From NCBI GenBank assembly GCA_021812245.1, contig JAKAOK010000006.1, positions 1 to 64,000 of the forward strand: 64,000 bases of DNA. The letters are read 5' to 3'. A model generated the notes under the pieces. That model was not told the DNA's origin. It worked only from the letters and a program-made list of their open reading frames with translations, and made no database searches. The stretch comes from a bacterium (GTDB lineage Bacteria; SZUA-79; Acidulodesulfobacterales; Acidulodesulfobacteraceae). The position numbers and the translations under genes were made by a program. Below are positions 1 through 64,000 of the stretch, one piece after another; position 1 is the stretch's first letter, and each line of letters starts with the position of its first letter.

Positions 1-58
1 AGTTAAATATTATTAAAATATTTTACTACCATTTCTGGAAAAAAACGGTATTTTTCGG

Positions 59-319
59 ATGAAGGATGCAGTAATTATGGTGTTTTGCAGCGGCAGGATT
101 GGAAAGAGGTGTCAAAGTCAGGAAAAACACTCCGGATTTAAGATTTTAATAGAGGAAGGTACCGAGCGCATAATAGGCGCGCATCTTTTTGGGATGAACG
201 CCGAAGAAGTTATTAATATTTTTGCGCTTTCCATAAGAAATAATCTTACGGCACCGGCTTTAAAAGACGCTATTTATACATATCCCACAAAGACGTCTGA
301 TATAAGCGATATGCTTTAG
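59..319 (+). pseudogene. C-terminal remnant of a pyridine-nucleotide-disulfide oxidoreductase (dimerisation domain)
   Basis: EKHSGFKILIEEGTERIIGAHLFGMNAEEVINIFALSIRNNLTAPALKDAIYTYPTKTSDISDML resembles the family C-terminus; the rest of the enzyme is absent and an in-frame TAA lies just upstream (14-16). Confidence 0.55.
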
Positions 320-416
320 GCATAACATAATTAGATAATTTTATTATTTTGCACCGGTTTCTTTCCACATTTTTACGATTTCTCCGTATTCCTTATGGGA
401 CTACAAATTTGTCTTT

Positions 417-1025
417 CTATTCTATCGCAAGACCGTACCGGGCTAATTTTTCTTTGGTGGTTTTATAATCTTTGTGCTGGAACGCATTAATTCCGAGATT
501 AGCGGCGGTTTCAACGTTAAAATATCTGTCGTCGATAAAAATACACTGTTCCGGTTTTGAAAACGACATGTTGACTGCCATTTTATAAATGTTTTCATCC
601 GGCTTTCTCATATTAACAAAACACGACGTTACAAAAAAATCCACCAATTCGTCTAGCTTAAACGTAGTTACCCTATAATTAGACAACTCTAAACCTTCAT
701 TGTTCAACGCAACAAGTTTAAATTTATATTTTAATTTTAAATTTTTAAATAATTCTATCATTTCTGGAATAGATTTAGATTGGCTGAAAATGAAATTTTT
801 GAAATCCGTTTTTGAAAAATTCCGTTCCTCGTAAAAAATTACTTTATCCAAATAGTCGTTTAAAGTGATTTTTCCTTCTTCATATAAGGCCGAAAGATAG
901 CCGTGTCTCTCCGCAAACTCTTCACAGTCTAAATTAAATGTTTGAGCGGCGAGTTTTCTGGATGCCGTGTCCCAGCCGTTGCTAAGCAAGACATTGCCTA
1001 TATCAAGCAAGACGGTCTTTATCAT
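417..1025 (-). CDS. HAD-superfamily hydrolase
   Basis: N-terminal VLLDIGNVLL and C-terminal CIFIDDRYFNVETAANLGINAFQ motifs. Confidence 0.8.
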   Translation of the reverse strand: MIKTVLLDIGNVLLSNGWDTASRKLAAQTFNLDCEEFAERHGYLSALYEEGKITLNDYLDKVIFYEERNFSKTDFKNFIFSQSKSIPEMIELFKNLKLKYKFKLVALNNEGLELSNYRVTTFKLDELVDFFVTSCFVNMRKPDENIYKMAVNMSFSKPEQCIFIDDRYFNVETAANLGINAFQHKDYKTTKEKLARYGLAIE

Positions 1026-1072
1026 ATTTATCCTTATAATAAAAATCTTTACAATTTAATATCAGGTATAAA

Positions 1073-1543
1073 CTAAAAAGGAATATCGTCGTCCTCGTTT
1101 GGCTGTGAGCCGCCGTCCGGACCTGAATAACCCTGACCGCCGCCCTCCGCTCCGTAACCGTTATTGTTTTGCGCGTATTCGTTCTCCCCGGCCGCCCCCC
1201 CGCCTCCGCCGCCTTTAGCGCCAAGCAGAACGATGTTAGTCGCAACTATTTCCGAGATATATTTTTTATTTCCGTCTTTGTCGTCGTAGGAACGGTTGTT
1301 AATTCTGCCTTCTACAAATACCTGTTTTCCTTTATTTAAATAATTTGCAAGAGTCTGTCCCATTTTTCCGAATGCTACGATATTGTGCCATGTGGTTTTT
1401 TCCGATTTATTGCCCGATTTATCGTTAAAATATTCCGATGTCGCAATGGAAAACTTTAAAATTGCCAGACCATCCGGCGTGTACCTGAGTTCCGGGTCCT
1501 TGCCCAGGTTGCCGATTAATAATACTTTGTTAAGACTGCCCAT
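1073..1543 (-). CDS. ssb: Single-stranded DNA-binding protein
   Basis: MGSLNKVLLIGNLGKDPELRYTPDG, OB-fold region, Gly-rich linker and acidic DDDIPF tail. Confidence 0.95.
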   Translation of the reverse strand: MGSLNKVLLIGNLGKDPELRYTPDGLAILKFSIATSEYFNDKSGNKSEKTTWHNIVAFGKMGQTLANYLNKGKQVFVEGRINNRSYDDKDGNKKYISEIVATNIVLLGAKGGGGGGAAGENEYAQNNNGYGAEGGGQGYSGPDGGSQPNEDDDIPF

Positions 1544-1824
1544 AAAACCTCCGAAATTTAATAAAGATTTAATATTTAATAAAAGTTTAATAAAATTATG
1601 ATAATTTAAGTAATTTATTTTGGCAAGTTAAATTTCCGTTAAATTTTTATTTCGTTTATGTTGCATTTATATTAAATTTTGGTTACAAAAGCAACCTAAA
1701 ACCCGTTCTTCGTTAATTAAATCAAAGTTGATAGATATTCATGAGCTAACGGTTTTTGACTTTTTTTAGGATGATGATATAATTAATATATAAAACAAAA
1801 ATAGGATTTTTAAAATAAAATTTT

Positions 1825-2373
1825 ATGATTAGAAAAACCGGTTTATTAATAAAAAACAGCAATGGCGCTTCGCTTCTAGAGGTTATGATTGCGATGGTTA
1901 TTCTTACCGTTGGATTTCTGGGAGTAATGGCGCTGGCGGTTGCTCTTACAAATAATAATGCGACAGCCGGAAAAATAAATACCGGCACCGCTATAGCTCA
2001 GGCGGAAGTCAGCCAGTTGAATTGTCTGGGGGTGACGGGCATCCAAAATGATTTTGTTCCGCTATTACCCGGCGGCACGCTACCTGGAACCTATACGTAT
2101 ATAGTTACTCCAACGATTATAAACCCTAATACGCAAAAAGACACAAGAAATCAAGTTACATCCTGCATAAATTCAGCTTTGACATCTGGGAGTCTGGCGG
2201 CGCCTGATTCTCCTGCGCCTACCGGACTCGGCGTTACCCTTCCTTATACGGTTACAATTAATTTTTCAAATAATCCAAACCCGGCATCTACAACTGTCAT
2301 AAATGCACAGATAGAAGTCGGCTGGCAGGATACGGGACAGCACGTTATAATAATGAACGATTTAATTTCATAA
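1825..2373 (+). CDS. Type IV pilus minor pilin, PilV-like
   Basis: Prepilin motif NGASLLEVMIAMVILTVGFLGVMAL; followed by PilW/PilX/PilY1-like genes. Confidence 0.75.
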   Translation: MIRKTGLLIKNSNGASLLEVMIAMVILTVGFLGVMALAVALTNNNATAGKINTGTAIAQAEVSQLNCLGVTGIQNDFVPLLPGGTLPGTYTYIVTPTIINPNTQKDTRNQVTSCINSALTSGSLAAPDSPAPTGLGVTLPYTVTINFSNNPNPASTTVINAQIEVGWQDTGQHVIIMNDLIS

Positions 2374-2379
2374 AAATAT

Positions 2380-3627
2380 TTGATAAACATTATGCATAAA
2401 CTTAAAATAGTTAAAGGTACCAATTTTAAAGATAACCGCGGTATCGTAGATAGAAGGGCGATTTTTCACAATAAAACCGCTGGGATTTTAAAGAATAATA
2501 ACGGCCTGACCTTAGTCGAACTAATAATAGCCCTGGCAATTTCCGTGATAGTAGTCGCGGCGGCAGGATTTATTTTACTTACTCAATCCGGCGTCATAAG
2601 GCTTAATAGGTCTGTTTCTACCGAACAGCAAAGATTAAATACGGCGTTTAATACCGTAAGATATTCACTGCGTATGGCGGGATTCGATTACGGAAACGGT
2701 TATTATGTTCAGATTGGTTCCGTTCCGGCAGTTCAAATTGTAAACGCGGTTTATCCGACTAACCCTTATGAGGTCTTGGTAAGTTATAGCGCCGTAGTAA
2801 ACGGTTCGAGTCCCTGTGTTTTAACGCCTAACGCAAATTCGAACTCAAAATCGGCATCCGCACGATTTGACTTGTGTGCCAACCCAAACGTTCCTTGCTC
2901 TTGCAATATTAATAACTTTTATATAGGTCAGGTTATTAACATTGCAAACCCGACACCTCTTAATAATACTCCGCTTCCGCCGCTGCCGATAACTTTTTGC
3001 GTTACAAACGTGTTAATTAATTCTAATGCGATTATTGTAAACCCCGGCAACGGAAATAATCCTTGCGGCACTAACAATCCTGTGCCGCCAAAAAGCATAG
3101 GAGGAGGAGCCGTATCTTCTATAAATCAAATTTTATTTTACTGGGGCAATACCGCTTATAATTTTAATGCCCCGTTTGATGTTCCCGGCAACTTATATGA
3201 ATGTATGGTTAGCCCAATAGTCAAAGAACCGCCCACCGCGGGTGTCGTCGCATATACGCCCCCGATATGTAAGGCAACTATTACTCTCAGCGATTATATA
3301 AATAATTTTGCGGTTGCGCCCCAAGGATACAGTTTTAGCAGTCCGCTGCTCTCATACTATCTAACTTCGTCTTCTCCCGCCGGACAAATTGAGGTTTATT
3401 ATAGCAACGGCACAAATATAGCGGAGCCGCCGTACTTAAATTTGTCCATTACGGGCGAGTCTAACGTGGCGTTGTCTGATTCTCCGGCTTACAGCGTTAA
3501 TGTTCCTTACAATTCCAATGCAGGCGGAGTCGGGGCTAAAGGAAATGCCGGTCAGATTGTGGGCAATAATGTTTTGAGAACCTTAAATTCAAGCTTGTTT
3601 TTAAGGAATGTCTATTACGGCAGTTAA
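2380..3627 (+). CDS. Type IV pilus minor pilin, PilW-like
   Basis: Prepilin motif NGLTLVELIIALAISVIVVAAAGFIL. Confidence 0.75.
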   Translation: MINIMHKLKIVKGTNFKDNRGIVDRRAIFHNKTAGILKNNNGLTLVELIIALAISVIVVAAAGFILLTQSGVIRLNRSVSTEQQRLNTAFNTVRYSLRMAGFDYGNGYYVQIGSVPAVQIVNAVYPTNPYEVLVSYSAVVNGSSPCVLTPNANSNSKSASARFDLCANPNVPCSCNINNFYIGQVINIANPTPLNNTPLPPLPITFCVTNVLINSNAIIVNPGNGNNPCGTNNPVPPKSIGGGAVSSINQILFYWGNTAYNFNAPFDVPGNLYECMVSPIVKEPPTAGVVAYTPPICKATITLSDYINNFAVAPQGYSFSSPLLSYYLTSSSPAGQIEVYYSNGTNIAEPPYLNLSITGESNVALSDSPAYSVNVPYNSNAGGVGAKGNAGQIVGNNVLRTLNSSLFLRNVYYGS

Positions 3628-3637
3628 TGCGATAATT

Positions 3638-4222
3638 ATGAAAAACAAAAATTTTATAAATATTATAGCAAGAAATAATAAGGGCATAGCCCTTGTAACG
3701 GTAATATTGGTTATCGCGATTCTGGGTATATTGGCGGCGGTGGCTATCGAAACTACCGGCACCGATATTATAAATGCAGGGAATTATACATCGTCGGAGC
3801 AGACTTTAAATATATCGAACTCGGCTATGAATATCGTGCTTGCCCAGTTAAATACGAGCCAGCAAACCAATGAGGGAATCGGTATGCCGTCCCCGAATGT
3901 TTATTATTATACGCCGGCCGTGAACAATACGCTTCAAACATGCGTGCCGAACGTAGGCAATAATTATTGCGCCGGCGTCATTGGATTGACCGCAGCAAAT
4001 ATCGACCCTGGTTTTTCAAATGTTCTTGGTTTTACGATAAACGGCGGGAATTTCGGCTTTGAATATAACGGAACTTACGGCGGGGTCCCGGGTTACGGCT
4101 TAAATTATCACTTTTATAACGGACAGATTAACACTATAACGCAGAATCAAAACGCTTCAAAAACGGTTCAGACCGGAATGACGTTCAGTTACGGACCCAT
4201 TCAGGTGGGGTATAATCAGTAA
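3638..4222 (+). CDS. Type IV pilus minor pilin, PilX-like (alternative upstream ATG at 3608)
   Basis: KGIALVTVILVIAILGILAAVAIE prepilin-like helix; position between pilW- and pilY1-like genes. Confidence 0.65.
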   Translation: MKNKNFINIIARNNKGIALVTVILVIAILGILAAVAIETTGTDIINAGNYTSSEQTLNISNSAMNIVLAQLNTSQQTNEGIGMPSPNVYYYTPAVNNTLQTCVPNVGNNYCAGVIGLTAANIDPGFSNVLGFTINGGNFGFEYNGTYGGVPGYGLNYHFYNGQINTITQNQNASKTVQTGMTFSYGPIQVGYNQ

Positions 4223-4245
4223 ACTTTTAGATGTAAGGAGTATTA

Positions 4246-7200
4246 ATGAAAAAAAATGCAAGTTTATTTAAAATAGCATTTTTTATGGTAATTGCGGTAA
4301 TTTTTGCAAGCATATCTGTTTTAAGCAAAGAAATTAAAACCTCTTATGCAAGCGGGGTTCAGTATATTACTCCTCAGGTTTTGATTGTGCTCGACAATTC
4401 GCAGTCTATGGATGGCGACTTGAGCGGCGCTATAATGACGGGTTCCGGAACGGTAACAAGCGACCAACCTTCATCAAGTCCAATATATTATGCAGTGCCT
4501 TCCGGATTTGTCGCTCCTGTAACGGGAACTACCACGGGTAATGCCGCATATACGGTAAGCCAGAGCAGCGAATATTTAGACAACTCCGCCAGCCGCTTGA
4601 ATGTCGCCAAAGAAGCAATTATGGCGGTTTACAACGAATGGGCAAGCGATGTCCAGTTCGGCCTTATGGATTACGGAGTGAGCGGAAGCCTGTCCGTTTA
4701 TACGACATGGGTTTATTATATGAGCGGGTCTAACGGATTCGAATTCGGAAGTTCCGCTGCGGCGCCGACAGGATTGCAGACCGTGGCGAATCCGTGCTAT
4801 AATTCTACCACAAGTTCGTGTAGTAGTATAGATTCGCTTTTTTCAGGAATAAATGTTAATGGTTCCCCTTATCTTTATATTCAAGATACATCTGATGAGC
4901 CGTCAATTAATGATGTGCTATATGCATCTAGTTTTCCATCTAATTTTGTTACTTACGGCGGGCCGTCTCCGTTAAACCCGTATCCGCCATCCCCGCCTGG
5001 ATATTCTCTGGCCGATTATAATAATGGAAATATTTCAGAGTCTTACTCCGGAGGCACTGACGGGGTAGGCGCTTTTTCAACATCTCCGACCAACGCAGGT
5101 TATGTGCCTTATTCTCCGCAGGTCTGGTATTCCGAAAGGGGATTCGGCTATAAAAACAACGTTACCGATAACGGCGACCTTGTAATTCCTATTGCAGTTT
5201 CCGCGCAGGCGCAGCAAACTTTATTTTCTGAATTTCTTGCTCCGGAAATAAATAGTAGCGGCACATCCGAGATCAAAGCGGACGCCGTAAATGCTCCGAT
5301 GGCGGGAACATTGGCAAGCGCGTTGTCTTATCTCACCGGTACGGGCGGATTTCCATCTTTGCCTTCCACGACGTGTCCCGCCAAGAAGTATGTTATTTTT
5401 GTTACGGACGGATTGCCTACTTACGACCAGAGCGACGGAAATTGGCCGCCTATAGGAAGCGCCGCCGCCGCGGGTTATGGGGTTACCGCAACGTTTAATG
5501 CCGACGGCTCCCTTGCAACGACTAACGATACCGCGTTAAGCGAGACTATTCAGGAAATATCAAACTTAAAAGCTAATGGTATAGATACATATGTTATAGG
5601 TCTTGGTGCTGGAGTAAATCCCACTTTGAATCCCCAGGCGGCGGCAGTTCTGCAGGCTATGGCCGTTGCAGGCGGAACAAGCAATTATTTTCCCGCAACC
5701 ACGTCTGCAGATGTTGCGAATGACATGGGAATTATCGTTCAGGCAATAGTGTCGTCAGGGTCTTATGTATCGCCGGTTATAGACCAAACGCCGAGTTCGT
5801 CGGGGAATTCCGCTTATTACGCCAACTTTGAGTCTGTTAATCAGCCGCTCTGGGGCGACGGGAATATTTTTGATTTTACTTTAAATTCACAGGGTCAATT
5901 GATAGACCCGAACAACGGCAACTCGGCCGTTAATGCTAACGGTTTAGTAATCACGAGCGATTCTTACTGGGATAACGGAAACGGCGCAGGGGGCGCTCTT
6001 CAAAATAAAAGCGCCGCTTCAAGATACGTAATTACAAGTAATATTAATATTACAACCGGTTCTGTGAATATAGTGCCTTTCAATATCGGCAACGATATTA
6101 ATTTAGAACCGCTTTTGGGGCTTACTTCAACTAATTATACCGCCGTCTGCCCGCCCGGGACGGCTTCCGAAAGCGCCTGCGCCGACGATATTATAAATTT
6201 TGTGTTGGATCCCGGCAGTGCTACAAACAACTGGAAATTGGGCGCTATATATCACTCTCAGCCTGTATTGATAGGTCCTCCGGCTTATCCGTATTCAAGC
6301 GCATCGTATCAGGCGTTTAAAGCTAAATATGTCGAAAGACAACAGGTTTTGACGGCGGGAGCCAACGACGGCATGCTTCACGGATTTGATGCCGGAAGCT
6401 ATGGAACAGGCTTCGGTTCTACATCAAATTCATACGGTTACGGCACCGGAGCCGAAATATTCGGCTATATACCGCCGGATTTTTTAAACGAACCTCCGGT
6501 TGGAAACGAAGGAGTATGTCCTACAAATAATTCGCTTGTCCTTCCCAAAATTACCTGCTGGTACGAACTGTCCTTAATGGGTTCATCGACTAATTTTGAT
6601 ACTTATTATCCCGACTTTGAATTTGTAGATTCTACTCCGGGAGTAAGCGATGTGTTTTTCGGCAATGTTTTTAACGAAACGCCGCCAACAAATAGCATAG
6701 ATGCGGCTAATTATCCGGTTTCGCCAAATGCCGTGCCTGCCGACAGTTGGCATACCGTTTTAATAGGAGGAGAGAGAGGCGGAGGTTACGGATATTTTGC
6801 GCTGGGACTTTCAAATCCTAAAGCCGGAAGTGCATACCCCAATCCTTTATGGGATTTTTCCGATGCTTCGGCTTCGGTTGCACCAATGGGTAATACTTGG
6901 TCCCAACCTTTTATAACTTATGTATGCCTTCCAAACCCTAATTACAATTCGACTGCCGGAGGAACCGGACTGTGCCGGAATAACCCGAATCCGGCAAGCC
7001 CGCTGATTGCTACGCAGTATGTTGAAACATATGCAGCTTTTATAGGCGGCGGGTATTCTTCTAATAATACCTCAGGGCAGGCGGTATATGCTTTATACGC
7101 TGAACCGAATCCCGTAAATACCGGAACGGCCGGAAACCCAAACTATGCCGATGAGCAGGAGTTATGGAAGTTTGACGGTACAAACGATTCTAATATGAAA

Positions 7201-8007
7201 TATTCCATACCTTCGGCTATAGCGCCGTATCCTTCTTACGGCGAACTGCAGGCTTTTTATGTAGGAGATTTAGGCGGACAGATGTGGGCGTTTAATATAT
7301 CTAACGGAACGTCCCCCTATGCCGCAAACGGCGGTTCAAACTGGACCGGATGCAGGGTTTTTGCTTCAAACCAGACGGCTTCCCCGTTGAATATCTTTTT
7401 TCCTCCTTCAATTTCCTCCGATAATTCCGGCAATTTATGGCTGTATTTTGGAACCGGCAATAGGGCTGATTTAACGGAAATGAATACCGCAAGAAATAAC
7501 GAATTAATCGGATTAAATACTGCAGGGACTCAGGGGATAGGGGAGTGCCCCGCCCCGCATGGAGCATATAACGAAACTAATTTAACGAATGAAACCGGCA
7601 TAAGCGGCATAGGAACCTTGACAAGCGACGGCTGGTATATAACATTGAGCCCCGGAGAAAAAGTCGTTAGTTCGCCGACGGTTTATGACGGCATAGTTTA
7701 TTTCGACACATATATCCCCTCAGCCGCTTCTAACGCCTGCGGCCTTGGAACGGCAAAATTATACGCCGTTTATTATCTTAACGGCGGAGGAACTATTACT
7801 ATAAGCGGAACGGCGGCAACTATTTCAAATACTATAACCGACGGCAGCGCGGTTCAATCTCTAACTATAGGTTCAGGCGTCCCGTCGGCGCCCGTTATAT
7901 CAAACGGAAATTTGATAGTAACGACATCTACCGGTGCGATTTTAACCCAAAAAATTCCGTCAATGCCTTCTAAAATAATACCTACTTCATGGTTTCAATT
8001 GCCGTAA
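4246..8007 (+). CDS. PilY1/PilC-like pilus tip adhesin with von Willebrand A domain
   Basis: Signal-peptide-like start; MIDAS-like DNSQSMDG; FVTDGLPTYD; C-terminal repeats (VLTAGANDGMLHGFDA, AFYVGDLGGQMWAFNIS) typical of the PilY1 beta-propeller. Confidence 0.85.
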   Translation: MKKNASLFKIAFFMVIAVIFASISVLSKEIKTSYASGVQYITPQVLIVLDNSQSMDGDLSGAIMTGSGTVTSDQPSSSPIYYAVPSGFVAPVTGTTTGNAAYTVSQSSEYLDNSASRLNVAKEAIMAVYNEWASDVQFGLMDYGVSGSLSVYTTWVYYMSGSNGFEFGSSAAAPTGLQTVANPCYNSTTSSCSSIDSLFSGINVNGSPYLYIQDTSDEPSINDVLYASSFPSNFVTYGGPSPLNPYPPSPPGYSLADYNNGNISESYSGGTDGVGAFSTSPTNAGYVPYSPQVWYSERGFGYKNNVTDNGDLVIPIAVSAQAQQTLFSEFLAPEINSSGTSEIKADAVNAPMAGTLASALSYLTGTGGFPSLPSTTCPAKKYVIFVTDGLPTYDQSDGNWPPIGSAAAAGYGVTATFNADGSLATTNDTALSETIQEISNLKANGIDTYVIGLGAGVNPTLNPQAAAVLQAMAVAGGTSNYFPATTSADVANDMGIIVQAIVSSGSYVSPVIDQTPSSSGNSAYYANFESVNQPLWGDGNIFDFTLNSQGQLIDPNNGNSAVNANGLVITSDSYWDNGNGAGGALQNKSAASRYVITSNINITTGSVNIVPFNIGNDINLEPLLGLTSTNYTAVCPPGTASESACADDIINFVLDPGSATNNWKLGAIYHSQPVLIGPPAYPYSSASYQAFKAKYVERQQVLTAGANDGMLHGFDAGSYGTGFGSTSNSYGYGTGAEIFGYIPPDFLNEPPVGNEGVCPTNNSLVLPKITCWYELSLMGSSTNFDTYYPDFEFVDSTPGVSDVFFGNVFNETPPTNSIDAANYPVSPNAVPADSWHTVLIGGERGGGYGYFALGLSNPKAGSAYPNPLWDFSDASASVAPMGNTWSQPFITYVCLPNPNYNSTAGGTGLCRNNPNPASPLIATQYVETYAAFIGGGYSSNNTSGQAVYALYAEPNPVNTGTAGNPNYADEQELWKFDGTNDSNMKYSIPSAIAPYPSYGELQAFYVGDLGGQMWAFNISNGTSPYAANGGSNWTGCRVFASNQTASPLNIFFPPSISSDNSGNLWLYFGTGNRADLTEMNTARNNELIGLNTAGTQGIGECPAPHGAYNETNLTNETGISGIGTLTSDGWYITLSPGEKVVSSPTVYDGIVYFDTYIPSAASNACGLGTAKLYAVYYLNGGGTITISGTAATISNTITDGSAVQSLTIGSGVPSAPVISNGNLIVTTSTGAILTQKIPSMPSKIIPTSWFQLP

Positions 8008-8114
8008 ATATAACATAATAATTTATTTTGAGAACTTATCGCAACCCAGATTCAAGAAGTTTTTTATTAATTTACGTAACAAGGGTTTATTTAGGGATAT
8101 AGCGTAAATTTTAG

Positions 8115-8167
8115 TTTGATAAAAATTTAGAATTTGATAAAATAACTTCATAGTATTTTATCAAATT
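8115..8167. promoter_or_regulatory. Operator-like repeat cluster: TTTGATAAAA at 8115-8124, 8133-8142 and inverted at 8156-8165
   Basis: Perfect 14-bp inverted repeat AATTTGATAAAATA (8131-8144) / TATTTTATCAAATT (8154-8167) plus an extra direct copy, 30 bp before the methyltransferase start. Confidence 0.5.
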
Positions 8168-8197
8168 AATAAATCCTTATAAATCCAGCAATTAAAC

Positions 8198-9199
8198 ATG
8201 AAAAAGCAATATTCTATAATTTCTTCCACAGAAAATAACGGCATTGAAGAACTCATAACAAAATGCATCCCTAAAAGGGAAATTGAAAAAGAAGAAAAAA
8301 AATCCAAACTTGGATTTAATAAACTCACCCCAACCGAGTGGGCATTGCTGTCAAAAAATGTAATTAACGAGGATGAAATTTTAAATCCCGTTTGGAATGA
8401 TTTATCTTCTCCGCGGAATAAATATCAACTTGAACATGGAGCAGTATTCCCTGTTAAACTTGCCGAAAGATTAATCAAAATGTATTCTTCAGAAAATGAC
8501 ACTATATTTGACCCATTTTTAGGGATTGGCTCAACTATTATTGCGGCCCAAGCACAATCAAGACATGGAGTTGGAATTGAATTGAATACTAAATTTGCCA
8601 ATCTTGCTCAACGGTGGGTAGATGAGACACAGGGACTGTTTAGCAATAATAGGATTTATAAAATTATTAATGATGATTGCAGGAATATATTTAAGCATAT
8701 ACGTAAAGAAAATATTCAATTAACTATTACTTCACCCCCATATGCTAATTTCATAAGGAAATCAGTTGCAGATAGAAAAACTACGCATAAAACATCTATA
8801 ATCACGCATGAAAACAATAGCACTGTTAAACCTTACAGTAATAATCAAAATGATTTTGGCAATCTTGAATATGAAGATTTTTTAAGACAAATAAAAACAA
8901 TTCTTGCTTATAACCTTGAAGTAACCAAACCCGGCGGATACTCTTGCTGGATAGTCAAGGATTATCGCGATACCAAAAATAAAGTACCTTATATCCCATT
9001 TCACTCAGATTTAGCCAAAGTTGGCCAAGAAGCTGGATGGCTATATCATGATTTAATAATATGGGATCAAACTGGGCAGCGCCGTTTAATTCTGCTTGGA
9101 TATCCTTCAGTATTTTATACAAATCAAAATTGTTCATTTATAGTTATATTCAGAAAATCTAAAGATGATTCTCCAAACAATAACAGAAGAAGAAATTAA
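8198..9199 (+). CDS. DNA amino-methyltransferase (N4-cytosine/N6-adenine type), R-M-like operon
   Basis: SAM motif DPFLGIGSTIIAAQ and catalytic TSPPY. Confidence 0.85.
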   Translation: MKKQYSIISSTENNGIEELITKCIPKREIEKEEKKSKLGFNKLTPTEWALLSKNVINEDEILNPVWNDLSSPRNKYQLEHGAVFPVKLAERLIKMYSSENDTIFDPFLGIGSTIIAAQAQSRHGVGIELNTKFANLAQRWVDETQGLFSNNRIYKIINDDCRNIFKHIRKENIQLTITSPPYANFIRKSVADRKTTHKTSIITHENNSTVKPYSNNQNDFGNLEYEDFLRQIKTILAYNLEVTKPGGYSCWIVKDYRDTKNKVPYIPFHSDLAKVGQEAGWLYHDLIIWDQTGQRRLILLGYPSVFYTNQNCSFIVIFRKSKDDSPNNNRRRN

Positions 9200-10316
9200 A
9201 TTTAATTTTGATAATGAAGAAGGATATCCTATTCACCCTATTCATTCTATCCATCCATATCCTGCGAAGTTTCCTTCTCAGTTGCCAAGCAAAATATTAG
9301 ACAGATACGCAATTAAAGGACAAACGGTTTTGGATCCATTTTGTGGCTCGGGCACAACTTTAGTTGAGGCAAGAATTTTTGGTGCTAATGCTATAGGGGT
9401 TGATGTGAATGGCCTTTCGGTATTACTTTCTAAGGTTAAATCTACGCCCTTATCGCTTAAACAACTTGATAAAATAAATTTGTTTATTAGTCGTATAAAT
9501 AAAAAAATTTTAGATTGGAAATCTAATAACAGACCGCAAATAAAGGCAAAAGAAATAGAAGGCAGGCATCACTGGTTTCAAGAAAATGTATCGGAGGAAA
9601 TCACTTTTTTATTAAATGAGATTAATAAAGAGAATGAAATTGATGTTCAAGATTTTCTTAAGATTGCTTTATCCTCAATTATTGTAAAGGTTTCTAATCA
9701 GGAGAGTGATACAAGATTTGCTGCTATCCATAAAAATATTCCAGACTATTACACTCTTGAGCGATTTTCCAAAAAACTTTCAGAATATTCTTTAATAATA
9801 GCTGGATTATCAAAAATTATTTCTAAAAAAAACACATTAAATGTTTATAATGCTGACGCTAGAAATCTTGATTTTATAAAAGATTGTTCCATAGATATTA
9901 TTATAACATCTCCTCCATATGCGAATACTTATGACTACTATCTTTACCATAAATTCCGTAAACGTTGGTTAGATATAGATGTAAAATTTGCACAGTATAA
10001 CGAAATCGGCTCGAGGAGAGAATATTCAAGTCTTAAAAAGAAACCAGAAGAATGGAATAATGATTTAATAAAATGTTTTAAAGAAATTTATAGAGTGCTT
10101 AAGGGAAAGCATTTTGCTTTTGTTGTTATTGGTGATAGCGTAATAAAAAAAGATATTATAAAAATTGATAAAATTATATGTGATTTTGCGCCGACAATAG
10201 GTTTTGTAATAAAAAATATTTTGTCCTCTGATTTAGAAAATCATTCAAAAATATTCAACCCATCTTTTGCAAAAAAGGGCAAAAAAGAACATCTTATTAT
10301 TTTACAGAAAATATGA
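9165..10316 (+). CDS. Second DNA amino-methyltransferase of the same operon
   Basis: DPFCGSGTTLVEA and TSPPYANTYDYY; overlaps the preceding gene by 35 bp. Confidence 0.85.
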   Translation: MILQTITEEEIKFNFDNEEGYPIHPIHSIHPYPAKFPSQLPSKILDRYAIKGQTVLDPFCGSGTTLVEARIFGANAIGVDVNGLSVLLSKVKSTPLSLKQLDKINLFISRINKKILDWKSNNRPQIKAKEIEGRHHWFQENVSEEITFLLNEINKENEIDVQDFLKIALSSIIVKVSNQESDTRFAAIHKNIPDYYTLERFSKKLSEYSLIIAGLSKIISKKNTLNVYNADARNLDFIKDCSIDIIITSPPYANTYDYYLYHKFRKRWLDIDVKFAQYNEIGSRREYSSLKKKPEEWNNDLIKCFKEIYRVLKGKHFAFVVIGDSVIKKDIIKIDKIICDFAPTIGFVIKNILSSDLENHSKIFNPSFAKKGKKEHLIILQKI

Positions 10317-12121
10317 TTCAAGAAATACGTATTTATTATGAAAGTATAGAGCAAGCATACGATTATCTCCTTCCTATGATAACCGCAGTATTTCATAGAA
10401 ATGATATTATTAAGCTTGTGAAAAGACCCAAAAGAGCATCGCAAGTCCCCAAAGGTTCTCTTTCCGCGATACTATATTTAACAACGCCAGATGCATTAAT
10501 TACTGGCATAGTTGATGAGATTGAATATCCTTTATTATTGATTGAATTCACAGAAGCAGTAAAAACAGAAGATCATGAATTACAACGAACCTATGGTGCT
10601 GTAGCTGCTTATCTTGCAAATATATTCTATATAAAAATATCTGGCCATAAGAAAAGTGAAAAAGAGTTTGGTGGGGCGGAATATAATCCTTACCTAACCC
10701 CTAAAATATTAATAGATACATTTGGTTATGAGGGATTTATAATTGCAGAATGGGCTACCGATGAGACCAAATATAATCTAATAAGAAATAAAAAAGCTCC
10801 ATCCTGTCCTCCATCGATACCCTTAATACAAGATACTATTCAAGCTGCTCTAAGCTCACTTCAGGAAAATGGCGGTGGGTGGTTTTTAAAGTCGTTTGAA
10901 CAACTTAAAAAAAACAAATATTTTATTGAATTTCGTAAAAAAGTGGATGTTGCCGGTGATGCAAAAAAATTACTTTTAGAATGGAAAGCAAGGGAAGAAA
11001 GAAATAAAAATAAAAATAAGATAAGATATTTTGTTAATAAGAGTTGGATAGGGGCCAAAATAAACCGTTTTAGTCATGCAATGGATCCGGATAGGGGTAT
11101 ATTGACATTTATTTCTTTTGTATTTTCTAATACCTATAAGATATTTGGAATATATTCATTAGTTAGACCAAGAGGTGGTAAAATTCTTAAAGGGGAAATG
11201 AATTCTCTTGAGACCTTGCAAGAAAAATTTAAAGAAGCTATAAATAAAGATGGCAGTGGAATACCTAATTGGTTTATTAAAGAATTAAATAAACTGATAA
11301 ATTTAGCAAAATCAAAACAAGAAACTATTGATTTCCAGACAGTATGGGAAAAACATTTTAAAAAGATACGCGAAAATAAAGTTATAACAACTATTGCTTT
11401 CTTTCTTGATGGAATGTATTTAAATCATAATGGGATAAAGGTAAAATGGGATAGACGAAAATTGCTTGGAAAAAAGAAAGGGGATTTTATTGAATTATTA
11501 AAAAATTTCTATTCATTTACTAGTTATTCAAAACCAGCAGAATTAGTTGAAGAAAAAAAAGATGTGAATGAAGATGAAGTCACCTATGCAATTGTTCATA
11601 GAGTTATGTTGCCAAATAATTTTACAATTATTTCTATTTCTTATCCTGGTTCACAAGGAGGAGGAGCCATTTTACCAGAACCAAGTAAAGGGAAGGCCCA
11701 ACCTCGTGAATATCCTGATGTTATAGCAATGCCTCCAAAAATAAACAACAATATTGATGTCATAGTTAACGAAAGCAAAGGAATGTTTAAGCAAAAAGAA
11801 ATAGAAAAAGATATTGAAAAAATATTAAGATATCAATCGGACGAAAAAATTAAAACATCATTAAGCGAAATGCTGGTGATTGCACAGATAATTGATAAAA
11901 ATGATACTTTAAGAAACATAATTATAGGCGTTGCGTTCGGCATATCATCATCATCTAATATTTTAACTACTTGGAACCCTAATGATGTTAATTTTATTTT
12001 TAGGATTACTGACCGCAAAAGATGGTCGATTGGAATATTTTCTGAAACTCTGAAAAGATTAATACCAAACATTGAAGGTGATACAGAATTCCCTATAGTG
12101 TATAAAATTTCCTCAAAATAG
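10313..12121 (+). CDS. Putative restriction endonuclease with C-terminal PD-(D/E)XK-like motif
   Basis: ATGA overlap with methyltransferase 2; C-terminal PDVIAMPPKINNNIDVIVNESKG fits PD-x(n)-ExK. Confidence 0.6.
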   Translation: MIQEIRIYYESIEQAYDYLLPMITAVFHRNDIIKLVKRPKRASQVPKGSLSAILYLTTPDALITGIVDEIEYPLLLIEFTEAVKTEDHELQRTYGAVAAYLANIFYIKISGHKKSEKEFGGAEYNPYLTPKILIDTFGYEGFIIAEWATDETKYNLIRNKKAPSCPPSIPLIQDTIQAALSSLQENGGGWFLKSFEQLKKNKYFIEFRKKVDVAGDAKKLLLEWKAREERNKNKNKIRYFVNKSWIGAKINRFSHAMDPDRGILTFISFVFSNTYKIFGIYSLVRPRGGKILKGEMNSLETLQEKFKEAINKDGSGIPNWFIKELNKLINLAKSKQETIDFQTVWEKHFKKIRENKVITTIAFFLDGMYLNHNGIKVKWDRRKLLGKKKGDFIELLKNFYSFTSYSKPAELVEEKKDVNEDEVTYAIVHRVMLPNNFTIISISYPGSQGGGAILPEPSKGKAQPREYPDVIAMPPKINNNIDVIVNESKGMFKQKEIEKDIEKILRYQSDEKIKTSLSEMLVIAQIIDKNDTLRNIIIGVAFGISSSSNILTTWNPNDVNFIFRITDRKRWSIGIFSETLKRLIPNIEGDTEFPIVYKISSK

Positions 12122-12188
12122 TGTATCAGCCCAAAATTGACTGGAATAAATTTAGGCGCTATAATTAAGCCGATCGGAGGTTAAAAAA

Positions 12189-12493
12189 ATGGGATTAAAT
12201 ACAAGAAGAAAGTTTTCTAATGGTGACAAGATTAAAATTCTGCATGAGGGGTCTATTAACAGCGTTCCGCAAACTTTAAGAAAATACGGCATAGGTTAAA
12301 TTTTTATAAATGGAAAAGAGCTTTTATAAGTAATGCTGCAATTTTATTGAACGCTAAATATAAGTATCCCGAATTAATCCGTCCACAGTATGAAAATGAG
12401 AGGCTAAAAGCCCTTATGGGGGGAAAAGAGTTTGAGCTTAAGATAAAAGCTTTTAAAAAAATGCTATTGAAAAATCAGATAAAATTGAATTAG
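12189..12493 (+). pseudogene. Degraded IS3-like transposase OrfA remnant
   Basis: MGLNTRRKFSNGDKIKILHEGSINSVPQTLRKYGIG* then, after a frame change, RLNFYKWKRAFISNAAILLNAKYKYPELIRPQYENERLKALMGGKEFELKIKAFKKMLLKNQIKLN*. Confidence 0.65.
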
Positions 12494-12575
12494 CATATAG
12501 CAACAAAGATAAATAACCAAATTTTTATATCTGCCTTTTAAATTTTGCGGTCTGCCTAAATATAAAAATAATTTA

Positions 12576-13316
12576 ATGCTGTCCTGCATTAAGGAGGAAG
12601 GGCTTGCTTTGGTATTAAATTTCTTTCTAAGTTTATACTGCTGGATTATTATTTCGGTTTTTACGATAATATTAGGCATACTTGCTATTATAACTTCGTT
12701 TTTTAGCGCAAATGTTTCGCAAAAGATAGCAAGGCTGTGGGGAAAAGTAATATTAAAGCTTTTAGGTATTAAGGTTTACGTTGATGGTTTGGAAAATTTA
12801 GACCCTTCAAAATCCTTTATTATTACCTCTAACCACCAGAGCTATTTCGACATATTCGTTCTTCTCGCGCGTCTTGACCTCGACTTCAGGTTTATCGCCA
12901 AAAAAAGCCTCTTTAAAATCCCCTTTCTCGGGCAGAGTATGAAAAGGCTCGGCTATGTCCCCATAGACAGGGAAAACTTAAGAAGCGCGCTTAAAAGCGT
13001 TAAGAAATCGACCGAACTCCTTAAAAACAAAACCTCTATACTCATTTTTCCCGAAGGCACAAGGTCGCTTGACGGCAGCCTCTCGAGTTTTAAAAAAGGA
13101 GGACTTAATATGTTTTTAAAGCAGGGCAACATGACCGTTCTTCCCGTCGTTATTAAAGGCACCGTAAATATTTTAAGAAAAAACAGCCTGTCCATCCACC
13201 TGGGGCGAAAAGTCGAGCTTCATATTTTAAAACCGCTGAACGCAGCCGAAAAAGGCGGCGGCAATAATATAATCGAAAAAATAGAACAGGAAACCCGCAC
13301 GGTTTTAGGAAATTAA
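12576..13316 (+). CDS. plsC: 1-acyl-sn-glycerol-3-phosphate acyltransferase
   Basis: NHQSYFDIFVL (HX4D) and FPEGTRS motifs. Confidence 0.88.
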   Translation: MLSCIKEEGLALVLNFFLSLYCWIIISVFTIILGILAIITSFFSANVSQKIARLWGKVILKLLGIKVYVDGLENLDPSKSFIITSNHQSYFDIFVLLARLDLDFRFIAKKSLFKIPFLGQSMKRLGYVPIDRENLRSALKSVKKSTELLKNKTSILIFPEGTRSLDGSLSSFKKGGLNMFLKQGNMTVLPVVIKGTVNILRKNSLSIHLGRKVELHILKPLNAAEKGGGNNIIEKIEQETRTVLGN

Positions 13317-13394
13317 AAATATGAAAATTTTATTAACATTTTCTTGAAAAAAGAAGTATCAGATGATAAAATCAATAGTAGGAGAAATTTAAAA

Positions 13395-13616
13395 ATGTCT
13401 GAATTATTAAAAATAGGTAAGAAAGCACAAATAGTTATACCTAAAAAAATTAGAAATAAAATAAACATTAAGGAAGGGGATGAACTCCTTATCGATGCGA
13501 TAGATAATTCAATAATTATAACTTTAGTTCCAAAGGATATTTCCGAATTTGCAGGTATCGCTAAAGGGATTTACCCCAAAAACTATATTGAGAAAATAAG
13601 AAAAGAATGGGATTAA
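13395..13616 (+). CDS. AbrB/SpoVT-type antitoxin (VapB-like)
   Basis: LLKIGKKAQIVIPKKIRNKINIKEGDELLIDAIDNSIIITLVP; ATG at 13395 follows an AGGAG; ORF-track start at 13344 is probably too early. Confidence 0.75.
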   Translation: MSELLKIGKKAQIVIPKKIRNKINIKEGDELLIDAIDNSIIITLVPKDISEFAGIAKGIYPKNYIEKIRKEWD

Positions 13617-14011
13617 ATGTTTTTGTAGATTCAAATATAATAATTTATTATCTTGAAAAAAATGAACACTTTTTTCCGTTAGTCTCACCGTATTTCGAAA
13701 AATGCCAAAAAAAAGAGTTAATTTTGTTTACATCTTCCATATCGTTTATGTAAGTGCTAGTTCCGGTTGTTTCAATAAATAACCGCGGTTTGGAAGCTAA
13801 ATACGGCTATCTTTTTAAAAATTTTTTAAAAGTTTTAGATATAGATTTGAACATAGCTAAAATCGGTGCATATATAAAAGGCAAATATAGCATTAAGACG
13901 CCCGATGCATTACAAATAGCGTGCGCAAAGAAAGCAGGTTGTGACGAATTTTTAACGGCCGATGCCGGGATAGACAAAATAAACGAAATCAAAATAAAGA
14001 TAATTAAATAA
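13607..14011 (+). pseudogene. PIN-domain VapC-like toxin interrupted by one in-frame TAA (13751-13753)
   Basis: MGLNVFVDSNIIIYYLEKNE...FTSSISFM*VLVPVV...YSIKTPDALQIACAKKAGCDEFLTADAGIDK; same frame on both sides of the stop; overlaps the antitoxin by 10 bp. Confidence 0.75.
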
Positions 14012-14034
14012 ATTAATCAAAATAATCATTATTA

Positions 14035-15699
14035 ATGCCTACATTAAAAGCAATACCCCTTGGCGGACTTGGTGAAATCGGTCTCAATATGATGGTTTAC
14101 GAGACCGAAAAAGCCATTATAATCGTTGATTCCGGTATCATGTTTCCCGAAGATTATATGCTCGGGATAGATATGGTAATCCCCGATATAAGGTATCTAT
14201 ACGACCCCGAAAAAAAGAAAAAGATTAAAGGAATCGTTCTTACCCACGGGCATGAAGACCATATAGGCGCCATACCGTATGTGTTAAGAGAGTTTAATAT
14301 TCCCATATTCGGCACCCCTTTTACTCTCGGAATACTCGAAGAAAAATTGAAAGAACACGATTTGCCTTTCAAAGTATCGCTGTTTACCGTTAAAACCGGA
14401 AATACGATTACTCTCGGCGATTTTGAAATCGAATTTATAAGAGTAGCCCACTCGATAATCGACGGAGCAAGCCTTGCCATAAAAACACCCGTCGGAACTA
14501 TAATCCATACAGGAGATTTCAAGCTTGACCAGACCCTCGAAAAAAATGCCGTAACCGATATAAACAGGCTTGCCCATTACGGAGATAACGGAGTTTTAGC
14601 TTTATTTTCCGATTCCACCAATATAGAAAAAGAAGGTTTTACGATATCGGAAAATGACATAAAAAAGACTTTCAGGAATATTTTCAGGGATAATAACGCA
14701 AGAATTATAGTAGCCTTATTTGCTTCAAATATTCACAGGATTTCGGAGCTCCTTTCCCTCGCCGCAGAATTTAATAAAAAGGTTATATTCAGCGGAAGAA
14801 GCCTTATGACATATACGAAAGTCGCAAGAAAATTAGGGTACTTAAAAATTCCTGAAGATATTTTAATAGACGAAGAAACGATAAGTTATTACAAACCGGA
14901 AGAACTTTTAATACTGACTACCGGCACTCAGGGCGAAGCAATGTCCGCGCTTTCCAGAATTTCGGTGGACGACCATAAATATGTTAAAATCAAGCCTAAC
15001 GACCTCGTTTTAATGTCTTCAAAATTTATCCCGGGAAACGAGAAAGCTATATCTAAAATAATAAACAACCTTTATAAAAGAGGAGCCGAAGTTTATTACG
15101 AAAACATATCCGAGATACACGTATCCGGCCATGCAAGCAAAGAAGAACTTAAACTTATGATAAATATCGTAAAGCCGAAATATTTTATTCCGGTTCACGG
15201 CGAATTGAAACATTTATATCAGCACAAAAAGCTTGCTCTAAGTTCGGGTATTGCGCCCTCGGACGTTTTTGTCCTCGAAAACGGCAACAGCCTTATATTT
15301 ACTGAAGATAAAGAGTGTTTTGTGGGAGAAAACGTTTATGCCGGCAGAATATTCGTCGACGGCAAAGGAATCGGAGACGTCGGCGCCCATACCCTTAAAG
15401 AACGGGCGCATCTTTCCGAAAACGGAATGATTATAGTCCAGCTTGTCGTAGATTCCAAGACGTCGGGTATAATTTCGGGTCCGGATATTGTTTCTAAAGG
15501 ATTTGTATTTGAGGATTATTTTAAAGAACTAAACAGCGTTCTTTATAAATTGGTTATGCATGTAATAGAAGAAAATCAAAAATATGACAGCATCGATTGG
15601 GTTAAAGTTAAAGACGATATAAGGAAGGCTTTAAAAAAATATTTAAATAAGACTATAGACAGGCATCCTTTTATTTTTCCGATGATTACCGAAATTTAA
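14035..15699 (+). CDS. rnj: Ribonuclease J
   Basis: Metallo-beta-lactamase motif THGHEDHIGA, beta-CASP region, FIPVHGELKHLYQH. Confidence 0.92.
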   Translation: MPTLKAIPLGGLGEIGLNMMVYETEKAIIIVDSGIMFPEDYMLGIDMVIPDIRYLYDPEKKKKIKGIVLTHGHEDHIGAIPYVLREFNIPIFGTPFTLGILEEKLKEHDLPFKVSLFTVKTGNTITLGDFEIEFIRVAHSIIDGASLAIKTPVGTIIHTGDFKLDQTLEKNAVTDINRLAHYGDNGVLALFSDSTNIEKEGFTISENDIKKTFRNIFRDNNARIIVALFASNIHRISELLSLAAEFNKKVIFSGRSLMTYTKVARKLGYLKIPEDILIDEETISYYKPEELLILTTGTQGEAMSALSRISVDDHKYVKIKPNDLVLMSSKFIPGNEKAISKIINNLYKRGAEVYYENISEIHVSGHASKEELKLMINIVKPKYFIPVHGELKHLYQHKKLALSSGIAPSDVFVLENGNSLIFTEDKECFVGENVYAGRIFVDGKGIGDVGAHTLKERAHLSENGMIIVQLVVDSKTSGIISGPDIVSKGFVFEDYFKELNSVLYKLVMHVIEENQKYDSIDWVKVKDDIRKALKKYLNKTIDRHPFIFPMITEI

Positions 15700-15737
15700 T
15701 TTATAAGGCAAAAATAATTTTTTATTTTTTATTATGG

Positions 15738-15743
15738 TATACT
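15738..15743 (+). promoter_or_regulatory. Candidate extended -10 (TGG-TATACT) for the microgene at 15822
   Basis: TGGTATACT about 80 bp upstream of the small ORF; no clear -35 identified. Confidence 0.3.
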
Positions 15744-15821
15744 TTATTTAATATTAATAATTATTAAAGATAATTATTAATTATACCGTTTAATTAATAA
15801 AAGGTAACGGAGGTGATTAAA

Positions 15822-15890
15822 ATGGCATGCGCTTCTAAAAAATCGGCATCTACATCTAAAAGCAAACCTGCAAAAGCAAAAAGCAAATAA
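15822..15890 (+). CDS. 22-aa Lys/Ser/Ala-rich microprotein MACASKKSASTSKSKPAKAKSK
   Basis: Ideal Shine-Dalgarno GGAGGTGATT at 15809-15818; clean ATG and stop; below the ORF-track length cutoff. Confidence 0.5.
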   Translation: MACASKKSASTSKSKPAKAKSK

Positions 15891-15921
15891 GGAAAGTTTG
15901 CGCTTTTTAGGTTGCCTATCT

Positions 15922-15983
15922 GCAAAACGCTTTTATTCTAAGGTATTTTTACATTTAAATCCTTAAAATTAAAAGCGTTTTGC
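15922..15983. terminator. Putative bidirectional terminator between convergent genes
   Basis: 14-bp perfect inverted repeat GCAAAACGCTTTTA / TAAAAGCGTTTTGC with inner TAAGG/CCTTA. Confidence 0.5.
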
Positions 15984-15993
15984 CGGGGAATTT

Positions 15994-16245
15994 TTATTCT
16001 TCGTCGTTATTATTGTCATTGTCGCCGTCGGTTTTCGACCTGCGCTCTTTCGTCTTTGCGATTCTGTCGTCTATTCTTTTAACAAAACCGTTAAAAACGC
16101 CTTCTATGGCAAAAATTAATTCTTTGTTGGCATTGCCTAAGTGTTCTACTACATCTACGGGAATTCTGTCATATATCCCGTCCACGATTTTGTGCCTTAA
16201 TTCCGACCTCTTTTCTCTGAAAGATTTTTCTTCTTTTAAAAGCAT
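15994..16245 (-). CDS. Hypothetical protein, 83 aa, charged with acidic C-terminus
   Basis: Complete ORF ending DGDNDNNNDEE; AACGGAGG Shine-Dalgarno just upstream. Confidence 0.6.
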   Translation of the reverse strand: MLLKEEKSFREKRSELRHKIVDGIYDRIPVDVVEHLGNANKELIFAIEGVFNGFVKRIDDRIAKTKERRSKTDGDNDNNNDEE

Positions 16246-16324
16246 TTTAACCTCCGTTACCGAATATCTTAAAATTACATCCTCTTTATTTGATTATAAA
16301 CCCGTTGCCGCTAAAATTCAAATT

Positions 16325-17152
16325 TTATTCAGAATATTTTTTACCTATTTCATATCCTAATTTTCCTGAAATAGCATTGCTTGCTTCAACTGTAAGCGGG
16401 ATAATAACGTTTTTAAGTTTTTCCGGAGTCGTTCTTATCACCGGAGCGGAAATGGATATGCCTCCTATGATATGGGTAGTGTAATCTCTTAAAGGGGCGC
16501 CTATGCATATTATGCCTTCGTCAAGCTCTTCATTATCTATCGCATACCCCTGTCGTTTTACCTTCTCTAATTCTTTGAACAGGTTTTCTTTATTCGTTAT
16601 GGTATTTTTAGTAAAAGGAGTAAGTTTTTCCGGCAAAAGTCTTTCTACGTTATCTTTTGGTTCGAAAGCGATTTGAGATTTCCCTATAGCCGTGGCATAA
16701 ACGGGAAGCATATTGCCGACTCTCGAAGCGACTTTTAAAACCTGATCGGCTTCTACTATATCGAGATAAATAACTTTTTTTTCCCTTATGACGCCTACAT
16801 AAGCCGACTCTTTTAATTTATCGACCAATTCCTTAAGAACCGGTTTGGCTATGCTCAAGAGCCTTAAATGATGAATGAAAGACTGCCCTAGTTCAAGGCT
16901 TTTTAGTCCAAGGCGGTAATTTTCGGTAAAAGGGTCCTGTTCTATATATCCCATATATTCCAACGTAGCAAGAAGCCTGAAGATTTTATTTTTATGCAGT
17001 TTGAGAATTTTGCTGAGCTCGCTTACTCCAAGCTCAGGCTTCTCGCCTTTAAAAGCCTCTAAGAGGTCAAGCGAATTTAAAACCGTTTTAATAAGGTAGT
17101 TTGTTTTATCTTTTTTTTTGCTAACCCCTTCCTTTTTATTTTTCGTCTGCAT
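16325..17152 (-). CDS. IclR-family transcriptional regulator
   Basis: N-terminal wHTH (LDLLEAF...LGVSELSKILKLHKNKIFRLLATLEYMGYIEQD), IclR effector domain (LPVYATAIGKSQIAF); start placed at MQTKNK. Confidence 0.85.
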   Translation of the reverse strand: MQTKNKKEGVSKKKDKTNYLIKTVLNSLDLLEAFKGEKPELGVSELSKILKLHKNKIFRLLATLEYMGYIEQDPFTENYRLGLKSLELGQSFIHHLRLLSIAKPVLKELVDKLKESAYVGVIREKKVIYLDIVEADQVLKVASRVGNMLPVYATAIGKSQIAFEPKDNVERLLPEKLTPFTKNTITNKENLFKELEKVKRQGYAIDNEELDEGIICIGAPLRDYTTHIIGGISISAPVIRTTPEKLKNVIIPLTVEASNAISGKLGYEIGKKYSE

Positions 17153-17306
17153 TTTTGCACCTTTAATTTTCAAATTATAATTCAATTTCAACTTTAAATT
17201 AATTTTACATAAATAAAAAGTAAAATGCAATTTTAAAGATAAAAATTTGGAGTATAATTAAATATAAAAACACTGTTTTAATTTCGAAATATCAAAATAT
17301 TATAAA

Positions 17307-18794
17307 ATGAATATAAAAACATTAAAATTCAAAATTTTATCGCTGTTTTTCATTTCTTATCTGATAATATTTTTAATCGTTCTCGGCTTTTTAATAATAA
17401 GAATTAAATATTTCAATTTCTTTTATTTTTCGCTGTTAAGATATTACGCCCCGCTCTTTACGATATTAATTTTTATCGTTATATCTTTGATATCCGTTTA
17501 TATAATTTTTAAAAGGATTTTTATCTATCCTCTTGAAGATTTATTATTCAATATAAAGAAAATAGACGTTAAACATCCGGATAAGATAGATTTAACCGAA
17601 AAATATCGAAAAACAGGAAATGAATTTTACGAATTTGCAGAGGCCATTACGGTTTTAAATAATACGATAGTCAAAAAACAAGAGGAAAATAATCTTATTA
17701 TTGCTAATCTTGAGAATTCAAATAAAAAGCTTAACATTCTAAATGAATTATCGTATAAATTATCTATGGTTTTTACGCTTGAATATGCCATAAAAACATT
17801 TGCGGAAGGGCTTTATTCTATAAAAAAAGATGGGGAGGGAAGAGTAGATTCGCTTCATATAAATATATTCGATACCGTTAATAAGAAAACAGTCACATCC
17901 TTGATTTATAGCAGAAAGGAGAATGAGCAGGAACAAGATGCGGCTTCGGAAAATTCCGGCAAGGTTATCGTAACGACCAATAATATTAATTATGAAGATT
18001 ATCTGTCAAACTGCACACTTTTAAAAAACGACTGTAAAAATAAAAACTGCGACGTAACGGTTGATAACTGTGAGTTTCGCGGTACGGCAGGCAGTTATAA
18101 ATGTTTTTGCCTGAAAATTAGCGACGAGGTTGTAGGAACCGTTTCGATAGATTCGGAAGATAAAGATTTTTTTGCGCAGGAAATAACAGATCTGATAAAG
18201 GAGACAATCAATATTGCCTCGCCGGTGTTCGCAAAACTTATATTGATAGAAACAAACAAGGAGCTTGCGATTACCGATTCCCTCACCGGAGTATACAATA
18301 GAAGATTTATGTATGAATTTGCGAAAAGGGAAATCGTTAGGGCATATAGGAATTCAGCCGATCTTTCCTTTGCTATATTAGACATAGATAAATTTAAAAA
18401 TATAAACGATAATTACGGCCATCATACCGGCGATGTTATGCTGACGGAATTCACCAATGATTTGAAGAATGTTTTAATGAGGAAGCAGGATATTATAACA
18501 AGATGCGGCGGGGATGAATTCGTCATGATTTTACCTGACACGGATAAAGAAAATGCTGTTAATCTAATGGAAAAATTGAGAATTTACATTAAAAATAAGG
18601 TATATAATTTTGAAGGCGGTATAAATTTAAATATTACGGTATCTGTAGGGGTTTCGAGTTTGCGGTCTATGCCGGACGATAAAAGCATAAAAAATATCGG
18701 CGACCCCGACGATATTTTAAATAATCTCTTGAAGATTGCGGACGATAATTTATACAAGGCCAAAAATACAGGAAGAGATAGAGTCGAAGGATAA
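17307..18794 (+). CDS. Diguanylate cyclase (GGDEF) with membrane and Cys-containing GAF-like region
   Basis: ITDSLTGVYNRRFM and RCGGDEFVMILP; N-terminal hydrophobic helices. Confidence 0.88.
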   Translation: MNIKTLKFKILSLFFISYLIIFLIVLGFLIIRIKYFNFFYFSLLRYYAPLFTILIFIVISLISVYIIFKRIFIYPLEDLLFNIKKIDVKHPDKIDLTEKYRKTGNEFYEFAEAITVLNNTIVKKQEENNLIIANLENSNKKLNILNELSYKLSMVFTLEYAIKTFAEGLYSIKKDGEGRVDSLHINIFDTVNKKTVTSLIYSRKENEQEQDAASENSGKVIVTTNNINYEDYLSNCTLLKNDCKNKNCDVTVDNCEFRGTAGSYKCFCLKISDEVVGTVSIDSEDKDFFAQEITDLIKETINIASPVFAKLILIETNKELAITDSLTGVYNRRFMYEFAKREIVRAYRNSADLSFAILDIDKFKNINDNYGHHTGDVMLTEFTNDLKNVLMRKQDIITRCGGDEFVMILPDTDKENAVNLMEKLRIYIKNKVYNFEGGINLNITVSVGVSSLRSMPDDKSIKNIGDPDDILNNLLKIADDNLYKAKNTGRDRVEG

Positions 18795-18845
18795 GACCGG
18801 ATATAAGGCGATAACGGCTGCAGACAACAAAGGAGAATAAATGAA

Positions 18846-19886
18846 ATGAAAGCGACCAAGCTTTTCAATAAACAGAATGAATTTACGCAGTGCCTTATAT
18901 GCGCCCACAGGTGCAGGATTAAGGACGATAAATTAGGGGTATGCAAGACCATTGCTAATAAAGGCGGGGTTTTATACAGTATAAATTATGGAATTTTAGT
19001 CGCCCAAAGCGTTGACCCCATAGAAAAAAAGCCGCTTTTTCATTTTATGCCCGGAACTTTTTCATATTCCATCGCTTCGCCCGGGTGTAATTTTAGGTGT
19101 TTAGGGTGTCAAAATGCCGATATATCTCAGACCTACAGGGACGAAAATTACGAGGCATACCTTGAATATTTTAAGGGATTAAAGCAAACGCCGCCGAAAG
19201 ATGTTGTCGAGGGCGCTTTAAAGGCAAACTGCAGGTCTATTTCATATACTTACACCGACCCGGCAGTTTTCTTCGATTACAGCTTAGACGTTATGGAGCT
19301 TGCGCATAAGAAAGGTTTAAAAAATGTTTTCGTTACAAACGGCTATTATACGGAAGAATCGATAAATGCCGCTAAAGGACTTTTAGATGCGGCAAACGTC
19401 GATATAAAATTTTTTAACGATGCGAGCTATAGAAGAATATGCGGGGGAACGCTTGAGCCTGTGCTTGAAGCGGTAAAACTGTTTTATAAAAACGACGTTC
19501 ATTTAGAATTAACGACTCTTTTAATAGACGAATATAATAATAACGACGAAGAAATTAAAAAAATAGCGGATTTTATCGTCTCTGTGGATTCAAATCTGCC
19601 GTGGCATATTTCACGGTTTTTTCCATTATATAAGATGCGGGACGGACATATTACGGCGGAGAAAACTATAGTAAACGCCTACAACATCGGAAAGGAGGCG
19701 GGATTGAAATATATTTATGCCGGAAATATTCGGTTGGACGGCTATGAAGATACGCACTGTCCGTCATGCGGGAAGCTTTTGATAAAGAGGCAGGGGTATA
19801 ATATTCTGGAAAATAACGTGATTAAAGGAGTCGCGGGCGACGGCAAATGCAAGTTCTGCGGATATACGATTTACGGAGTTTTCTGA
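18846..19886 (+). CDS. AmmeMemoRadiSam-system radical SAM enzyme (PflA-like)
   Basis: SPGCNFRCLGCQNADISQ (CxxxCxxC); FMPGTFSYSIASPG; C-terminal CPSCGK/CKFCGY. Confidence 0.82.
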   Translation: MKATKLFNKQNEFTQCLICAHRCRIKDDKLGVCKTIANKGGVLYSINYGILVAQSVDPIEKKPLFHFMPGTFSYSIASPGCNFRCLGCQNADISQTYRDENYEAYLEYFKGLKQTPPKDVVEGALKANCRSISYTYTDPAVFFDYSLDVMELAHKKGLKNVFVTNGYYTEESINAAKGLLDAANVDIKFFNDASYRRICGGTLEPVLEAVKLFYKNDVHLELTTLLIDEYNNNDEEIKKIADFIVSVDSNLPWHISRFFPLYKMRDGHITAEKTIVNAYNIGKEAGLKYIYAGNIRLDGYEDTHCPSCGKLLIKRQGYNILENNVIKGVAGDGKCKFCGYTIYGVF

Positions 19887-19931
19887 TTTAAGCATTAAAT
19901 CTTGACAGTTAAAATGAGAGTTAAAATTTTC

Positions 19932-19961
19932 TTGAATTCAGGTGCCGCAATATTATATAAT
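19932..19961 (+). promoter_or_regulatory. Candidate sigma-70 promoter of tRNA-Gln (TTGAAT - 18 nt - TATAAT)
   Basis: -35 TTGAAT 19932-19937, -10 TATAAT 19956-19961, tRNA begins at 19990. Confidence 0.4.
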
Positions 19962-19989
19962 CATAAATCAAGTTATTCATTTCATTCAT

Positions 19990-20063
19990 TGGGGGATCGT
20001 CTAGCGGCAGGACCTGGGACTCTGACTCCCATTACGGAGGTTCGAATCCTTCTCCCCCAGCCA
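19990..20063 (+). tRNA. tRNA-Gln (anticodon CTG), CCA encoded
   Basis: Acceptor TGGGGGA/TCCCCCA, anticodon arm TGGGA-CTCTGAC-TCCCA, T-arm GGAGGTTCGAATCCTTC, terminal GCCA. Confidence 0.93.
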
Positions 20064-20100
20064 TTAAAAATAATATATATTTTAAGGATTTTTTACTATC

Positions 20101-20487
20101 TTATTTTTTTATATATTCTATTATTTCTATCATAATGCCGTTAGGGTCGTTAAGGAAAGCTATTTTCATGGTTTTGTCCATAGAATAGAAAGGCTCCCTT
20201 AAAAAAACTATACCGGCTTCTTTTATTTTTTTCGCATCTTCGTCTATATTATCCGTTTGAAATGCCAGATGGGCAAAAGAATTTTCGCATTCGGCAACAG
20301 GTTTTGGGTTATCGTCGGCTATAAGTTCTATTTCGAAGTTCGCATTCAAATCTTTCAGAAAGACCAGAGTCGTTTTATGCGCTTCGATATAACGTTTTTC
20401 CCTCACCAAAAACCCAAAAACATTAACGTAAAAATTTATAGATTTGTTTAAATCGCTTGTTCTGATAGCGGAATGTATTAATTGCAT
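20101..20487 (-). CDS. VOC/glyoxalase I-like protein (lactoylglutathione lyase family)
   Basis: MQLIHSAIRTSDLNKSINFYVNVFGF, FAHLAFQTDNID, FLNDPNGIMIEIIEY. Confidence 0.82.
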   Translation of the reverse strand: MQLIHSAIRTSDLNKSINFYVNVFGFLVREKRYIEAHKTTLVFLKDLNANFEIELIADDNPKPVAECENSFAHLAFQTDNIDEDAKKIKEAGIVFLREPFYSMDKTMKIAFLNDPNGIMIEIIEYIKK

Positions 20488-20678
20488 TTTAAAATAATTT
20501 AAATAAATAAAGATTAATGATTAAACCTTATTTAAATTATATGCCATTAATCTTATAATTTCAATATGCCCGACATCTACCCAAAAATATAAAAAATAAT
20601 GATATAATTTAAAAACACGCCTATAATTGCAATTAACTGTGATGCAGCAAAATATAAAATATTATATATTAAGATGTT

Positions 20679-21290
20679 ATGAAAAGAAGCGGTTTTACCT
20701 TAGTCGAAATAATAATGGTAATAATTCTTCTGGGAGTTCTGGGGATTATCGGAACTATCGGACTGAATTCCGCCGTTTCGAGCGATAGAGGTATGTATGA
20801 AAGACAGCTTCAATCCGCAATAAGATATGCCCAAAATTATGCTATGAGCCACTTTGTTTATACCGCCGTCGTATTTTCGCCTTCAGGTTCAAGTCCTTCC
20901 TGTACTTTGGGAAACGGCGGCACTGCTTATTCCGGTTATGCGGTATGCGCATGTAACGGCGATTCTAATAGTTCCTCCTTGCAGCCGCTCGTTAATCCGT
21001 TAGCGCAAACCGCCGATAATTTTTACGTAACTATGAATTACGGCATAAGTTACAGCGTGCAGGGACAAGGGTTCACGGCAAACTATATCGCCTTTAATTC
21101 GCAGGGCGAGCCCGGAACGTTTCCAGGCAACGGCAATCCTTGTCCGTCCTCAGGCGGCGCAACTTTTAAATCATACGGCGGCAATAATGCCGATACTCCA
21201 ATATCTTTATCTTTCGGCGCTTCGCCCCCCCAGCTAACCTTTTATATCTATCCGGTAACAGGCCTCGTAAGTTATAGCGGTTCCTTATAG
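20679..21290 (+). CDS. GspH/FimT-type pseudopilin
   Basis: SGFTLVEIIMVIILLGVLGIIG prepilin motif. Confidence 0.75.
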   Translation: MKRSGFTLVEIIMVIILLGVLGIIGTIGLNSAVSSDRGMYERQLQSAIRYAQNYAMSHFVYTAVVFSPSGSSPSCTLGNGGTAYSGYAVCACNGDSNSSSLQPLVNPLAQTADNFYVTMNYGISYSVQGQGFTANYIAFNSQGEPGTFPGNGNPCPSSGGATFKSYGGNNADTPISLSFGASPPQLTFYIYPVTGLVSYSGSL

Positions 21291-21375
21291 TTATTTTTGT
21301 TTAAAAATATTCACAAATTAAATCTTTGGTGTTATAATAATTAAAATTAATTTAAAAATAGGGGGGATTCAATCT

Positions 21376-21786
21376 ATGAGAAGCTTTAAATCTTTAGCAG
21401 TTCAGGCTTTATTGTCAATTTTTGCCGTTGCGTTTATCGTACCTGTTTTTGCCGGTTCATCTTTTGCCAGATTTTATTGTCCGCTTGGATATTCCTATAA
21501 CCCTAAAATACAGCTCTGCGTCGGCAAAGGCGCTTTAAAAGGATATAATGCGCTACCCGCCACTAAAATAAACGTGTTTAAAGGAAAAAATCACATATAT
21601 ATCTGCCCGGCTAAATATGCATACTCTAAAAAAATTCAGTTATGCAAGGGGGAAGGCTCTTTGAAAGGCAGTACCGCCCAACCTACAGTTAAGACGGTGA
21701 TTGCTTTAAAAAAATCCGCGAAATCGTCGAAAAATAACGCTAACAATGTAAAAGCGGCTGAATCTAAAACATTAAAGAAAAGTTAA
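21376..21786 (+). CDS. Secreted protein with two Cys-containing repeats and Lys-rich tail
   Basis: Signal peptide; repeats YCPLGYSYNPKIQLCVGKGALKG and ICPAKYAYSKKIQLCKGEGSLKG. Confidence 0.65.
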   Translation: MRSFKSLAVQALLSIFAVAFIVPVFAGSSFARFYCPLGYSYNPKIQLCVGKGALKGYNALPATKINVFKGKNHIYICPAKYAYSKKIQLCKGEGSLKGSTAQPTVKTVIALKKSAKSSKNNANNVKAAESKTLKKS

Positions 21787-21800
21787 TAATCAATTAAAAA

Positions 21801-22766
21801 ATGAATATAGCAGTAATATTAAGATCAAGGGAAATGTTTAGTATTCTAAAGCCTTTTCTCGACGGTCATAATGTTACGCATTATACAAGCAAAGAAGATT
21901 TCCGCCAGTCTTTTTTATCCGAAGATTTGGCTTTAATAGTAAATGCGGGAATTCCTATAGGCGAAGATATTTTATCTTGCGGAAACATTAAATTAGTTCA
22001 GCAGTTCGGCATCGGTTATGAAAACGTAGATATAGATTATGCCTCAAAGAAAAGCATTTTAGTATTCAACGCCCCTACGCTCGGAACTTACAATGCCGTT
22101 TCGGTTGCGGAATTGTCTTTGTTTTTTATTCTTGCGCTTGCAAGGGATTATAACGGATGCGTAAATTCTATCAGCCACGGGATAGCCAACCAGCCCATGG
22201 GACACAGCATTTCGGAAAAAAAATTCGCCATTGTCGGACTCGGCGGGATAGGATTAGAATTAATTAAGATGCTAAAACCCTTTAAACCCGAAATTTACGG
22301 CTTTAAACATAGCAAGGTTGAGGAGGGCTATGCAGAGAAGCTTGGAATTAAGTTTGCGGGAACGGTGGACGACGATTTTAAAAAAGTTTTACCGTTAGCG
22401 GATTATATTATACTTGCCGTTCCTTTGGAAAAAAATACCGAAGATTTAATCGACGACTCAACCGTCGGCTTAATGAAATCCGGCGCATACGTCATAAATG
22501 TAGGCAGAGCCGGTTTAATTAACAAAGATTCCCTCATAAAAGGATTAAAAAACGGCAAAATTAAGGGGGCGGGTCTCGACGTGTTTTGGGAAGAACCTGT
22601 TCATATAAGCGACGAAATATTTCATTTCAACGTTATAGCAACTCCGCACATAGGAGGCGCTACATATGAATCTATCGGCGACATTTCCCGTATATGCGCC
22701 AAAAATATAAACGACTGGATAGACAAAGGAGATTTGACGAACTGCGTAAATAAAGATTTAATCTAA
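21801..22766 (+). CDS. D-isomer-specific 2-hydroxyacid dehydrogenase
   Basis: FAIVGLGGIGLELIKML (GxGxxG), VINVGRAGLINKDSL, ATPHIGGAT. Confidence 0.85.
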   Translation: MNIAVILRSREMFSILKPFLDGHNVTHYTSKEDFRQSFLSEDLALIVNAGIPIGEDILSCGNIKLVQQFGIGYENVDIDYASKKSILVFNAPTLGTYNAVSVAELSLFFILALARDYNGCVNSISHGIANQPMGHSISEKKFAIVGLGGIGLELIKMLKPFKPEIYGFKHSKVEEGYAEKLGIKFAGTVDDDFKKVLPLADYIILAVPLEKNTEDLIDDSTVGLMKSGAYVINVGRAGLINKDSLIKGLKNGKIKGAGLDVFWEEPVHISDEIFHFNVIATPHIGGATYESIGDISRICAKNINDWIDKGDLTNCVNKDLI

Positions 22767-22814
22767 AATATAAATAAATTAACAATAATTAAGCTATATA
22801 TAAACGGGACTATT

Positions 22815-25607
22815 ATGGAATATAAAGATACTTTGAACCTTCCGAAAACCGATTTTCCGATGAAGGCAAATTTAAAGGCCGCCGAGGAAAAATTTCTCAA
22901 AGAATGGGAAGAAAGCGGGCTTTATAAAAACATAATAGAAAAGGCAAAAAACAGGCCTAAAACTTTTATACTTCACGACGGTCCGCCTTATGCCAACGGG
23001 CATATCCATCTTGGAACGGCATTAAACAAAATATTGAAAGATATAATAGTTCGTTTTAAGCTTATGTCCGGATATTATGCGCCTTTTATTCCCGGATGGG
23101 ACTGCCACGGACTGCCCATCGAACATAACGTAGATAAAACTTTAAAGTCTAAAGATTCGATTTCAAAAAGCGAAAAAAGAAAACTTTGCCGAGAATATGC
23201 CGGCAAGTTTGTAGATATTCAGAAACAGGAATTTAAAAGGCTCGGAAGTATAGGCAGATACGATGCTCCTTATCTTACCATGAATTATGCCTATGAAGCC
23301 AATACGGTCAGGAAACTTGCCGATTTTATAAAAAACGGAGGGCTTTACCGGGCGAATAAACCGATATACTGGTGTTCATCGTGCAAAACTGCCCTTGCGG
23401 AAGCGGAAGTGGAATATGCCGAGAGGACGTCCCCTTCGATTTTCGTAAAATTTAGGATCAAATCAAGCCTTGAAGATATTATCGGCTATTCCGAAACAGG
23501 CGGCAAAGATATTTTTGCAGTGATATGGACAACGACGCCGTGGACCGTTCCGTCAAACCTTGCAATATCATTACACCCTGATTTTGAGTATTCTTTTGTA
23601 GATAACGGAAAAGAAATTTTTATCCTCGAGGAAAGCCTTGCAGAAGAATTGATGAAAAAATTCGGATACGGAGAGTTTAAAGTAATAGCCAAAACAAACG
23701 GGAAAAACCTTGAAAATAAAGTTGCGCGCCATCCTTTTATAGACAGGGATTCTCTGCTTATACTCGGCTCTCATGTTAAAAAAGATGCAGGAACCGGACT
23801 TGTGCATACCGCGCCGGGACATGGGGACGACGACTATGCCGTGGGACTGAAATATAATCTTCCGGCTTATGCTCCGATAAATAACGAAGGAAGATTTTTA
23901 AAGGATGTCGATACGTTTGCTGGAATGCATGTGTTTGAATCTAATCCGCACGTTATAGAAAAACTCAAAGAAGCGGGGGCATTAGTTCTGGAGGAAAAAA
24001 TAGAACATTCTTATCCTCATTGCTGGAGGTGTAAGCATCCCGTAATTTTAAGGTCAACAAAGCAATGGTTTATTTCTATGGAAATAAATAACCTGAGAGA
24101 TAAATCCCTTGATGAGCTGGAGAAGGTAAAGTGGGTTCCCAAATGGGGAATAGACAGGATTTCCGGCATGCTTGAAACGAGACCGGACTGGTGCGTTTCG
24201 AGACAGAGGTCGTGGGGCGTTCCTATAACGGCATTTTACTGTAAAAATTGCGGCGAAGCATATATAGATTATGACCTTGCGCTTAAAATTGCGGACGAAT
24301 TCGAAAAATACGGAGCCGATATCTGGTTCGATAAGCCCGCAGAATATTTTATAAATTTGGGCAAAAAAGAGGTAAAATGCGAAAAATGCGGCCATAAGGA
24401 GTTTGAAAAAGAGGAGGATATACTTGACGTTTGGTTTGACAGCGGGGTCAGCTATTACTGCGTTCTTAAAAACGACGAAGAGACTAAGTCCGTAGGTTTT
24501 CCGGCGGACTTATACCTTGAAGGGTCCGACCAGCACAGAGGATGGTTTCATTCGAGCCTTCTTATAGGCGTTGGAACCGGCGACGGAGCGCCTTATAAAA
24601 CAGTTTTAACCCACGGATTTGTCGTTGACAGCTCAGGCAAAAAAATGTCCAAGTCTTTAGGCAACGTCATAAGCCCCGATGAAATAATAAATAAATACGG
24701 CGCGGATATTTTGAGGTTATGGGCGGCGTCCGAAGACTACAAAAACGATATGAGGATATCGCAGGAAATAATACTCAGGCTTTCTGAAGGATATAGGAAG
24801 ATAAGAAATACCCTGCGTTTTATGCTTGGCAATTTATACGACTTTAATGAGGCTACGGATTCGGTAAAATATGAAAATTTATCCGAGTTAGACAAATACG
24901 CATTGCATCGAATTACCCTTCTTTCGCATGATATTTTAAGGCATTACGAAAATTACGATTTTCACCTTGTTTATCAGGGAATTTATAAATTTCTAATAGA
25001 ATTTTCATCCTTTTATCTGGATATAGTCAAAGACACGCTTTATGCGGATGGAAAAAATTCGGTAAAAAGGCGGGCGGTGCAGACCGTATTTAATTATGCC
25101 TTAAATGTATTTACAAAATTTCTTTCGCCTGTTATTCCGTTCAGCGCTTCCGAAACATGGGGATACTTTAAAAAGCCAGCAAAGCCGGAAAGCATTTTTT
25201 TTGAAAAGTTCGACGAGCCGGACGATGCCTATCAGAATTTTGAAATCGAAGAAAAATTCGATAAACTAATAGAGATTAGAAATATAGCTTTAGCTGCATT
25301 AGAAAAGGCGAGAGATAGAAAATTTATAGGAAGCTCGCTTGAAGCAAAAGTTATTTTAAAGGCAAATAAAGAAGATTACGATTCATTAAGCAAAATAAAT
25401 GCGGATGAATTAAAAGATTTATTTATCATATCAGGAGTAGTTTTGCGGAAGAAAGAACCGTCCGAAACCGGCATAACGGAAGCCGAAGTCGAAAAAGCCG
25501 ACGGGGAGAAATGCGCAAGATGCTGGAAATATGATACTACGGTCGGAAAACACGAAGACCACCCCGATATTTGCGAAAGATGCCGTAGCGTTGTTTCTCA
25601 GATTTAA
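22815..25607 (+). CDS. ileS: Isoleucyl-tRNA synthetase
   Basis: GPPYANGHIHLGTALNK, KMSKSLGNVISP, C-terminal zinc ribbon CARCW...CERCR. Confidence 0.95.
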   Translation: MEYKDTLNLPKTDFPMKANLKAAEEKFLKEWEESGLYKNIIEKAKNRPKTFILHDGPPYANGHIHLGTALNKILKDIIVRFKLMSGYYAPFIPGWDCHGLPIEHNVDKTLKSKDSISKSEKRKLCREYAGKFVDIQKQEFKRLGSIGRYDAPYLTMNYAYEANTVRKLADFIKNGGLYRANKPIYWCSSCKTALAEAEVEYAERTSPSIFVKFRIKSSLEDIIGYSETGGKDIFAVIWTTTPWTVPSNLAISLHPDFEYSFVDNGKEIFILEESLAEELMKKFGYGEFKVIAKTNGKNLENKVARHPFIDRDSLLILGSHVKKDAGTGLVHTAPGHGDDDYAVGLKYNLPAYAPINNEGRFLKDVDTFAGMHVFESNPHVIEKLKEAGALVLEEKIEHSYPHCWRCKHPVILRSTKQWFISMEINNLRDKSLDELEKVKWVPKWGIDRISGMLETRPDWCVSRQRSWGVPITAFYCKNCGEAYIDYDLALKIADEFEKYGADIWFDKPAEYFINLGKKEVKCEKCGHKEFEKEEDILDVWFDSGVSYYCVLKNDEETKSVGFPADLYLEGSDQHRGWFHSSLLIGVGTGDGAPYKTVLTHGFVVDSSGKKMSKSLGNVISPDEIINKYGADILRLWAASEDYKNDMRISQEIILRLSEGYRKIRNTLRFMLGNLYDFNEATDSVKYENLSELDKYALHRITLLSHDILRHYENYDFHLVYQGIYKFLIEFSSFYLDIVKDTLYADGKNSVKRRAVQTVFNYALNVFTKFLSPVIPFSASETWGYFKKPAKPESIFFEKFDEPDDAYQNFEIEEKFDKLIEIRNIALAALEKARDRKFIGSSLEAKVILKANKEDYDSLSKINADELKDLFIISGVVLRKKEPSETGITEAEVEKADGEKCARCWKYDTTVGKHEDHPDICERCRSVVSQI

Positions 25608-25644
25608 ATCAAATAAAAATAACTCAAATCGACTATTTGTCAAT

Positions 25645-26430
25645 ATGAAAAAAAAAATAATAGCGGCAAATTTTAAGATGAACAAGACGGATGAAGATAT
25701 AAAGAAATATTTTGCCGTTTTTCTTGACCGTATTAACGGATTAAGAAATAAAACGTCTTTTAACGATTTTGACGCAGAGCTGATATTTGCCCCCCCGTTT
25801 ACGTCGCTTTCCGAAACGCATAAAATAATAGAGCCTTATATGGATTTTATTAAATTATCGTCCCAGAATATTTGTTCCGAAAAAAGCGGAGCCTATACCG
25901 GCGAAATTTCTATAGATATGATTAAATCCTGCGGTTGCGTTTATTCAATAATAGGGCATAGCGAGAGGAGAAATATATTTAAGGAAAGCGATGAATTAAT
26001 AGGCAAAAAAATAGAAGCGGCTTATAGCGGCGGCGGTATAACGCCTATATTATGCGTCGGGGAAAATCTGGAAATAAGAAAACAAAACGGTCAGGAAAAA
26101 TTCGTCGAAAATCAGCTTGCCGTCGGGCTAAATTGTATTAAAGGCAGGAATATACCTTCTTTAATCGTCGCCTATGAACCCGTATGGGCGATAGGCACGG
26201 GAATGCCGATAAAAGCGGATGACGGCGAAGCTATGCACGGGTTTATATCCGATTATATAATTTCTAACTTTTATATCGGCGAATTAAGGGTTATATACGG
26301 TGGAAGCGTGACGGAAGGAAATATTAAAGAGCTTATGGGTAAGCCCCATATAGACGGAGTTTTGGTCGGCGGGGCAAGTTTAGACCCGCAGAGTTTTCAT
26401 AATATATTCAAACTGGCTGCGGCACAGTGA
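25645..26430 (+). CDS. tpiA: Triosephosphate isomerase
   Basis: MKKKIIAANFKMNKT start; IIGHSERR, VAYEPVWAIGTG, YGGSV; ORF-track start at 25531 overlaps ileS. Confidence 0.93.
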   Translation: MKKKIIAANFKMNKTDEDIKKYFAVFLDRINGLRNKTSFNDFDAELIFAPPFTSLSETHKIIEPYMDFIKLSSQNICSEKSGAYTGEISIDMIKSCGCVYSIIGHSERRNIFKESDELIGKKIEAAYSGGGITPILCVGENLEIRKQNGQEKFVENQLAVGLNCIKGRNIPSLIVAYEPVWAIGTGMPIKADDGEAMHGFISDYIISNFYIGELRVIYGGSVTEGNIKELMGKPHIDGVLVGGASLDPQSFHNIFKLAAAQ

Positions 26431-26455
26431 TAAATTAAATAAAAAAGGGGGAATT

Positions 26456-26785
26456 ATGAAATACGTTATTCAGGCGTCAAACGGAACTATTAATCCCGGT
26501 CTTTTGATGAACGTGATTAAAAACATTAGCGCAATAACCGAAACCGAAGAAATAAACGTCGTAGTATTCGGACCGGCCGTAGTTGCCCTGCTTCATCATT
26601 CCCAGCTTAAAGAACAGTTAAGAGCGGTTCTTAACGACAAAGTAAACATTTTCGTCTGCCGCAATGCGATGAATATGTTTGAACTTAAGGACGGCGATAT
26701 TCCGGATTACGCGAAAATAGTTCCGGCAGGCGTAGAAAAGATAGCGAAACTTTCAAAAGAAGGATGCGTCTATATAGCGCTTTAA
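26456..26785 (+). CDS. DsrE-family-like small protein
   Basis: MKYVIQASNGTINPGLLMNVIKNI...VFGPAVVALL...FVCRNAMNMF pattern. Confidence 0.65.
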   Translation: MKYVIQASNGTINPGLLMNVIKNISAITETEEINVVVFGPAVVALLHHSQLKEQLRAVLNDKVNIFVCRNAMNMFELKDGDIPDYAKIVPAGVEKIAKLSKEGCVYIAL

Positions 26786-26786
26786 T

Positions 26787-28142
26787 ATGAGTAAACTTAT
26801 ACAGCCTCCGAAAGGGACGAGGGATTTTCTACCGGAAGAAATGGTTTTAAGAAGAAAGGTTATGGAAACCTTACGGGAATGTTTTGCCCTTTATGGATTT
26901 ATCGAAATAGATTCCCCCGTTTTTGAATATTTTGAGCTTCTTTCGAGGAAATGCGGAAGCGAAATCGAAAAAGAAATATACGTTTTCGAGGATAAGGCAA
27001 AACGAAAACTTGGTTTGAGGTTTGAATTTACGTCCCCCTTAGGACGTTATTACGCCACTAACGCCGAAAAACTTACTAAACCGTTTAAGAGATACATAAT
27101 AGGCAAAGTTTACAGATACGAAAATACGCAGGCGGGAAGATACAGGGAATTTTATCAGGCGGATGCGGATATAATCGGTTCTTATTCTATGAATGCAGAG
27201 AACGAACTGCTCGACCTTGCGGTTTTTACCCTTGAAAAATTAGGTATGGGAAACTATGAGATAGTTATCAACAACAGGAAAATACTCGACGGTATAATTA
27301 ACGCCGCGGGCATAGACGAAAGCAAAAAAGACGCCGCGCTAAGGGCGCTCGATAAAACGGCAAAAATCGGAGAAGCAGGGGTAATTAAAGAATTTAAAGA
27401 AAACGGTATCGGCGAAGAAAATTACCGTTCGTTTATGCGGCTCATAGATTTAGACGCGGGACTGGAAGATTCAAAAAAACTGGCGGCATTAAAAGAACGC
27501 ATTAGCGTAGATTTAAAAGACGAATCTATTAAAAATAAGACGAACGAAGGCATAGAAGAGCTTTCGTCCGTGATAGAAGACCTGCGAAACGCTAAAGTCG
27601 GCAAAGACTCCGGCTTTAGCGTTATAAAATTCGACCCGCTTTTAGTCAGGGGGCTGGGTTATTATACCGGACCTATTTTCGAAATAAAATCAAAAGACGT
27701 CGCCATAGGCAGTTTTGCCGCAGGCGGAAGATACGATAATTTGGTCGAACTTTACGGCGTCCGCCCCGAAGGCGCCTGCGGAATATCGTTCGGCGTCGAA
27801 AGAATAATAGATATTATTACCGAAAGGGATAAAGATATATTGAAATCTCTTTCTTCCCCGATAAAACTTTATATAGTTTATCTAAGCGAAAACGAAAGGG
27901 CATTCGCCTTAAAAACCGCAAACTTTTTCCGCATAAAAGGAATTAATACCGAATTATCCGTTTCGGAAGTACCCAATATTGGAAAAGAGATAAAATATGC
28001 GGACAGAAAAGGTATAGAATATTTTGCAGTAATAGGCGAAAAAGAAGCCTTGGAACAAAAGCTCACCTTAAAAAACCTTAAAACGAGAAAAGAAATATCT
28101 GTTTCCGCCGAAGAAGCCGCCGAATTAATCGAATGCAATTAA
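26787..28142 (+). CDS. hisS: Histidyl-tRNA synthetase
   Basis: PPKGTRDFLPEE, class II motifs, VRGLGYYTGPIFEI, ASGG-like AAGGRYDNL. Confidence 0.93.
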   Translation: MSKLIQPPKGTRDFLPEEMVLRRKVMETLRECFALYGFIEIDSPVFEYFELLSRKCGSEIEKEIYVFEDKAKRKLGLRFEFTSPLGRYYATNAEKLTKPFKRYIIGKVYRYENTQAGRYREFYQADADIIGSYSMNAENELLDLAVFTLEKLGMGNYEIVINNRKILDGIINAAGIDESKKDAALRALDKTAKIGEAGVIKEFKENGIGEENYRSFMRLIDLDAGLEDSKKLAALKERISVDLKDESIKNKTNEGIEELSSVIEDLRNAKVGKDSGFSVIKFDPLLVRGLGYYTGPIFEIKSKDVAIGSFAAGGRYDNLVELYGVRPEGACGISFGVERIIDIITERDKDILKSLSSPIKLYIVYLSENERAFALKTANFFRIKGINTELSVSEVPNIGKEIKYADRKGIEYFAVIGEKEALEQKLTLKNLKTRKEISVSAEEAAELIECN

Positions 28143-28152
28143 AAAAATTTCA

Positions 28153-28899
28153 ATGTTTAAATTTTTTAAAAAAAAACGTGATAAAACGGTTATAAAATCG
28201 GAAATCATAGTAAGCAATTTTAATATTACGGTTTTTAAAAAAGATATCAAGAATCTTCATTTAAAAGTTCTTCCGCCGGACGGAAAGGTGAGGGTTTCAG
28301 CCCCCAAGAGAATGGACGACCGGTCTGTCCGGTTTTTCATAACATCAAAACTGCCGTGGATAGAAAAACACGTTAATAGATTTAAGGAGCAGCCGAGAGA
28401 AACTCCAAGGGAATACGTTGCGGGAGAAAGCCATTATTTTAAAGGCCAAAGATATTTGCTCAATGTTATCGAATACGGCGGGAAGCCCTATATAGCGATA
28501 AATAATAAAAAATATATCGATCTTTACGTAAAAAGAGATGCGGATTTAGAGAAAAAGAAAAAAGTTTTTTTACTCTGGCAGAGGGAGGAATTGACAAAAG
28601 AACTTTCCGGTATCTTTATTAAGTGGCAGGAAATTATGGGAGTTTCTGCAAAAGAGTGGAGAATAAAGCAGATGAAGACAAAGTGGGGCACCTGCAACAC
28701 TTCCGCAAAAAGGATATGGATAAATCTGGAACTCGTTAAAAAACCGGTTTATTGCATAGAATACATAGTCGTTCACGAATTAGCTCATCTTATCGAGAAA
28801 AATCATAGTAAAAGATTTACGGCGGTTATGGATAAATTTATTCCGCAGTGGAGAAGTTATAAAAAAGAATTAAACGGCTCCTTTTTGAATATTGCATAA
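28153..28899 (+). CDS. YgjP-like metallopeptidase domain protein (DUF45)
   Basis: WGTCNTSAKRIWINLELVKKPVYCIEYIVVHELAHLIEKNHSKRF. Confidence 0.85.
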   Translation: MFKFFKKKRDKTVIKSEIIVSNFNITVFKKDIKNLHLKVLPPDGKVRVSAPKRMDDRSVRFFITSKLPWIEKHVNRFKEQPRETPREYVAGESHYFKGQRYLLNVIEYGGKPYIAINNKKYIDLYVKRDADLEKKKKVFLLWQREELTKELSGIFIKWQEIMGVSAKEWRIKQMKTKWGTCNTSAKRIWINLELVKKPVYCIEYIVVHELAHLIEKNHSKRFTAVMDKFIPQWRSYKKELNGSFLNIA

Positions 28900-28932
28900 T
28901 CCGGATAATACACAAAACTGCATTGGCAATTT

Positions 28933-28959
28933 CAGACAACATATGTTTCATATTGTCTG
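28933..28959. repeat. Hairpin-forming inverted repeat CAGACA-ac-ATATG-ttt-CATAT-TGTCTG
   Basis: Seen directly in the 248-bp gap between the DUF45 gene and the biotin carboxylase gene. Confidence 0.5.
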
Positions 28960-29147
28960 GGTGCCCCTATATCCGATTGACTTTTTTAAAATAATGGTTT
29001 AAAATTAGTCATCGACCGCTGTTTGTAAAATTTAACCGCCGTCTATTTTTGCTCAACTTGTTCAAGTTCAACGATACAAACTGCTTCCGCTAATATATTT
29101 TGTCTTAACTTTTAAATAAAAAACATCGCTATAAGTCTATAAATTTT

Positions 29148-30572
29148 ATGAAACAATTTAAAAAGGTATTGATAGCCAACAGAGGCGAGATTGCTTCAAG
29201 AGTTATCAGAGCTTGCAAAGAGCTTGGTATTAAAACGGTCGCTATTTATTCCGAAGCCGACAGTCAAGCTCTTCACGTAAAAAAAGCCGACGAAGCGTAT
29301 CTTGTGGGACCCGGACCGATATCCGGCTATCTCAATATCAACAGAATAGTAGATCTGGCTATAAACACCGGAGCCGACGCTATACATCCCGGCTACGGTT
29401 TTTTGTCAGAAAATCCAAAATTCCCTGAAGTTTGCGAAAAAAGAGGAGTAATATTCATAGGACCGTCTTCTCAAACTATAGCTATGATGGGGGATAAGAT
29501 AGAATCCAAAAGACTGATGAAGTCGGTTGGAGTTCCAGTGGTCGAAGGATCCGAAGGCGGGGTCGAATCGGAAGAAGAAGCTGTCGCCATTGCAAATAAA
29601 ATAGGATATCCCGTTATGATAAAGGCTTCGGCCGGGGGCGGCGGAAAAGGCATAAGAATTTGTTTTAACGACGGAGAGTTGATTAAAAATTTTCCCTTAT
29701 CACGTTCCGAAGCCGAAAAATCTTTCGGAAACCCCGAAGTTTTTATAGAAAAGTACATAGAAAAGCCCCATCATATCGAATTTCAAATACTTGCGGATAA
29801 TTACGGAAATATCATACACCTCGGCGAAAGAGACTGCTCTATTCAGAGAAGGCATCAAAAACTTATAGAAATCGCCCCCTCGCTTATTTTAAACGAAGAA
29901 ATGCGCAAAAAAATGGGAGAATCGTCTGTGAAAGCCGCACGCGCCTGCAATTACCGCAATGCAGGAACGATAGAGTATATCGTCGATAAAAACGGTAATT
30001 ATTATTTTATGGAAATGAATACCCGAATACAGGTGGAGCACAGCGTTACCGAAATAGTTACCGGCGTCGATATAGTCGGCGAGCAAATTCAGATAGCAAT
30101 GGGCAAGGAACTCGACATTAAGCAGGAAGACGTTTCTATGAGGGGATATGCCATAGAGTGCCGAATAAATGCCGAAAATCCTAGAAAAGATTTTATTCCC
30201 AGCACCGGAAAGATAACGGCTTATTATTCTCCCGGAGGAATAGGCGTAAGAATAGACGGCGCAGTTTATAAAGATTATATAATCCAGCCGTTTTACGATT
30301 CAATGATTGCAAAGTTGACGGTAAGCGGCAGAACATGGGAAGAAACTGTCAGAAGGGCGCAGAGGGCGCTGGACGAGTACGTGGTAAAAGGCATTAAGAC
30401 GACCATACCGTTTCAGCTGAAAATAGTTCAGGACGAAGATTTTTTAAAGGGAAATTTCGATACGCATTTTATCGACGAAAGGCTTTATTTAAGGGATTAT
30501 AAATTACAGAAAGACCCTTTCGACCGAATACTTGCGATATCGGCGGCTATATCGGCTTATTACGGAATTTAG
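29148..30572 (+). CDS. Biotin carboxylase subunit (pyruvate carboxylase subunit A/AccC-like)
   Basis: KVLIANRGEIASRVIRACKELGI, GGGGKGIR, MEMNTRIQVEHSVTE; followed by the carboxyltransferase/biotin subunit. Confidence 0.92.
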   Translation: MKQFKKVLIANRGEIASRVIRACKELGIKTVAIYSEADSQALHVKKADEAYLVGPGPISGYLNINRIVDLAINTGADAIHPGYGFLSENPKFPEVCEKRGVIFIGPSSQTIAMMGDKIESKRLMKSVGVPVVEGSEGGVESEEEAVAIANKIGYPVMIKASAGGGGKGIRICFNDGELIKNFPLSRSEAEKSFGNPEVFIEKYIEKPHHIEFQILADNYGNIIHLGERDCSIQRRHQKLIEIAPSLILNEEMRKKMGESSVKAARACNYRNAGTIEYIVDKNGNYYFMEMNTRIQVEHSVTEIVTGVDIVGEQIQIAMGKELDIKQEDVSMRGYAIECRINAENPRKDFIPSTGKITAYYSPGGIGVRIDGAVYKDYIIQPFYDSMIAKLTVSGRTWEETVRRAQRALDEYVVKGIKTTIPFQLKIVQDEDFLKGNFDTHFIDERLYLRDYKLQKDPFDRILAISAAISAYYGI

Positions 30573-30609
30573 TATAATAAGTATAATATAAAGGGTAAGG
30601 TATAAATAC

Positions 30610-32517
30610 ATGGAAGAAAAAAGCTACATAAGAAAAATAGGTATTACCGAGACGGTTTTAAGAGATGCGCATCAATCTCTTTTAGCTACGAGAATGATTA
30701 CCCCCGATATACTCGGCATAGCTAATGTTCTTGATAATATAGGATTCTGGTCTTTAGAAGTCTGGGGCGGGGCGACGTTCGATTCATGTCTTAGGTTTTT
30801 AAAAGAAGACCCGTGGGAAAGGCTTAAAAGGATTAGGAAAGCATATAAAAATTCAAGGCTTCAGATGCTTTTAAGAGGGCAGAACTTAGTCGGGTACAGA
30901 CATTATGCCGACGACGTAGTCGAAAAGTTTGTTTCGTTAAGCGCCGATAACGGTATAGACGTATTCAGAATATTCGATTCCCTGAACGATTTCAGAAACA
31001 TAAAAAAAGCCGTAGAAACGGCAAAAAAGAAGAAAAAAACGGTTGAAGCCACTATATGCTATACGACGAGTCCCGTCCATACGAACGAGCTTTTTACCCA
31101 AATGGCAGTAGAGCTTGAGAATATGGGGGCGGATACTATATGCATAAAAGATATGGCGGGGCTCCTTTCCCCCACTAATGCATATAATCTCGTATCTATG
31201 ATTAGAAAAAAAACAAGCCTTCCTATTCATTTACATTCACATTCTACCAGCGGTTTTGCTTCCATGTCTTTATTGAAAGCGGTCGAAGCGGGAGCCGATA
31301 TTATTGACACGGCTATCTCTTCGATGTCTTGCGGGACATCGCATCCTCCCACCGAGTCGATGGTTTTTACGTTATCGGAGATGGGTTACGATATCGACCT
31401 CGACCTCGAAAAACTTAAAGAGGTCGCGGATTATTTCAGAAATGTTAGGAAAAGATACGGCTCTTTGGAAAGCGAATATACGAACATAAACGCAGACATT
31501 ATAGTTACTCAGGTTCCGGGCGGAATGATGTCCAATCTCGCGAACCAGCTTAAAGAGCAGAACGCTCTCGACAAAATGGAAGAGGTGCTTTATGAAGTAC
31601 CTCAGGTAAGGGAAGATTTCGGCTTCCCCCCCTTGGTAACCCCGACTTCTCAGATTGTAGGAACGCAGGCCGCTCTTAACGTAATAACCGGCGAAAAATA
31701 TAAAGTGGTAACAAGCGAAACAAAAAATTACCTTAAAGGTTATTACGGCAAGCCGCCCGCCGAAATTAATTCCGAGATACAGAAACGGGTGCTTGGGAAC
31801 GAAGAAATCGTTACCGTCAGGCCTGCCGATTTAATAGATGCCGAACTATCTAAAAAATATAAAGATATTAAAGAATTCGATATAAACGACGAGGACCTGC
31901 TTTCGTATGTTTTATTTCCCAATATTGCTTTAGAATTTTTTAAAGACAGAAAAGCCGGCAATCTGCCGGATTATTCAAAACCTACCGATAAAGAATCGGT
32001 TATAAGTCCGGTGCAGGAACAGAGCACCTTACAAGAATCGACTTCTGCCGCTTTGGAAAAGGACGGCGGACTTGCTCCGAGCGAGTTTATCGTTACGGTT
32101 CACGGCGAAAGCTATAAGATAAAAATTGCAGGCGTAGGACATAAGTCGGATCAAAAAAGACCTTTTTTCTTGAATATAGACGGCGCATTGGAAGAAGTGG
32201 TCATAGAATCGCTTACCGAAATTGTCCCGAGCGCCGGCGGAGAAATAGTAGGCGAAAGTATAGCAAGGTCAAAAAGACCTTCTCCGAAAAGGGACGGTGA
32301 TGTTTATGCCCCTATGCCCGGAAGGATTACAAAAGTTATAGTTAAAGAAGGCAGTCCGGTAAAAGCGGGCGATACCGTTTTAATAGTCGAAGCGATGAAA
32401 ATGGAAAACGAGATACATACCCCTATCGACGGCGTAGTTAAAGAAATTTACATAAAAGAAGGGGACAGCGTAAATCCCGACGAAACATTAATTTACGTCG
32501 AGGCTTGTAATGCTTAA
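30610..32517 (+). CDS. Pyruvate carboxylase subunit B (carboxyltransferase plus biotinyl domain)
   Basis: ETVLRDAHQSLLATRM, LHSHSTSGFA, biotin site EAMKMENEIHTP. Confidence 0.9.
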   Translation: MEEKSYIRKIGITETVLRDAHQSLLATRMITPDILGIANVLDNIGFWSLEVWGGATFDSCLRFLKEDPWERLKRIRKAYKNSRLQMLLRGQNLVGYRHYADDVVEKFVSLSADNGIDVFRIFDSLNDFRNIKKAVETAKKKKKTVEATICYTTSPVHTNELFTQMAVELENMGADTICIKDMAGLLSPTNAYNLVSMIRKKTSLPIHLHSHSTSGFASMSLLKAVEAGADIIDTAISSMSCGTSHPPTESMVFTLSEMGYDIDLDLEKLKEVADYFRNVRKRYGSLESEYTNINADIIVTQVPGGMMSNLANQLKEQNALDKMEEVLYEVPQVREDFGFPPLVTPTSQIVGTQAALNVITGEKYKVVTSETKNYLKGYYGKPPAEINSEIQKRVLGNEEIVTVRPADLIDAELSKKYKDIKEFDINDEDLLSYVLFPNIALEFFKDRKAGNLPDYSKPTDKESVISPVQEQSTLQESTSAALEKDGGLAPSEFIVTVHGESYKIKIAGVGHKSDQKRPFFLNIDGALEEVVIESLTEIVPSAGGEIVGESIARSKRPSPKRDGDVYAPMPGRITKVIVKEGSPVKAGDTVLIVEAMKMENEIHTPIDGVVKEIYIKEGDSVNPDETLIYVEACNA

Positions 32518-32542
32518 TATTGTGGTATAATTAAGTAAGAAG

Positions 32543-33379
32543 GTGAGTAAATTGATTAGAAAACCTGCCGCAATAGGTTATTTTTATCCGGAAGGAATAG
32601 ATAATATAAAGAATTTAATCGATTCATTTAAAGGGGACAGATTTAAATCTGTCCCCGAAGAAAAAATAAATGCTTTCGGTATTATATCGCCGCATGCCGG
32701 TTATGTATATTCCGGAAAGACCGCATATGCCGGATTTTCTAGCATTGATATAAAAAATAATATTATTATCATAGGTCCGAACCACACCGGTATGGGAGCC
32801 GGCTATTCCGTGATGAATAACGGTAAATACGACTTTAAAGATTTTTCCGTTCCTATCAACGCCGAGCTTGCCGACGCTATAATAGAAGATGCCGGCAGTC
32901 CGTTTATTTCCGATGAACTTGCGCATTTAAAAGAACATTCCGTCGAAGTACAGATACCCCTTCTCTATAGTTTTAAAAAAGATTTTAAGATTGTTCCCAT
33001 AGTGGTTTCTTTTATAAGGTATAACGATGTATTAAATGCTTCTAAGGCGATATTTAATGCTTTAAGGAAATTGAATCTGCTTGACGACGTTTTAATAGTA
33101 GCAAGTTCCGATATGACCCATTATGAACCGGCGGAATCCGCCAGATTAAAAGACGATATTGCCATTAAAGAGATTCTGAATTTGAATCCGCGAGGCCTAT
33201 ACGAAAAAGTCGGAGAAAACGATATTACGATGTGCGGCTTTATTCCGGCGTCTATAATGCTTAATGTTGCTAAAATGGCTGGCCGCACAAAATCGAAATT
33301 GATAGGCTATACAAATTCGGGAGAGGCATCCGGCGATTATTCGAGCGTGGTCGGATATTCCTCCATCGTTATATATTAA
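32543..33379 (+). CDS. MEMO1-family protein (AmmeMemoRadiSam system protein B)
   Basis: KPAAIGYFYP, SPHAGYVYSGKTAYAGF, IIGPNHTGMG, SSDMTHYEP. Confidence 0.87.
   Translation: MSKLIRKPAAIGYFYPEGIDNIKNLIDSFKGDRFKSVPEEKINAFGIISPHAGYVYSGKTAYAGFSSIDIKNNIIIIGPNHTGMGAGYSVMNNGKYDFKDFSVPINAELADAIIEDAGSPFISDELAHLKEHSVEVQIPLLYSFKKDFKIVPIVVSFIRYNDVLNASKAIFNALRKLNLLDDVLIVASSDMTHYEPAESARLKDDIAIKEILNLNPRGLYEKVGENDITMCGFIPASIMLNVAKMAGRTKSKLIGYTNSGEASGDYSSVVGYSSIVIY
32633..32656. repeat. 24-bp perfect palindrome GGGGACAGATTTAAATCTGTCCCC inside the MEMO-family CDS
   Basis: Shares GGGGACAG/CTGTCCCC arms with 52752-52776 and 58449-58472. Confidence 0.85.
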
Positions 33380-33385
33380 AAAATA

Positions 33386-34885
33386 ATGGATAATATAAAA
33401 ACAAGATTTGCTCCGAGTCCTACCGGTTTTCTGCATATAGGAGGAGCAAGAACGGCTCTTTTTAGCTATGTTTACGCCAAACATAACGGCGGAAAATTTG
33501 CATTAAGGATTGAAGATACCGACTTTGAACGCTCAGAAAAAAGATTCGAAGAAGATATAATGGAAAGCCTGAAATGGCTTTCCATTATTCCGGACGAAGA
33601 AGTAATATTCCAATCCGACCGCCTTGAAATTTACAGGTCTTATATAGATAAGCTCCTAAAAGAAGATAAAGCCTACTACTGTTTTTGTTCTAAAGAACTT
33701 CTGGAAGAAGACAGGAATAAGCTTATCGCCGAAAATAGAAAGCCTATGTATGTCGGGAGATGCCGTGAGTTAAAGCCCGGCGAAGCCCTTTTAAAAACCC
33801 CCCATGTAATCAGATTCAGGGTTAATAGAACTTCCGGCGCCGCTACAGGATTTAAAGATTTAATAAGAAACCAGCATATAAGCGTCAATAACGATGAAAT
33901 AGACGATTTCGTGCTCGTCCGCGAGGACGGCATCCCGACCTATAATTTTGCCGTAGTCATAGATGACGCCCTCACCGGAATAACGCACATCATAAGAGGA
34001 GACGACCATGTCAGCAATACCCCGAAACAGATAATGCTGTATAACGCGTTAGGCTTTGATGCGCCGGAGTTTGCCCATGTTTCTATGATACTCGGTTCGG
34101 ATGGAAAAAGGTTATCTAAAAGACACGGGGCGACGTCTGTCAACCAGTACAAAAAGGACGGATTTTTGCCTGAAGCTCTTGTTAACTATTTAATAAGGCT
34201 CGGCTGGTCGCATGGAAACGACGAGATATTTTCCATGGACGAGATAATAAAATATTTCGATTTAAAAAATATAAGCAAGTCTGCCGCTATATTCAATACC
34301 GAAAAATTGCTTTGGCTGAACTCCCATTATATAAAATCGAAAGACCCGTTTGTTTTAATTAATTTAATAAACGATATAAAAGATGATTTTCAAACCCCTC
34401 TAAACATCGATATAAAAACCGCCGCTCTTGCGGATTCTCTTAAATCCCGAGCGAAAACGCTTGTCGAATTGAAGCAAAAGCTGGATTTTTTTGTGAATGA
34501 AGATATAGATTACAAAGACGAAATTTTGAGCGAATTTAATTTTGGCGAAAGCGACCTCAAATTTTTAAAATCGTTCAGGGAATTCATCGCCGGATTAAAC
34601 GATGAAATTTTTAATTGCGGTAATATAGATTTGACCGATAAAACAGGTAAGGAAAATTCCTTAGAAATATTAAAAAATTCTATAGAATCTATAAAAAACA
34701 AATTTAACGATTTTTTGTCTAAAAACAACTGTACTATGAAAGAAAAAGCCATGACAATAAGATTAGCTTTTACAGGAGAAAAAGTAAGTCCGCCCATATA
34801 CGAGATTATATTTGCGCTGGGAAAAGAAAGATGCATTAAAAGAATCGATAAATTTTACGATTATATTATAAATATAAAACGTTAA
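33386..34885 (+). CDS. gltX: Glutamyl-tRNA synthetase
   Basis: RFAPSPTGFLHIGGARTALF and KRLSKRHGA. Confidence 0.95.
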   Translation: MDNIKTRFAPSPTGFLHIGGARTALFSYVYAKHNGGKFALRIEDTDFERSEKRFEEDIMESLKWLSIIPDEEVIFQSDRLEIYRSYIDKLLKEDKAYYCFCSKELLEEDRNKLIAENRKPMYVGRCRELKPGEALLKTPHVIRFRVNRTSGAATGFKDLIRNQHISVNNDEIDDFVLVREDGIPTYNFAVVIDDALTGITHIIRGDDHVSNTPKQIMLYNALGFDAPEFAHVSMILGSDGKRLSKRHGATSVNQYKKDGFLPEALVNYLIRLGWSHGNDEIFSMDEIIKYFDLKNISKSAAIFNTEKLLWLNSHYIKSKDPFVLINLINDIKDDFQTPLNIDIKTAALADSLKSRAKTLVELKQKLDFFVNEDIDYKDEILSEFNFGESDLKFLKSFREFIAGLNDEIFNCGNIDLTDKTGKENSLEILKNSIESIKNKFNDFLSKNNCTMKEKAMTIRLAFTGEKVSPPIYEIIFALGKERCIKRIDKFYDYIINIKR

Positions 34886-35019
34886 TTATCCCAAATACCG
34901 ATTTAGAAATTTTTATATATGAATTACCTGAATTACTCAATAATGTCATTGCGAGCGCTCGCAATGACGAAATATTGGAATTTATTAAATATTTTCTAAA
35001 TCTGGATTTGGGATAATTA
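34883..35019. repeat. MITE-like inverted-repeat element spanning the gltX-rnhB gap
   Basis: 27-bp terminal inverted repeats matching at 25 of 27 positions (34883-34909 / 34993-35019) around a 24-bp perfect palindrome GTCATTGCGAGCGCTCGCAATGAC (34945-34968). Confidence 0.75.
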
Positions 35020-35582
35020 TGCCGTTAAAAATATGCGGAATAGATGAAGCGGGCAGAGGCTGTCTTGCAGGTCCGGTGGTATCGGCGGCTATAATAATAG
35101 ACAAAAGCAAAATTCCTTCAGGCATTAGGGATTCCAAACAGTTAACGGAGGCAAAGAGAAACGAGTATTATAAGATGCTTATATCCGATGCCGCTTCTTA
35201 TTCTATCGGCACCGCATCTCATACGGAAATCGACGAAATCAATATTTTAAAAGCGGCTATGCTATCTATGCAAAGGGCGTTCGACGGCTTATCCTTAAAA
35301 CCGGACGTAGTAATTATAGACGGTCCGTTCGCCCCTGAGGGTTTAACCGATATTGCCGGATTGAAAGTTATTCCGGTTATTAAGGGAGACGACAGAGTTA
35401 AGTTGGTCGCCTGCGCTTCCGTAATAGCTAAAGTTTTTAGAGACGGGTTGATGGTTTTGCTGGACGAAAAATATCCGCATTACGGTTTTAAGCGGCACAA
35501 GGGCTATGCAACGGCGGAACACAAAAATAACCTCATAAAATATGGATCTAGCGAGGTTCACAGAAAAACCTTTAAGTTTTAA
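35019..35582 (+). CDS. rnhB: Ribonuclease HII
   Basis: ICGIDEAGRGCLAGPVVSAA, IRDSKQLT, VIDGP, ASVIAKVFRD. Confidence 0.93.
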   Translation: MPLKICGIDEAGRGCLAGPVVSAAIIIDKSKIPSGIRDSKQLTEAKRNEYYKMLISDAASYSIGTASHTEIDEINILKAAMLSMQRAFDGLSLKPDVVIIDGPFAPEGLTDIAGLKVIPVIKGDDRVKLVACASVIAKVFRDGLMVLLDEKYPHYGFKRHKGYATAEHKNNLIKYGSSEVHRKTFKF

Positions 35583-35610
35583 CGATAAATAATATACAAT
35601 AAAAATTGAT

Positions 35611-36003
35611 ATGAATAATAAAATAACGGGCGGCAAATCATTGAACAAGACCAAAGGAGACAAAGGGGAAACAATAGCCGCAGAATTTTTACAAAAAATA
35701 GGATATAAAATTATAAAAACAAAATTTAGGAAGGGGCGCAATGAAATAGATATTATTGCGAAAAGCGAAAGCGGAGTTTTAAATTTTATAGAAGTCAAAA
35801 CAAGGTTCGAAAGCAAGTTTGGAAAGCCTTATGAAGCGGTGGATAAAAATAAGTTAAAAAAAATAATAGAAGTATCAAATTTTTTTTTAATGAATTCCAA
35901 TATAGACAGAGAAAAAAGTTTTATAAATTACGGAATTGTTTCGATTGAATATATAGAGCGCAGTTCGATCAAATTAATTTTTTTTGAAAATATTCTTGAT
36001 TAA
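35611..36003 (+). CDS. YraN/UPF0102-family nuclease-like protein
   Basis: KGDKGETIAAEFLQKIGYKIIKTKFRKGRNEIDIIAKSESGVLNFIEVKTR. Confidence 0.87.
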   Translation: MNNKITGGKSLNKTKGDKGETIAAEFLQKIGYKIIKTKFRKGRNEIDIIAKSESGVLNFIEVKTRFESKFGKPYEAVDKNKLKKIIEVSNFFLMNSNIDREKSFINYGIVSIEYIERSSIKLIFFENILD

Positions 36004-36018
36004 AATAAATAAACCAAT

Positions 36019-36903
36019 ATGAAAAAAAATAATTCGATAAAAATATGTCTTGCCCAGACAAATCCAAAGGTCGGGGATTTAAAGAAAAATATCGAAAACC
36101 ACATTGAAATTATTTCCGGGGCAAAGAATAAAGGGGCGAACCTTGTAGTTTTCCCCGAGCTTTCTTTGACGGGATATTTTTTAAAAGATAGCGTTTACGA
36201 TTTAGGGATAAATATCAATACCGATGAAGCAGCAATTTTAGAGCCTATTTATAAAGCGGCTAAAGATTTGGATATTTCGGTTATTGCAGGTTTTGTCGAA
36301 AAAGATGCGGATTTTAATTTCTATAACTCTTCCTGCTGTATCTCTAAAGGCAAGCTGATTAACGTGCATAGAAAAGTTTATTTGCCGACATACGGAATGT
36401 TTGAAGAATTGAGATATTTTAAGCCGGGGGATGGATTCGGCGTTTTTGATATGGACGGGGTTAAAGTTTCCGTTTTAACCTGTGAAGACGCTTGGCATCT
36501 TTCTTCATCGTATATTGCCGTAAATAAAGGGGCGCATATAATTATAGTTAATTCGGCATCTCCGGCAAGAGGTATTACCGCCGGACTTAATAAATTTAAT
36601 TCTATGAATATGTGGGAGGAACTGCTTTCCGTTATAGCTTTTTATTACAAAAGTTACGTCCTATACGTTAATAGGGTGGGTTTTGAAGACGGAATAGGAT
36701 TTTCGGGCGGTTCGTGTATATTTAACCCTTTGGGAGAGATGGAAAAAAAGCTGGATTATTTAGAAGAAGGGGTAGTTTCAGCTGATATAAATTTAGACCT
36801 TCTGAATAACGAAAGATTTAAAACGCCGCTTATAAGAGACGAGAATTTAAATCTGACGCTGAAAGAGATAGAAGGTATCATAAATAAGGGAACAATAAAA
36901 TGA
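36019..36903 (+). CDS. Nitrilase-superfamily glutaminase subunit of split NAD synthetase
   Basis: Glu-Lys-Cys triad contexts VVFPELSLTGY, VHRKVYLPTYGMFEE, VLTCEDAW; ATGA overlap with the synthase gene. Confidence 0.82.
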   Translation: MKKNNSIKICLAQTNPKVGDLKKNIENHIEIISGAKNKGANLVVFPELSLTGYFLKDSVYDLGININTDEAAILEPIYKAAKDLDISVIAGFVEKDADFNFYNSSCCISKGKLINVHRKVYLPTYGMFEELRYFKPGDGFGVFDMDGVKVSVLTCEDAWHLSSSYIAVNKGAHIIIVNSASPARGITAGLNKFNSMNMWEELLSVIAFYYKSYVLYVNRVGFEDGIGFSGGSCIFNPLGEMEKKLDYLEEGVVSADINLDLLNNERFKTPLIRDENLNLTLKEIEGIINKGTIK

Positions 36904-37748
36904 AAAAAGAACTTCCTAAAATAGACGAATATAATTTCCCCCTCATTTATAAACACCTTGCTAATTTTATTAAGATAGAAGTTTCAAAAGCACGGGTAAA
37001 TAGCGTAGTTTTGGGATTGTCTGGAGGTATAGATTCCGCCGTAGCGTGCTATTTAGCCTCAAATGCCCTTGGGAAAGAAAACGTAGCTGCGTTGATTATG
37101 CCTTATGAAAGCAGTTCCGGCGCCGGCATGGACGATGCCTTAAAAGTCGTCAAGACGCTCGGTATTTCTCACTATGTTATAGATATAACGAAACAGATAA
37201 ACGAATATTTTACGAAAGAAAGAGCCATTGCGGCTCCGGACGATATCAGGGTTAGAAAAGGCAATAAAATGGCAAGAGAAAGAATGTCTATCTTATACGA
37301 TTATTCATATAAATTAAATTCTTTAGTTTTGGGAACAAGCAATAAATCAGAACTTCTTTTAGGTTACGGAACGCTTTACGGAGATATGGCATCCGCGTTA
37401 AATCCTATAGGCGATATTTATAAAACGCAGATATATAACCTTGCGGAGCATCTCGATATTCCAAAAAGTATAATAACCAAGGCTCCTTCGGCTGATTTAT
37501 GGGAAGGGCAGTCTGATGAAGGCGAACTAGGTTTTACTTATGAAACTGCAGACGGTATAATGTATCTTTTAATAGATAAAATGTACAAACCGGAGGTCGT
37601 AGTTTCTTTAGGGTATGACGAGAATCTTGTTAATAAAATATACGACAAAATAAAAAAATCCCAGTATAAACGACGAATGCCTTTAATAGCCAAGGTTTCG
37701 GAGCGGACGATAAATATAGACTTCAGATATTTAAGGGACTGGGCGTAA
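36900..37748 (+). CDS. nadE: NAD+ synthase (synthetase domain)
   Basis: VVLGLSGGIDSAVACYLA P-loop, LGTSNKSELLLGYGTLYGD. Confidence 0.9.
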   Translation: MKKELPKIDEYNFPLIYKHLANFIKIEVSKARVNSVVLGLSGGIDSAVACYLASNALGKENVAALIMPYESSSGAGMDDALKVVKTLGISHYVIDITKQINEYFTKERAIAAPDDIRVRKGNKMARERMSILYDYSYKLNSLVLGTSNKSELLLGYGTLYGDMASALNPIGDIYKTQIYNLAEHLDIPKSIITKAPSADLWEGQSDEGELGFTYETADGIMYLLIDKMYKPEVVVSLGYDENLVNKIYDKIKKSQYKRRMPLIAKVSERTINIDFRYLRDWA

Positions 37749-37752
37749 TCAT

Positions 37753-38454
37753 ATGGGCGCATTATACGTTGTTGCCACCCCGATAGGAAATCTCGAAGAT
37801 ATTACGATAAGAGCGTTAAAGATAATGAGGCATGCGGATTTTATAGCATGCGAAGACACTAGAAAAACAAGAATATTGACTTCACGTTACCATATAAAAA
37901 CACGCTTAATTCCGTATCACGAATATAATAGAAAATCCGCGGCGGACGGTATCGTCGCAAGCATATTAAAGGATAAAAACGTTGCGCTCGTCAGCGAAGC
38001 GGGAACGCCCTTGATATCCGACCCGGGTTCGTATTTAGTAAGGTTATGCGTGGAAAAAGGCATAAAGGTAGTTCCGATCCCCGGACCTTCAAGCGTATTG
38101 GCCGCACTTTCGGCATCCGGTCTCGATACGTCGGAGTTTACGTTTATAGGGTTTTTACCCAAAAAAGAGGGTAAGAGAAAAAAACTTCTTGCCAAACTTA
38201 AGGAAGAAAAAAGAGTTTTTATATTATTTGAGCCGGGAAGAAGCGTAGAAAAATTGCTTGCCGATATAAACGAGATTTTCGGAAACATAAAAATTTGTTA
38301 TGCGAAAGAATTGACTAAAATATATGAATTTATAGAAACTAAAGATTTAAAAGCGGTACTGGAAGAAATTAAAGGCAGACCGGAACTTATCAAAGGCGAA
38401 ATTACCCTCGTTATAGACCCCGTTTCTCCGCAGTCTAACTTAGAGATTGGTTAG
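37753..38454 (+). CDS. rsmI: 16S rRNA (cytidine-2'-O)-methyltransferase
   Basis: LYVVATPIGNLEDITIRAL, CEDTRKTR, SEAGTPLISDPG, PIPGPSSVLAALSASGL. Confidence 0.93.
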   Translation: MGALYVVATPIGNLEDITIRALKIMRHADFIACEDTRKTRILTSRYHIKTRLIPYHEYNRKSAADGIVASILKDKNVALVSEAGTPLISDPGSYLVRLCVEKGIKVVPIPGPSSVLAALSASGLDTSEFTFIGFLPKKEGKRKKLLAKLKEEKRVFILFEPGRSVEKLLADINEIFGNIKICYAKELTKIYEFIETKDLKAVLEEIKGRPELIKGEITLVIDPVSPQSNLEIG

Positions 38455-38479
38455 CTGCGCTGGAGTTAGCTGCGCTGGA
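38450..38479. repeat. Two tandem copies of GTTAGCTGCGCTGGA at the rsmI 3' end
   Basis: 38450-38464 and 38465-38479 are identical 15-mers. Confidence 0.85.
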
Positions 38480-38494
38480 CTCCGTCCGTCCGCT

Positions 38495-38509
38495 GCGCTC
38501 GCAATGACG
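38495..38509. repeat. GCGCTCGCAATGACG, 15-nt match to the palindrome region at 34955-34969
   Basis: Exact match by eye; resembles the widespread GTCATTGCGAGCG-type intergenic repeat. Confidence 0.75.
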
Positions 38510-38788
38510 CTATTTTAAAATTTTAAAATCTTTAAAATTAGACGGACTATCCTGTTCGTAAAGTTTGACTTCTTTTACTCTGGAAGAAGGAGGACCGACG
38601 TGAACCGAAGCGATAATTTCCTTTATTTGTTCTTCCCCGCCTTCGAAAAATGCTTCTACGTGACCGTCATGGGTGTTCATGACGTATCCTTTGACGCCTA
38701 TCCTTTCGGCTTCAAGTTTTGTAAAATTACGGAAATTAACGCCTTGAACTATTCCCTTAATTATAACTCTGTAAGATTTTAACGTCAT
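38510..38788 (-). CDS. Acylphosphatase
   Basis: YRVIIKGIVQGVNFRNFTKLEAERIGVKGYVMNTHDGHVEAFFEG. Confidence 0.88.
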   Translation of the reverse strand: MTLKSYRVIIKGIVQGVNFRNFTKLEAERIGVKGYVMNTHDGHVEAFFEGGEEQIKEIIASVHVGPPSSRVKEVKLYEQDSPSNFKDFKILK

Positions 38789-38810
38789 TATTAAAATTAA
38801 AACTTAATTA

Positions 38811-39179
38811 CTATTTCTTGTGGTGCGCCGCCGTGTGCTTATGGTGCTCGGCATGGGTATGCGCGCTATGAGCCTGCTTATTGACTTTTTCTTCCAGCGT
38901 TTTTATTTTATCTTCCAATTCTTTAATTTCCGAACCGCGTGCTATATCGGCTTTACTGAGCGCTTTTTTTACGGATTCGTCGATTAAAGACAACATCTTC
39001 TCTTTATTAGACTCGTATATGCCTTTCATTTTTTTAGAAAAATCCGCGGCTTCTTTTTTTCCAAAATCCTGAGTTACGATGAATTCATCGAGAATTTTTT
39101 GAAATCTATCCTCAGTTGCGGTAAGAACGGTGCCGATAAATTCGGTAAACTTATCGAGCGGCGTTTTTGAATTCTCCAT
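38811..39179 (-). CDS. Phasin-like coiled-coil protein with His-rich C-terminal tail
   Basis: Amphipathic helical composition; tail HSAHTHAEHHKHTAAHHKK. Confidence 0.55.
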   Translation of the reverse strand: MENSKTPLDKFTEFIGTVLTATEDRFQKILDEFIVTQDFGKKEAADFSKKMKGIYESNKEKMLSLIDESVKKALSKADIARGSEIKELEDKIKTLEEKVNKQAHSAHTHAEHHKHTAAHHKK

Positions 39180-39258
39180 ACGAACCTCCTTTATTTAATA
39201 TTAATTAACTTATGCATAATATAAGTATATCATTAATATTTATAATTATATTTTATAT

Positions 39259-39615
39259 TTACTGCTGGCGTGCCATATCGAGCCTTTCTATTTTGGCTTC
39301 TTTGCCTTTTTTCTTTCTTAAATAATACAGCTTTGCCCTTCTGACTTTTCCTTGATATAGCAGTTCTATTTTATCGATTAAAGGAGAATTTACTAAAAAA
39401 GTTTTTTCTACCCCTACGCCGTAAGAATTTTTTCTGACGGTAAATGCCGACCGAAGACCGCTCCCTTTTCTTGCGATAACGACCCCTTCGTAAATCTGGA
39501 TCCTTTCCTTATCGCCTTCTTTTATCTTTTGATGCACTTTAACCGTATCTCCCGATTTAAATATGGGCGTATCGGTTTTCAAAGATGAATTTTCGATTTT
39601 TTCGATGATATTCAT
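39259..39615 (-). CDS. rplS: 50S ribosomal protein L19
   Basis: [55 protein letters not shown]. Confidence 0.95.
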
Positions 39616-39651
39616 TGAAATCTCCTTTATTTTTTAGTTATGATTTATATA

Positions 39652-40398
39652 TTAAGATTCAGTTTCTCCGCTATTTTCGTTAAAAGGACGGCTCCTGTTT
39701 TCCGCCGTCTTTTTTAACGCTTTTTCCGTTCTCCATTCGTTTATCAGCTTATGGTTGCCGCCGAGCAGGACATCCGGAACAGACTTGCCTTTCAAGACTT
39801 TTGGTTTAGTATATTGCGGATATTCCAGTATTTTGCCGAAATCGCCGGAAAGACTTTCTTCTTTAAGAGAATCGGGGTTTCCGAGAAATCCCTTAAAATA
39901 TCTGCTGACGGTTTCCATAAAGACGACGGCGGCTATTTCTCCGCCGGATAATATATAATTTCCTATCGATACTTCAATTCCGCCGGTAATATCCGTCACT
40001 CTGGCGTCTATTCCTTCGTATCTTCCACAAATTATTATTATATGGTTATAGCCGGACATATCTTCGGCTATTCTTGAATCAAGTAATTTTCCGGATGCGG
40101 ACATTATTACCGTAATATATTTTTTATTTTTGTATGTATAATTAGTTAAAGAATGTTCGTAGGCTTTAAGGACAGGTTCAGCCATTAAAAGCTGGCCGGC
40201 TCCGCCGCCGTAAATCTTATCGTCCACCCTTTTATGCTTATCATTAGAAAAATCTCTTGGATTAATTATATTTATTTCTACGAGACCAGTTTTTAAGGCT
40301 CTTCCGATGAGTCCCGTTTTAAGGAAAGACTCGAAATATTCAGGCATTATCGAAATGACGTCTATAATTTTTTTATTTTCGTCGATCTTATGAATCAT
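39652..40398 (-). CDS. trmD: tRNA (guanine-N1)-methyltransferase
   Basis: IDVISIMPEYFESFL, YGGGAGQLLMAEP, IICGRYEGIDARV, ISIGNYILSGGE-like region. Confidence 0.94.
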   Translation of the reverse strand: MIHKIDENKKIIDVISIMPEYFESFLKTGLIGRALKTGLVEINIINPRDFSNDKHKRVDDKIYGGGAGQLLMAEPVLKAYEHSLTNYTYKNKKYITVIMSASGKLLDSRIAEDMSGYNHIIIICGRYEGIDARVTDITGGIEVSIGNYILSGGEIAAVVFMETVSRYFKGFLGNPDSLKEESLSGDFGKILEYPQYTKPKVLKGKSVPDVLLGGNHKLINEWRTEKALKKTAENRSRPFNENSGETES

Positions 40399-40895
40399 AT
40401 TTTATAATTTTCTTCGTTTTTTAACGCTATTTTTGAATTTTTAATATCTATAAATGAAATGTTGTCTTCGGTCATGGGAATTAAATAAGTTGCTTCGTTT
40501 GATTTTATTTCGATTATATCCGCTTCCCCCGGATAAATTTGCGAAACCGTTCCTATTCCTTGATTGTTTTTGTTATAACAGCTTAAGCCTATTAAATCCG
40601 AAATTAAATATTCGCCCCGTTCTAAATTTATATCGGTTTTTTTAATATATACGGGGACCTTTTTAAAATTTTCGGCCGATTCTATAGAGTTAACGCCGCA
40701 AAGCTTTATCAGATACCCCTTGTTTACCCGCCTTATTTTTTCGATTTCCAGCCGTCCAAGTTCGCAATTCTCATCAACAAATAGCGGAATATCCGAATTC
40801 AATGCATCCGACAGGGGATTATACGTTGTAAATAAAAGTTCTCCGCAAATACCATGGGGTTTTATAAATTCCCCTATGCAGATACAGTCGTTCAT
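40395..40895 (-). CDS. rimM: Ribosome maturation factor RimM
   Basis: CIGEFIKPHGICGELLF; genomic position between rpsP and trmD. Confidence 0.88.
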   Translation of the reverse strand: MNDCICIGEFIKPHGICGELLFTTYNPLSDALNSDIPLFVDENCELGRLEIEKIRRVNKGYLIKLCGVNSIESAENFKKVPVYIKKTDINLERGEYLISDLIGLSCYNKNNQGIGTVSQIYPGEADIIEIKSNEATYLIPMTEDNISFIDIKNSKIALKNEENYKI

Positions 40896-41131
40896 TTACC
40901 CTGTTTTTTAACCAAAGACATAACCGTATCGCTCGGTTTAGCGCCTAAGCTTATCCATTTGTCGAACTTGTCTTTATCGATAGTGAATTGAGCCGTATTC
41001 GCGCAGGGATTATAAGTCCCCAATATCTCGATGAATTTTTTCTGCACGGCTTTCTCGCCGGAAGCCGCTACGATTCTGTAAAAAGGTTTTTTGTGAGAAC
41101 CGATTCTTGTAAGTCTGATTTTTACCGCCAC
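40892..41131 (-). CDS. rpsP: 30S ribosomal protein S16
   Basis: MAVKIRLTRIGSHKKPFYRIVAASGEK. Confidence 0.95.
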   Translation of the reverse strand: MAVKIRLTRIGSHKKPFYRIVAASGEKAVQKKFIEILGTYNPCANTAQFTIDKDKFDKWISLGAKPSDTVMSLVKKQGK

Positions 41132-42498
41132 TTGAGATCTCCTTTGTTAAACATATTTTTAATATTATTTATATTCTTTAAAGAACCTAATTTGTTTTTT
41201 TTGAACGATTTCATAATTTTTTTAACTTCTTCGAATTTGTTTATAAAGATATTCACGTCGTTAACGGTCGTGCCGCTTCCAAGAGATATTCTTTTGCGCC
41301 TTCCGCCGTTAAGAATATCCGGATTAATCCTTTCTTTTTCGGTCATAGAGTTGATTATGGCTTTAATTTTGACAATTTCTTTTTCCGCCGCTTCGGAATT
41401 GAATTTATCTTTAATTTTCGAAAATCCCGGAATCATACCGGCTATCTGGGCAATGCCGCCTATTTTAGACATCATTTTAAGCTGTTCCGCAAAATCTTTT
41501 ACGGTAAAATCCTTTTTATTAAGCGAGTCTTCGATAGATTTTGCCGATTTTTCGTCGATGGAATCCTGAGCTTTCTCTATCAGGCTTAATATGTCGCCCA
41601 TTCCCAGTATTCTGTCCGCTATTCTGTCGCCGTAAAAGACTTCGAAATCGCTCAATTTTTCGCCGACGCCGATAAATTTTATCGGTTTTTTAACGGTTTT
41701 TTTAATGGAAAGAGCCGCTCCGCCTCTTGCGTCGCCGTCAACTTTCGTCAAAACGACGCCGGATATATCGAGGGATTCATTGAACGTCTTGGCGACCGTC
41801 ACGGCGCTCTGTCCGAGCATGGAATCGGCGACGAATAATATTTCGTTGGGATTAAATTTATTTTTAAGAAGTTTAAGTTCGTTCATTAACGGCTCGTCTA
41901 TTTCGAGCCTCCCGGCGGTATCCACGATTATAGTATCGTATGCCTGTTTTTCGGCAATGTCGATAGCGTTTTTTAATATCTCATCGGGTTTTTGCAAAAC
42001 CTTTCCGTTTTCTTCAGGGGTTTCGTAAACGGGTATATTGATGCTTGAGCCGATTTTCTTTAGCTGTAGTATCGCCGCAGGCCTGTAAACGTCCGCCGGA
42101 ACAAGATAAACTCTGCGCTTCATCCTGTGCAGATAAAGAGCAAGTTTGCCTGCCGTAGTGGTTTTGCCTGAGCCCTGAAGCCCTATAAGCATAATAATAA
42201 CGGGCGGTTTCGCTTTAATATTTAAAGGTTCGTTGTTTCCTAATAGTTCGACAAGTTCGTCTCTTATTATTTTTATAATTTGCTGGGCGGGGGTGAGGCT
42301 GTCCGCGACTTTTTCGCCTATAGCCTTATTTTTTACGGATTCTATAAATTCTTTTACTATAAGGTAATTTACGTCGGCTTCAAGCAAAGACAGTCTTACT
42401 TCTTTAAGGCTGTCTTCGATATTTTTTTCCGACAGCTTTCCGTAACCCCTAAGATTTTTAAAAACCCTTTCGAGTTTTGTGCTCAGTCCGTCAAACAT
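41122..42498 (-). CDS. ffh: Signal recognition particle GTPase
   Basis: GLQGSGKTTTAGKLA, VDTAGRLEIDEPLM, TKVDGDARGGAALS. Confidence 0.95.
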   Translation of the reverse strand: MFDGLSTKLERVFKNLRGYGKLSEKNIEDSLKEVRLSLLEADVNYLIVKEFIESVKNKAIGEKVADSLTPAQQIIKIIRDELVELLGNNEPLNIKAKPPVIIMLIGLQGSGKTTTAGKLALYLHRMKRRVYLVPADVYRPAAILQLKKIGSSINIPVYETPEENGKVLQKPDEILKNAIDIAEKQAYDTIIVDTAGRLEIDEPLMNELKLLKNKFNPNEILFVADSMLGQSAVTVAKTFNESLDISGVVLTKVDGDARGGAALSIKKTVKKPIKFIGVGEKLSDFEVFYGDRIADRILGMGDILSLIEKAQDSIDEKSAKSIEDSLNKKDFTVKDFAEQLKMMSKIGGIAQIAGMIPGFSKIKDKFNSEAAEKEIVKIKAIINSMTEKERINPDILNGGRRKRISLGSGTTVNDVNIFINKFEEVKKIMKSFKKNKLGSLKNINNIKNMFNKGDLKWR

Positions 42499-42533
42499 TT
42501 AATAAGTTTAATAATTTAGTTATTTTATAGTAT

Positions 42534-42593
42534 GATTATATAAATTTTTTAAGAAAGATTTATATAATCGAAAACTAACATTTTATTAGTTTT
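42534..42593. promoter_or_regulatory. Two adjacent hairpins in the recR-ffh gap
   Basis: 12-bp inverted repeat GATTATATAAAT/ATTTATATAATC (42534-42545/42558-42569) and AAAACTAA/TTAGTTTT (42571-42578/42586-42593). Confidence 0.4.
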
Positions 42594-42628
42594 TTAAAAA
42601 TATGTCAATATGCAGAAAAATATTAAAA

Positions 42629-43234
42629 TTAATCGAACCTTTTTCTGTAATTTATTGCCTCGGATAGAGTGTCTTTATCGACGTATTCCAGATCGGAACC
42701 GATTGGGATTCCGCGTGCCAGCACGGATATATTGACATTGTAAGGAGATAATATTTTTTGTATGTATATAGAAGTTGCTTCCCCGTTTGAATTGGGGTTA
42801 AGAGCAAGTATTATTTCTTCGAAACCGCCGGTTTCTACTCTACCTGCGAGCTCTCTAAGCCTGAGGTCGGACGGGGTAATGCCTTCCAGCGGATTGATTA
42901 AACCATGCAGAACATGGTAATAACCGTTATAATTGCCGCTTTTTTCAAATACGTAAATTATTTCGGGATTTTCAACGATGCAAAGCTGTTTATGATTTCT
43001 GGACCGATTATTGCATATAGGACACAAGTCGTCCGAACTGAGATTAAAGCAGTTTTGGCAAAGTTTAATATTTTGCTTTGCATTTTTGATAGCATCAGCA
43101 AGGTTATAAGCTACTGATTCATTTTGGGACAGTATATAAAAAGCTAATCTTCTTGCCGATCTTTCGCCTATGCCCGGCAGTTTTTTCAGTGCAAAGACTA
43201 TATCTTTGATGTAATCGGAATGATTTAAAGACAT
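42629..43234 (-). CDS. recR: Recombination protein RecR
   Basis: LKKLPGIGERSARRLAFYIL, zinc motif CQNCFNLSSDDLCPIC, Toprim region. Confidence 0.94.
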   Translation of the reverse strand: MSLNHSDYIKDIVFALKKLPGIGERSARRLAFYILSQNESVAYNLADAIKNAKQNIKLCQNCFNLSSDDLCPICNNRSRNHKQLCIVENPEIIYVFEKSGNYNGYYHVLHGLINPLEGITPSDLRLRELAGRVETGGFEEIILALNPNSNGEATSIYIQKILSPYNVNISVLARGIPIGSDLEYVDKDTLSEAINYRKRFD

Positions 43235-43245
43235 AAAGCCGCCGG

Positions 43246-43560
43246 CTAGAAAAGACCGGGCAGATTAAGCCCGCCGGTTATTTTAGACATTTCGCCAGTA
43301 ACCATATCTTTCGATTTATTGAGAGCTTCATTTATCGAAGCGACGATAAGGTCCTGCAGCATTTCCACGTCATCAGGGTTAACCACCGCTTTATCTATTT
43401 TAATTTCTAACAATTCCTGTTTTCCGTTTACCTTTGCCGTAACCATTCCGCCGCCGGAACCAGCTTCTACTATTTTAGAGCCTAGTTCTTCCTGCATTTT
43501 TAGCATATCCGATTGAAGTTTTTGCGCCTGTTTTAACATTCCGGCGATGTTTTTTGACAT
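43246..43560 (-). CDS. YbaB/EbfC nucleoid-associated protein
   Basis: MLKQAQKLQSDMLKMQEELGSKIVEAGSGGGMVTAKVNGKQELLEIKID. Confidence 0.9.
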   Translation of the reverse strand: MSKNIAGMLKQAQKLQSDMLKMQEELGSKIVEAGSGGGMVTAKVNGKQELLEIKIDKAVVNPDDVEMLQDLIVASINEALNKSKDMVTGEMSKITGGLNLPGLF

Positions 43561-43626
43561 ATTGTTTATCCCCCGTAATTTTTAATAATATTTTATTTGA
43601 TTTAAAGTTTTTTTGCAAATTAACTT

Positions 43627-45120
43627 TTAATTTTTTTCAATTCTTTCTATGCCGCTTCCAAATATTTCTTTAATATCTTCTATGACGCCGCCGGTATCTT
43701 TTTTTTCTGCCGCATATGCCGCGGATTGTGAATCGTCGTCTAATCTTCCTATTATGCTTTTTAACGGTTCGTTTTCCGTTTTTTTATTGAATTCGTTTAA
43801 TTTTTCGTCCGTCTTTAAAAAATGGTCGAATAATTTTTCATGCTCTAAGGAAACGCCGTTCCCATTCGTCGATTCAGACGGTTTGTCAGCCGTTAAATTT
43901 GAATTTTTCATGGGTGCCGCATTATCATTATTTTTTAAGCCGGTTTGTTCCGCAATGCCCGTGTGTCCGCCGTGCGCTTCAAGCCCGCCCGCCGTTTTCA
44001 AATTATTAAGTCCGCTTATAAGTTCCTGCACGTCTTTTTTTCGCGGTATGTTAAAAAGCCTGAAAAGAGTCAGTTCCAGCATTAACAGAGGCGATGAAAT
44101 CCTTTGATATTTGATATCTGCGTTGATCATAATATCTATCATGTCTAAAAGCTCTTCGGCTGATTTTTGTTCGGCGAAAGGAATTAAAGAATTAATTTCT
44201 TCGTCGGTTAAATCGTAAATCAGGTCTTTATACTTCAGTTTTACGATTAAAATGTTTCTTATATAAAGCGCCGCCTGCTTCATAAACTGTCTTAGGTCTG
44301 CTCCTGATTCGTATATTTCCCTTGCCGCTTTTATCGAACTTTCGTAATCCTTTGCAAACAGGGCATTGATAAGATTAAATATTATAGACTTCGTCGTCAG
44401 TCCAAGCACGGGAGAGACGTCTTCTTTTATATCCTTTCCGAAATAAGAGATAGCGGTATCGAAAATAGAAAGCGAATCTCTCAATGAACCGTCAGCCAGC
44501 GATGCGATAATCATAAGATTTTCATCGGTTACCGAAACGTCTTCGGCAAGAGCTATTTCTTTTAGTTTACCGAAAATAATTTTTGTAGGTATTCTTTTAA
44601 AGTTAAATCTCTGACATCTTGAAAGGATAGTTTCGGGAACCTTATGAATCTCGGTAGTAGCAAATATAAATTTTGCATGGGCGGGCGGCTCTTCAAGCGT
44701 TTTTAAAAGTGCATTGAAGGCGCTGTTAGACAACATATGAACTTCGTCTATTATATAAATCTTAAATCTGAAACTCTGAGGAGAATATATTATGCTTTCT
44801 TTCAAATCCCTTATGGAATCGACTCCGGTGTTAGATGCGCCGTCGATTTCAATAACATCGACGGAGTTTCCGCCCTGAATCTGAACGCAGGCGGAGCAGA
44901 CTCCGCAGGGGTCGGCGGTAGGACCTTTTACGCAGTTTATCGATTTTGCGAGTATTCTTGCGATGGAGGTTTTGCCTACCCCCCTTGTTCCAGTAAATAT
45001 GTAAGCATGTGAGACCCTGTCGTTGATTACCGCATTTTTAAGCGTCTGGATAATCGCGTCCTGTCCGATAATTTCATCGAAAATCTTTGGTCTGTATTTT
45101 CTTGCAAGCACCTGATACAT
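43627..45120 (-). CDS. dnaX: DNA polymerase III subunit gamma/tau
   Basis: MYQVLARKYRPKIFDEIIGQD (start at 45120 preferred), GTRGVGKTSIARILAK, CGVCSACVQIQGGNSVDVIEIDGASNTGVD. Confidence 0.94.
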   Translation of the reverse strand: MYQVLARKYRPKIFDEIIGQDAIIQTLKNAVINDRVSHAYIFTGTRGVGKTSIARILAKSINCVKGPTADPCGVCSACVQIQGGNSVDVIEIDGASNTGVDSIRDLKESIIYSPQSFRFKIYIIDEVHMLSNSAFNALLKTLEEPPAHAKFIFATTEIHKVPETILSRCQRFNFKRIPTKIIFGKLKEIALAEDVSVTDENLMIIASLADGSLRDSLSIFDTAISYFGKDIKEDVSPVLGLTTKSIIFNLINALFAKDYESSIKAAREIYESGADLRQFMKQAALYIRNILIVKLKYKDLIYDLTDEEINSLIPFAEQKSAEELLDMIDIMINADIKYQRISSPLLMLELTLFRLFNIPRKKDVQELISGLNNLKTAGGLEAHGGHTGIAEQTGLKNNDNAAPMKNSNLTADKPSESTNGNGVSLEHEKLFDHFLKTDEKLNEFNKKTENEPLKSIIGRLDDDSQSAAYAAEKKDTGGVIEDIKEIFGSGIERIEKN

Positions 45121-45202
45121 TTTATCTATTATAACATATAAGCGCCGAAATTTTGCAAGCAAAGTTGATTTTTAAATAAAAAATTGCTAAACTTTATAAA
45201 CT

Positions 45203-47707
45203 ATGCAAAAAAATACGGAAAGTTTTATCGATTTTAAGGATTTTCCCAAAAATTACGATTATCAAACCGTAGAAAAAAAAATATCGCAATATTGGGAAGA
45301 TAATAAAATTTATAAATTTGAACCTTGCGATAAAATCAGGAAAGTTTATTCAGTAGATACTCCTCCGCCTTATGTTTCTTCGTCCCATCTTCATGTCGGA
45401 CACGTAATGAGTTATTCTCAGGCGGAATTTATTATAAGATATAAGAGGATGAAAGGATTTAATGTTTTCTATCCTATGGGGTTCGACGACAACGGTCTTC
45501 CGACGGAACGTTATGTGGAGAAAAAATATAAAATAAACAAATCTAAGATAACGAGGGAGGAATTTATAGACTTATGCCTTAAGGAAACCAAGTCGGGCAT
45601 AGAAGTTTATAAATCTCTCTGGAAGTCTGTCGGAATAAGCGCAGATTACGGATTATCCTATTCCACTATAGACGAAAGATGCAGAAAGACTTCGCAAAAA
45701 TCTTTCCTTGGCCTTTATAATAAAGGACTAATAGAAAGGCGCAACGAACCTATATTATGGTGTCCTCAATGCAGAACCTCTCTTGCGCAGGCGGATGTAG
45801 TCCTTGAAGAATTCAGCGGCGTTCTGTACGATATAGAATTTAAATCTATGGACGGCAAAGGTCTTATAATATCTACGACGCGTCCCGAACTTCTCGGTGG
45901 ATGCGTTGCGGTTTACGCCAACCCTGCGGATGAAAGATACGGATTTTTGAAAGGGCAGAACGTTAATGTTCCCCTATATAACAAAGAAGTTCCGGTTAAA
46001 TACGACGAATCGGTGGATATGAATTACGGAACGGGACTTATGATGGTCTGCACATGGGGCGACGCCGAAGACGTTAAAAAATGGAAGGAGCATAAACTCG
46101 ATACGGCGATAGTAATAGATAAAGCAGGAAGATTAAACGAGCTATCGGGAAAATTTAACGGATTAAACGTTAAGGAAGCCAAAAAAGCCGTAGTCGAGGA
46201 CTTAAACGAAAAGTTTTTGATAAAAGGAGAAAAACCCCTTATACACAACGTTGGAGTGCACGACAGATGCGCGACTCCTGTAGAGTTTATTCTTGCGGAG
46301 CAGTGGTTTATAAAAATACTCGATAATAAAGACAAATTTATCGGCGCCGGCAATCAAATGACATGGCATCCCGAATTTATGAAAGCCCGTTATGATGAAT
46401 GGATTAACAATCTTAAATGGGATTGGAATATTTCGAGGCAGAGATTTTACGGCGTCCCTTTCCCTGTATGGTATTGCTCCGAATGCGGCGAGGTTATTAC
46501 TGCGGCGGAAACCGAACTGCCGGTCGATCCAGCAGCAAATTCACCTGCGGTCAACAAATGTCCTAAGTGCGGAGGAAAAGAATTTAAGCCCGAAACCGAC
46601 GTTATGGATACATGGATGACGTCTTCTATGACGCCTCTTATAAATTCGCGTTGGGCTTACGGCGACATTGAAAGCAAGGAGCTTTTAAATACGATTTATC
46701 CTATGGGTTTGCGTCCGCAGGCTCAGGAAATTATCAGGACTTGGCTCTTTTATACCGTGGTTAAATCTATTTACCATACGGAAAACATACCGTTTAAAAA
46801 TATAATGATAAGCGGATGGGGTCTTGATAAAAACGGAAAAAAAATGTCTAAAAGCCTTGGAAATTTTGTCGGTCCGGAAGATATAATAAGCAAATATTCG
46901 GCGGACGCCCTTAGGTACTGGGCATCTAAAGCAAATCTCGGGCAGGATTTGCGTTTTAACGAGGAAGACGTAGTTGCAGGCAGAAAGCTTTTAATCAAAA
47001 TATGGAATGCGGCAAGGTTTTTGATTACCAATATATCTACGGAATTCGATCCTTACGAAAAAAACATATCCGACCTTAAATTGAGCCGGATAGATAAATG
47101 GGTGCTGACGGAATTTGAAAATGCCCTTAAGGTTTGCGAAAATAATATGGAATCTTATGAATATTCATTTGCATTAAGAACCGCCTCCGATTTTTTTTAT
47201 AATATTTATTGCGATAATTATCTGGAAATTATAAAAAACGTATTCTGGGATGAAGGCGAAGAAAATGCCGAAAGAAAAAAAACCGTTTTAAACGTAATGT
47301 ATTTTGTTTCTTTAAATATATTAAAAGTTTTCGCTCCATTTATACCTTTTATTACCGAAGAACTATATCTGTCTTTTTATAGAAATTTTGAAAAAGACAA
47401 AAGTATTCACCTGTCTATCTGGCCTGAATTCAAAAAGGAACTAATTTTCAGCGATTCGGTAAAAATTACGCGTATTTTATTAGACATTCTGGAAGCTTCC
47501 AGAAAATTACGGACCAATTTAAACCTCCATCAGAATTATAGAATAAACAAGATTTTAATTCAGACGTTAAACCCCGATTATATCGGCATTATAAATGAAA
47601 TATCGGGCGACATAAGGTCTGCGGTAAGAGCGGAACGGATGGCGTTTTCCGATAAAGCAGACTTTAAAACCGCGGACGGCGACATTTTTATATCATTGGA
47701 AAAATGA
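45203..47707 (+). CDS. valS: Valyl-tRNA synthetase (DDNGLPTE-type)
   Basis: SSHLHVGHVMS, FYPMGFDDNGLPTERYVEKKYKI, KKMSKSLGN. Confidence 0.92.
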   Translation: MQKNTESFIDFKDFPKNYDYQTVEKKISQYWEDNKIYKFEPCDKIRKVYSVDTPPPYVSSSHLHVGHVMSYSQAEFIIRYKRMKGFNVFYPMGFDDNGLPTERYVEKKYKINKSKITREEFIDLCLKETKSGIEVYKSLWKSVGISADYGLSYSTIDERCRKTSQKSFLGLYNKGLIERRNEPILWCPQCRTSLAQADVVLEEFSGVLYDIEFKSMDGKGLIISTTRPELLGGCVAVYANPADERYGFLKGQNVNVPLYNKEVPVKYDESVDMNYGTGLMMVCTWGDAEDVKKWKEHKLDTAIVIDKAGRLNELSGKFNGLNVKEAKKAVVEDLNEKFLIKGEKPLIHNVGVHDRCATPVEFILAEQWFIKILDNKDKFIGAGNQMTWHPEFMKARYDEWINNLKWDWNISRQRFYGVPFPVWYCSECGEVITAAETELPVDPAANSPAVNKCPKCGGKEFKPETDVMDTWMTSSMTPLINSRWAYGDIESKELLNTIYPMGLRPQAQEIIRTWLFYTVVKSIYHTENIPFKNIMISGWGLDKNGKKMSKSLGNFVGPEDIISKYSADALRYWASKANLGQDLRFNEEDVVAGRKLLIKIWNAARFLITNISTEFDPYEKNISDLKLSRIDKWVLTEFENALKVCENNMESYEYSFALRTASDFFYNIYCDNYLEIIKNVFWDEGEENAERKKTVLNVMYFVSLNILKVFAPFIPFITEELYLSFYRNFEKDKSIHLSIWPEFKKELIFSDSVKITRILLDILEASRKLRTNLNLHQNYRINKILIQTLNPDYIGIINEISGDIRSAVRAERMAFSDKADFKTADGDIFISLEK

Positions 47708-47770
47708 AATTGACATTTTACGATTTTAATTTAATAATAGAGCATATATTTTTATAAAGGAGATTTTTAA

Positions 47771-47962
47771 ATGGCAAATCCAAAAAAAAGACATTCTAAA
47801 TGCAGAAGGGATAAAAGAAGAACTCACGACAGTCTTACGCCGGTGAATTATTCGAAGTGTCCAAATTGCGGGGAACCCGTTCTCTCGCACAGAATGTGTC
47901 TAAACTGCAAAACATATAAGGGCAGAAAAGTCGTAACCGAAAAAACTCCGGAAAACTCTTGA
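47771..47962 (+). CDS. rpmF: 50S ribosomal protein L32
   Basis: MANPKKRHSKCRRDKRRTHD, zinc ribbon CPNCG...CLNCK. Confidence 0.94.
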   Translation: MANPKKRHSKCRRDKRRTHDSLTPVNYSKCPNCGEPVLSHRMCLNCKTYKGRKVVTEKTPENS

Positions 47963-48008
47963 TCCATTATATAGCCCGTCAATTTTATAAGAATGGGGAG
48001 ACTATTTA

Positions 48009-49022
48009 ATGATTAGAATAGCTCTGGACGGTTTCGGTTCCGATAAAGCTCCGGAACCGGAGATTATAGGAGCGATAGCCGCCATTGAGTCTAACAAAGA
48101 TTTAGAGATAATAATAACCGGAGACGAGGCCGCATTAAAAGATGTTATCCAAAAAAATAATTATCACGGCTCAAGAATTAAAATAGTAAATGCGCCGGAA
48201 CGGATAACAATGCACGATTCTCCTTCGGCTGTGGTAAGGAATAAAAAAAACTCTTCAATGCGCGTTGCCTATGAACTTGTTAAAAATAAAGAGACGGACG
48301 CTATTATCAGCGCGGGTAACAGCGGAGCATCCTTAGCTATAGCAATGTTTGTTTTTAAAAGAATTAAAGGTATCGATAGGCCTGCTATAGCGACGATTAT
48401 GCCTGCAGTAGGCGGATATACCGTTTTGATAGACGCAGGCGCCAACGTCGATGTAAAACCTTATCATCTTGCGGAATTTGCAATAATGGGTTCCGAATAC
48501 GCCTCTTTTATGAAAGGCATCAAGAATCCGAAGATAGGGATACTTAGCAACGGCGAGGAAGCGTCTAAGGGCAACGATCTTACCAGAGAGGCTTTCGGGA
48601 TAATAAAAAATACGGATTTAAATTTTTACGGCTATGTGGAAGGCAGAGAAATATTTAACGGAAAAGTTGACGTAGTAGTCTGTGATGGATTTACGGGAAA
48701 TGTTATTTTAAAGGCGTCGGAAACGCTTGCGGAAACGATGTTTAATCTACTTAGAGAAGAAATAAATAAAAGTTTTATGGCTAAATTGGGTTTCTTTATG
48801 GCAAGAAAATCATTGAAAAAATTTAAAAAACTTGTTGACCACAACGAATACGGCGGTGCGCCTCTTCTGGGAGTTAACGGCGCGGCTTTTATCGCCCACG
48901 GCGGAGCAAGTGCCAAGGCTTTAACTAGCGCCATATTAGTCGCAAAGCATTTTGTGGAAAAAGGTATAAACGTTAATATAAGCCATAAGATAGAAGCTAA
49001 TGCAAAAAATATAGGCTGTTAA
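48009..49022 (+). CDS. plsX: Phosphate acyltransferase PlsX
   Basis: IALDGFGSDKAPEPEIIGA, ISAGNSGA, CDGFTGNVILK. Confidence 0.92.
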   Translation: MIRIALDGFGSDKAPEPEIIGAIAAIESNKDLEIIITGDEAALKDVIQKNNYHGSRIKIVNAPERITMHDSPSAVVRNKKNSSMRVAYELVKNKETDAIISAGNSGASLAIAMFVFKRIKGIDRPAIATIMPAVGGYTVLIDAGANVDVKPYHLAEFAIMGSEYASFMKGIKNPKIGILSNGEEASKGNDLTREAFGIIKNTDLNFYGYVEGREIFNGKVDVVVCDGFTGNVILKASETLAETMFNLLREEINKSFMAKLGFFMARKSLKKFKKLVDHNEYGGAPLLGVNGAAFIAHGGASAKALTSAILVAKHFVEKGINVNISHKIEANAKNIGC

Positions 49023-49035
49023 AGAGGATTAAAAT

Positions 49036-50019
49036 TTGATATATTCTAAAGTTATCGGGATAGGTTCGTTCGTTCCCGAAAGAGTGCTTACCAACGATGA
49101 GTTGTGCGGCATAGTAGATACGTCGGATGAGTGGATTACTTCTCGGACTGGTATAAAAGAGCGGCGAATTGCGGAGAAAGGTTTAACTACATCGGATATA
49201 GCGGCTGAAGCGGCAAAAAAAGCGATCGAACTTTCGGGGTTAAATCCTCAGGACGTCGAATTGATATTAGCGGGAACAATTACTCCCGATATGATTTTCC
49301 CGTCAACTTCCTGCATAGTGCAGGAAAAACTGGGACTTAAAAATGCCGCAGCTTTTGATATAAGCGCCGGGTGCAGCGGTTTTATATATTCTTTATCAGT
49401 GGCGGACAGTTTTATTAAATCGGGGAAGTATAAAAATGTTTTAGTTATCGGTGCAGATTTGCTGTCAAGAATTACGGATTATACCGACAGGTCAACCTGC
49501 GTTTTATTTGGAGACGGCGGCGGAGCCGTCGTGTTGACGGCAAATACTGAAAATACGCGGGGTATTTTATCGACGCATATGCATTCCGAGGGAGGGCATG
49601 ACGATATTCTTATGCTTAAAGGCGGCGGCTCGCTGATGCCGGCAAGCCTCGAAAGCGTTAATAGCCGCGAACATTATATTAAGATGAAAGGTTCGGAACT
49701 TTTCAGGTATGCGGTAAATTATCTTAAAGCGGTGGCGGAAGAGGCCATAGAATTTAATAATCTTAAAGCGGAAGATATCGATTTATTCGTTCCGCATCAG
49801 GCAAATATTAGAATTATTGAAGCGACGGCAAAAAAATTGCGCTTTCCTATGGAAAAAGTTTTTATAAACGTCGAAAAATACGGCAATACTTCAAGCGGCT
49901 CTATACCTATCGCTCTTGACGAAGCTTATAAATCCGGTCGTTTGAAAGAAGGCAGTCTTGTACTGATAGATGCTATAGGTGCAGGTTTAACGTGGGCATC
50001 TTCGATAATTAGATGGTAA
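49036..50019 (+). CDS. fabH: Beta-ketoacyl-ACP synthase III
   Basis: TSDEWITSRTGIKERRIA, DISAGCSGFIYSL, VPHQANIRI. Confidence 0.95.
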   Translation: MIYSKVIGIGSFVPERVLTNDELCGIVDTSDEWITSRTGIKERRIAEKGLTTSDIAAEAAKKAIELSGLNPQDVELILAGTITPDMIFPSTSCIVQEKLGLKNAAAFDISAGCSGFIYSLSVADSFIKSGKYKNVLVIGADLLSRITDYTDRSTCVLFGDGGGAVVLTANTENTRGILSTHMHSEGGHDDILMLKGGGSLMPASLESVNSREHYIKMKGSELFRYAVNYLKAVAEEAIEFNNLKAEDIDLFVPHQANIRIIEATAKKLRFPMEKVFINVEKYGNTSSGSIPIALDEAYKSGRLKEGSLVLIDAIGAGLTWASSIIRW

Positions 50020-50049
50020 AACTACATCGGTATCAGGTGAAATAATAAA

Positions 50050-50994
50050 ATGATAAAATCTCCGATATGCGATAAACTCGGGATAAAATATCCTATATTT
50101 CAGGGCGGAATGGCGTGGGCATCTAACTATCAACTTGCCAGCGCCGTTTCTAACGCAGGAGGTTTAGGGATTATAGGCGCTGGACAGATGCCGCCCGAAC
50201 TTCTCGTTCAGGAAATAAGAAAAGCAAAAGAAAATACCGATAAGCCTTTCGGAGTCAACCTCATACTTTATTTAACTTATATAGAAGAGCTTGTAGATGC
50301 GGTTATTAATGAGGGCGTTCCGGTAGTAACGACCGGCGCAGGCAATGCAGGTCCTTATATAAAGAAATTTCACAATGCGGGCATAAAAGTTATACCTGTT
50401 ATTCCTTCATCCGCTCTGGCGAGGAGGGTGGAAAAAGCGGGGGCAGATGCCGTGATTGCTGAAGGAACCGAATCCGGCGGTCATATAGGAGAAATTACTA
50501 CTATGGCAATAGTTCCGCAGGTTATCGAAGCCGTTAATATACCGGTCATTGCGGCAGGAGGTATTGCTGACTACAGAGGATTTGTCGCGGCTTTATGTCT
50601 CGGCGCGAGCGGCATTCAGATGGGGACGAGATTTCTTGCGACAAAGGAGTGTCATATACATCAAAATTGGAAAGATATGGTGGTAAAGGCATCGGATAGG
50701 GATACCGTAGTTACGGGAAGACCGACAGGACATCCGGTAAGGGTTTTAAAAAATAGGCTTGCCAAAATGTTTCTCGAACTGGAAGAAAAATGCGCCCCTA
50801 TTTCGGAATACGAAAAACTCGGAATAGGAAAATTAAAAGCCGCTTCTGTTGACGGAGACGTCGAAATGGGTTCTTTAATGAGCGGGCAGATTGCGGGACT
50901 AATAAAAGAAGAAAAAACCGTAAAAGAAGTCATAGAGGAAATCGTTTCGCAGACGGAAGACTTTATTAAAAATATGGCTAAATTTATAAAATAA
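50050..50994 (+). CDS. fabK: Enoyl-ACP reductase II (FabK-type) / nitronate monooxygenase family
   Basis: [43 protein letters not shown]; located in a fab operon. Confidence 0.85.
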
Positions 50995-51010
50995 TATAAA
51001 AAGATAATAA

Positions 51011-51973
51011 ATGGAAAAATCGCCCAACTCGAATATCGCGTTTGTTTTTCCCGGGCAGGGGTCTCAGCATACCGGCATGGGGAAAGATATTTTTGAAAAT
51101 TTCGGTGAAGCACGTCTTATTTTAGAAGAATCTTCGGATACCTTAGGGTTAGATATGAAGAGCCTGATTTTGGGAGACGACGAAGCGGCGCTTAATCTGA
51201 CGGAAAATACTCAACCGGCTCTTTTAACCGTAAGCATAGCTATTCTCAGAGTTTTAGAAAAGGAAACGGGCTTAAAACCGGTTTGCGTTTCGGGGCATAG
51301 TCTAGGCGAATACGGCGCCAACGTTTCCGCAGGTTCCGTAGATTTTTCAAATGCTCTTTTAATTACAAAAAAAAGAGGATTTTTTATGCAGACCGCTTGT
51401 CCGGTGGGGTTCGGCAAAATGGCCGCGGTTATCGGGCTTGACGAAAATATAATAAAAACTGCGATAGACGAGGTGAATCATTTAAATAATAAAGCGGGAG
51501 TTTTTATAGCAAATATTAATTCTGCAATTCAAACCGTAATATCCGGTATTTCGTCATTCGTCGATGAAACATGTTCGCTACTTAAAGAGCGCGGAGCTAA
51601 AAAAATAGTTATTCTGTCAGTCAGCGCCCCGTTTCATACGCCTTTCATGGAGGGCGCAAAGGAAAACCTTTCTTCGTTTATAGACAAGGGCTGGTTCAGA
51701 GATGCCGAATGCGATATATTTTCCAATGCTACGTCGCGGAATTATTCTAAAAAAGAGGATGCGGTCAGGCTTCTTCTAGAGCAGATAGTTTCTCCCGTTA
51801 TGTGGAAAGATATTATCGTTAATATGGAAAAAATATCCGGAGTTTCGAAATTTATTGAGATAGGACCTTCCAATGTTTTAAGCGGATTAATTAAAAGAAT
51901 AGATAAAAATGCGGACGTTCTGTCCGTAAATTCCGTTCCGGCCGTTAAAGAATTAGAAAGTTTAAGGGTTTAA
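51011..51973 (+). CDS. fabD: Malonyl CoA-ACP transacylase
   Basis: FVFPGQGSQHTGMGKD, VSGHSLGEYGA. Confidence 0.94.
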   Translation: MEKSPNSNIAFVFPGQGSQHTGMGKDIFENFGEARLILEESSDTLGLDMKSLILGDDEAALNLTENTQPALLTVSIAILRVLEKETGLKPVCVSGHSLGEYGANVSAGSVDFSNALLITKKRGFFMQTACPVGFGKMAAVIGLDENIIKTAIDEVNHLNNKAGVFIANINSAIQTVISGISSFVDETCSLLKERGAKKIVILSVSAPFHTPFMEGAKENLSSFIDKGWFRDAECDIFSNATSRNYSKKEDAVRLLLEQIVSPVMWKDIIVNMEKISGVSKFIEIGPSNVLSGLIKRIDKNADVLSVNSVPAVKELESLRV

Positions 51974-51995
51974 TAAAAAAGGGGAGGGGTGGTTT

Positions 51996-52748
51996 ATGTC
52001 TATTTGCATTGAACTTACGGGTAAAACGGCTGTAGTTACAGGCGGCTCTTCGGGTATAGGGCTTTCTATATCTAAAGTTTTGCTTAATGCAGGGGCAAGG
52101 GTCATAATAATCGACATAGACGAAAAAAGATTTTTAGGCGTAAAAGACGAAATCGAAAAAATTTCGCCGGAGTTTGATTTTTATGAAGCCGATATTAAAA
52201 ATTCGGAAAAGATATCCGAAACGATTCAAAAGATTATATCTAAAGAATCTAAAATAGATATTCTAGTTAACAATGCCGGTATAGTTAAAGACGGTCTTTT
52301 AATAAGGATGAGCGACGAAGACTGGTTAGACGTTATAAACGTCAACTTAAACGGTATGTTTTATATTACGAAAAACGTCTTAAAGCACATGGTTAAAGCA
52401 AAGTCGGGTAAAATAATAAGCATAGCTTCCGTAATAGGCGAGATAGGCAATACCGGACAGGCAAATTATGCCGCATCGAAAGCCGGTATAATTGCCCTTA
52501 CGAAATCCATAGCTAAAGAATATGCGGCAAGGGGTATTCTTGCAAATGCTATTGCGCCCGGGTTTATTAAAACGGTTATGACGGATAAACTGCCTGAAGA
52601 TATTAAAGATACTATTAAAAAAGGGATTCCGCTAAATAAAATAGGCGAACCTTACGACATTGCAAACGCCGTGCTTTTTTTGTGTTCGGAGCTTTCCGGT
52701 TATATAACCGGTTCTGTTTTAAACGTAAACGGCGGAATGTACATGTAG
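51996..52748 (+). CDS. fabG: 3-oxoacyl-ACP reductase
   Basis: VVTGGSSGIGLSI, NNAGIVKDGLLIRM, YAASKAGI. Confidence 0.93.
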   Translation: MSICIELTGKTAVVTGGSSGIGLSISKVLLNAGARVIIIDIDEKRFLGVKDEIEKISPEFDFYEADIKNSEKISETIQKIISKESKIDILVNNAGIVKDGLLIRMSDEDWLDVINVNLNGMFYITKNVLKHMVKAKSGKIISIASVIGEIGNTGQANYAASKAGIIALTKSIAKEYAARGILANAIAPGFIKTVMTDKLPEDIKDTIKKGIPLNKIGEPYDIANAVLFLCSELSGYITGSVLNVNGGMYM

Positions 52749-52751
52749 AAA

Positions 52752-52776
52752 GGGGACAGAATTGAATTCTGTCCCC
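52752..52776. repeat. 25-nt palindrome GGGGACAGAATTGAATTCTGTCCCC in the fabG-acpP gap
   Basis: Same arms as the palindromes at 32633 and 58449. Confidence 0.85.
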
Positions 52777-52815
52777 ATAATATAAAAACAATAAAAAAGG
52801 AGGGGGTGAAATTAA

Positions 52816-53049
52816 ATGTCAGTAGAAAACAAAGTTAAAGAAATAATAGTAGAGCAGTTAGGGGTTACTCCCGATGAGGTTATTAACGAAGCTTCATTCG
52901 TAGAGGATCTCGGTGCAGATTCTTTAGATACCGTTGAATTAGTTATGGCGTTTGAAGAGGAATTCGGAATAGAAATATCCGATGAAGATGCCGAAAAAAT
53001 TAAGACGGTTCAGGATGCGGTTTCATATATCGATGAACATGCAAAATAA
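52816..53049 (+). CDS. acpP: Acyl carrier protein
   Basis: [27 protein letters not shown]. Confidence 0.97.
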
Positions 53050-53075
53050 TTTATTATTATACCGGATTTTTTATT

Positions 53076-54332
53076 ATGGAAAAAATTGATTGCAATAGAA
53101 GGGTCGTTATAACCGGATATTCCATGATTACGGCTCTCGGCAACGATGCCGAAACGTCATGGAATAGAATGGTAAACGGGGAAAGCGGAGTAGGACCGAT
53201 TACAAGGTTTGATACCGAAGGGTATTCCACTAAAATAGCGGGGGAGGTAAAAGGGTTTGATCCGGAAAAATTTATAGAAAAAAAAGAAGTAAAAAAAATG
53301 GATCAATTCATACATTATGCTCTTGCCTGCTCAAAAATGGCATTAGATATGTCAGGGCTTAAAATTACCGATGCCAACGCCCACAGGGTCGGCGTATGGA
53401 TAGGAGCCGGTATCGGAGGGCTGATGACCATCGAGAAATATCATACTATGCTTTTAGAGGGTGGTCCAAAAAAGATTTCACCGTTTTTTATACCGATGCT
53501 TTTGATAAATCTTGCTCCGGGACAGGTTTCTATAATGACCGGAGCCAAAGGCCCTAATGCCAGTACCGTTTCTGCCTGTTCCACCGGAACTAATTCAATA
53601 GGAGACGCTTATAAAATTATTGCCAGAGGGGATGCGGACGCTATGATAGCAGGTGGCGCAGAATCTACGGTGTCCCCGTTATGTATTTCAGGTTTTAACG
53701 CAATGAAAGCGCTTTCTACAAGAAACGAAGAGCCGGCTAAGGCTTCAAGGCCATTCGATAAAAACAGGGACGGATTTGTAGTCAGCGAAGGCGCGGGCAT
53801 CATTATTCTGGAAGAAATGAACGGCGCCATACAAAGAGGGGCTAAAATATATGCCGAAATAGTCGGATACGGCGTGTCTTCGGACGCGTATCATTTATCT
53901 ACGCCGGATCCGGAAGCTACGGGGGCATATTATAGCATGAAAAATGCAATCAAGGACGGCGGTTTAGCGCCAGATGATATAGACTATGTAAATGCTCACG
54001 GGACATCCACTTATTATAACGACCTGAATGAAACTAAGGCGATAAAACAGCTTTTCAAAGAGAAGGCGAAAAAGATTAAAATCAGTTCTATTAAATCTAT
54101 GCTTGGGCATGCGCTTGGAGCCGCGGGCGGCATAGAAGCCGTTGCGACCGCTTTGACCGTTAATACGGGCATTATGCCTCCGACCATTAATCTGGAGGAA
54201 CCCGATCCTGAGTGCGATCTGGATTATGTTCCTAATACCGCACAAAAAAGCGATATAAAGTATGCTATATCCAACTCTTTCGGGTTTGGCGGAACTAATG
54301 CCACATTGGTTTTTAAAAAATGGGAGGATTGA
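53076..54332 (+). CDS. fabF: Beta-ketoacyl-ACP synthase II
   Basis: VSACSTGTNSIGDAY, NAHGTSTYYND, KSMLGHALGAAGG. Confidence 0.95.
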   Translation: MEKIDCNRRVVITGYSMITALGNDAETSWNRMVNGESGVGPITRFDTEGYSTKIAGEVKGFDPEKFIEKKEVKKMDQFIHYALACSKMALDMSGLKITDANAHRVGVWIGAGIGGLMTIEKYHTMLLEGGPKKISPFFIPMLLINLAPGQVSIMTGAKGPNASTVSACSTGTNSIGDAYKIIARGDADAMIAGGAESTVSPLCISGFNAMKALSTRNEEPAKASRPFDKNRDGFVVSEGAGIIILEEMNGAIQRGAKIYAEIVGYGVSSDAYHLSTPDPEATGAYYSMKNAIKDGGLAPDDIDYVNAHGTSTYYNDLNETKAIKQLFKEKAKKIKISSIKSMLGHALGAAGGIEAVATALTVNTGIMPPTINLEEPDPECDLDYVPNTAQKSDIKYAISNSFGFGGTNATLVFKKWED

Positions 54333-54339
54333 AATATAA

Positions 54340-54789
54340 ATGATTTATATAGGTTCGGACCACGCCGGTTTTGAATTAAAAGAGTTTATAAAAGAAGACC
54401 TTTCGCGAAAAGGTTTAAAGTATCTGGACATCGGTACTGATTCGCTAAAAAGCGTAGATTACCCCGATTATGCTCTTAAAGTAGCGGAAAAAGTCAAGGA
54501 AGACAAAGATAAAAATTCTTTCGGAATACTTGTCTGCGGAACCGGAATCGGAATGGATATAGCCGCAAACAAGGTTGACGGTATCAGAGCCGCCTTAGTC
54601 CATGATGAATATACCGCAGAGGTCGCAAAGGCCCATAATAACGCAAATATAATTACTATGGGCGGGAGAACGACAACCCCTACCGAAGCGGCAAGGTATA
54701 TAGATAAGTTTATGTCGTCGCAATATGAGGACGGCAGGCATGAAAATAGAATTTCCAAAATCAGTTCCATTGAAAAATTAAATATATAA
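54340..54789 (+). CDS. rpiB: Ribose-5-phosphate isomerase B
   Basis: IYIGSDHAGFELKEFIK, GILVCGTGIGMDIAANK. Confidence 0.93.
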   Translation: MIYIGSDHAGFELKEFIKEDLSRKGLKYLDIGTDSLKSVDYPDYALKVAEKVKEDKDKNSFGILVCGTGIGMDIAANKVDGIRAALVHDEYTAEVAKAHNNANIITMGGRTTTPTEAARYIDKFMSSQYEDGRHENRISKISSIEKLNI

Positions 54790-54819
54790 TAGCAGTTTAT
54801 AAGAAAAGGGTGGAATAAA

Positions 54820-56067
54820 TTGAATTTTGAAGATTTAAAAGAGACGGACAGGGAAGTTTACGAGTTTATAGGAAAGGAGATTGATAGGCAGAGATATTCA
54901 TTAGAGCTTATAGCATCGGAAAACTTTGTTTCAAAAGCCGTTATGCAGGCGCAGGGTTCCGTTTTGACGAATAAATATGCCGAAGGATATCCTAAAAAAA
55001 GATATTATGGGGGATGCGGCTTTATAGACGATATAGAACAACTGGCAATCGACAGGATAAAAGAGATATTTAAAGCCGAATATGCAAACGTTCAGCCTCA
55101 TTCCGGATCGCAGGCAAATATGGCTATATTTTACGCTTTTTTAAAGCCGGGCGACACGGTTTTAGGCATGGATTTATCGCATGGCGGTCATTTAACCCAT
55201 GGAAGCCCCGTAAATTTTTCCGGGAAATATTTTAATATAGTTCCTTACGGCGTAAACAAATCTACAGAGATTATCGATTATGACGAGTTGAGAAAAACTG
55301 CACTGCAGAATAAACCTAAGATGATAATAGCTGGAGCAAGCGCCTATCCGAGGATTATAGATTTTAAAAAATTCAGGGATATAGCGGATGAAGCAGGATG
55401 TTATCTTATGGTAGATATGGCGCATATAGCCGGACTTGTAGCTGCAGACCTTCACCCCAGCCCAGTTCCTTACGCAGATTTCGTTACGACCACGACTCAT
55501 AAGACGCTGAGGGGGCCAAGAGGCGGAATTATTTTGGCAAAGGCTAAGTACGAAAAGGAATTAAATTCGGCTATATTTCCCGGAATTCAGGGCGGACCGC
55601 TCGAACACATAATCGCCGCAAAGGCCGTAGCTTTTAAGGAAGCATTAAGCGAAAATTTTAAAAATTATCAGAGGCAGGTTGTTTTTAATGCCGCAGCGCT
55701 TGCTAATACGCTCCAAAATAACGGTTTTTCGTTAATATCAGGAGGCACGGACAATCATCTTATGCTTGTAGATTTCAGAAAATCCGAAATGACTGGCAAA
55801 CAGGCGGAAGCGCTACTGGACGAAGTAGGCATAACGGTCAATAAAAACAAAGTTCCTTTCGACGAAAGGTCGCCTTTCGTTACAAGCGGAATAAGAATAG
55901 GAACTCCGGCGGTTACCACAAGAGGCATGAAAGAAAGCGAAATGGTAAAAATAGGTGAGCTTATAACGGAAGTTCTGCAAAATCCGGCCGATGAAACAAT
56001 AAAAAACAGCGTAAAAAAAGAAGTAAAACTTTTGTGTTCCAAGTTTCCCTTATATGAAAATATTTAA
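54820..56067 (+). CDS. glyA: Serine hydroxymethyltransferase
   Basis: [52 protein letters not shown]. Confidence 0.96.
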
Positions 56068-56082
56068 TGTTTTATCAGGTTT

Positions 56083-56541
56083 ATGAAATGCCCTTTCTGC
56101 TTTAACGACGATGATAAAGTAGTTGATTCGAGAATATCGAAGGACGGCAGGTCAACTAAAAGGAAAAGACAGTGCAACGTTTGCGGCAAAAGATTTACAA
56201 CCTTAGAAACGATTATCTCTGCATCTCCTCTGATAATTAAAAAAGACGGAAGAAGAGAGTCGTTCGACAGGCAGAAACTTCTTAACGGTCTTATAAAAGC
56301 ATGCGAAAAAAGGCCTGTCCCCTACCGGAATATCGAAGAAATAGTCCAATCCGTAGAAAAGTGGATTGAAGAAACAAACTTAAAAGAGATAAAAAGCGAA
56401 GAGATAGGAAAACACGTCCTCGATAAATTAAAAAATACGGATGCCATAAGTTATGTCCGCTTTGCTTCGGTTTATCTTTCTTTTAAGGATATAAACGAGC
56501 TTTACGAAAACGTGTCGGAACTTATTAAAAAGCAATCTTAA
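56083..56541 (+). CDS. nrdR: Transcriptional repressor NrdR
   Basis: MKCPFC...DSRISKDGRSTKRKRQCNVCGKRFTTLE. Confidence 0.94.
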   Translation: MKCPFCFNDDDKVVDSRISKDGRSTKRKRQCNVCGKRFTTLETIISASPLIIKKDGRRESFDRQKLLNGLIKACEKRPVPYRNIEEIVQSVEKWIEETNLKEIKSEEIGKHVLDKLKNTDAISYVRFASVYLSFKDINELYENVSELIKKQS

Positions 56542-56575
56542 AAATAGAAACCGCAAATATCTTCCGTTATATTCT

Positions 56576-57727
56576 ATGTATAAAAAAGGTAATAACCCCG
56601 ATAAATATTTCATATCTAAAACCTTAGAACTCGCAAAAAGAGCCGAAGGATTGACGTCCCCTAATCCTATGGTCGGAGCCTTAGTAGTCAGAGACGGCGC
56701 AATAGAAGGCGAAGGCTGGCATAAAAAAGCGGGACAGCCGCATGCCGAAGTCATAGCGCTAAGAAATGCGGGAGAAAAAGCGAAGGGCGCCACTCTATAC
56801 GTAAGTTTAGAGCCGTGCAGTCATTTCGGGAAAACCCCGCCCTGCGTTTATAAGATAAAAGAATCCGGCATAAAAAGAGTCGTGGCGGCGGTTAAAGACC
56901 CTAATCCTTTGGTATCGGGCAAGGGGTTAGATTATTTAAGGGATAACGGAATAGAAGCGGCTTGCGGAATTTTGGAAGAAAAAGCCAAAAGGCTGAACGA
57001 AGCTTTTTTTAAAAATATAACGAGCGGTCTTCCGTTTATAACAATTAAAGAAGCATTAACTTTAGACGGCAATATAGGTTATAAAAACGATAAAGAAAAA
57101 TCCTATCTTTCATCCGGCAAATCGCTTGAATATACCCATTACTTGAGGTTCGTAAACGATGCAATAATGGTTTCCGTAAAAACCGTTATAAAAGACGACC
57201 CTATGCTTGATGTCCGCATAAGTCGCGATGGGATGAAAAAGAAATTCTTAACCAAAAGATGGACCAAAATAATTTTAGATTCCGATTTAACCACCCCGAG
57301 CGATGCAAAAATTTTTAGCTCATGCGGAGATGTTTTAATATTTGCTTCAAAGGATTACGATAAAGAAAAAGATAAGAAAAAAAAGCTTTTAAAAGAAAAA
57401 GGTGCAATTATATACGATGTATATTATAATAATATAAACGGCAAAAGGTTTTTAGACCTGCAGGAAATATTTAGAAAATGCGGGGGGCTAAAAATCACGA
57501 GCATACTAGTCGAAGCCGGACCTACGCTTTTTAGTTCTTTGATTTGCGAAAAAAGTTACGATAAGCTGGTTTTTAATTTGACGCCTTATATTTTAGGAAG
57601 AAAGAGAGGGCTTGACTTATTCGGAGCGTTAAATTTGGAAAGTAAAGAGAAAATAAAATTGGACGGCTTAAATATTAAAAAACTCGGCGATGAAATATTT
57701 TTATCGTATTATCCGAAGTATTATTAA
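56576..57727 (+). CDS. ribD: Riboflavin biosynthesis deaminase/reductase
   Basis: TSPNPMVGALVV, HAEVIAL, LYVSLEPCSHFGKTPPC. Confidence 0.93.
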   Translation: MYKKGNNPDKYFISKTLELAKRAEGLTSPNPMVGALVVRDGAIEGEGWHKKAGQPHAEVIALRNAGEKAKGATLYVSLEPCSHFGKTPPCVYKIKESGIKRVVAAVKDPNPLVSGKGLDYLRDNGIEAACGILEEKAKRLNEAFFKNITSGLPFITIKEALTLDGNIGYKNDKEKSYLSSGKSLEYTHYLRFVNDAIMVSVKTVIKDDPMLDVRISRDGMKKKFLTKRWTKIILDSDLTTPSDAKIFSSCGDVLIFASKDYDKEKDKKKKLLKEKGAIIYDVYYNNINGKRFLDLQEIFRKCGGLKITSILVEAGPTLFSSLICEKSYDKLVFNLTPYILGRKRGLDLFGALNLESKEKIKLDGLNIKKLGDEIFLSYYPKYY

Positions 57728-57759
57728 ATTTAATAATAATTTCCGCAGGTTTTAACGAT

Positions 57760-58440
57760 ATGTTTAGCGGCATAATAAAAGAACAGGGGGCAGTGAAATC
57801 TTTAAATAACGGTATTTTGTCGGTAGCCGCCAAAAATACCGGCAAAAATGCATATATAGGACAGAGCATTGCCGTTAACGGCGTCTGTCTAACCGTAAAA
57901 AAGATAAACTATCCCGCTTTATATTTTGATTATACCCCTGCAACTTTAAACGATTCCGCATTAAAATATTTAAAAATAAACGAAAGCGTGAATATCGAGC
58001 CGGCTCTTTCCGTGAATTCGGATATTTCAGGACATTTTGTGCTGGGTCATATAGACGGTATAGGCAGGATTTCGGTTAAAAAAAGAACGGGGAATTCTAT
58101 AATTGTAGGCATAAAAATAACAAATTCTATAGATGCCGATATTAAAAATTATATCATAAAGAAAGGCTCAATAAGCATCGATGGAATAAGTCTGACTGTA
58201 AATGAAATTGAGAGCGATATTTTTTTTGTGAGCGTAATACCTTTAACATACGACGAAACAAATTTAAAGTTTAAAAAGACGGGCGATTATGTAAATCTTG
58301 AATCCGATATAATAGAAAGAACCGTCGTGAACCGTTTAAAAGATACGGCGGCGGAACCGGCAGGCGGCGGAGCTAAAAAATCAAGCGTGAGCCGCAGCGG
58401 TTTGACTATGGAATTTTTAGCCGAAAACGGCTTTATGTAA
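57760..58440 (+). CDS. ribE: Riboflavin synthase alpha subunit
   Basis: MFSGIIKEQGAV, IAVNGVCLTV, SGHFVLGHIDGIG. Confidence 0.92.
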   Translation: MFSGIIKEQGAVKSLNNGILSVAAKNTGKNAYIGQSIAVNGVCLTVKKINYPALYFDYTPATLNDSALKYLKINESVNIEPALSVNSDISGHFVLGHIDGIGRISVKKRTGNSIIVGIKITNSIDADIKNYIIKKGSISIDGISLTVNEIESDIFFVSVIPLTYDETNLKFKKTGDYVNLESDIIERTVVNRLKDTAAEPAGGGAKKSSVSRSGLTMEFLAENGFM

Positions 58441-58448
58441 TAAATTAA

Positions 58449-58472
58449 GGGGACAGACTTAAGTCTGTCCCC
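58449..58472. repeat. 24-bp perfect palindrome GGGGACAGACTTAAGTCTGTCCCC in the ribE-ribBA gap
   Basis: Same arms as the palindromes at 32633 and 52752. Confidence 0.85.
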
Positions 58473-58493
58473 AGAAAAAGGAGATAAATATTT

Positions 58494-59699
58494 ATGAGTT
58501 TAGCAACCGTAGAAGAGGCTGCTCTCGATATAAAAAACGGAAAAATGATTATTCTCGTCGATGACGAGGACAGAGAAAACGAAGGAGATTTAGTCGTCGC
58601 TGCAGAGCATACCACCCCTGAAATTATCAACTTTATGACAAAATACGCAAGAGGCCTGATATGTTTAACGTTAACCGAGGAAAAAGCCGACAGTTTAGAC
58701 CTTCCTCCTATGGTCGTCAATAACGAGTCGAAGTTTACTACTGCGTTTACCGTATCGATCGAAGCGAAAGAGGGCGTTACGACCGGCATATCTGCTCATG
58801 ACAGGGCAAAAACCATATTGACGGCGATAGAAAACGATGCAAAACCGTCGGATTTAGTCAGACCCGGTCATATTTTCCCTTTAAGGGGCAAGAACGGCGG
58901 AGTATTGACGAGAACGGGACAGACCGAAGGTTCGATAGATATAGCCCGCATTGCCGGATTAAAGCCGTACGGCGTTATATGCGAAATAATGCACGACGAC
59001 GGAACTATGGCGAGAATGCCCGATTTGATAAAATTTTCAAAAAAATTCGATATAAAGATTTTAACCGTGAAAGATTTGATAAATTACAGGCTTAAACATG
59101 AGAAACATGTTAAAAGACTTGTAGAATCTAAAATACCTACCGAATTTGCGGGGGATTTTAAAATTATAGTATATTCCAACGATATCGATTTCAAAGAACA
59201 TATAGCTCTTGTAAAAGGAGAAATCAATAAAGACGAGCCCGTTTTAGTCAGGGTCCATTCTCAGTGCCTTACGGGAGATATATTCGGTTCTATGAGATGC
59301 GACTGTGGAGACCAATTGACGGCGGCTATGGAGATGATAGACAAGGAAGGCAGCGGCGTTATTTTATATTTAATGCAGGAAGGCAGGGGCATAGGTCTCG
59401 TGAATAAATTAAAAGCTTATAATCTTCAGGACCAGGGATACGATACCGTGGAAGCAAACGAAAAATTAGGCTTTAAACCGGATTTGAGGGAATACGGCGT
59501 AGGTGCCCAAATTTTGGTGGATCTTGGCGTCGGGAAAATGCGGCTTATGACCAATAATCCTAAAAAAATAATCGGGCTCGAAGGATACGGGCTGAGCGTG
59601 GTCGAAAGAGTTCCCGTAGAGATATGTCCAAACGAAACCAATAAGCACTATCTAAAAACGAAAAAAGAAAAATTAGGACACATATTAAAGATGAAATAA
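58494..59699 (+). CDS. ribBA: Bifunctional DHBP synthase / GTP cyclohydrolase II
   Basis: [51 protein letters not shown]. Confidence 0.95.
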
Positions 59700-59731
59700 T
59701 AAAATTAAAATTGAATTAGCGGGAGTGTGAA

Positions 59732-60211
59732 ATGAGTAATTTTAATTTAATAGAAGGGGAACTTAAAGCCGCAGGTTTCAGGTTTGGTATAGTTGTATCG
59801 AGATTTAACGATTTTATTAACGGCAAACTGTTGGACGGGGCGTTGGATTATCTGAAAAGGGCGGGGGCCGTCGAGGATAACGTATCGGTCGTAAAGGTTC
59901 CGGGAGCATTTGAACTTCCAATGGCCGTAAAAATGCTGTTGGAAACAAAAAAATACGATGCGGTAATCTGCCTTGGAACGCTGATAAGGGGCGAAACTAC
60001 TCATTTTGACCTGTTGTCGAACCAAGTCACGAAATTAATTTCCGAGCTTTCAATCCACTATAATGTTCCGGTGAGTTACGGAATTATAACCGCCGAATCT
60101 ATAGAGCAGGCTATATCGCGCGCCGGCACTAAAATGGGTAATAAAGGTTTCGATGCGGCAATGTCTGCCGTAGAAATGGCAAGCCTCTACGCAAAAATTA
60201 AGAAGAGCTGA
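59732..60211 (+). CDS. ribH: 6,7-dimethyl-8-ribityllumazine synthase
   Basis: FGIVVSRFNDFI, KVPGAFELPMAVKML, CLGTLIRGETTHFD. Confidence 0.95.
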   Translation: MSNFNLIEGELKAAGFRFGIVVSRFNDFINGKLLDGALDYLKRAGAVEDNVSVVKVPGAFELPMAVKMLLETKKYDAVICLGTLIRGETTHFDLLSNQVTKLISELSIHYNVPVSYGIITAESIEQAISRAGTKMGNKGFDAAMSAVEMASLYAKIKKS

Positions 60212-60228
60212 GTTTTAACTATTTATTT

Positions 60229-60687
60229 ATGACGAAAAGAAGAAAAGCGAGAGAGCTTGCTTTGCAGTTTTTATACGAAGAAGACGGAGATATAAGCAAT
60301 TTAGACTATAAAATAAATTGTTTTTATAATGATTTTGCTTCGGAAAGTCTTATAAGAGACGGATTTATAAAAACTAAAGAAGATTTAAACAGGAAAAAGG
60401 ATATTTTCCAGATTTTTGATTTCTTTGCTAATATCGTACGCGGAACTTTATTAAATTTAGAGAAAATCGACTGTCTTATCGCAGCGCTGGCTAAAAACTG
60501 GACTATTGATAGAATGTCGAGGGTTGACAGGAATATTTTAAGACTTTCTATTTACGAGATTTTATTTATTCCCGAAACTCCCAAAAACGTAGTTATCAAC
60601 GAAGCGATAGAAATAGCGAAGAAATTCGGAAACGACGAGTCGCCGGCTTTCATTAACGGCATCTTGGATGCGGCGGTAAAGAGGTAA
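60229..60687 (+). CDS. nusB: Transcription antitermination protein NusB
   Basis: RRKARELALQFLYEED, DRNILRLSIYEILF, NEAIEIAKKFGNDESPAFINGILDA. Confidence 0.92.
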   Translation: MTKRRKARELALQFLYEEDGDISNLDYKINCFYNDFASESLIRDGFIKTKEDLNRKKDIFQIFDFFANIVRGTLLNLEKIDCLIAALAKNWTIDRMSRVDRNILRLSIYEILFIPETPKNVVINEAIEIAKKFGNDESPAFINGILDAAVKR

Positions 60688-60689
60688 AA

Positions 60690-60950
60690 ATGGAGATTAA
60701 ATCGGAATTGAATTACGGCGGAGCCGTAATTGATATAAGAGGACTTTGCTGAGGCCCTCCGGTACGGGCGGTCGTCCATAAACTTAAAACTTTAAAACAG
60801 GATGACGTTTTAACGGTGGTTTCGGATAAAGATTCTTTACTGAATGATATTCCGGCTTTATGTTCTCTCATGAGCGTACAATTACTAAATGTGGTTAGTT
60901 TAAAAGACCTTTACATATTTTTTATCAAAAATAAAGATTGGAAAAAATAA
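60690..60950 (+). CDS. Putative selenocysteine-containing TusA/SirA-like protein (TGA at 60750-60752 read as Sec)
   Basis: MEIKSELNYGGAVIDIRGLC[U]GPPVRAVVHKLKTLKQDDVLTVVSDKDSLLNDIPALCSLMSVQLLNVVSLKDLYIFFIKNKDWKK; DxRGLxC and DIPxxC features flank the TGA in one frame; RBS-like AGAGG; absent from the ORF track. Confidence 0.78.
60763..60780 (+). promoter_or_regulatory. Candidate bacterial SECIS hairpin (TA-c-GGGC-GGTC-GTCC-a-TA)
   Basis: GGUC apical loop at 60770-60773, 17 nt after the TGA; upper stem 4 bp including one G-U pair, then a C/A mismatch and 2 bp. Confidence 0.6.
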
Positions 60951-60958
60951 AGGGGAAA

Positions 60959-61687
60959 ATGATTAGGAATAATAATAGAGCGGCAGATGAAATGAGGCCT
61001 GTTAATATTATCCCCGGTTATATGAAATACGCCGAAGGTTCGTGTCTGGTAGAAGCAGGCGATACTAAGGTGATTTGTACGGCATCCGTCGATTATAAAG
61101 TGCCGCCGTTTTTAAAAGACAAAGGCGAAGGCTGGCTTACCGCCGAATATTCTATGCTTCCGAGGTCTGCCCATAACAGGATACCGAGAGACTCGGCGAA
61201 AGGAAAAGTCAACGGAAGGGCTCAGGAAATACAGAGGTTAATAGGCAGGTCGCTCAGGTCGGTAATTAATTTTTCGTATTTCCCCGGGATAACAGTATTA
61301 ATAGACTGCGACGTGATAAGTGCGGACGGCGGAACGAGGACGGCTTCTATAACGGGGGCATATATCGCCGCTTATCTTGCATTCTTAAACCTTATAAAAC
61401 AGGAAAAAATAGAAAAGATGCCTTTTTACGATTCCGTTGCCGCAATAAGCATCGGCATCGCAAGCGGAGAAATTCTTCTTGACCTCGATTATTCGGAAGA
61501 TTCCACAGCCGAACTGGATTTTAATTTCATACTAACCGGTTCCCGAAAAATTATAGAAATTCAGGGATGCGCCGAAAAAACTCCGATAGAATTCGACGTT
61601 CTTGGCAAGCTCTATGAACTTTCAAAAACCGCGGTTGCAAAAATTACGGAATTGCAGAATAAAGCAATTTCCGGTTACGCATCTTAA
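60959..61687 (+). CDS. rph: Ribonuclease PH
   Basis: EGSCLVEAGDTKVICTASV, GWLTAEYSMLPRSAHNR, DCDVISADGGTRTASITGAY; ATG at 60959 preceded by AAGGGGA is preferred over the track's TTG at 60938. Confidence 0.93.
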   Translation: MIRNNNRAADEMRPVNIIPGYMKYAEGSCLVEAGDTKVICTASVDYKVPPFLKDKGEGWLTAEYSMLPRSAHNRIPRDSAKGKVNGRAQEIQRLIGRSLRSVINFSYFPGITVLIDCDVISADGGTRTASITGAYIAAYLAFLNLIKQEKIEKMPFYDSVAAISIGIASGEILLDLDYSEDSTAELDFNFILTGSRKIIEIQGCAEKTPIEFDVLGKLYELSKTAVAKITELQNKAISGYAS

Positions 61688-61727
61688 ATATTCGTAAATT
61701 ATATCTTTTGAATTTTTTCCAAATTTC

Positions 61728-62060
61728 TTAACCGTGGCGGTATCTGATTACTCTAGCTTTTTCAAGGGTAATCATTCCTTCCTTTACTATTTCGTCAAGA
61801 AAGGGGAGCAGGGAATTAAGCTTTTCTTCCGTATCTACGATCTCTACGACAACCGGCAGGTCTTCCGACAACCTCAGCAGTTTAGCCGTATGCATCCTAC
61901 TGTGCGCCCCAAAACCCATAATGCCGCGGAGAACGGTTGCCCCTGCAAGGTTAAGCTCGCGTGCCTTGATAACAATCTGTTCATATAGGGCTTTGCCTTT
62001 ATATTGGTCGGATTCGCCTATAAATATTCGTAAAAGCATGCCTTCTTCGGGAAGATTCAT
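61728..62060 (-). CDS. DUF190 (PII-like) protein
   Basis: LRIFIGESDQYKGKALYEQIVIKARELNLAGATVLRGIMGFGAHSRMHTAKLLRLSEDLPVVVEIVD; TAATG coupling with crcB. Confidence 0.88.
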   Translation of the reverse strand: MNLPEEGMLLRIFIGESDQYKGKALYEQIVIKARELNLAGATVLRGIMGFGAHSRMHTAKLLRLSEDLPVVVEIVDTEEKLNSLLPFLDEIVKEGMITLEKARVIRYRHG

Positions 62061-62470
62061 TATAGCCCCCCTTTTATATTCGTTATAAAAAGCTTAGCGA
62101 GTATAAAACCGATAAAAACCAGACCTATGCCGAAGATATTAGAAGCAAGGATATTAATCAAGGCAATTTTATACTCCCCACCCCTAATAAGGTTAAAACT
62201 CTCTAGAGCGAAAGTGGAAAACGTCGTATAGCCCCCAATTATGCCTATAAATATCGGCGCTCTGAATGACGAGGGTATGTTCGATTCTTCAAAGAATCCC
62301 CATAAAAAACCTATTATAAATGCGCCCGAAAGATTTACTATGAGGGTGCCCAGCGGAAAAACGCCGTCCGAAAACCTGTCGCCTATGCCGGAAACCACAT
62401 AACGCAGGAGCGTTCCCGCGGCGCCTCCCAAAGCTATAAACAGCAGTTTAAACATAAGCGGCAAGCCCAC
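62060..62470 (-). CDS. crcB: Fluoride ion channel CrcB
   Basis: GGAAGTLLRYVVS, FPLGTLIVNLSGAFIIGFLWG, GIIGGYTTFSTFALE. Confidence 0.92.
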   Translation of the reverse strand: MGLPLMFKLLFIALGGAAGTLLRYVVSGIGDRFSDGVFPLGTLIVNLSGAFIIGFLWGFFEESNIPSSFRAPIFIGIIGGYTTFSTFALESFNLIRGGEYKIALINILASNIFGIGLVFIGFILAKLFITNIKGGL

Positions 62471-62484
62471 CGTATTTATTTACT

Positions 62485-62982
62485 TTAAATTAGTCTTTTA
62501 TGCGGTTTTTCATCCGCGGCGGAATCTTCAGCCGGTCCGGCTTCCGTCGTAAATACATGTATGCCGTGTTCGGCTTCGTTATGTACGTTATTATAATAAT
62601 AAGTAAAATTGCCTTTTAATTTATTTTTAAAATATTTAAATATCAAATATATTAGATAATAATTTAAGAATGGAATTAAAAAAAGAATAGCAATAAAATC
62701 GCTGATAAATCCCGGAATAAAAAATAATATTCCTGCTATAAAATAAGCTATTGATTTAATTAAATTTTTGTTTAATATTTTTCCGTTAGAAACATCGGCA
62801 ACGGCATTTTGAAAAGCGATATATTTTATTTTTTTTGTTATTATGTAACCGGCAATACTAAAAATGATTAAAAGTCCTGCAGTTGCGAGATAGCCGAGCC
62901 TTTCGGCTATCTCGACGAATACGTAAATTTCAAGTAATATATCTATAACGATTGCAAAGAAAATTTTTCCGAATAACCCCAT
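62485..62982 (-). CDS. FxsA-family membrane protein
   Basis: LLEIYVFVEIAERLGYLATAGLLIIFSIAGYIITKK and PGFISDFIAILFLIPF. Confidence 0.8.
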   Translation of the reverse strand: MGLFGKIFFAIVIDILLEIYVFVEIAERLGYLATAGLLIIFSIAGYIITKKIKYIAFQNAVADVSNGKILNKNLIKSIAYFIAGILFFIPGFISDFIAILFLIPFLNYYLIYLIFKYFKNKLKGNFTYYYNNVHNEAEHGIHVFTTEAGPAEDSAADEKPHKRLI

Positions 62983-63013
62983 TTATTTAATATACAACGA
63001 TTTTATATAATAA

Positions 63014-63985
63014 TCAAAATATTATTTTGTTTAAATCTACAATAAATGTATTTTTACCGTTCGAATATTTATATCTAATTTTTAATCCATGCTTTTCAAT
63101 TATCTGTTTAGTTATGTATAAACCCAGACCAAAGCCGTCTTTGTTTTTTACGTTTATGTCTTTTAAAAAAGGCTCGAACATAGCATCTTCCGCAATGGAC
63201 GGTTTGGCTCCTTCGTTTATAACGCTTAAAATGCCTTTTTCTACATTAACCGTTACTTTCTTATCCGTTCCAAATTTAACTGCGTTATCCAATAAATTTT
63301 TTATGCCTATGTTTAGCAGTTCGCAATCGGCTTTAACGGTATAATCATTATCGTCGGCTACAACGTTAATATAGGCGCCATTTTTCAAGAAAAGAAGTTC
63401 TTCCGCCCTGCTTAAAACATCCGTTAAATTACAGGGGGATAGATTCGGCATTTCATTGCCCGCCGCTATTTTTTCAGCCGCAAACAGCTCGTTTATTAGC
63501 ATTTCTAGTCTGTTAAAAATGTCGGAAAATACTCTTTTTTTGTTTCCTTCTTCGTCCTTTAATAGTTCTAAGGCAATTTTTCCTTTAGTAATAGGCGTTT
63601 TTAATTCATGAGCTATGTTCCTTATAAACCATACCCTTGTATTCATTGTTTTTTTAAGATTATCAATCGCATCTTTAAATTCTTTAGCCACGAAGCCTAT
63701 TTCATCCTTTCTTAAAATATATTCGTTTAAATTTACGTTTATATTGCCGTTTTTAAATTCTTCTATCTTTTTTCTCAATTTTCCGAGAGGTCTAATAGAA
63801 CGAAATATGCTGATATACAAAAGTATAAGGATGATATTTAAACTTAACCATGCCGCCGATAAAATCTTACGCTTACCGCTAATCCCCGAAGCTCTTTCAA
63901 ATAAAAAAGCGGTTTCCCCGGCTTTTGGCTTCAAGTATATGTATTTATTTCCGTTAAATGTTAATAAAGTAAGATAATAATTCAA
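63014..63985 (-). CDS. Sensor histidine kinase (HAMP-HisKA-HATPase); 5' end runs off the window
   Basis: FIRNIAHELKTPITKGKIALELL, NLLDNAVKFGTDK, DGFGLGLYITKQIIEKHG; no in-frame stop between 63985 and the window edge. Confidence 0.85.
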   Translation of the reverse strand: MNYYLTLLTFNGNKYIYLKPKAGETAFLFERASGISGKRKILSAAWLSLNIILILLYISIFRSIRPLGKLRKKIEEFKNGNINVNLNEYILRKDEIGFVAKEFKDAIDNLKKTMNTRVWFIRNIAHELKTPITKGKIALELLKDEEGNKKRVFSDIFNRLEMLINELFAAEKIAAGNEMPNLSPCNLTDVLSRAEELLFLKNGAYINVVADDNDYTVKADCELLNIGIKNLLDNAVKFGTDKKVTVNVEKGILSVINEGAKPSIAEDAMFEPFLKDINVKNKDGFGLGLYITKQIIEKHGLKIRYKYSNGKNTFIVDLNKIIF

Positions 63986-64000
63986 GCGTGGAGGATTTCT

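Follow-up and report, generated by a model that had tools for sequence, protein, structure and literature searches.

Between nusB and rph, on the forward strand of the 64,000-nucleotide stretch of DNA analysed here (the window), lies a reading frame that is interrupted by a single TGA and that the standard-code ORF list splits at this codon (Table 1). The window comes from a 1.78-Mb MAG (61 contigs, 87% complete) of the uncultured lineage Ca. Acidulodesulfobacterales / SZUA-79, whose members inhabit acid mine drainage and carry dsr genes (PMC6776010); same-family relatives include Candidatus Acididesulfobacter diazotrophicus and the isolate SZUA-79. Read through the TGA, the product begins MEIKSELNYGGAVIDIRGLCUGPPVRAVVHKLKTLKQDDVLTVVSDKDSLLNDIPALCSL, and the start codon, the TGA at codon 21, the TAA and the upstream AGAGG are all where an earlier note on this DNA had placed them. 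As the earlier note proposed, the gene may be expressed within the nusB-rph operon.

Table 1. Genes and features around the read-through frame, in window positions.
Feature	Position	Strand	Remarks
ribH-like gene	59732..60211	+	upstream of nusB; stop codon TGA
nusB	60229..60687	+	PF01029, E=3e-35; upstream neighbour in 27/27 lineage loci
Shine-Dalgarno-like AGAGG	60680..60684	+	inside the 3' end of nusB, 5 nt ahead of the ATG; read directly from the sequence
Read-through ORF, predicted Sec-containing TusA-like protein	60690..60950	+	86 codons; ATG start; TAA at 60948-60950; PF01206; 27 orthologues with one TGA each
Cys20 codon TGC	60747..60749	+	partner of predicted Sec21 in a CU pair; Cys invariant in orthologues
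In-frame TGA, predicted selenocysteine 21	60750..60752	+	catalytic-Cys column of TusA; TGA in 27/27 orthologues
SECIS hairpin, predicted	60763..60780	+	stem 60763-60769 / 60774-60780; GGUC tetraloop 60770-60773; based on covariation with slid controls, RNAalifold and a synonymous-codon null
Cys58 codon, second conserved Cys (IPALCS)	60861..60863	+	invariant column; matches the second E. coli TusA Cys (DIPGFCT) in the alignment
rph (RNase PH)	60959..61687	+	PF01138, E=9e-28; downstream neighbour in 25/27 loci

Only two frames of the window stay open through a TGA when at least 15 codons are required before it and at least 35 after it, outside longer ORFs. One is the frame of Table 1. The other, at 52749-53075, runs antisense between FabG-like and FabF-like genes, in a gap where one would expect the gene for an acyl carrier protein; it came without further support as a gene and we judged it spurious.

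The read-through product matches the Pfam TusA family PF01206 with 39.4 bits (cut-off 28.6, E=5e-10), which bears out the earlier note's view of it as TusA-like. Among proteins of known structure it found sequence matches only in 1dcj and 3lvj, both E. coli TusA; aligned to these, residue 21 takes the place of the Cys in GLRCPEPV (here GLC-U-GPPV), so that the TGA does occupy the catalytic Cys position as proposed, and Cys58 matches the Cys in DIPGFC. An AlphaFold2 model, computed with Cys substituted for Sec, has a pLDDT of 87, and among PDB entries Foldseek matches it best to TusA as bound to IscS in 3lvj (TM-score 0.83 by target, probability 1.00). A domain above the curated cut-off and a TusA fold together place the protein in the TusA superfamily (PF01206). 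With E. coli TusA (TusA/YhhP) it shares fold, length, the DxxGLxC.xPV reactive position and the second Cys of DIPxxC, but it differs in having the predicted Sec for the reactive Cys, a Cys just before the reactive residue, and UGPP for CPxP, a motif of the TusA equivalog of which the second Pro is kept. It is not filed as TusA proper, scoring 41.2 bits against the curated cut-off of 78 for the TusA equivalog NF001423; the YedF model TIGR03527 gives 12.5 bits (cut-off 110), the protein being only 86 aa long, and NCBIfam has no model that matches it.

A six-frame search of 30 genomes of the order, spanning 6 genera, found orthologues in 27. In every one of them a single TGA interrupts the frame, always at the same codon, with neither TAA nor TAG and with no frameshift after the TGA. 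Pairwise dN/dS for the part after the TGA was 0.05-0.26 (pairs where computable), indicating that the C-terminal two thirds are translated and under selection. Synteny is conserved too, with ribH as well as nusB upstream in all 27 loci, so that the homologue search proposed in the earlier note returned read-through orthologues that keep both the TGA and their place. Two of the genomes lacking an orthologue (G003, G024) also lack nusB in the assembly, and there the region was simply not assembled. In the third, G019, rph comes straight after nusB and the gene has been cleanly deleted (L066, G019:C131:1-768). This genome retains selA and tRNA-Sec, and carries a Cys-Cys paralogue (see below) on contig C128; no SelB scored above the cut-off in its 84% complete assembly. 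Such a clean loss, with selA and tRNA-Sec kept, shows that the protein is dispensable.

The source genome encodes every component that the earlier note had proposed to look for: tRNA-Sec (selC, C18:23527-23617, 70.5 bits), SelB (C59:27991-29916, 305 bits), SelA (C35:43408-44802, 572 bits) and SelD (C35:48826-49755, 362 bits). Of the 30 genomes of the order, 27 gave an above-cut-off match for SelB and 25 for tRNA-Sec. The selD gene (G000:C35:48826-49755; L075, L100) has an in-frame TGA of its own, at an HGUGCK site, and would itself be a selenoprotein gene; its TGA is followed by a strong hairpin whose stem is GGUCC/GGACC, a different design from the element with the GGUC loop in the TusA-like gene. 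TGA also serves as an ordinary stop in this genome (ribH at 60211, and again at 54332, 47707 and 36903), and since it ends many ordinary genes it is not globally reassigned.

Downstream of the in-frame TGA, 10 nt are followed by a 7-bp stem around GGUC. The earlier note had a hairpin begin 17 nt after the TGA; this distance holds for the loop, while the stem begins 10 nt after. The window's copy has one C.A mismatch in the stem, and when this stretch is folded alone another structure has the lowest energy (single-sequence z about 0), so that by itself the hairpin of this one sequence would prove little, and an Rfam scan of 60400-61200 gave chance matches only, with no model matching the hairpin. 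The alignment of the 27 sequences is more informative. The GGUC loop is invariant and the stem pairs co-vary (UAU..AUA, UUU..AAA, UUC..GAA, GG..CC, UG..CG or CA), 95.7% of alignment cells being paired against 29-52% with partners slid, and cells with two-sided changes number 23 against a shuffled mean of 9.8 (0 of 500 shuffles reach 23). RNAalifold recovers the same stem unprompted. The hairpin that the earlier note described is thus conserved, with covariation.

Because kinship among the sequences inflates covariation counts, we added a coding-aware null in which synonymous codons were resampled from the window's genes for the 21 distinct stretches. GGTC is present in 21/21, against a null maximum of 5, and the mean number of stem pairs is 6.67, against a null maximum of 6.14. 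Codon usage tells the same story: GTC encodes Val28 in 27/27 sequences and Val29 in 26/27 (the remaining one has GCC, Ala), whereas at the gene's other Val positions it accounts for 15 of 146 codons. A divergent homologue from a Nitrospirota MAG (L109, in G051) carries GGUC exactly 17 nt after its TGA, on a stem of different sequence (CUCAA/UUGAG, as CUCAA-GGUCU-UUGAG), and this supports the element strongly and independently. That 27 genomes conserve the TGA, the loop and the stem removes chance as an explanation, and we regard the hairpin as a predicted bacterial SECIS element, one that is weaker in the window's own sequence. It resembles the bacterial SECIS of E. coli fdhF, which has a GGUC apical loop and a bulged U, in having that loop about 17-18 nt after the UGA, but differs in its C-G closing pair, its uninterrupted 7-bp stem and the absence of the bulged U.

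Homologues with Cys at the position of the TGA, another of the checks proposed, were found as well: in the alignment, Cys stands in this column in E. coli TusA, in a set of TusA-like paralogues with vicinal cysteines and in a related form of G051 (L106). In G007, G008, G011 and G019 these paralogues read DITG[LM]CCS[VA]P, with Cys-Cys at the Cys-Sec columns; G051 has both the Cys-Cys form L106 and the divergent Sec form L109. The Cys-Cys paralogues as a group (GLCCSVP / GICCAQP; G007, G008, G011, G019, G051) share the fold, the vicinal pair and about 40% identity with the read-through protein, but have no TGA, S[VA]P or AQP for GPP, and another genomic context, with genes for TetR, nitroreductase and aldo/keto reductase as neighbours. 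One locus of G011 (L069, G011:C11:13400-17600) holds two tandem TusA-like genes (1387-1644 and 1993-2226) with DITGLCCSVP and DITDLCSSCCLG, near genes for a TetR regulator, a radical-SAM protein and an aldo/keto reductase. An ordinary TusA with GLSCPLP (CPLP) is encoded in the same genome as the window's gene, and a further locus of the source genome (L101, G000:C54:823-1350) encodes a tandem pair of TusA-like domains, of which one has the motif SCCMPP.

Outside the order, the Sec form occurs on a contig assigned by binning to a Nitrospirae MAG (L062 / L114, G030:C44), in an unrelated neighbourhood that includes a flavin oxidoreductase and a toxin-antitoxin pair of the PIN type. In this MAG we found SelA (616 bits), together with a fragment of SelB at the end of a contig; the GC content of the contig is 48%, against 54-58% for the MAG's other loci, so that mis-binning or transfer is possible. 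In the second Nitrospirota MAG the divergent form (L109 / L116, G051:C117) reads VRGLCUGDPV (CUGDP) and precedes a PhoB/PhoR-like pair; a search of this MAG, whose completeness is not given, turned up no selA. A contig scan recovered the Sec form only from the Acidulodesulfobacterales / SZUA-79 lineage and one Nitrospirae-binned contig, but it relied on motifs including DIRGLCCG and PPV[WLR]AVV and would have missed more divergent Sec forms elsewhere. Neither tblastn against plasmids and phages nor a scan of viral contigs gave relatives. The 74-column tree is poorly resolved, and the Sec rows need 1-2 changes.

With coding conserved on both sides of the in-frame TGA and selA, selB, selC and selD all present, incorporation of selenocysteine at residue 21 is very likely on the comparative evidence. 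Were the TGA a true stop, the locus would hold a decaying pseudogene or encode just a 20-aa peptide, as standard gene calling, which ends at the TGA, and the loss of the gene in G019 would have it. However, purifying selection after the TGA, the absence of other stops and of frameshifts, the use of TGA and never TAA/TAG in 27/27 orthologues, and the conserved SECIS all contradict this; it is highly improbable, and we reject a pseudogene. Still more remote is a TGA read as some other amino acid, by a suppressor tRNA or a code change (TGA=Trp or Gly), which would account for the open frame and for nothing else: the genome uses TGA to end many ORFs, homologues carry Cys at the TGA column, and both the GGUC hairpin and a complete Sec machinery are present. 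Genome-wide reassignment is rejected given the role of TGA as an ordinary stop in this genome, as is a sequencing error, since 27 independent assemblies agree on the TGA.

What the protein does is less certain than Sec incorporation. TusA, a well-studied protein persulfide carrier, takes persulfide on a single reactive Cys and hands it on. Our preferred reading, to which as a whole we give a probability of about 0.78, is that SelB and tRNA-Sec read UGA21 as Sec, directed by the GGUC-loop SECIS 17 nt downstream, to yield an 86-aa TusA-fold chalcogen carrier with Sec in place of the catalytic Cys and Cys20 before it (CUGPP). Sec21 would occupy the persulfide-bearing position of TusA, where the first helix begins, and may be a more reactive and more reducible acceptor and carrier of chalcogen (S or Se). 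Cys20 would then resolve it through a Cys20-Sec21 selenenylsulfide, the cargo being freed as sulfide or selenide or passed on. Such a Sec with an adjacent Cys might make the protein a carrier or a reductase that frees sulfur or selenium reductively, forming a redox-regenerated side branch of the sulfur relay in hosts that are sulfate-reducing or sulfide-oxidising acidophiles with an ordinary CPxP TusA.

Two other functions are live alternatives that likewise assume a selenoprotein, and the housekeeping context of nusB and rph, which gives no functional link, does not decide between functions. Instead of carrying sulfur or selenium, the Cys20-Sec21 pair could be a binding site for metalloids or soft metals (Hg, Cu, As(III)) in the metal-rich water of acid mines, the habitat of the lineage (PMC6776010), and CU pairs recur in the predicted metal-related selenoproteins SaoC, MbdU, HgcA and SaoL (PMC13188914). 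We consider this rather unlikely, as the gene sits between nusB and rph with no metal-handling neighbours, its fold and Cys58 match the sulfur carrier TusA, and the genes adjoining the Cys-Cys paralogues are not metal transporters. A role in carrying selenium, as selenide or perselenide on Sec21, to SelD in the manner of YedF-type SirA domains is a weaker candidate still. Gene context ties SirA-like YedF to SelD (PMC2432076, PMC5322559), the read-through protein has a weak match to YedF models (E=2e-5, below cut-off), and selD of the same genome is also encoded with a TGA; but the score is better for TusA than for YedF, with both NCBI equivalog cut-offs missed, and no sel gene is adjacent, selA and selD lying on C35, selB on C59 and selC on C18.

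The earlier note had also mentioned reports of Sec-containing SirA-like proteins, for which the literature searched gave no backing: the SirA-like protein of this literature is YedF, a selenium-metabolism protein whose SirA-domain motif is CPxP, with Cys (PMC2432076, PMC5322559), and an inventory from 2026, covering 119 selenoprotein families of prokaryotes, has no TusA/SirA (PF01206) entry in its table (PMC13188914). YedF shares a SirA/TusA-type domain linked to selenium metabolism but has an added DsrE-like domain, and matches between the two are weak. The same inventory does include DsrE-, rhodanese- and YeeE-type selenoproteins (PMC13188914). These DsrE-like, rhodanese-like and YeeE/YedE proteins resemble the present one in sulfur handling and in having Sec for a catalytic Cys, but have other folds and motifs (UxxC, UxxS, UxxG, GUxSG), and none belongs to PF01206. 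Our literature searches on selenoproteins, SirA and TusA found no Sec-containing TusA, though an earlier mention elsewhere is possible. Within the literature searched, then, the protein looks like a new predicted Sec variant of a known fold. Whether it founds a new family of Sec-TusA chalcogen carriers, with a vicinal Cys-Sec pair at the persulfide site and redox-releasable cargo, widespread in one uncultured acidophilic lineage and present in Nitrospirota as well, we see as an even call.

A natural TusA with Sec would allow one to ask what selenium adds to a persulfide carrier, in release rate, reducibility, resistance to over-oxidation, and selectivity for Se versus S, with controls at hand in the ordinary Cys TusA of the same genome and the Cys-Cys paralogues of its relatives. 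The alignment-based SECIS can seed further searches. For the organisms themselves, the finding would add an overlooked gene to a lineage important for acid-mine sulfur cycling.
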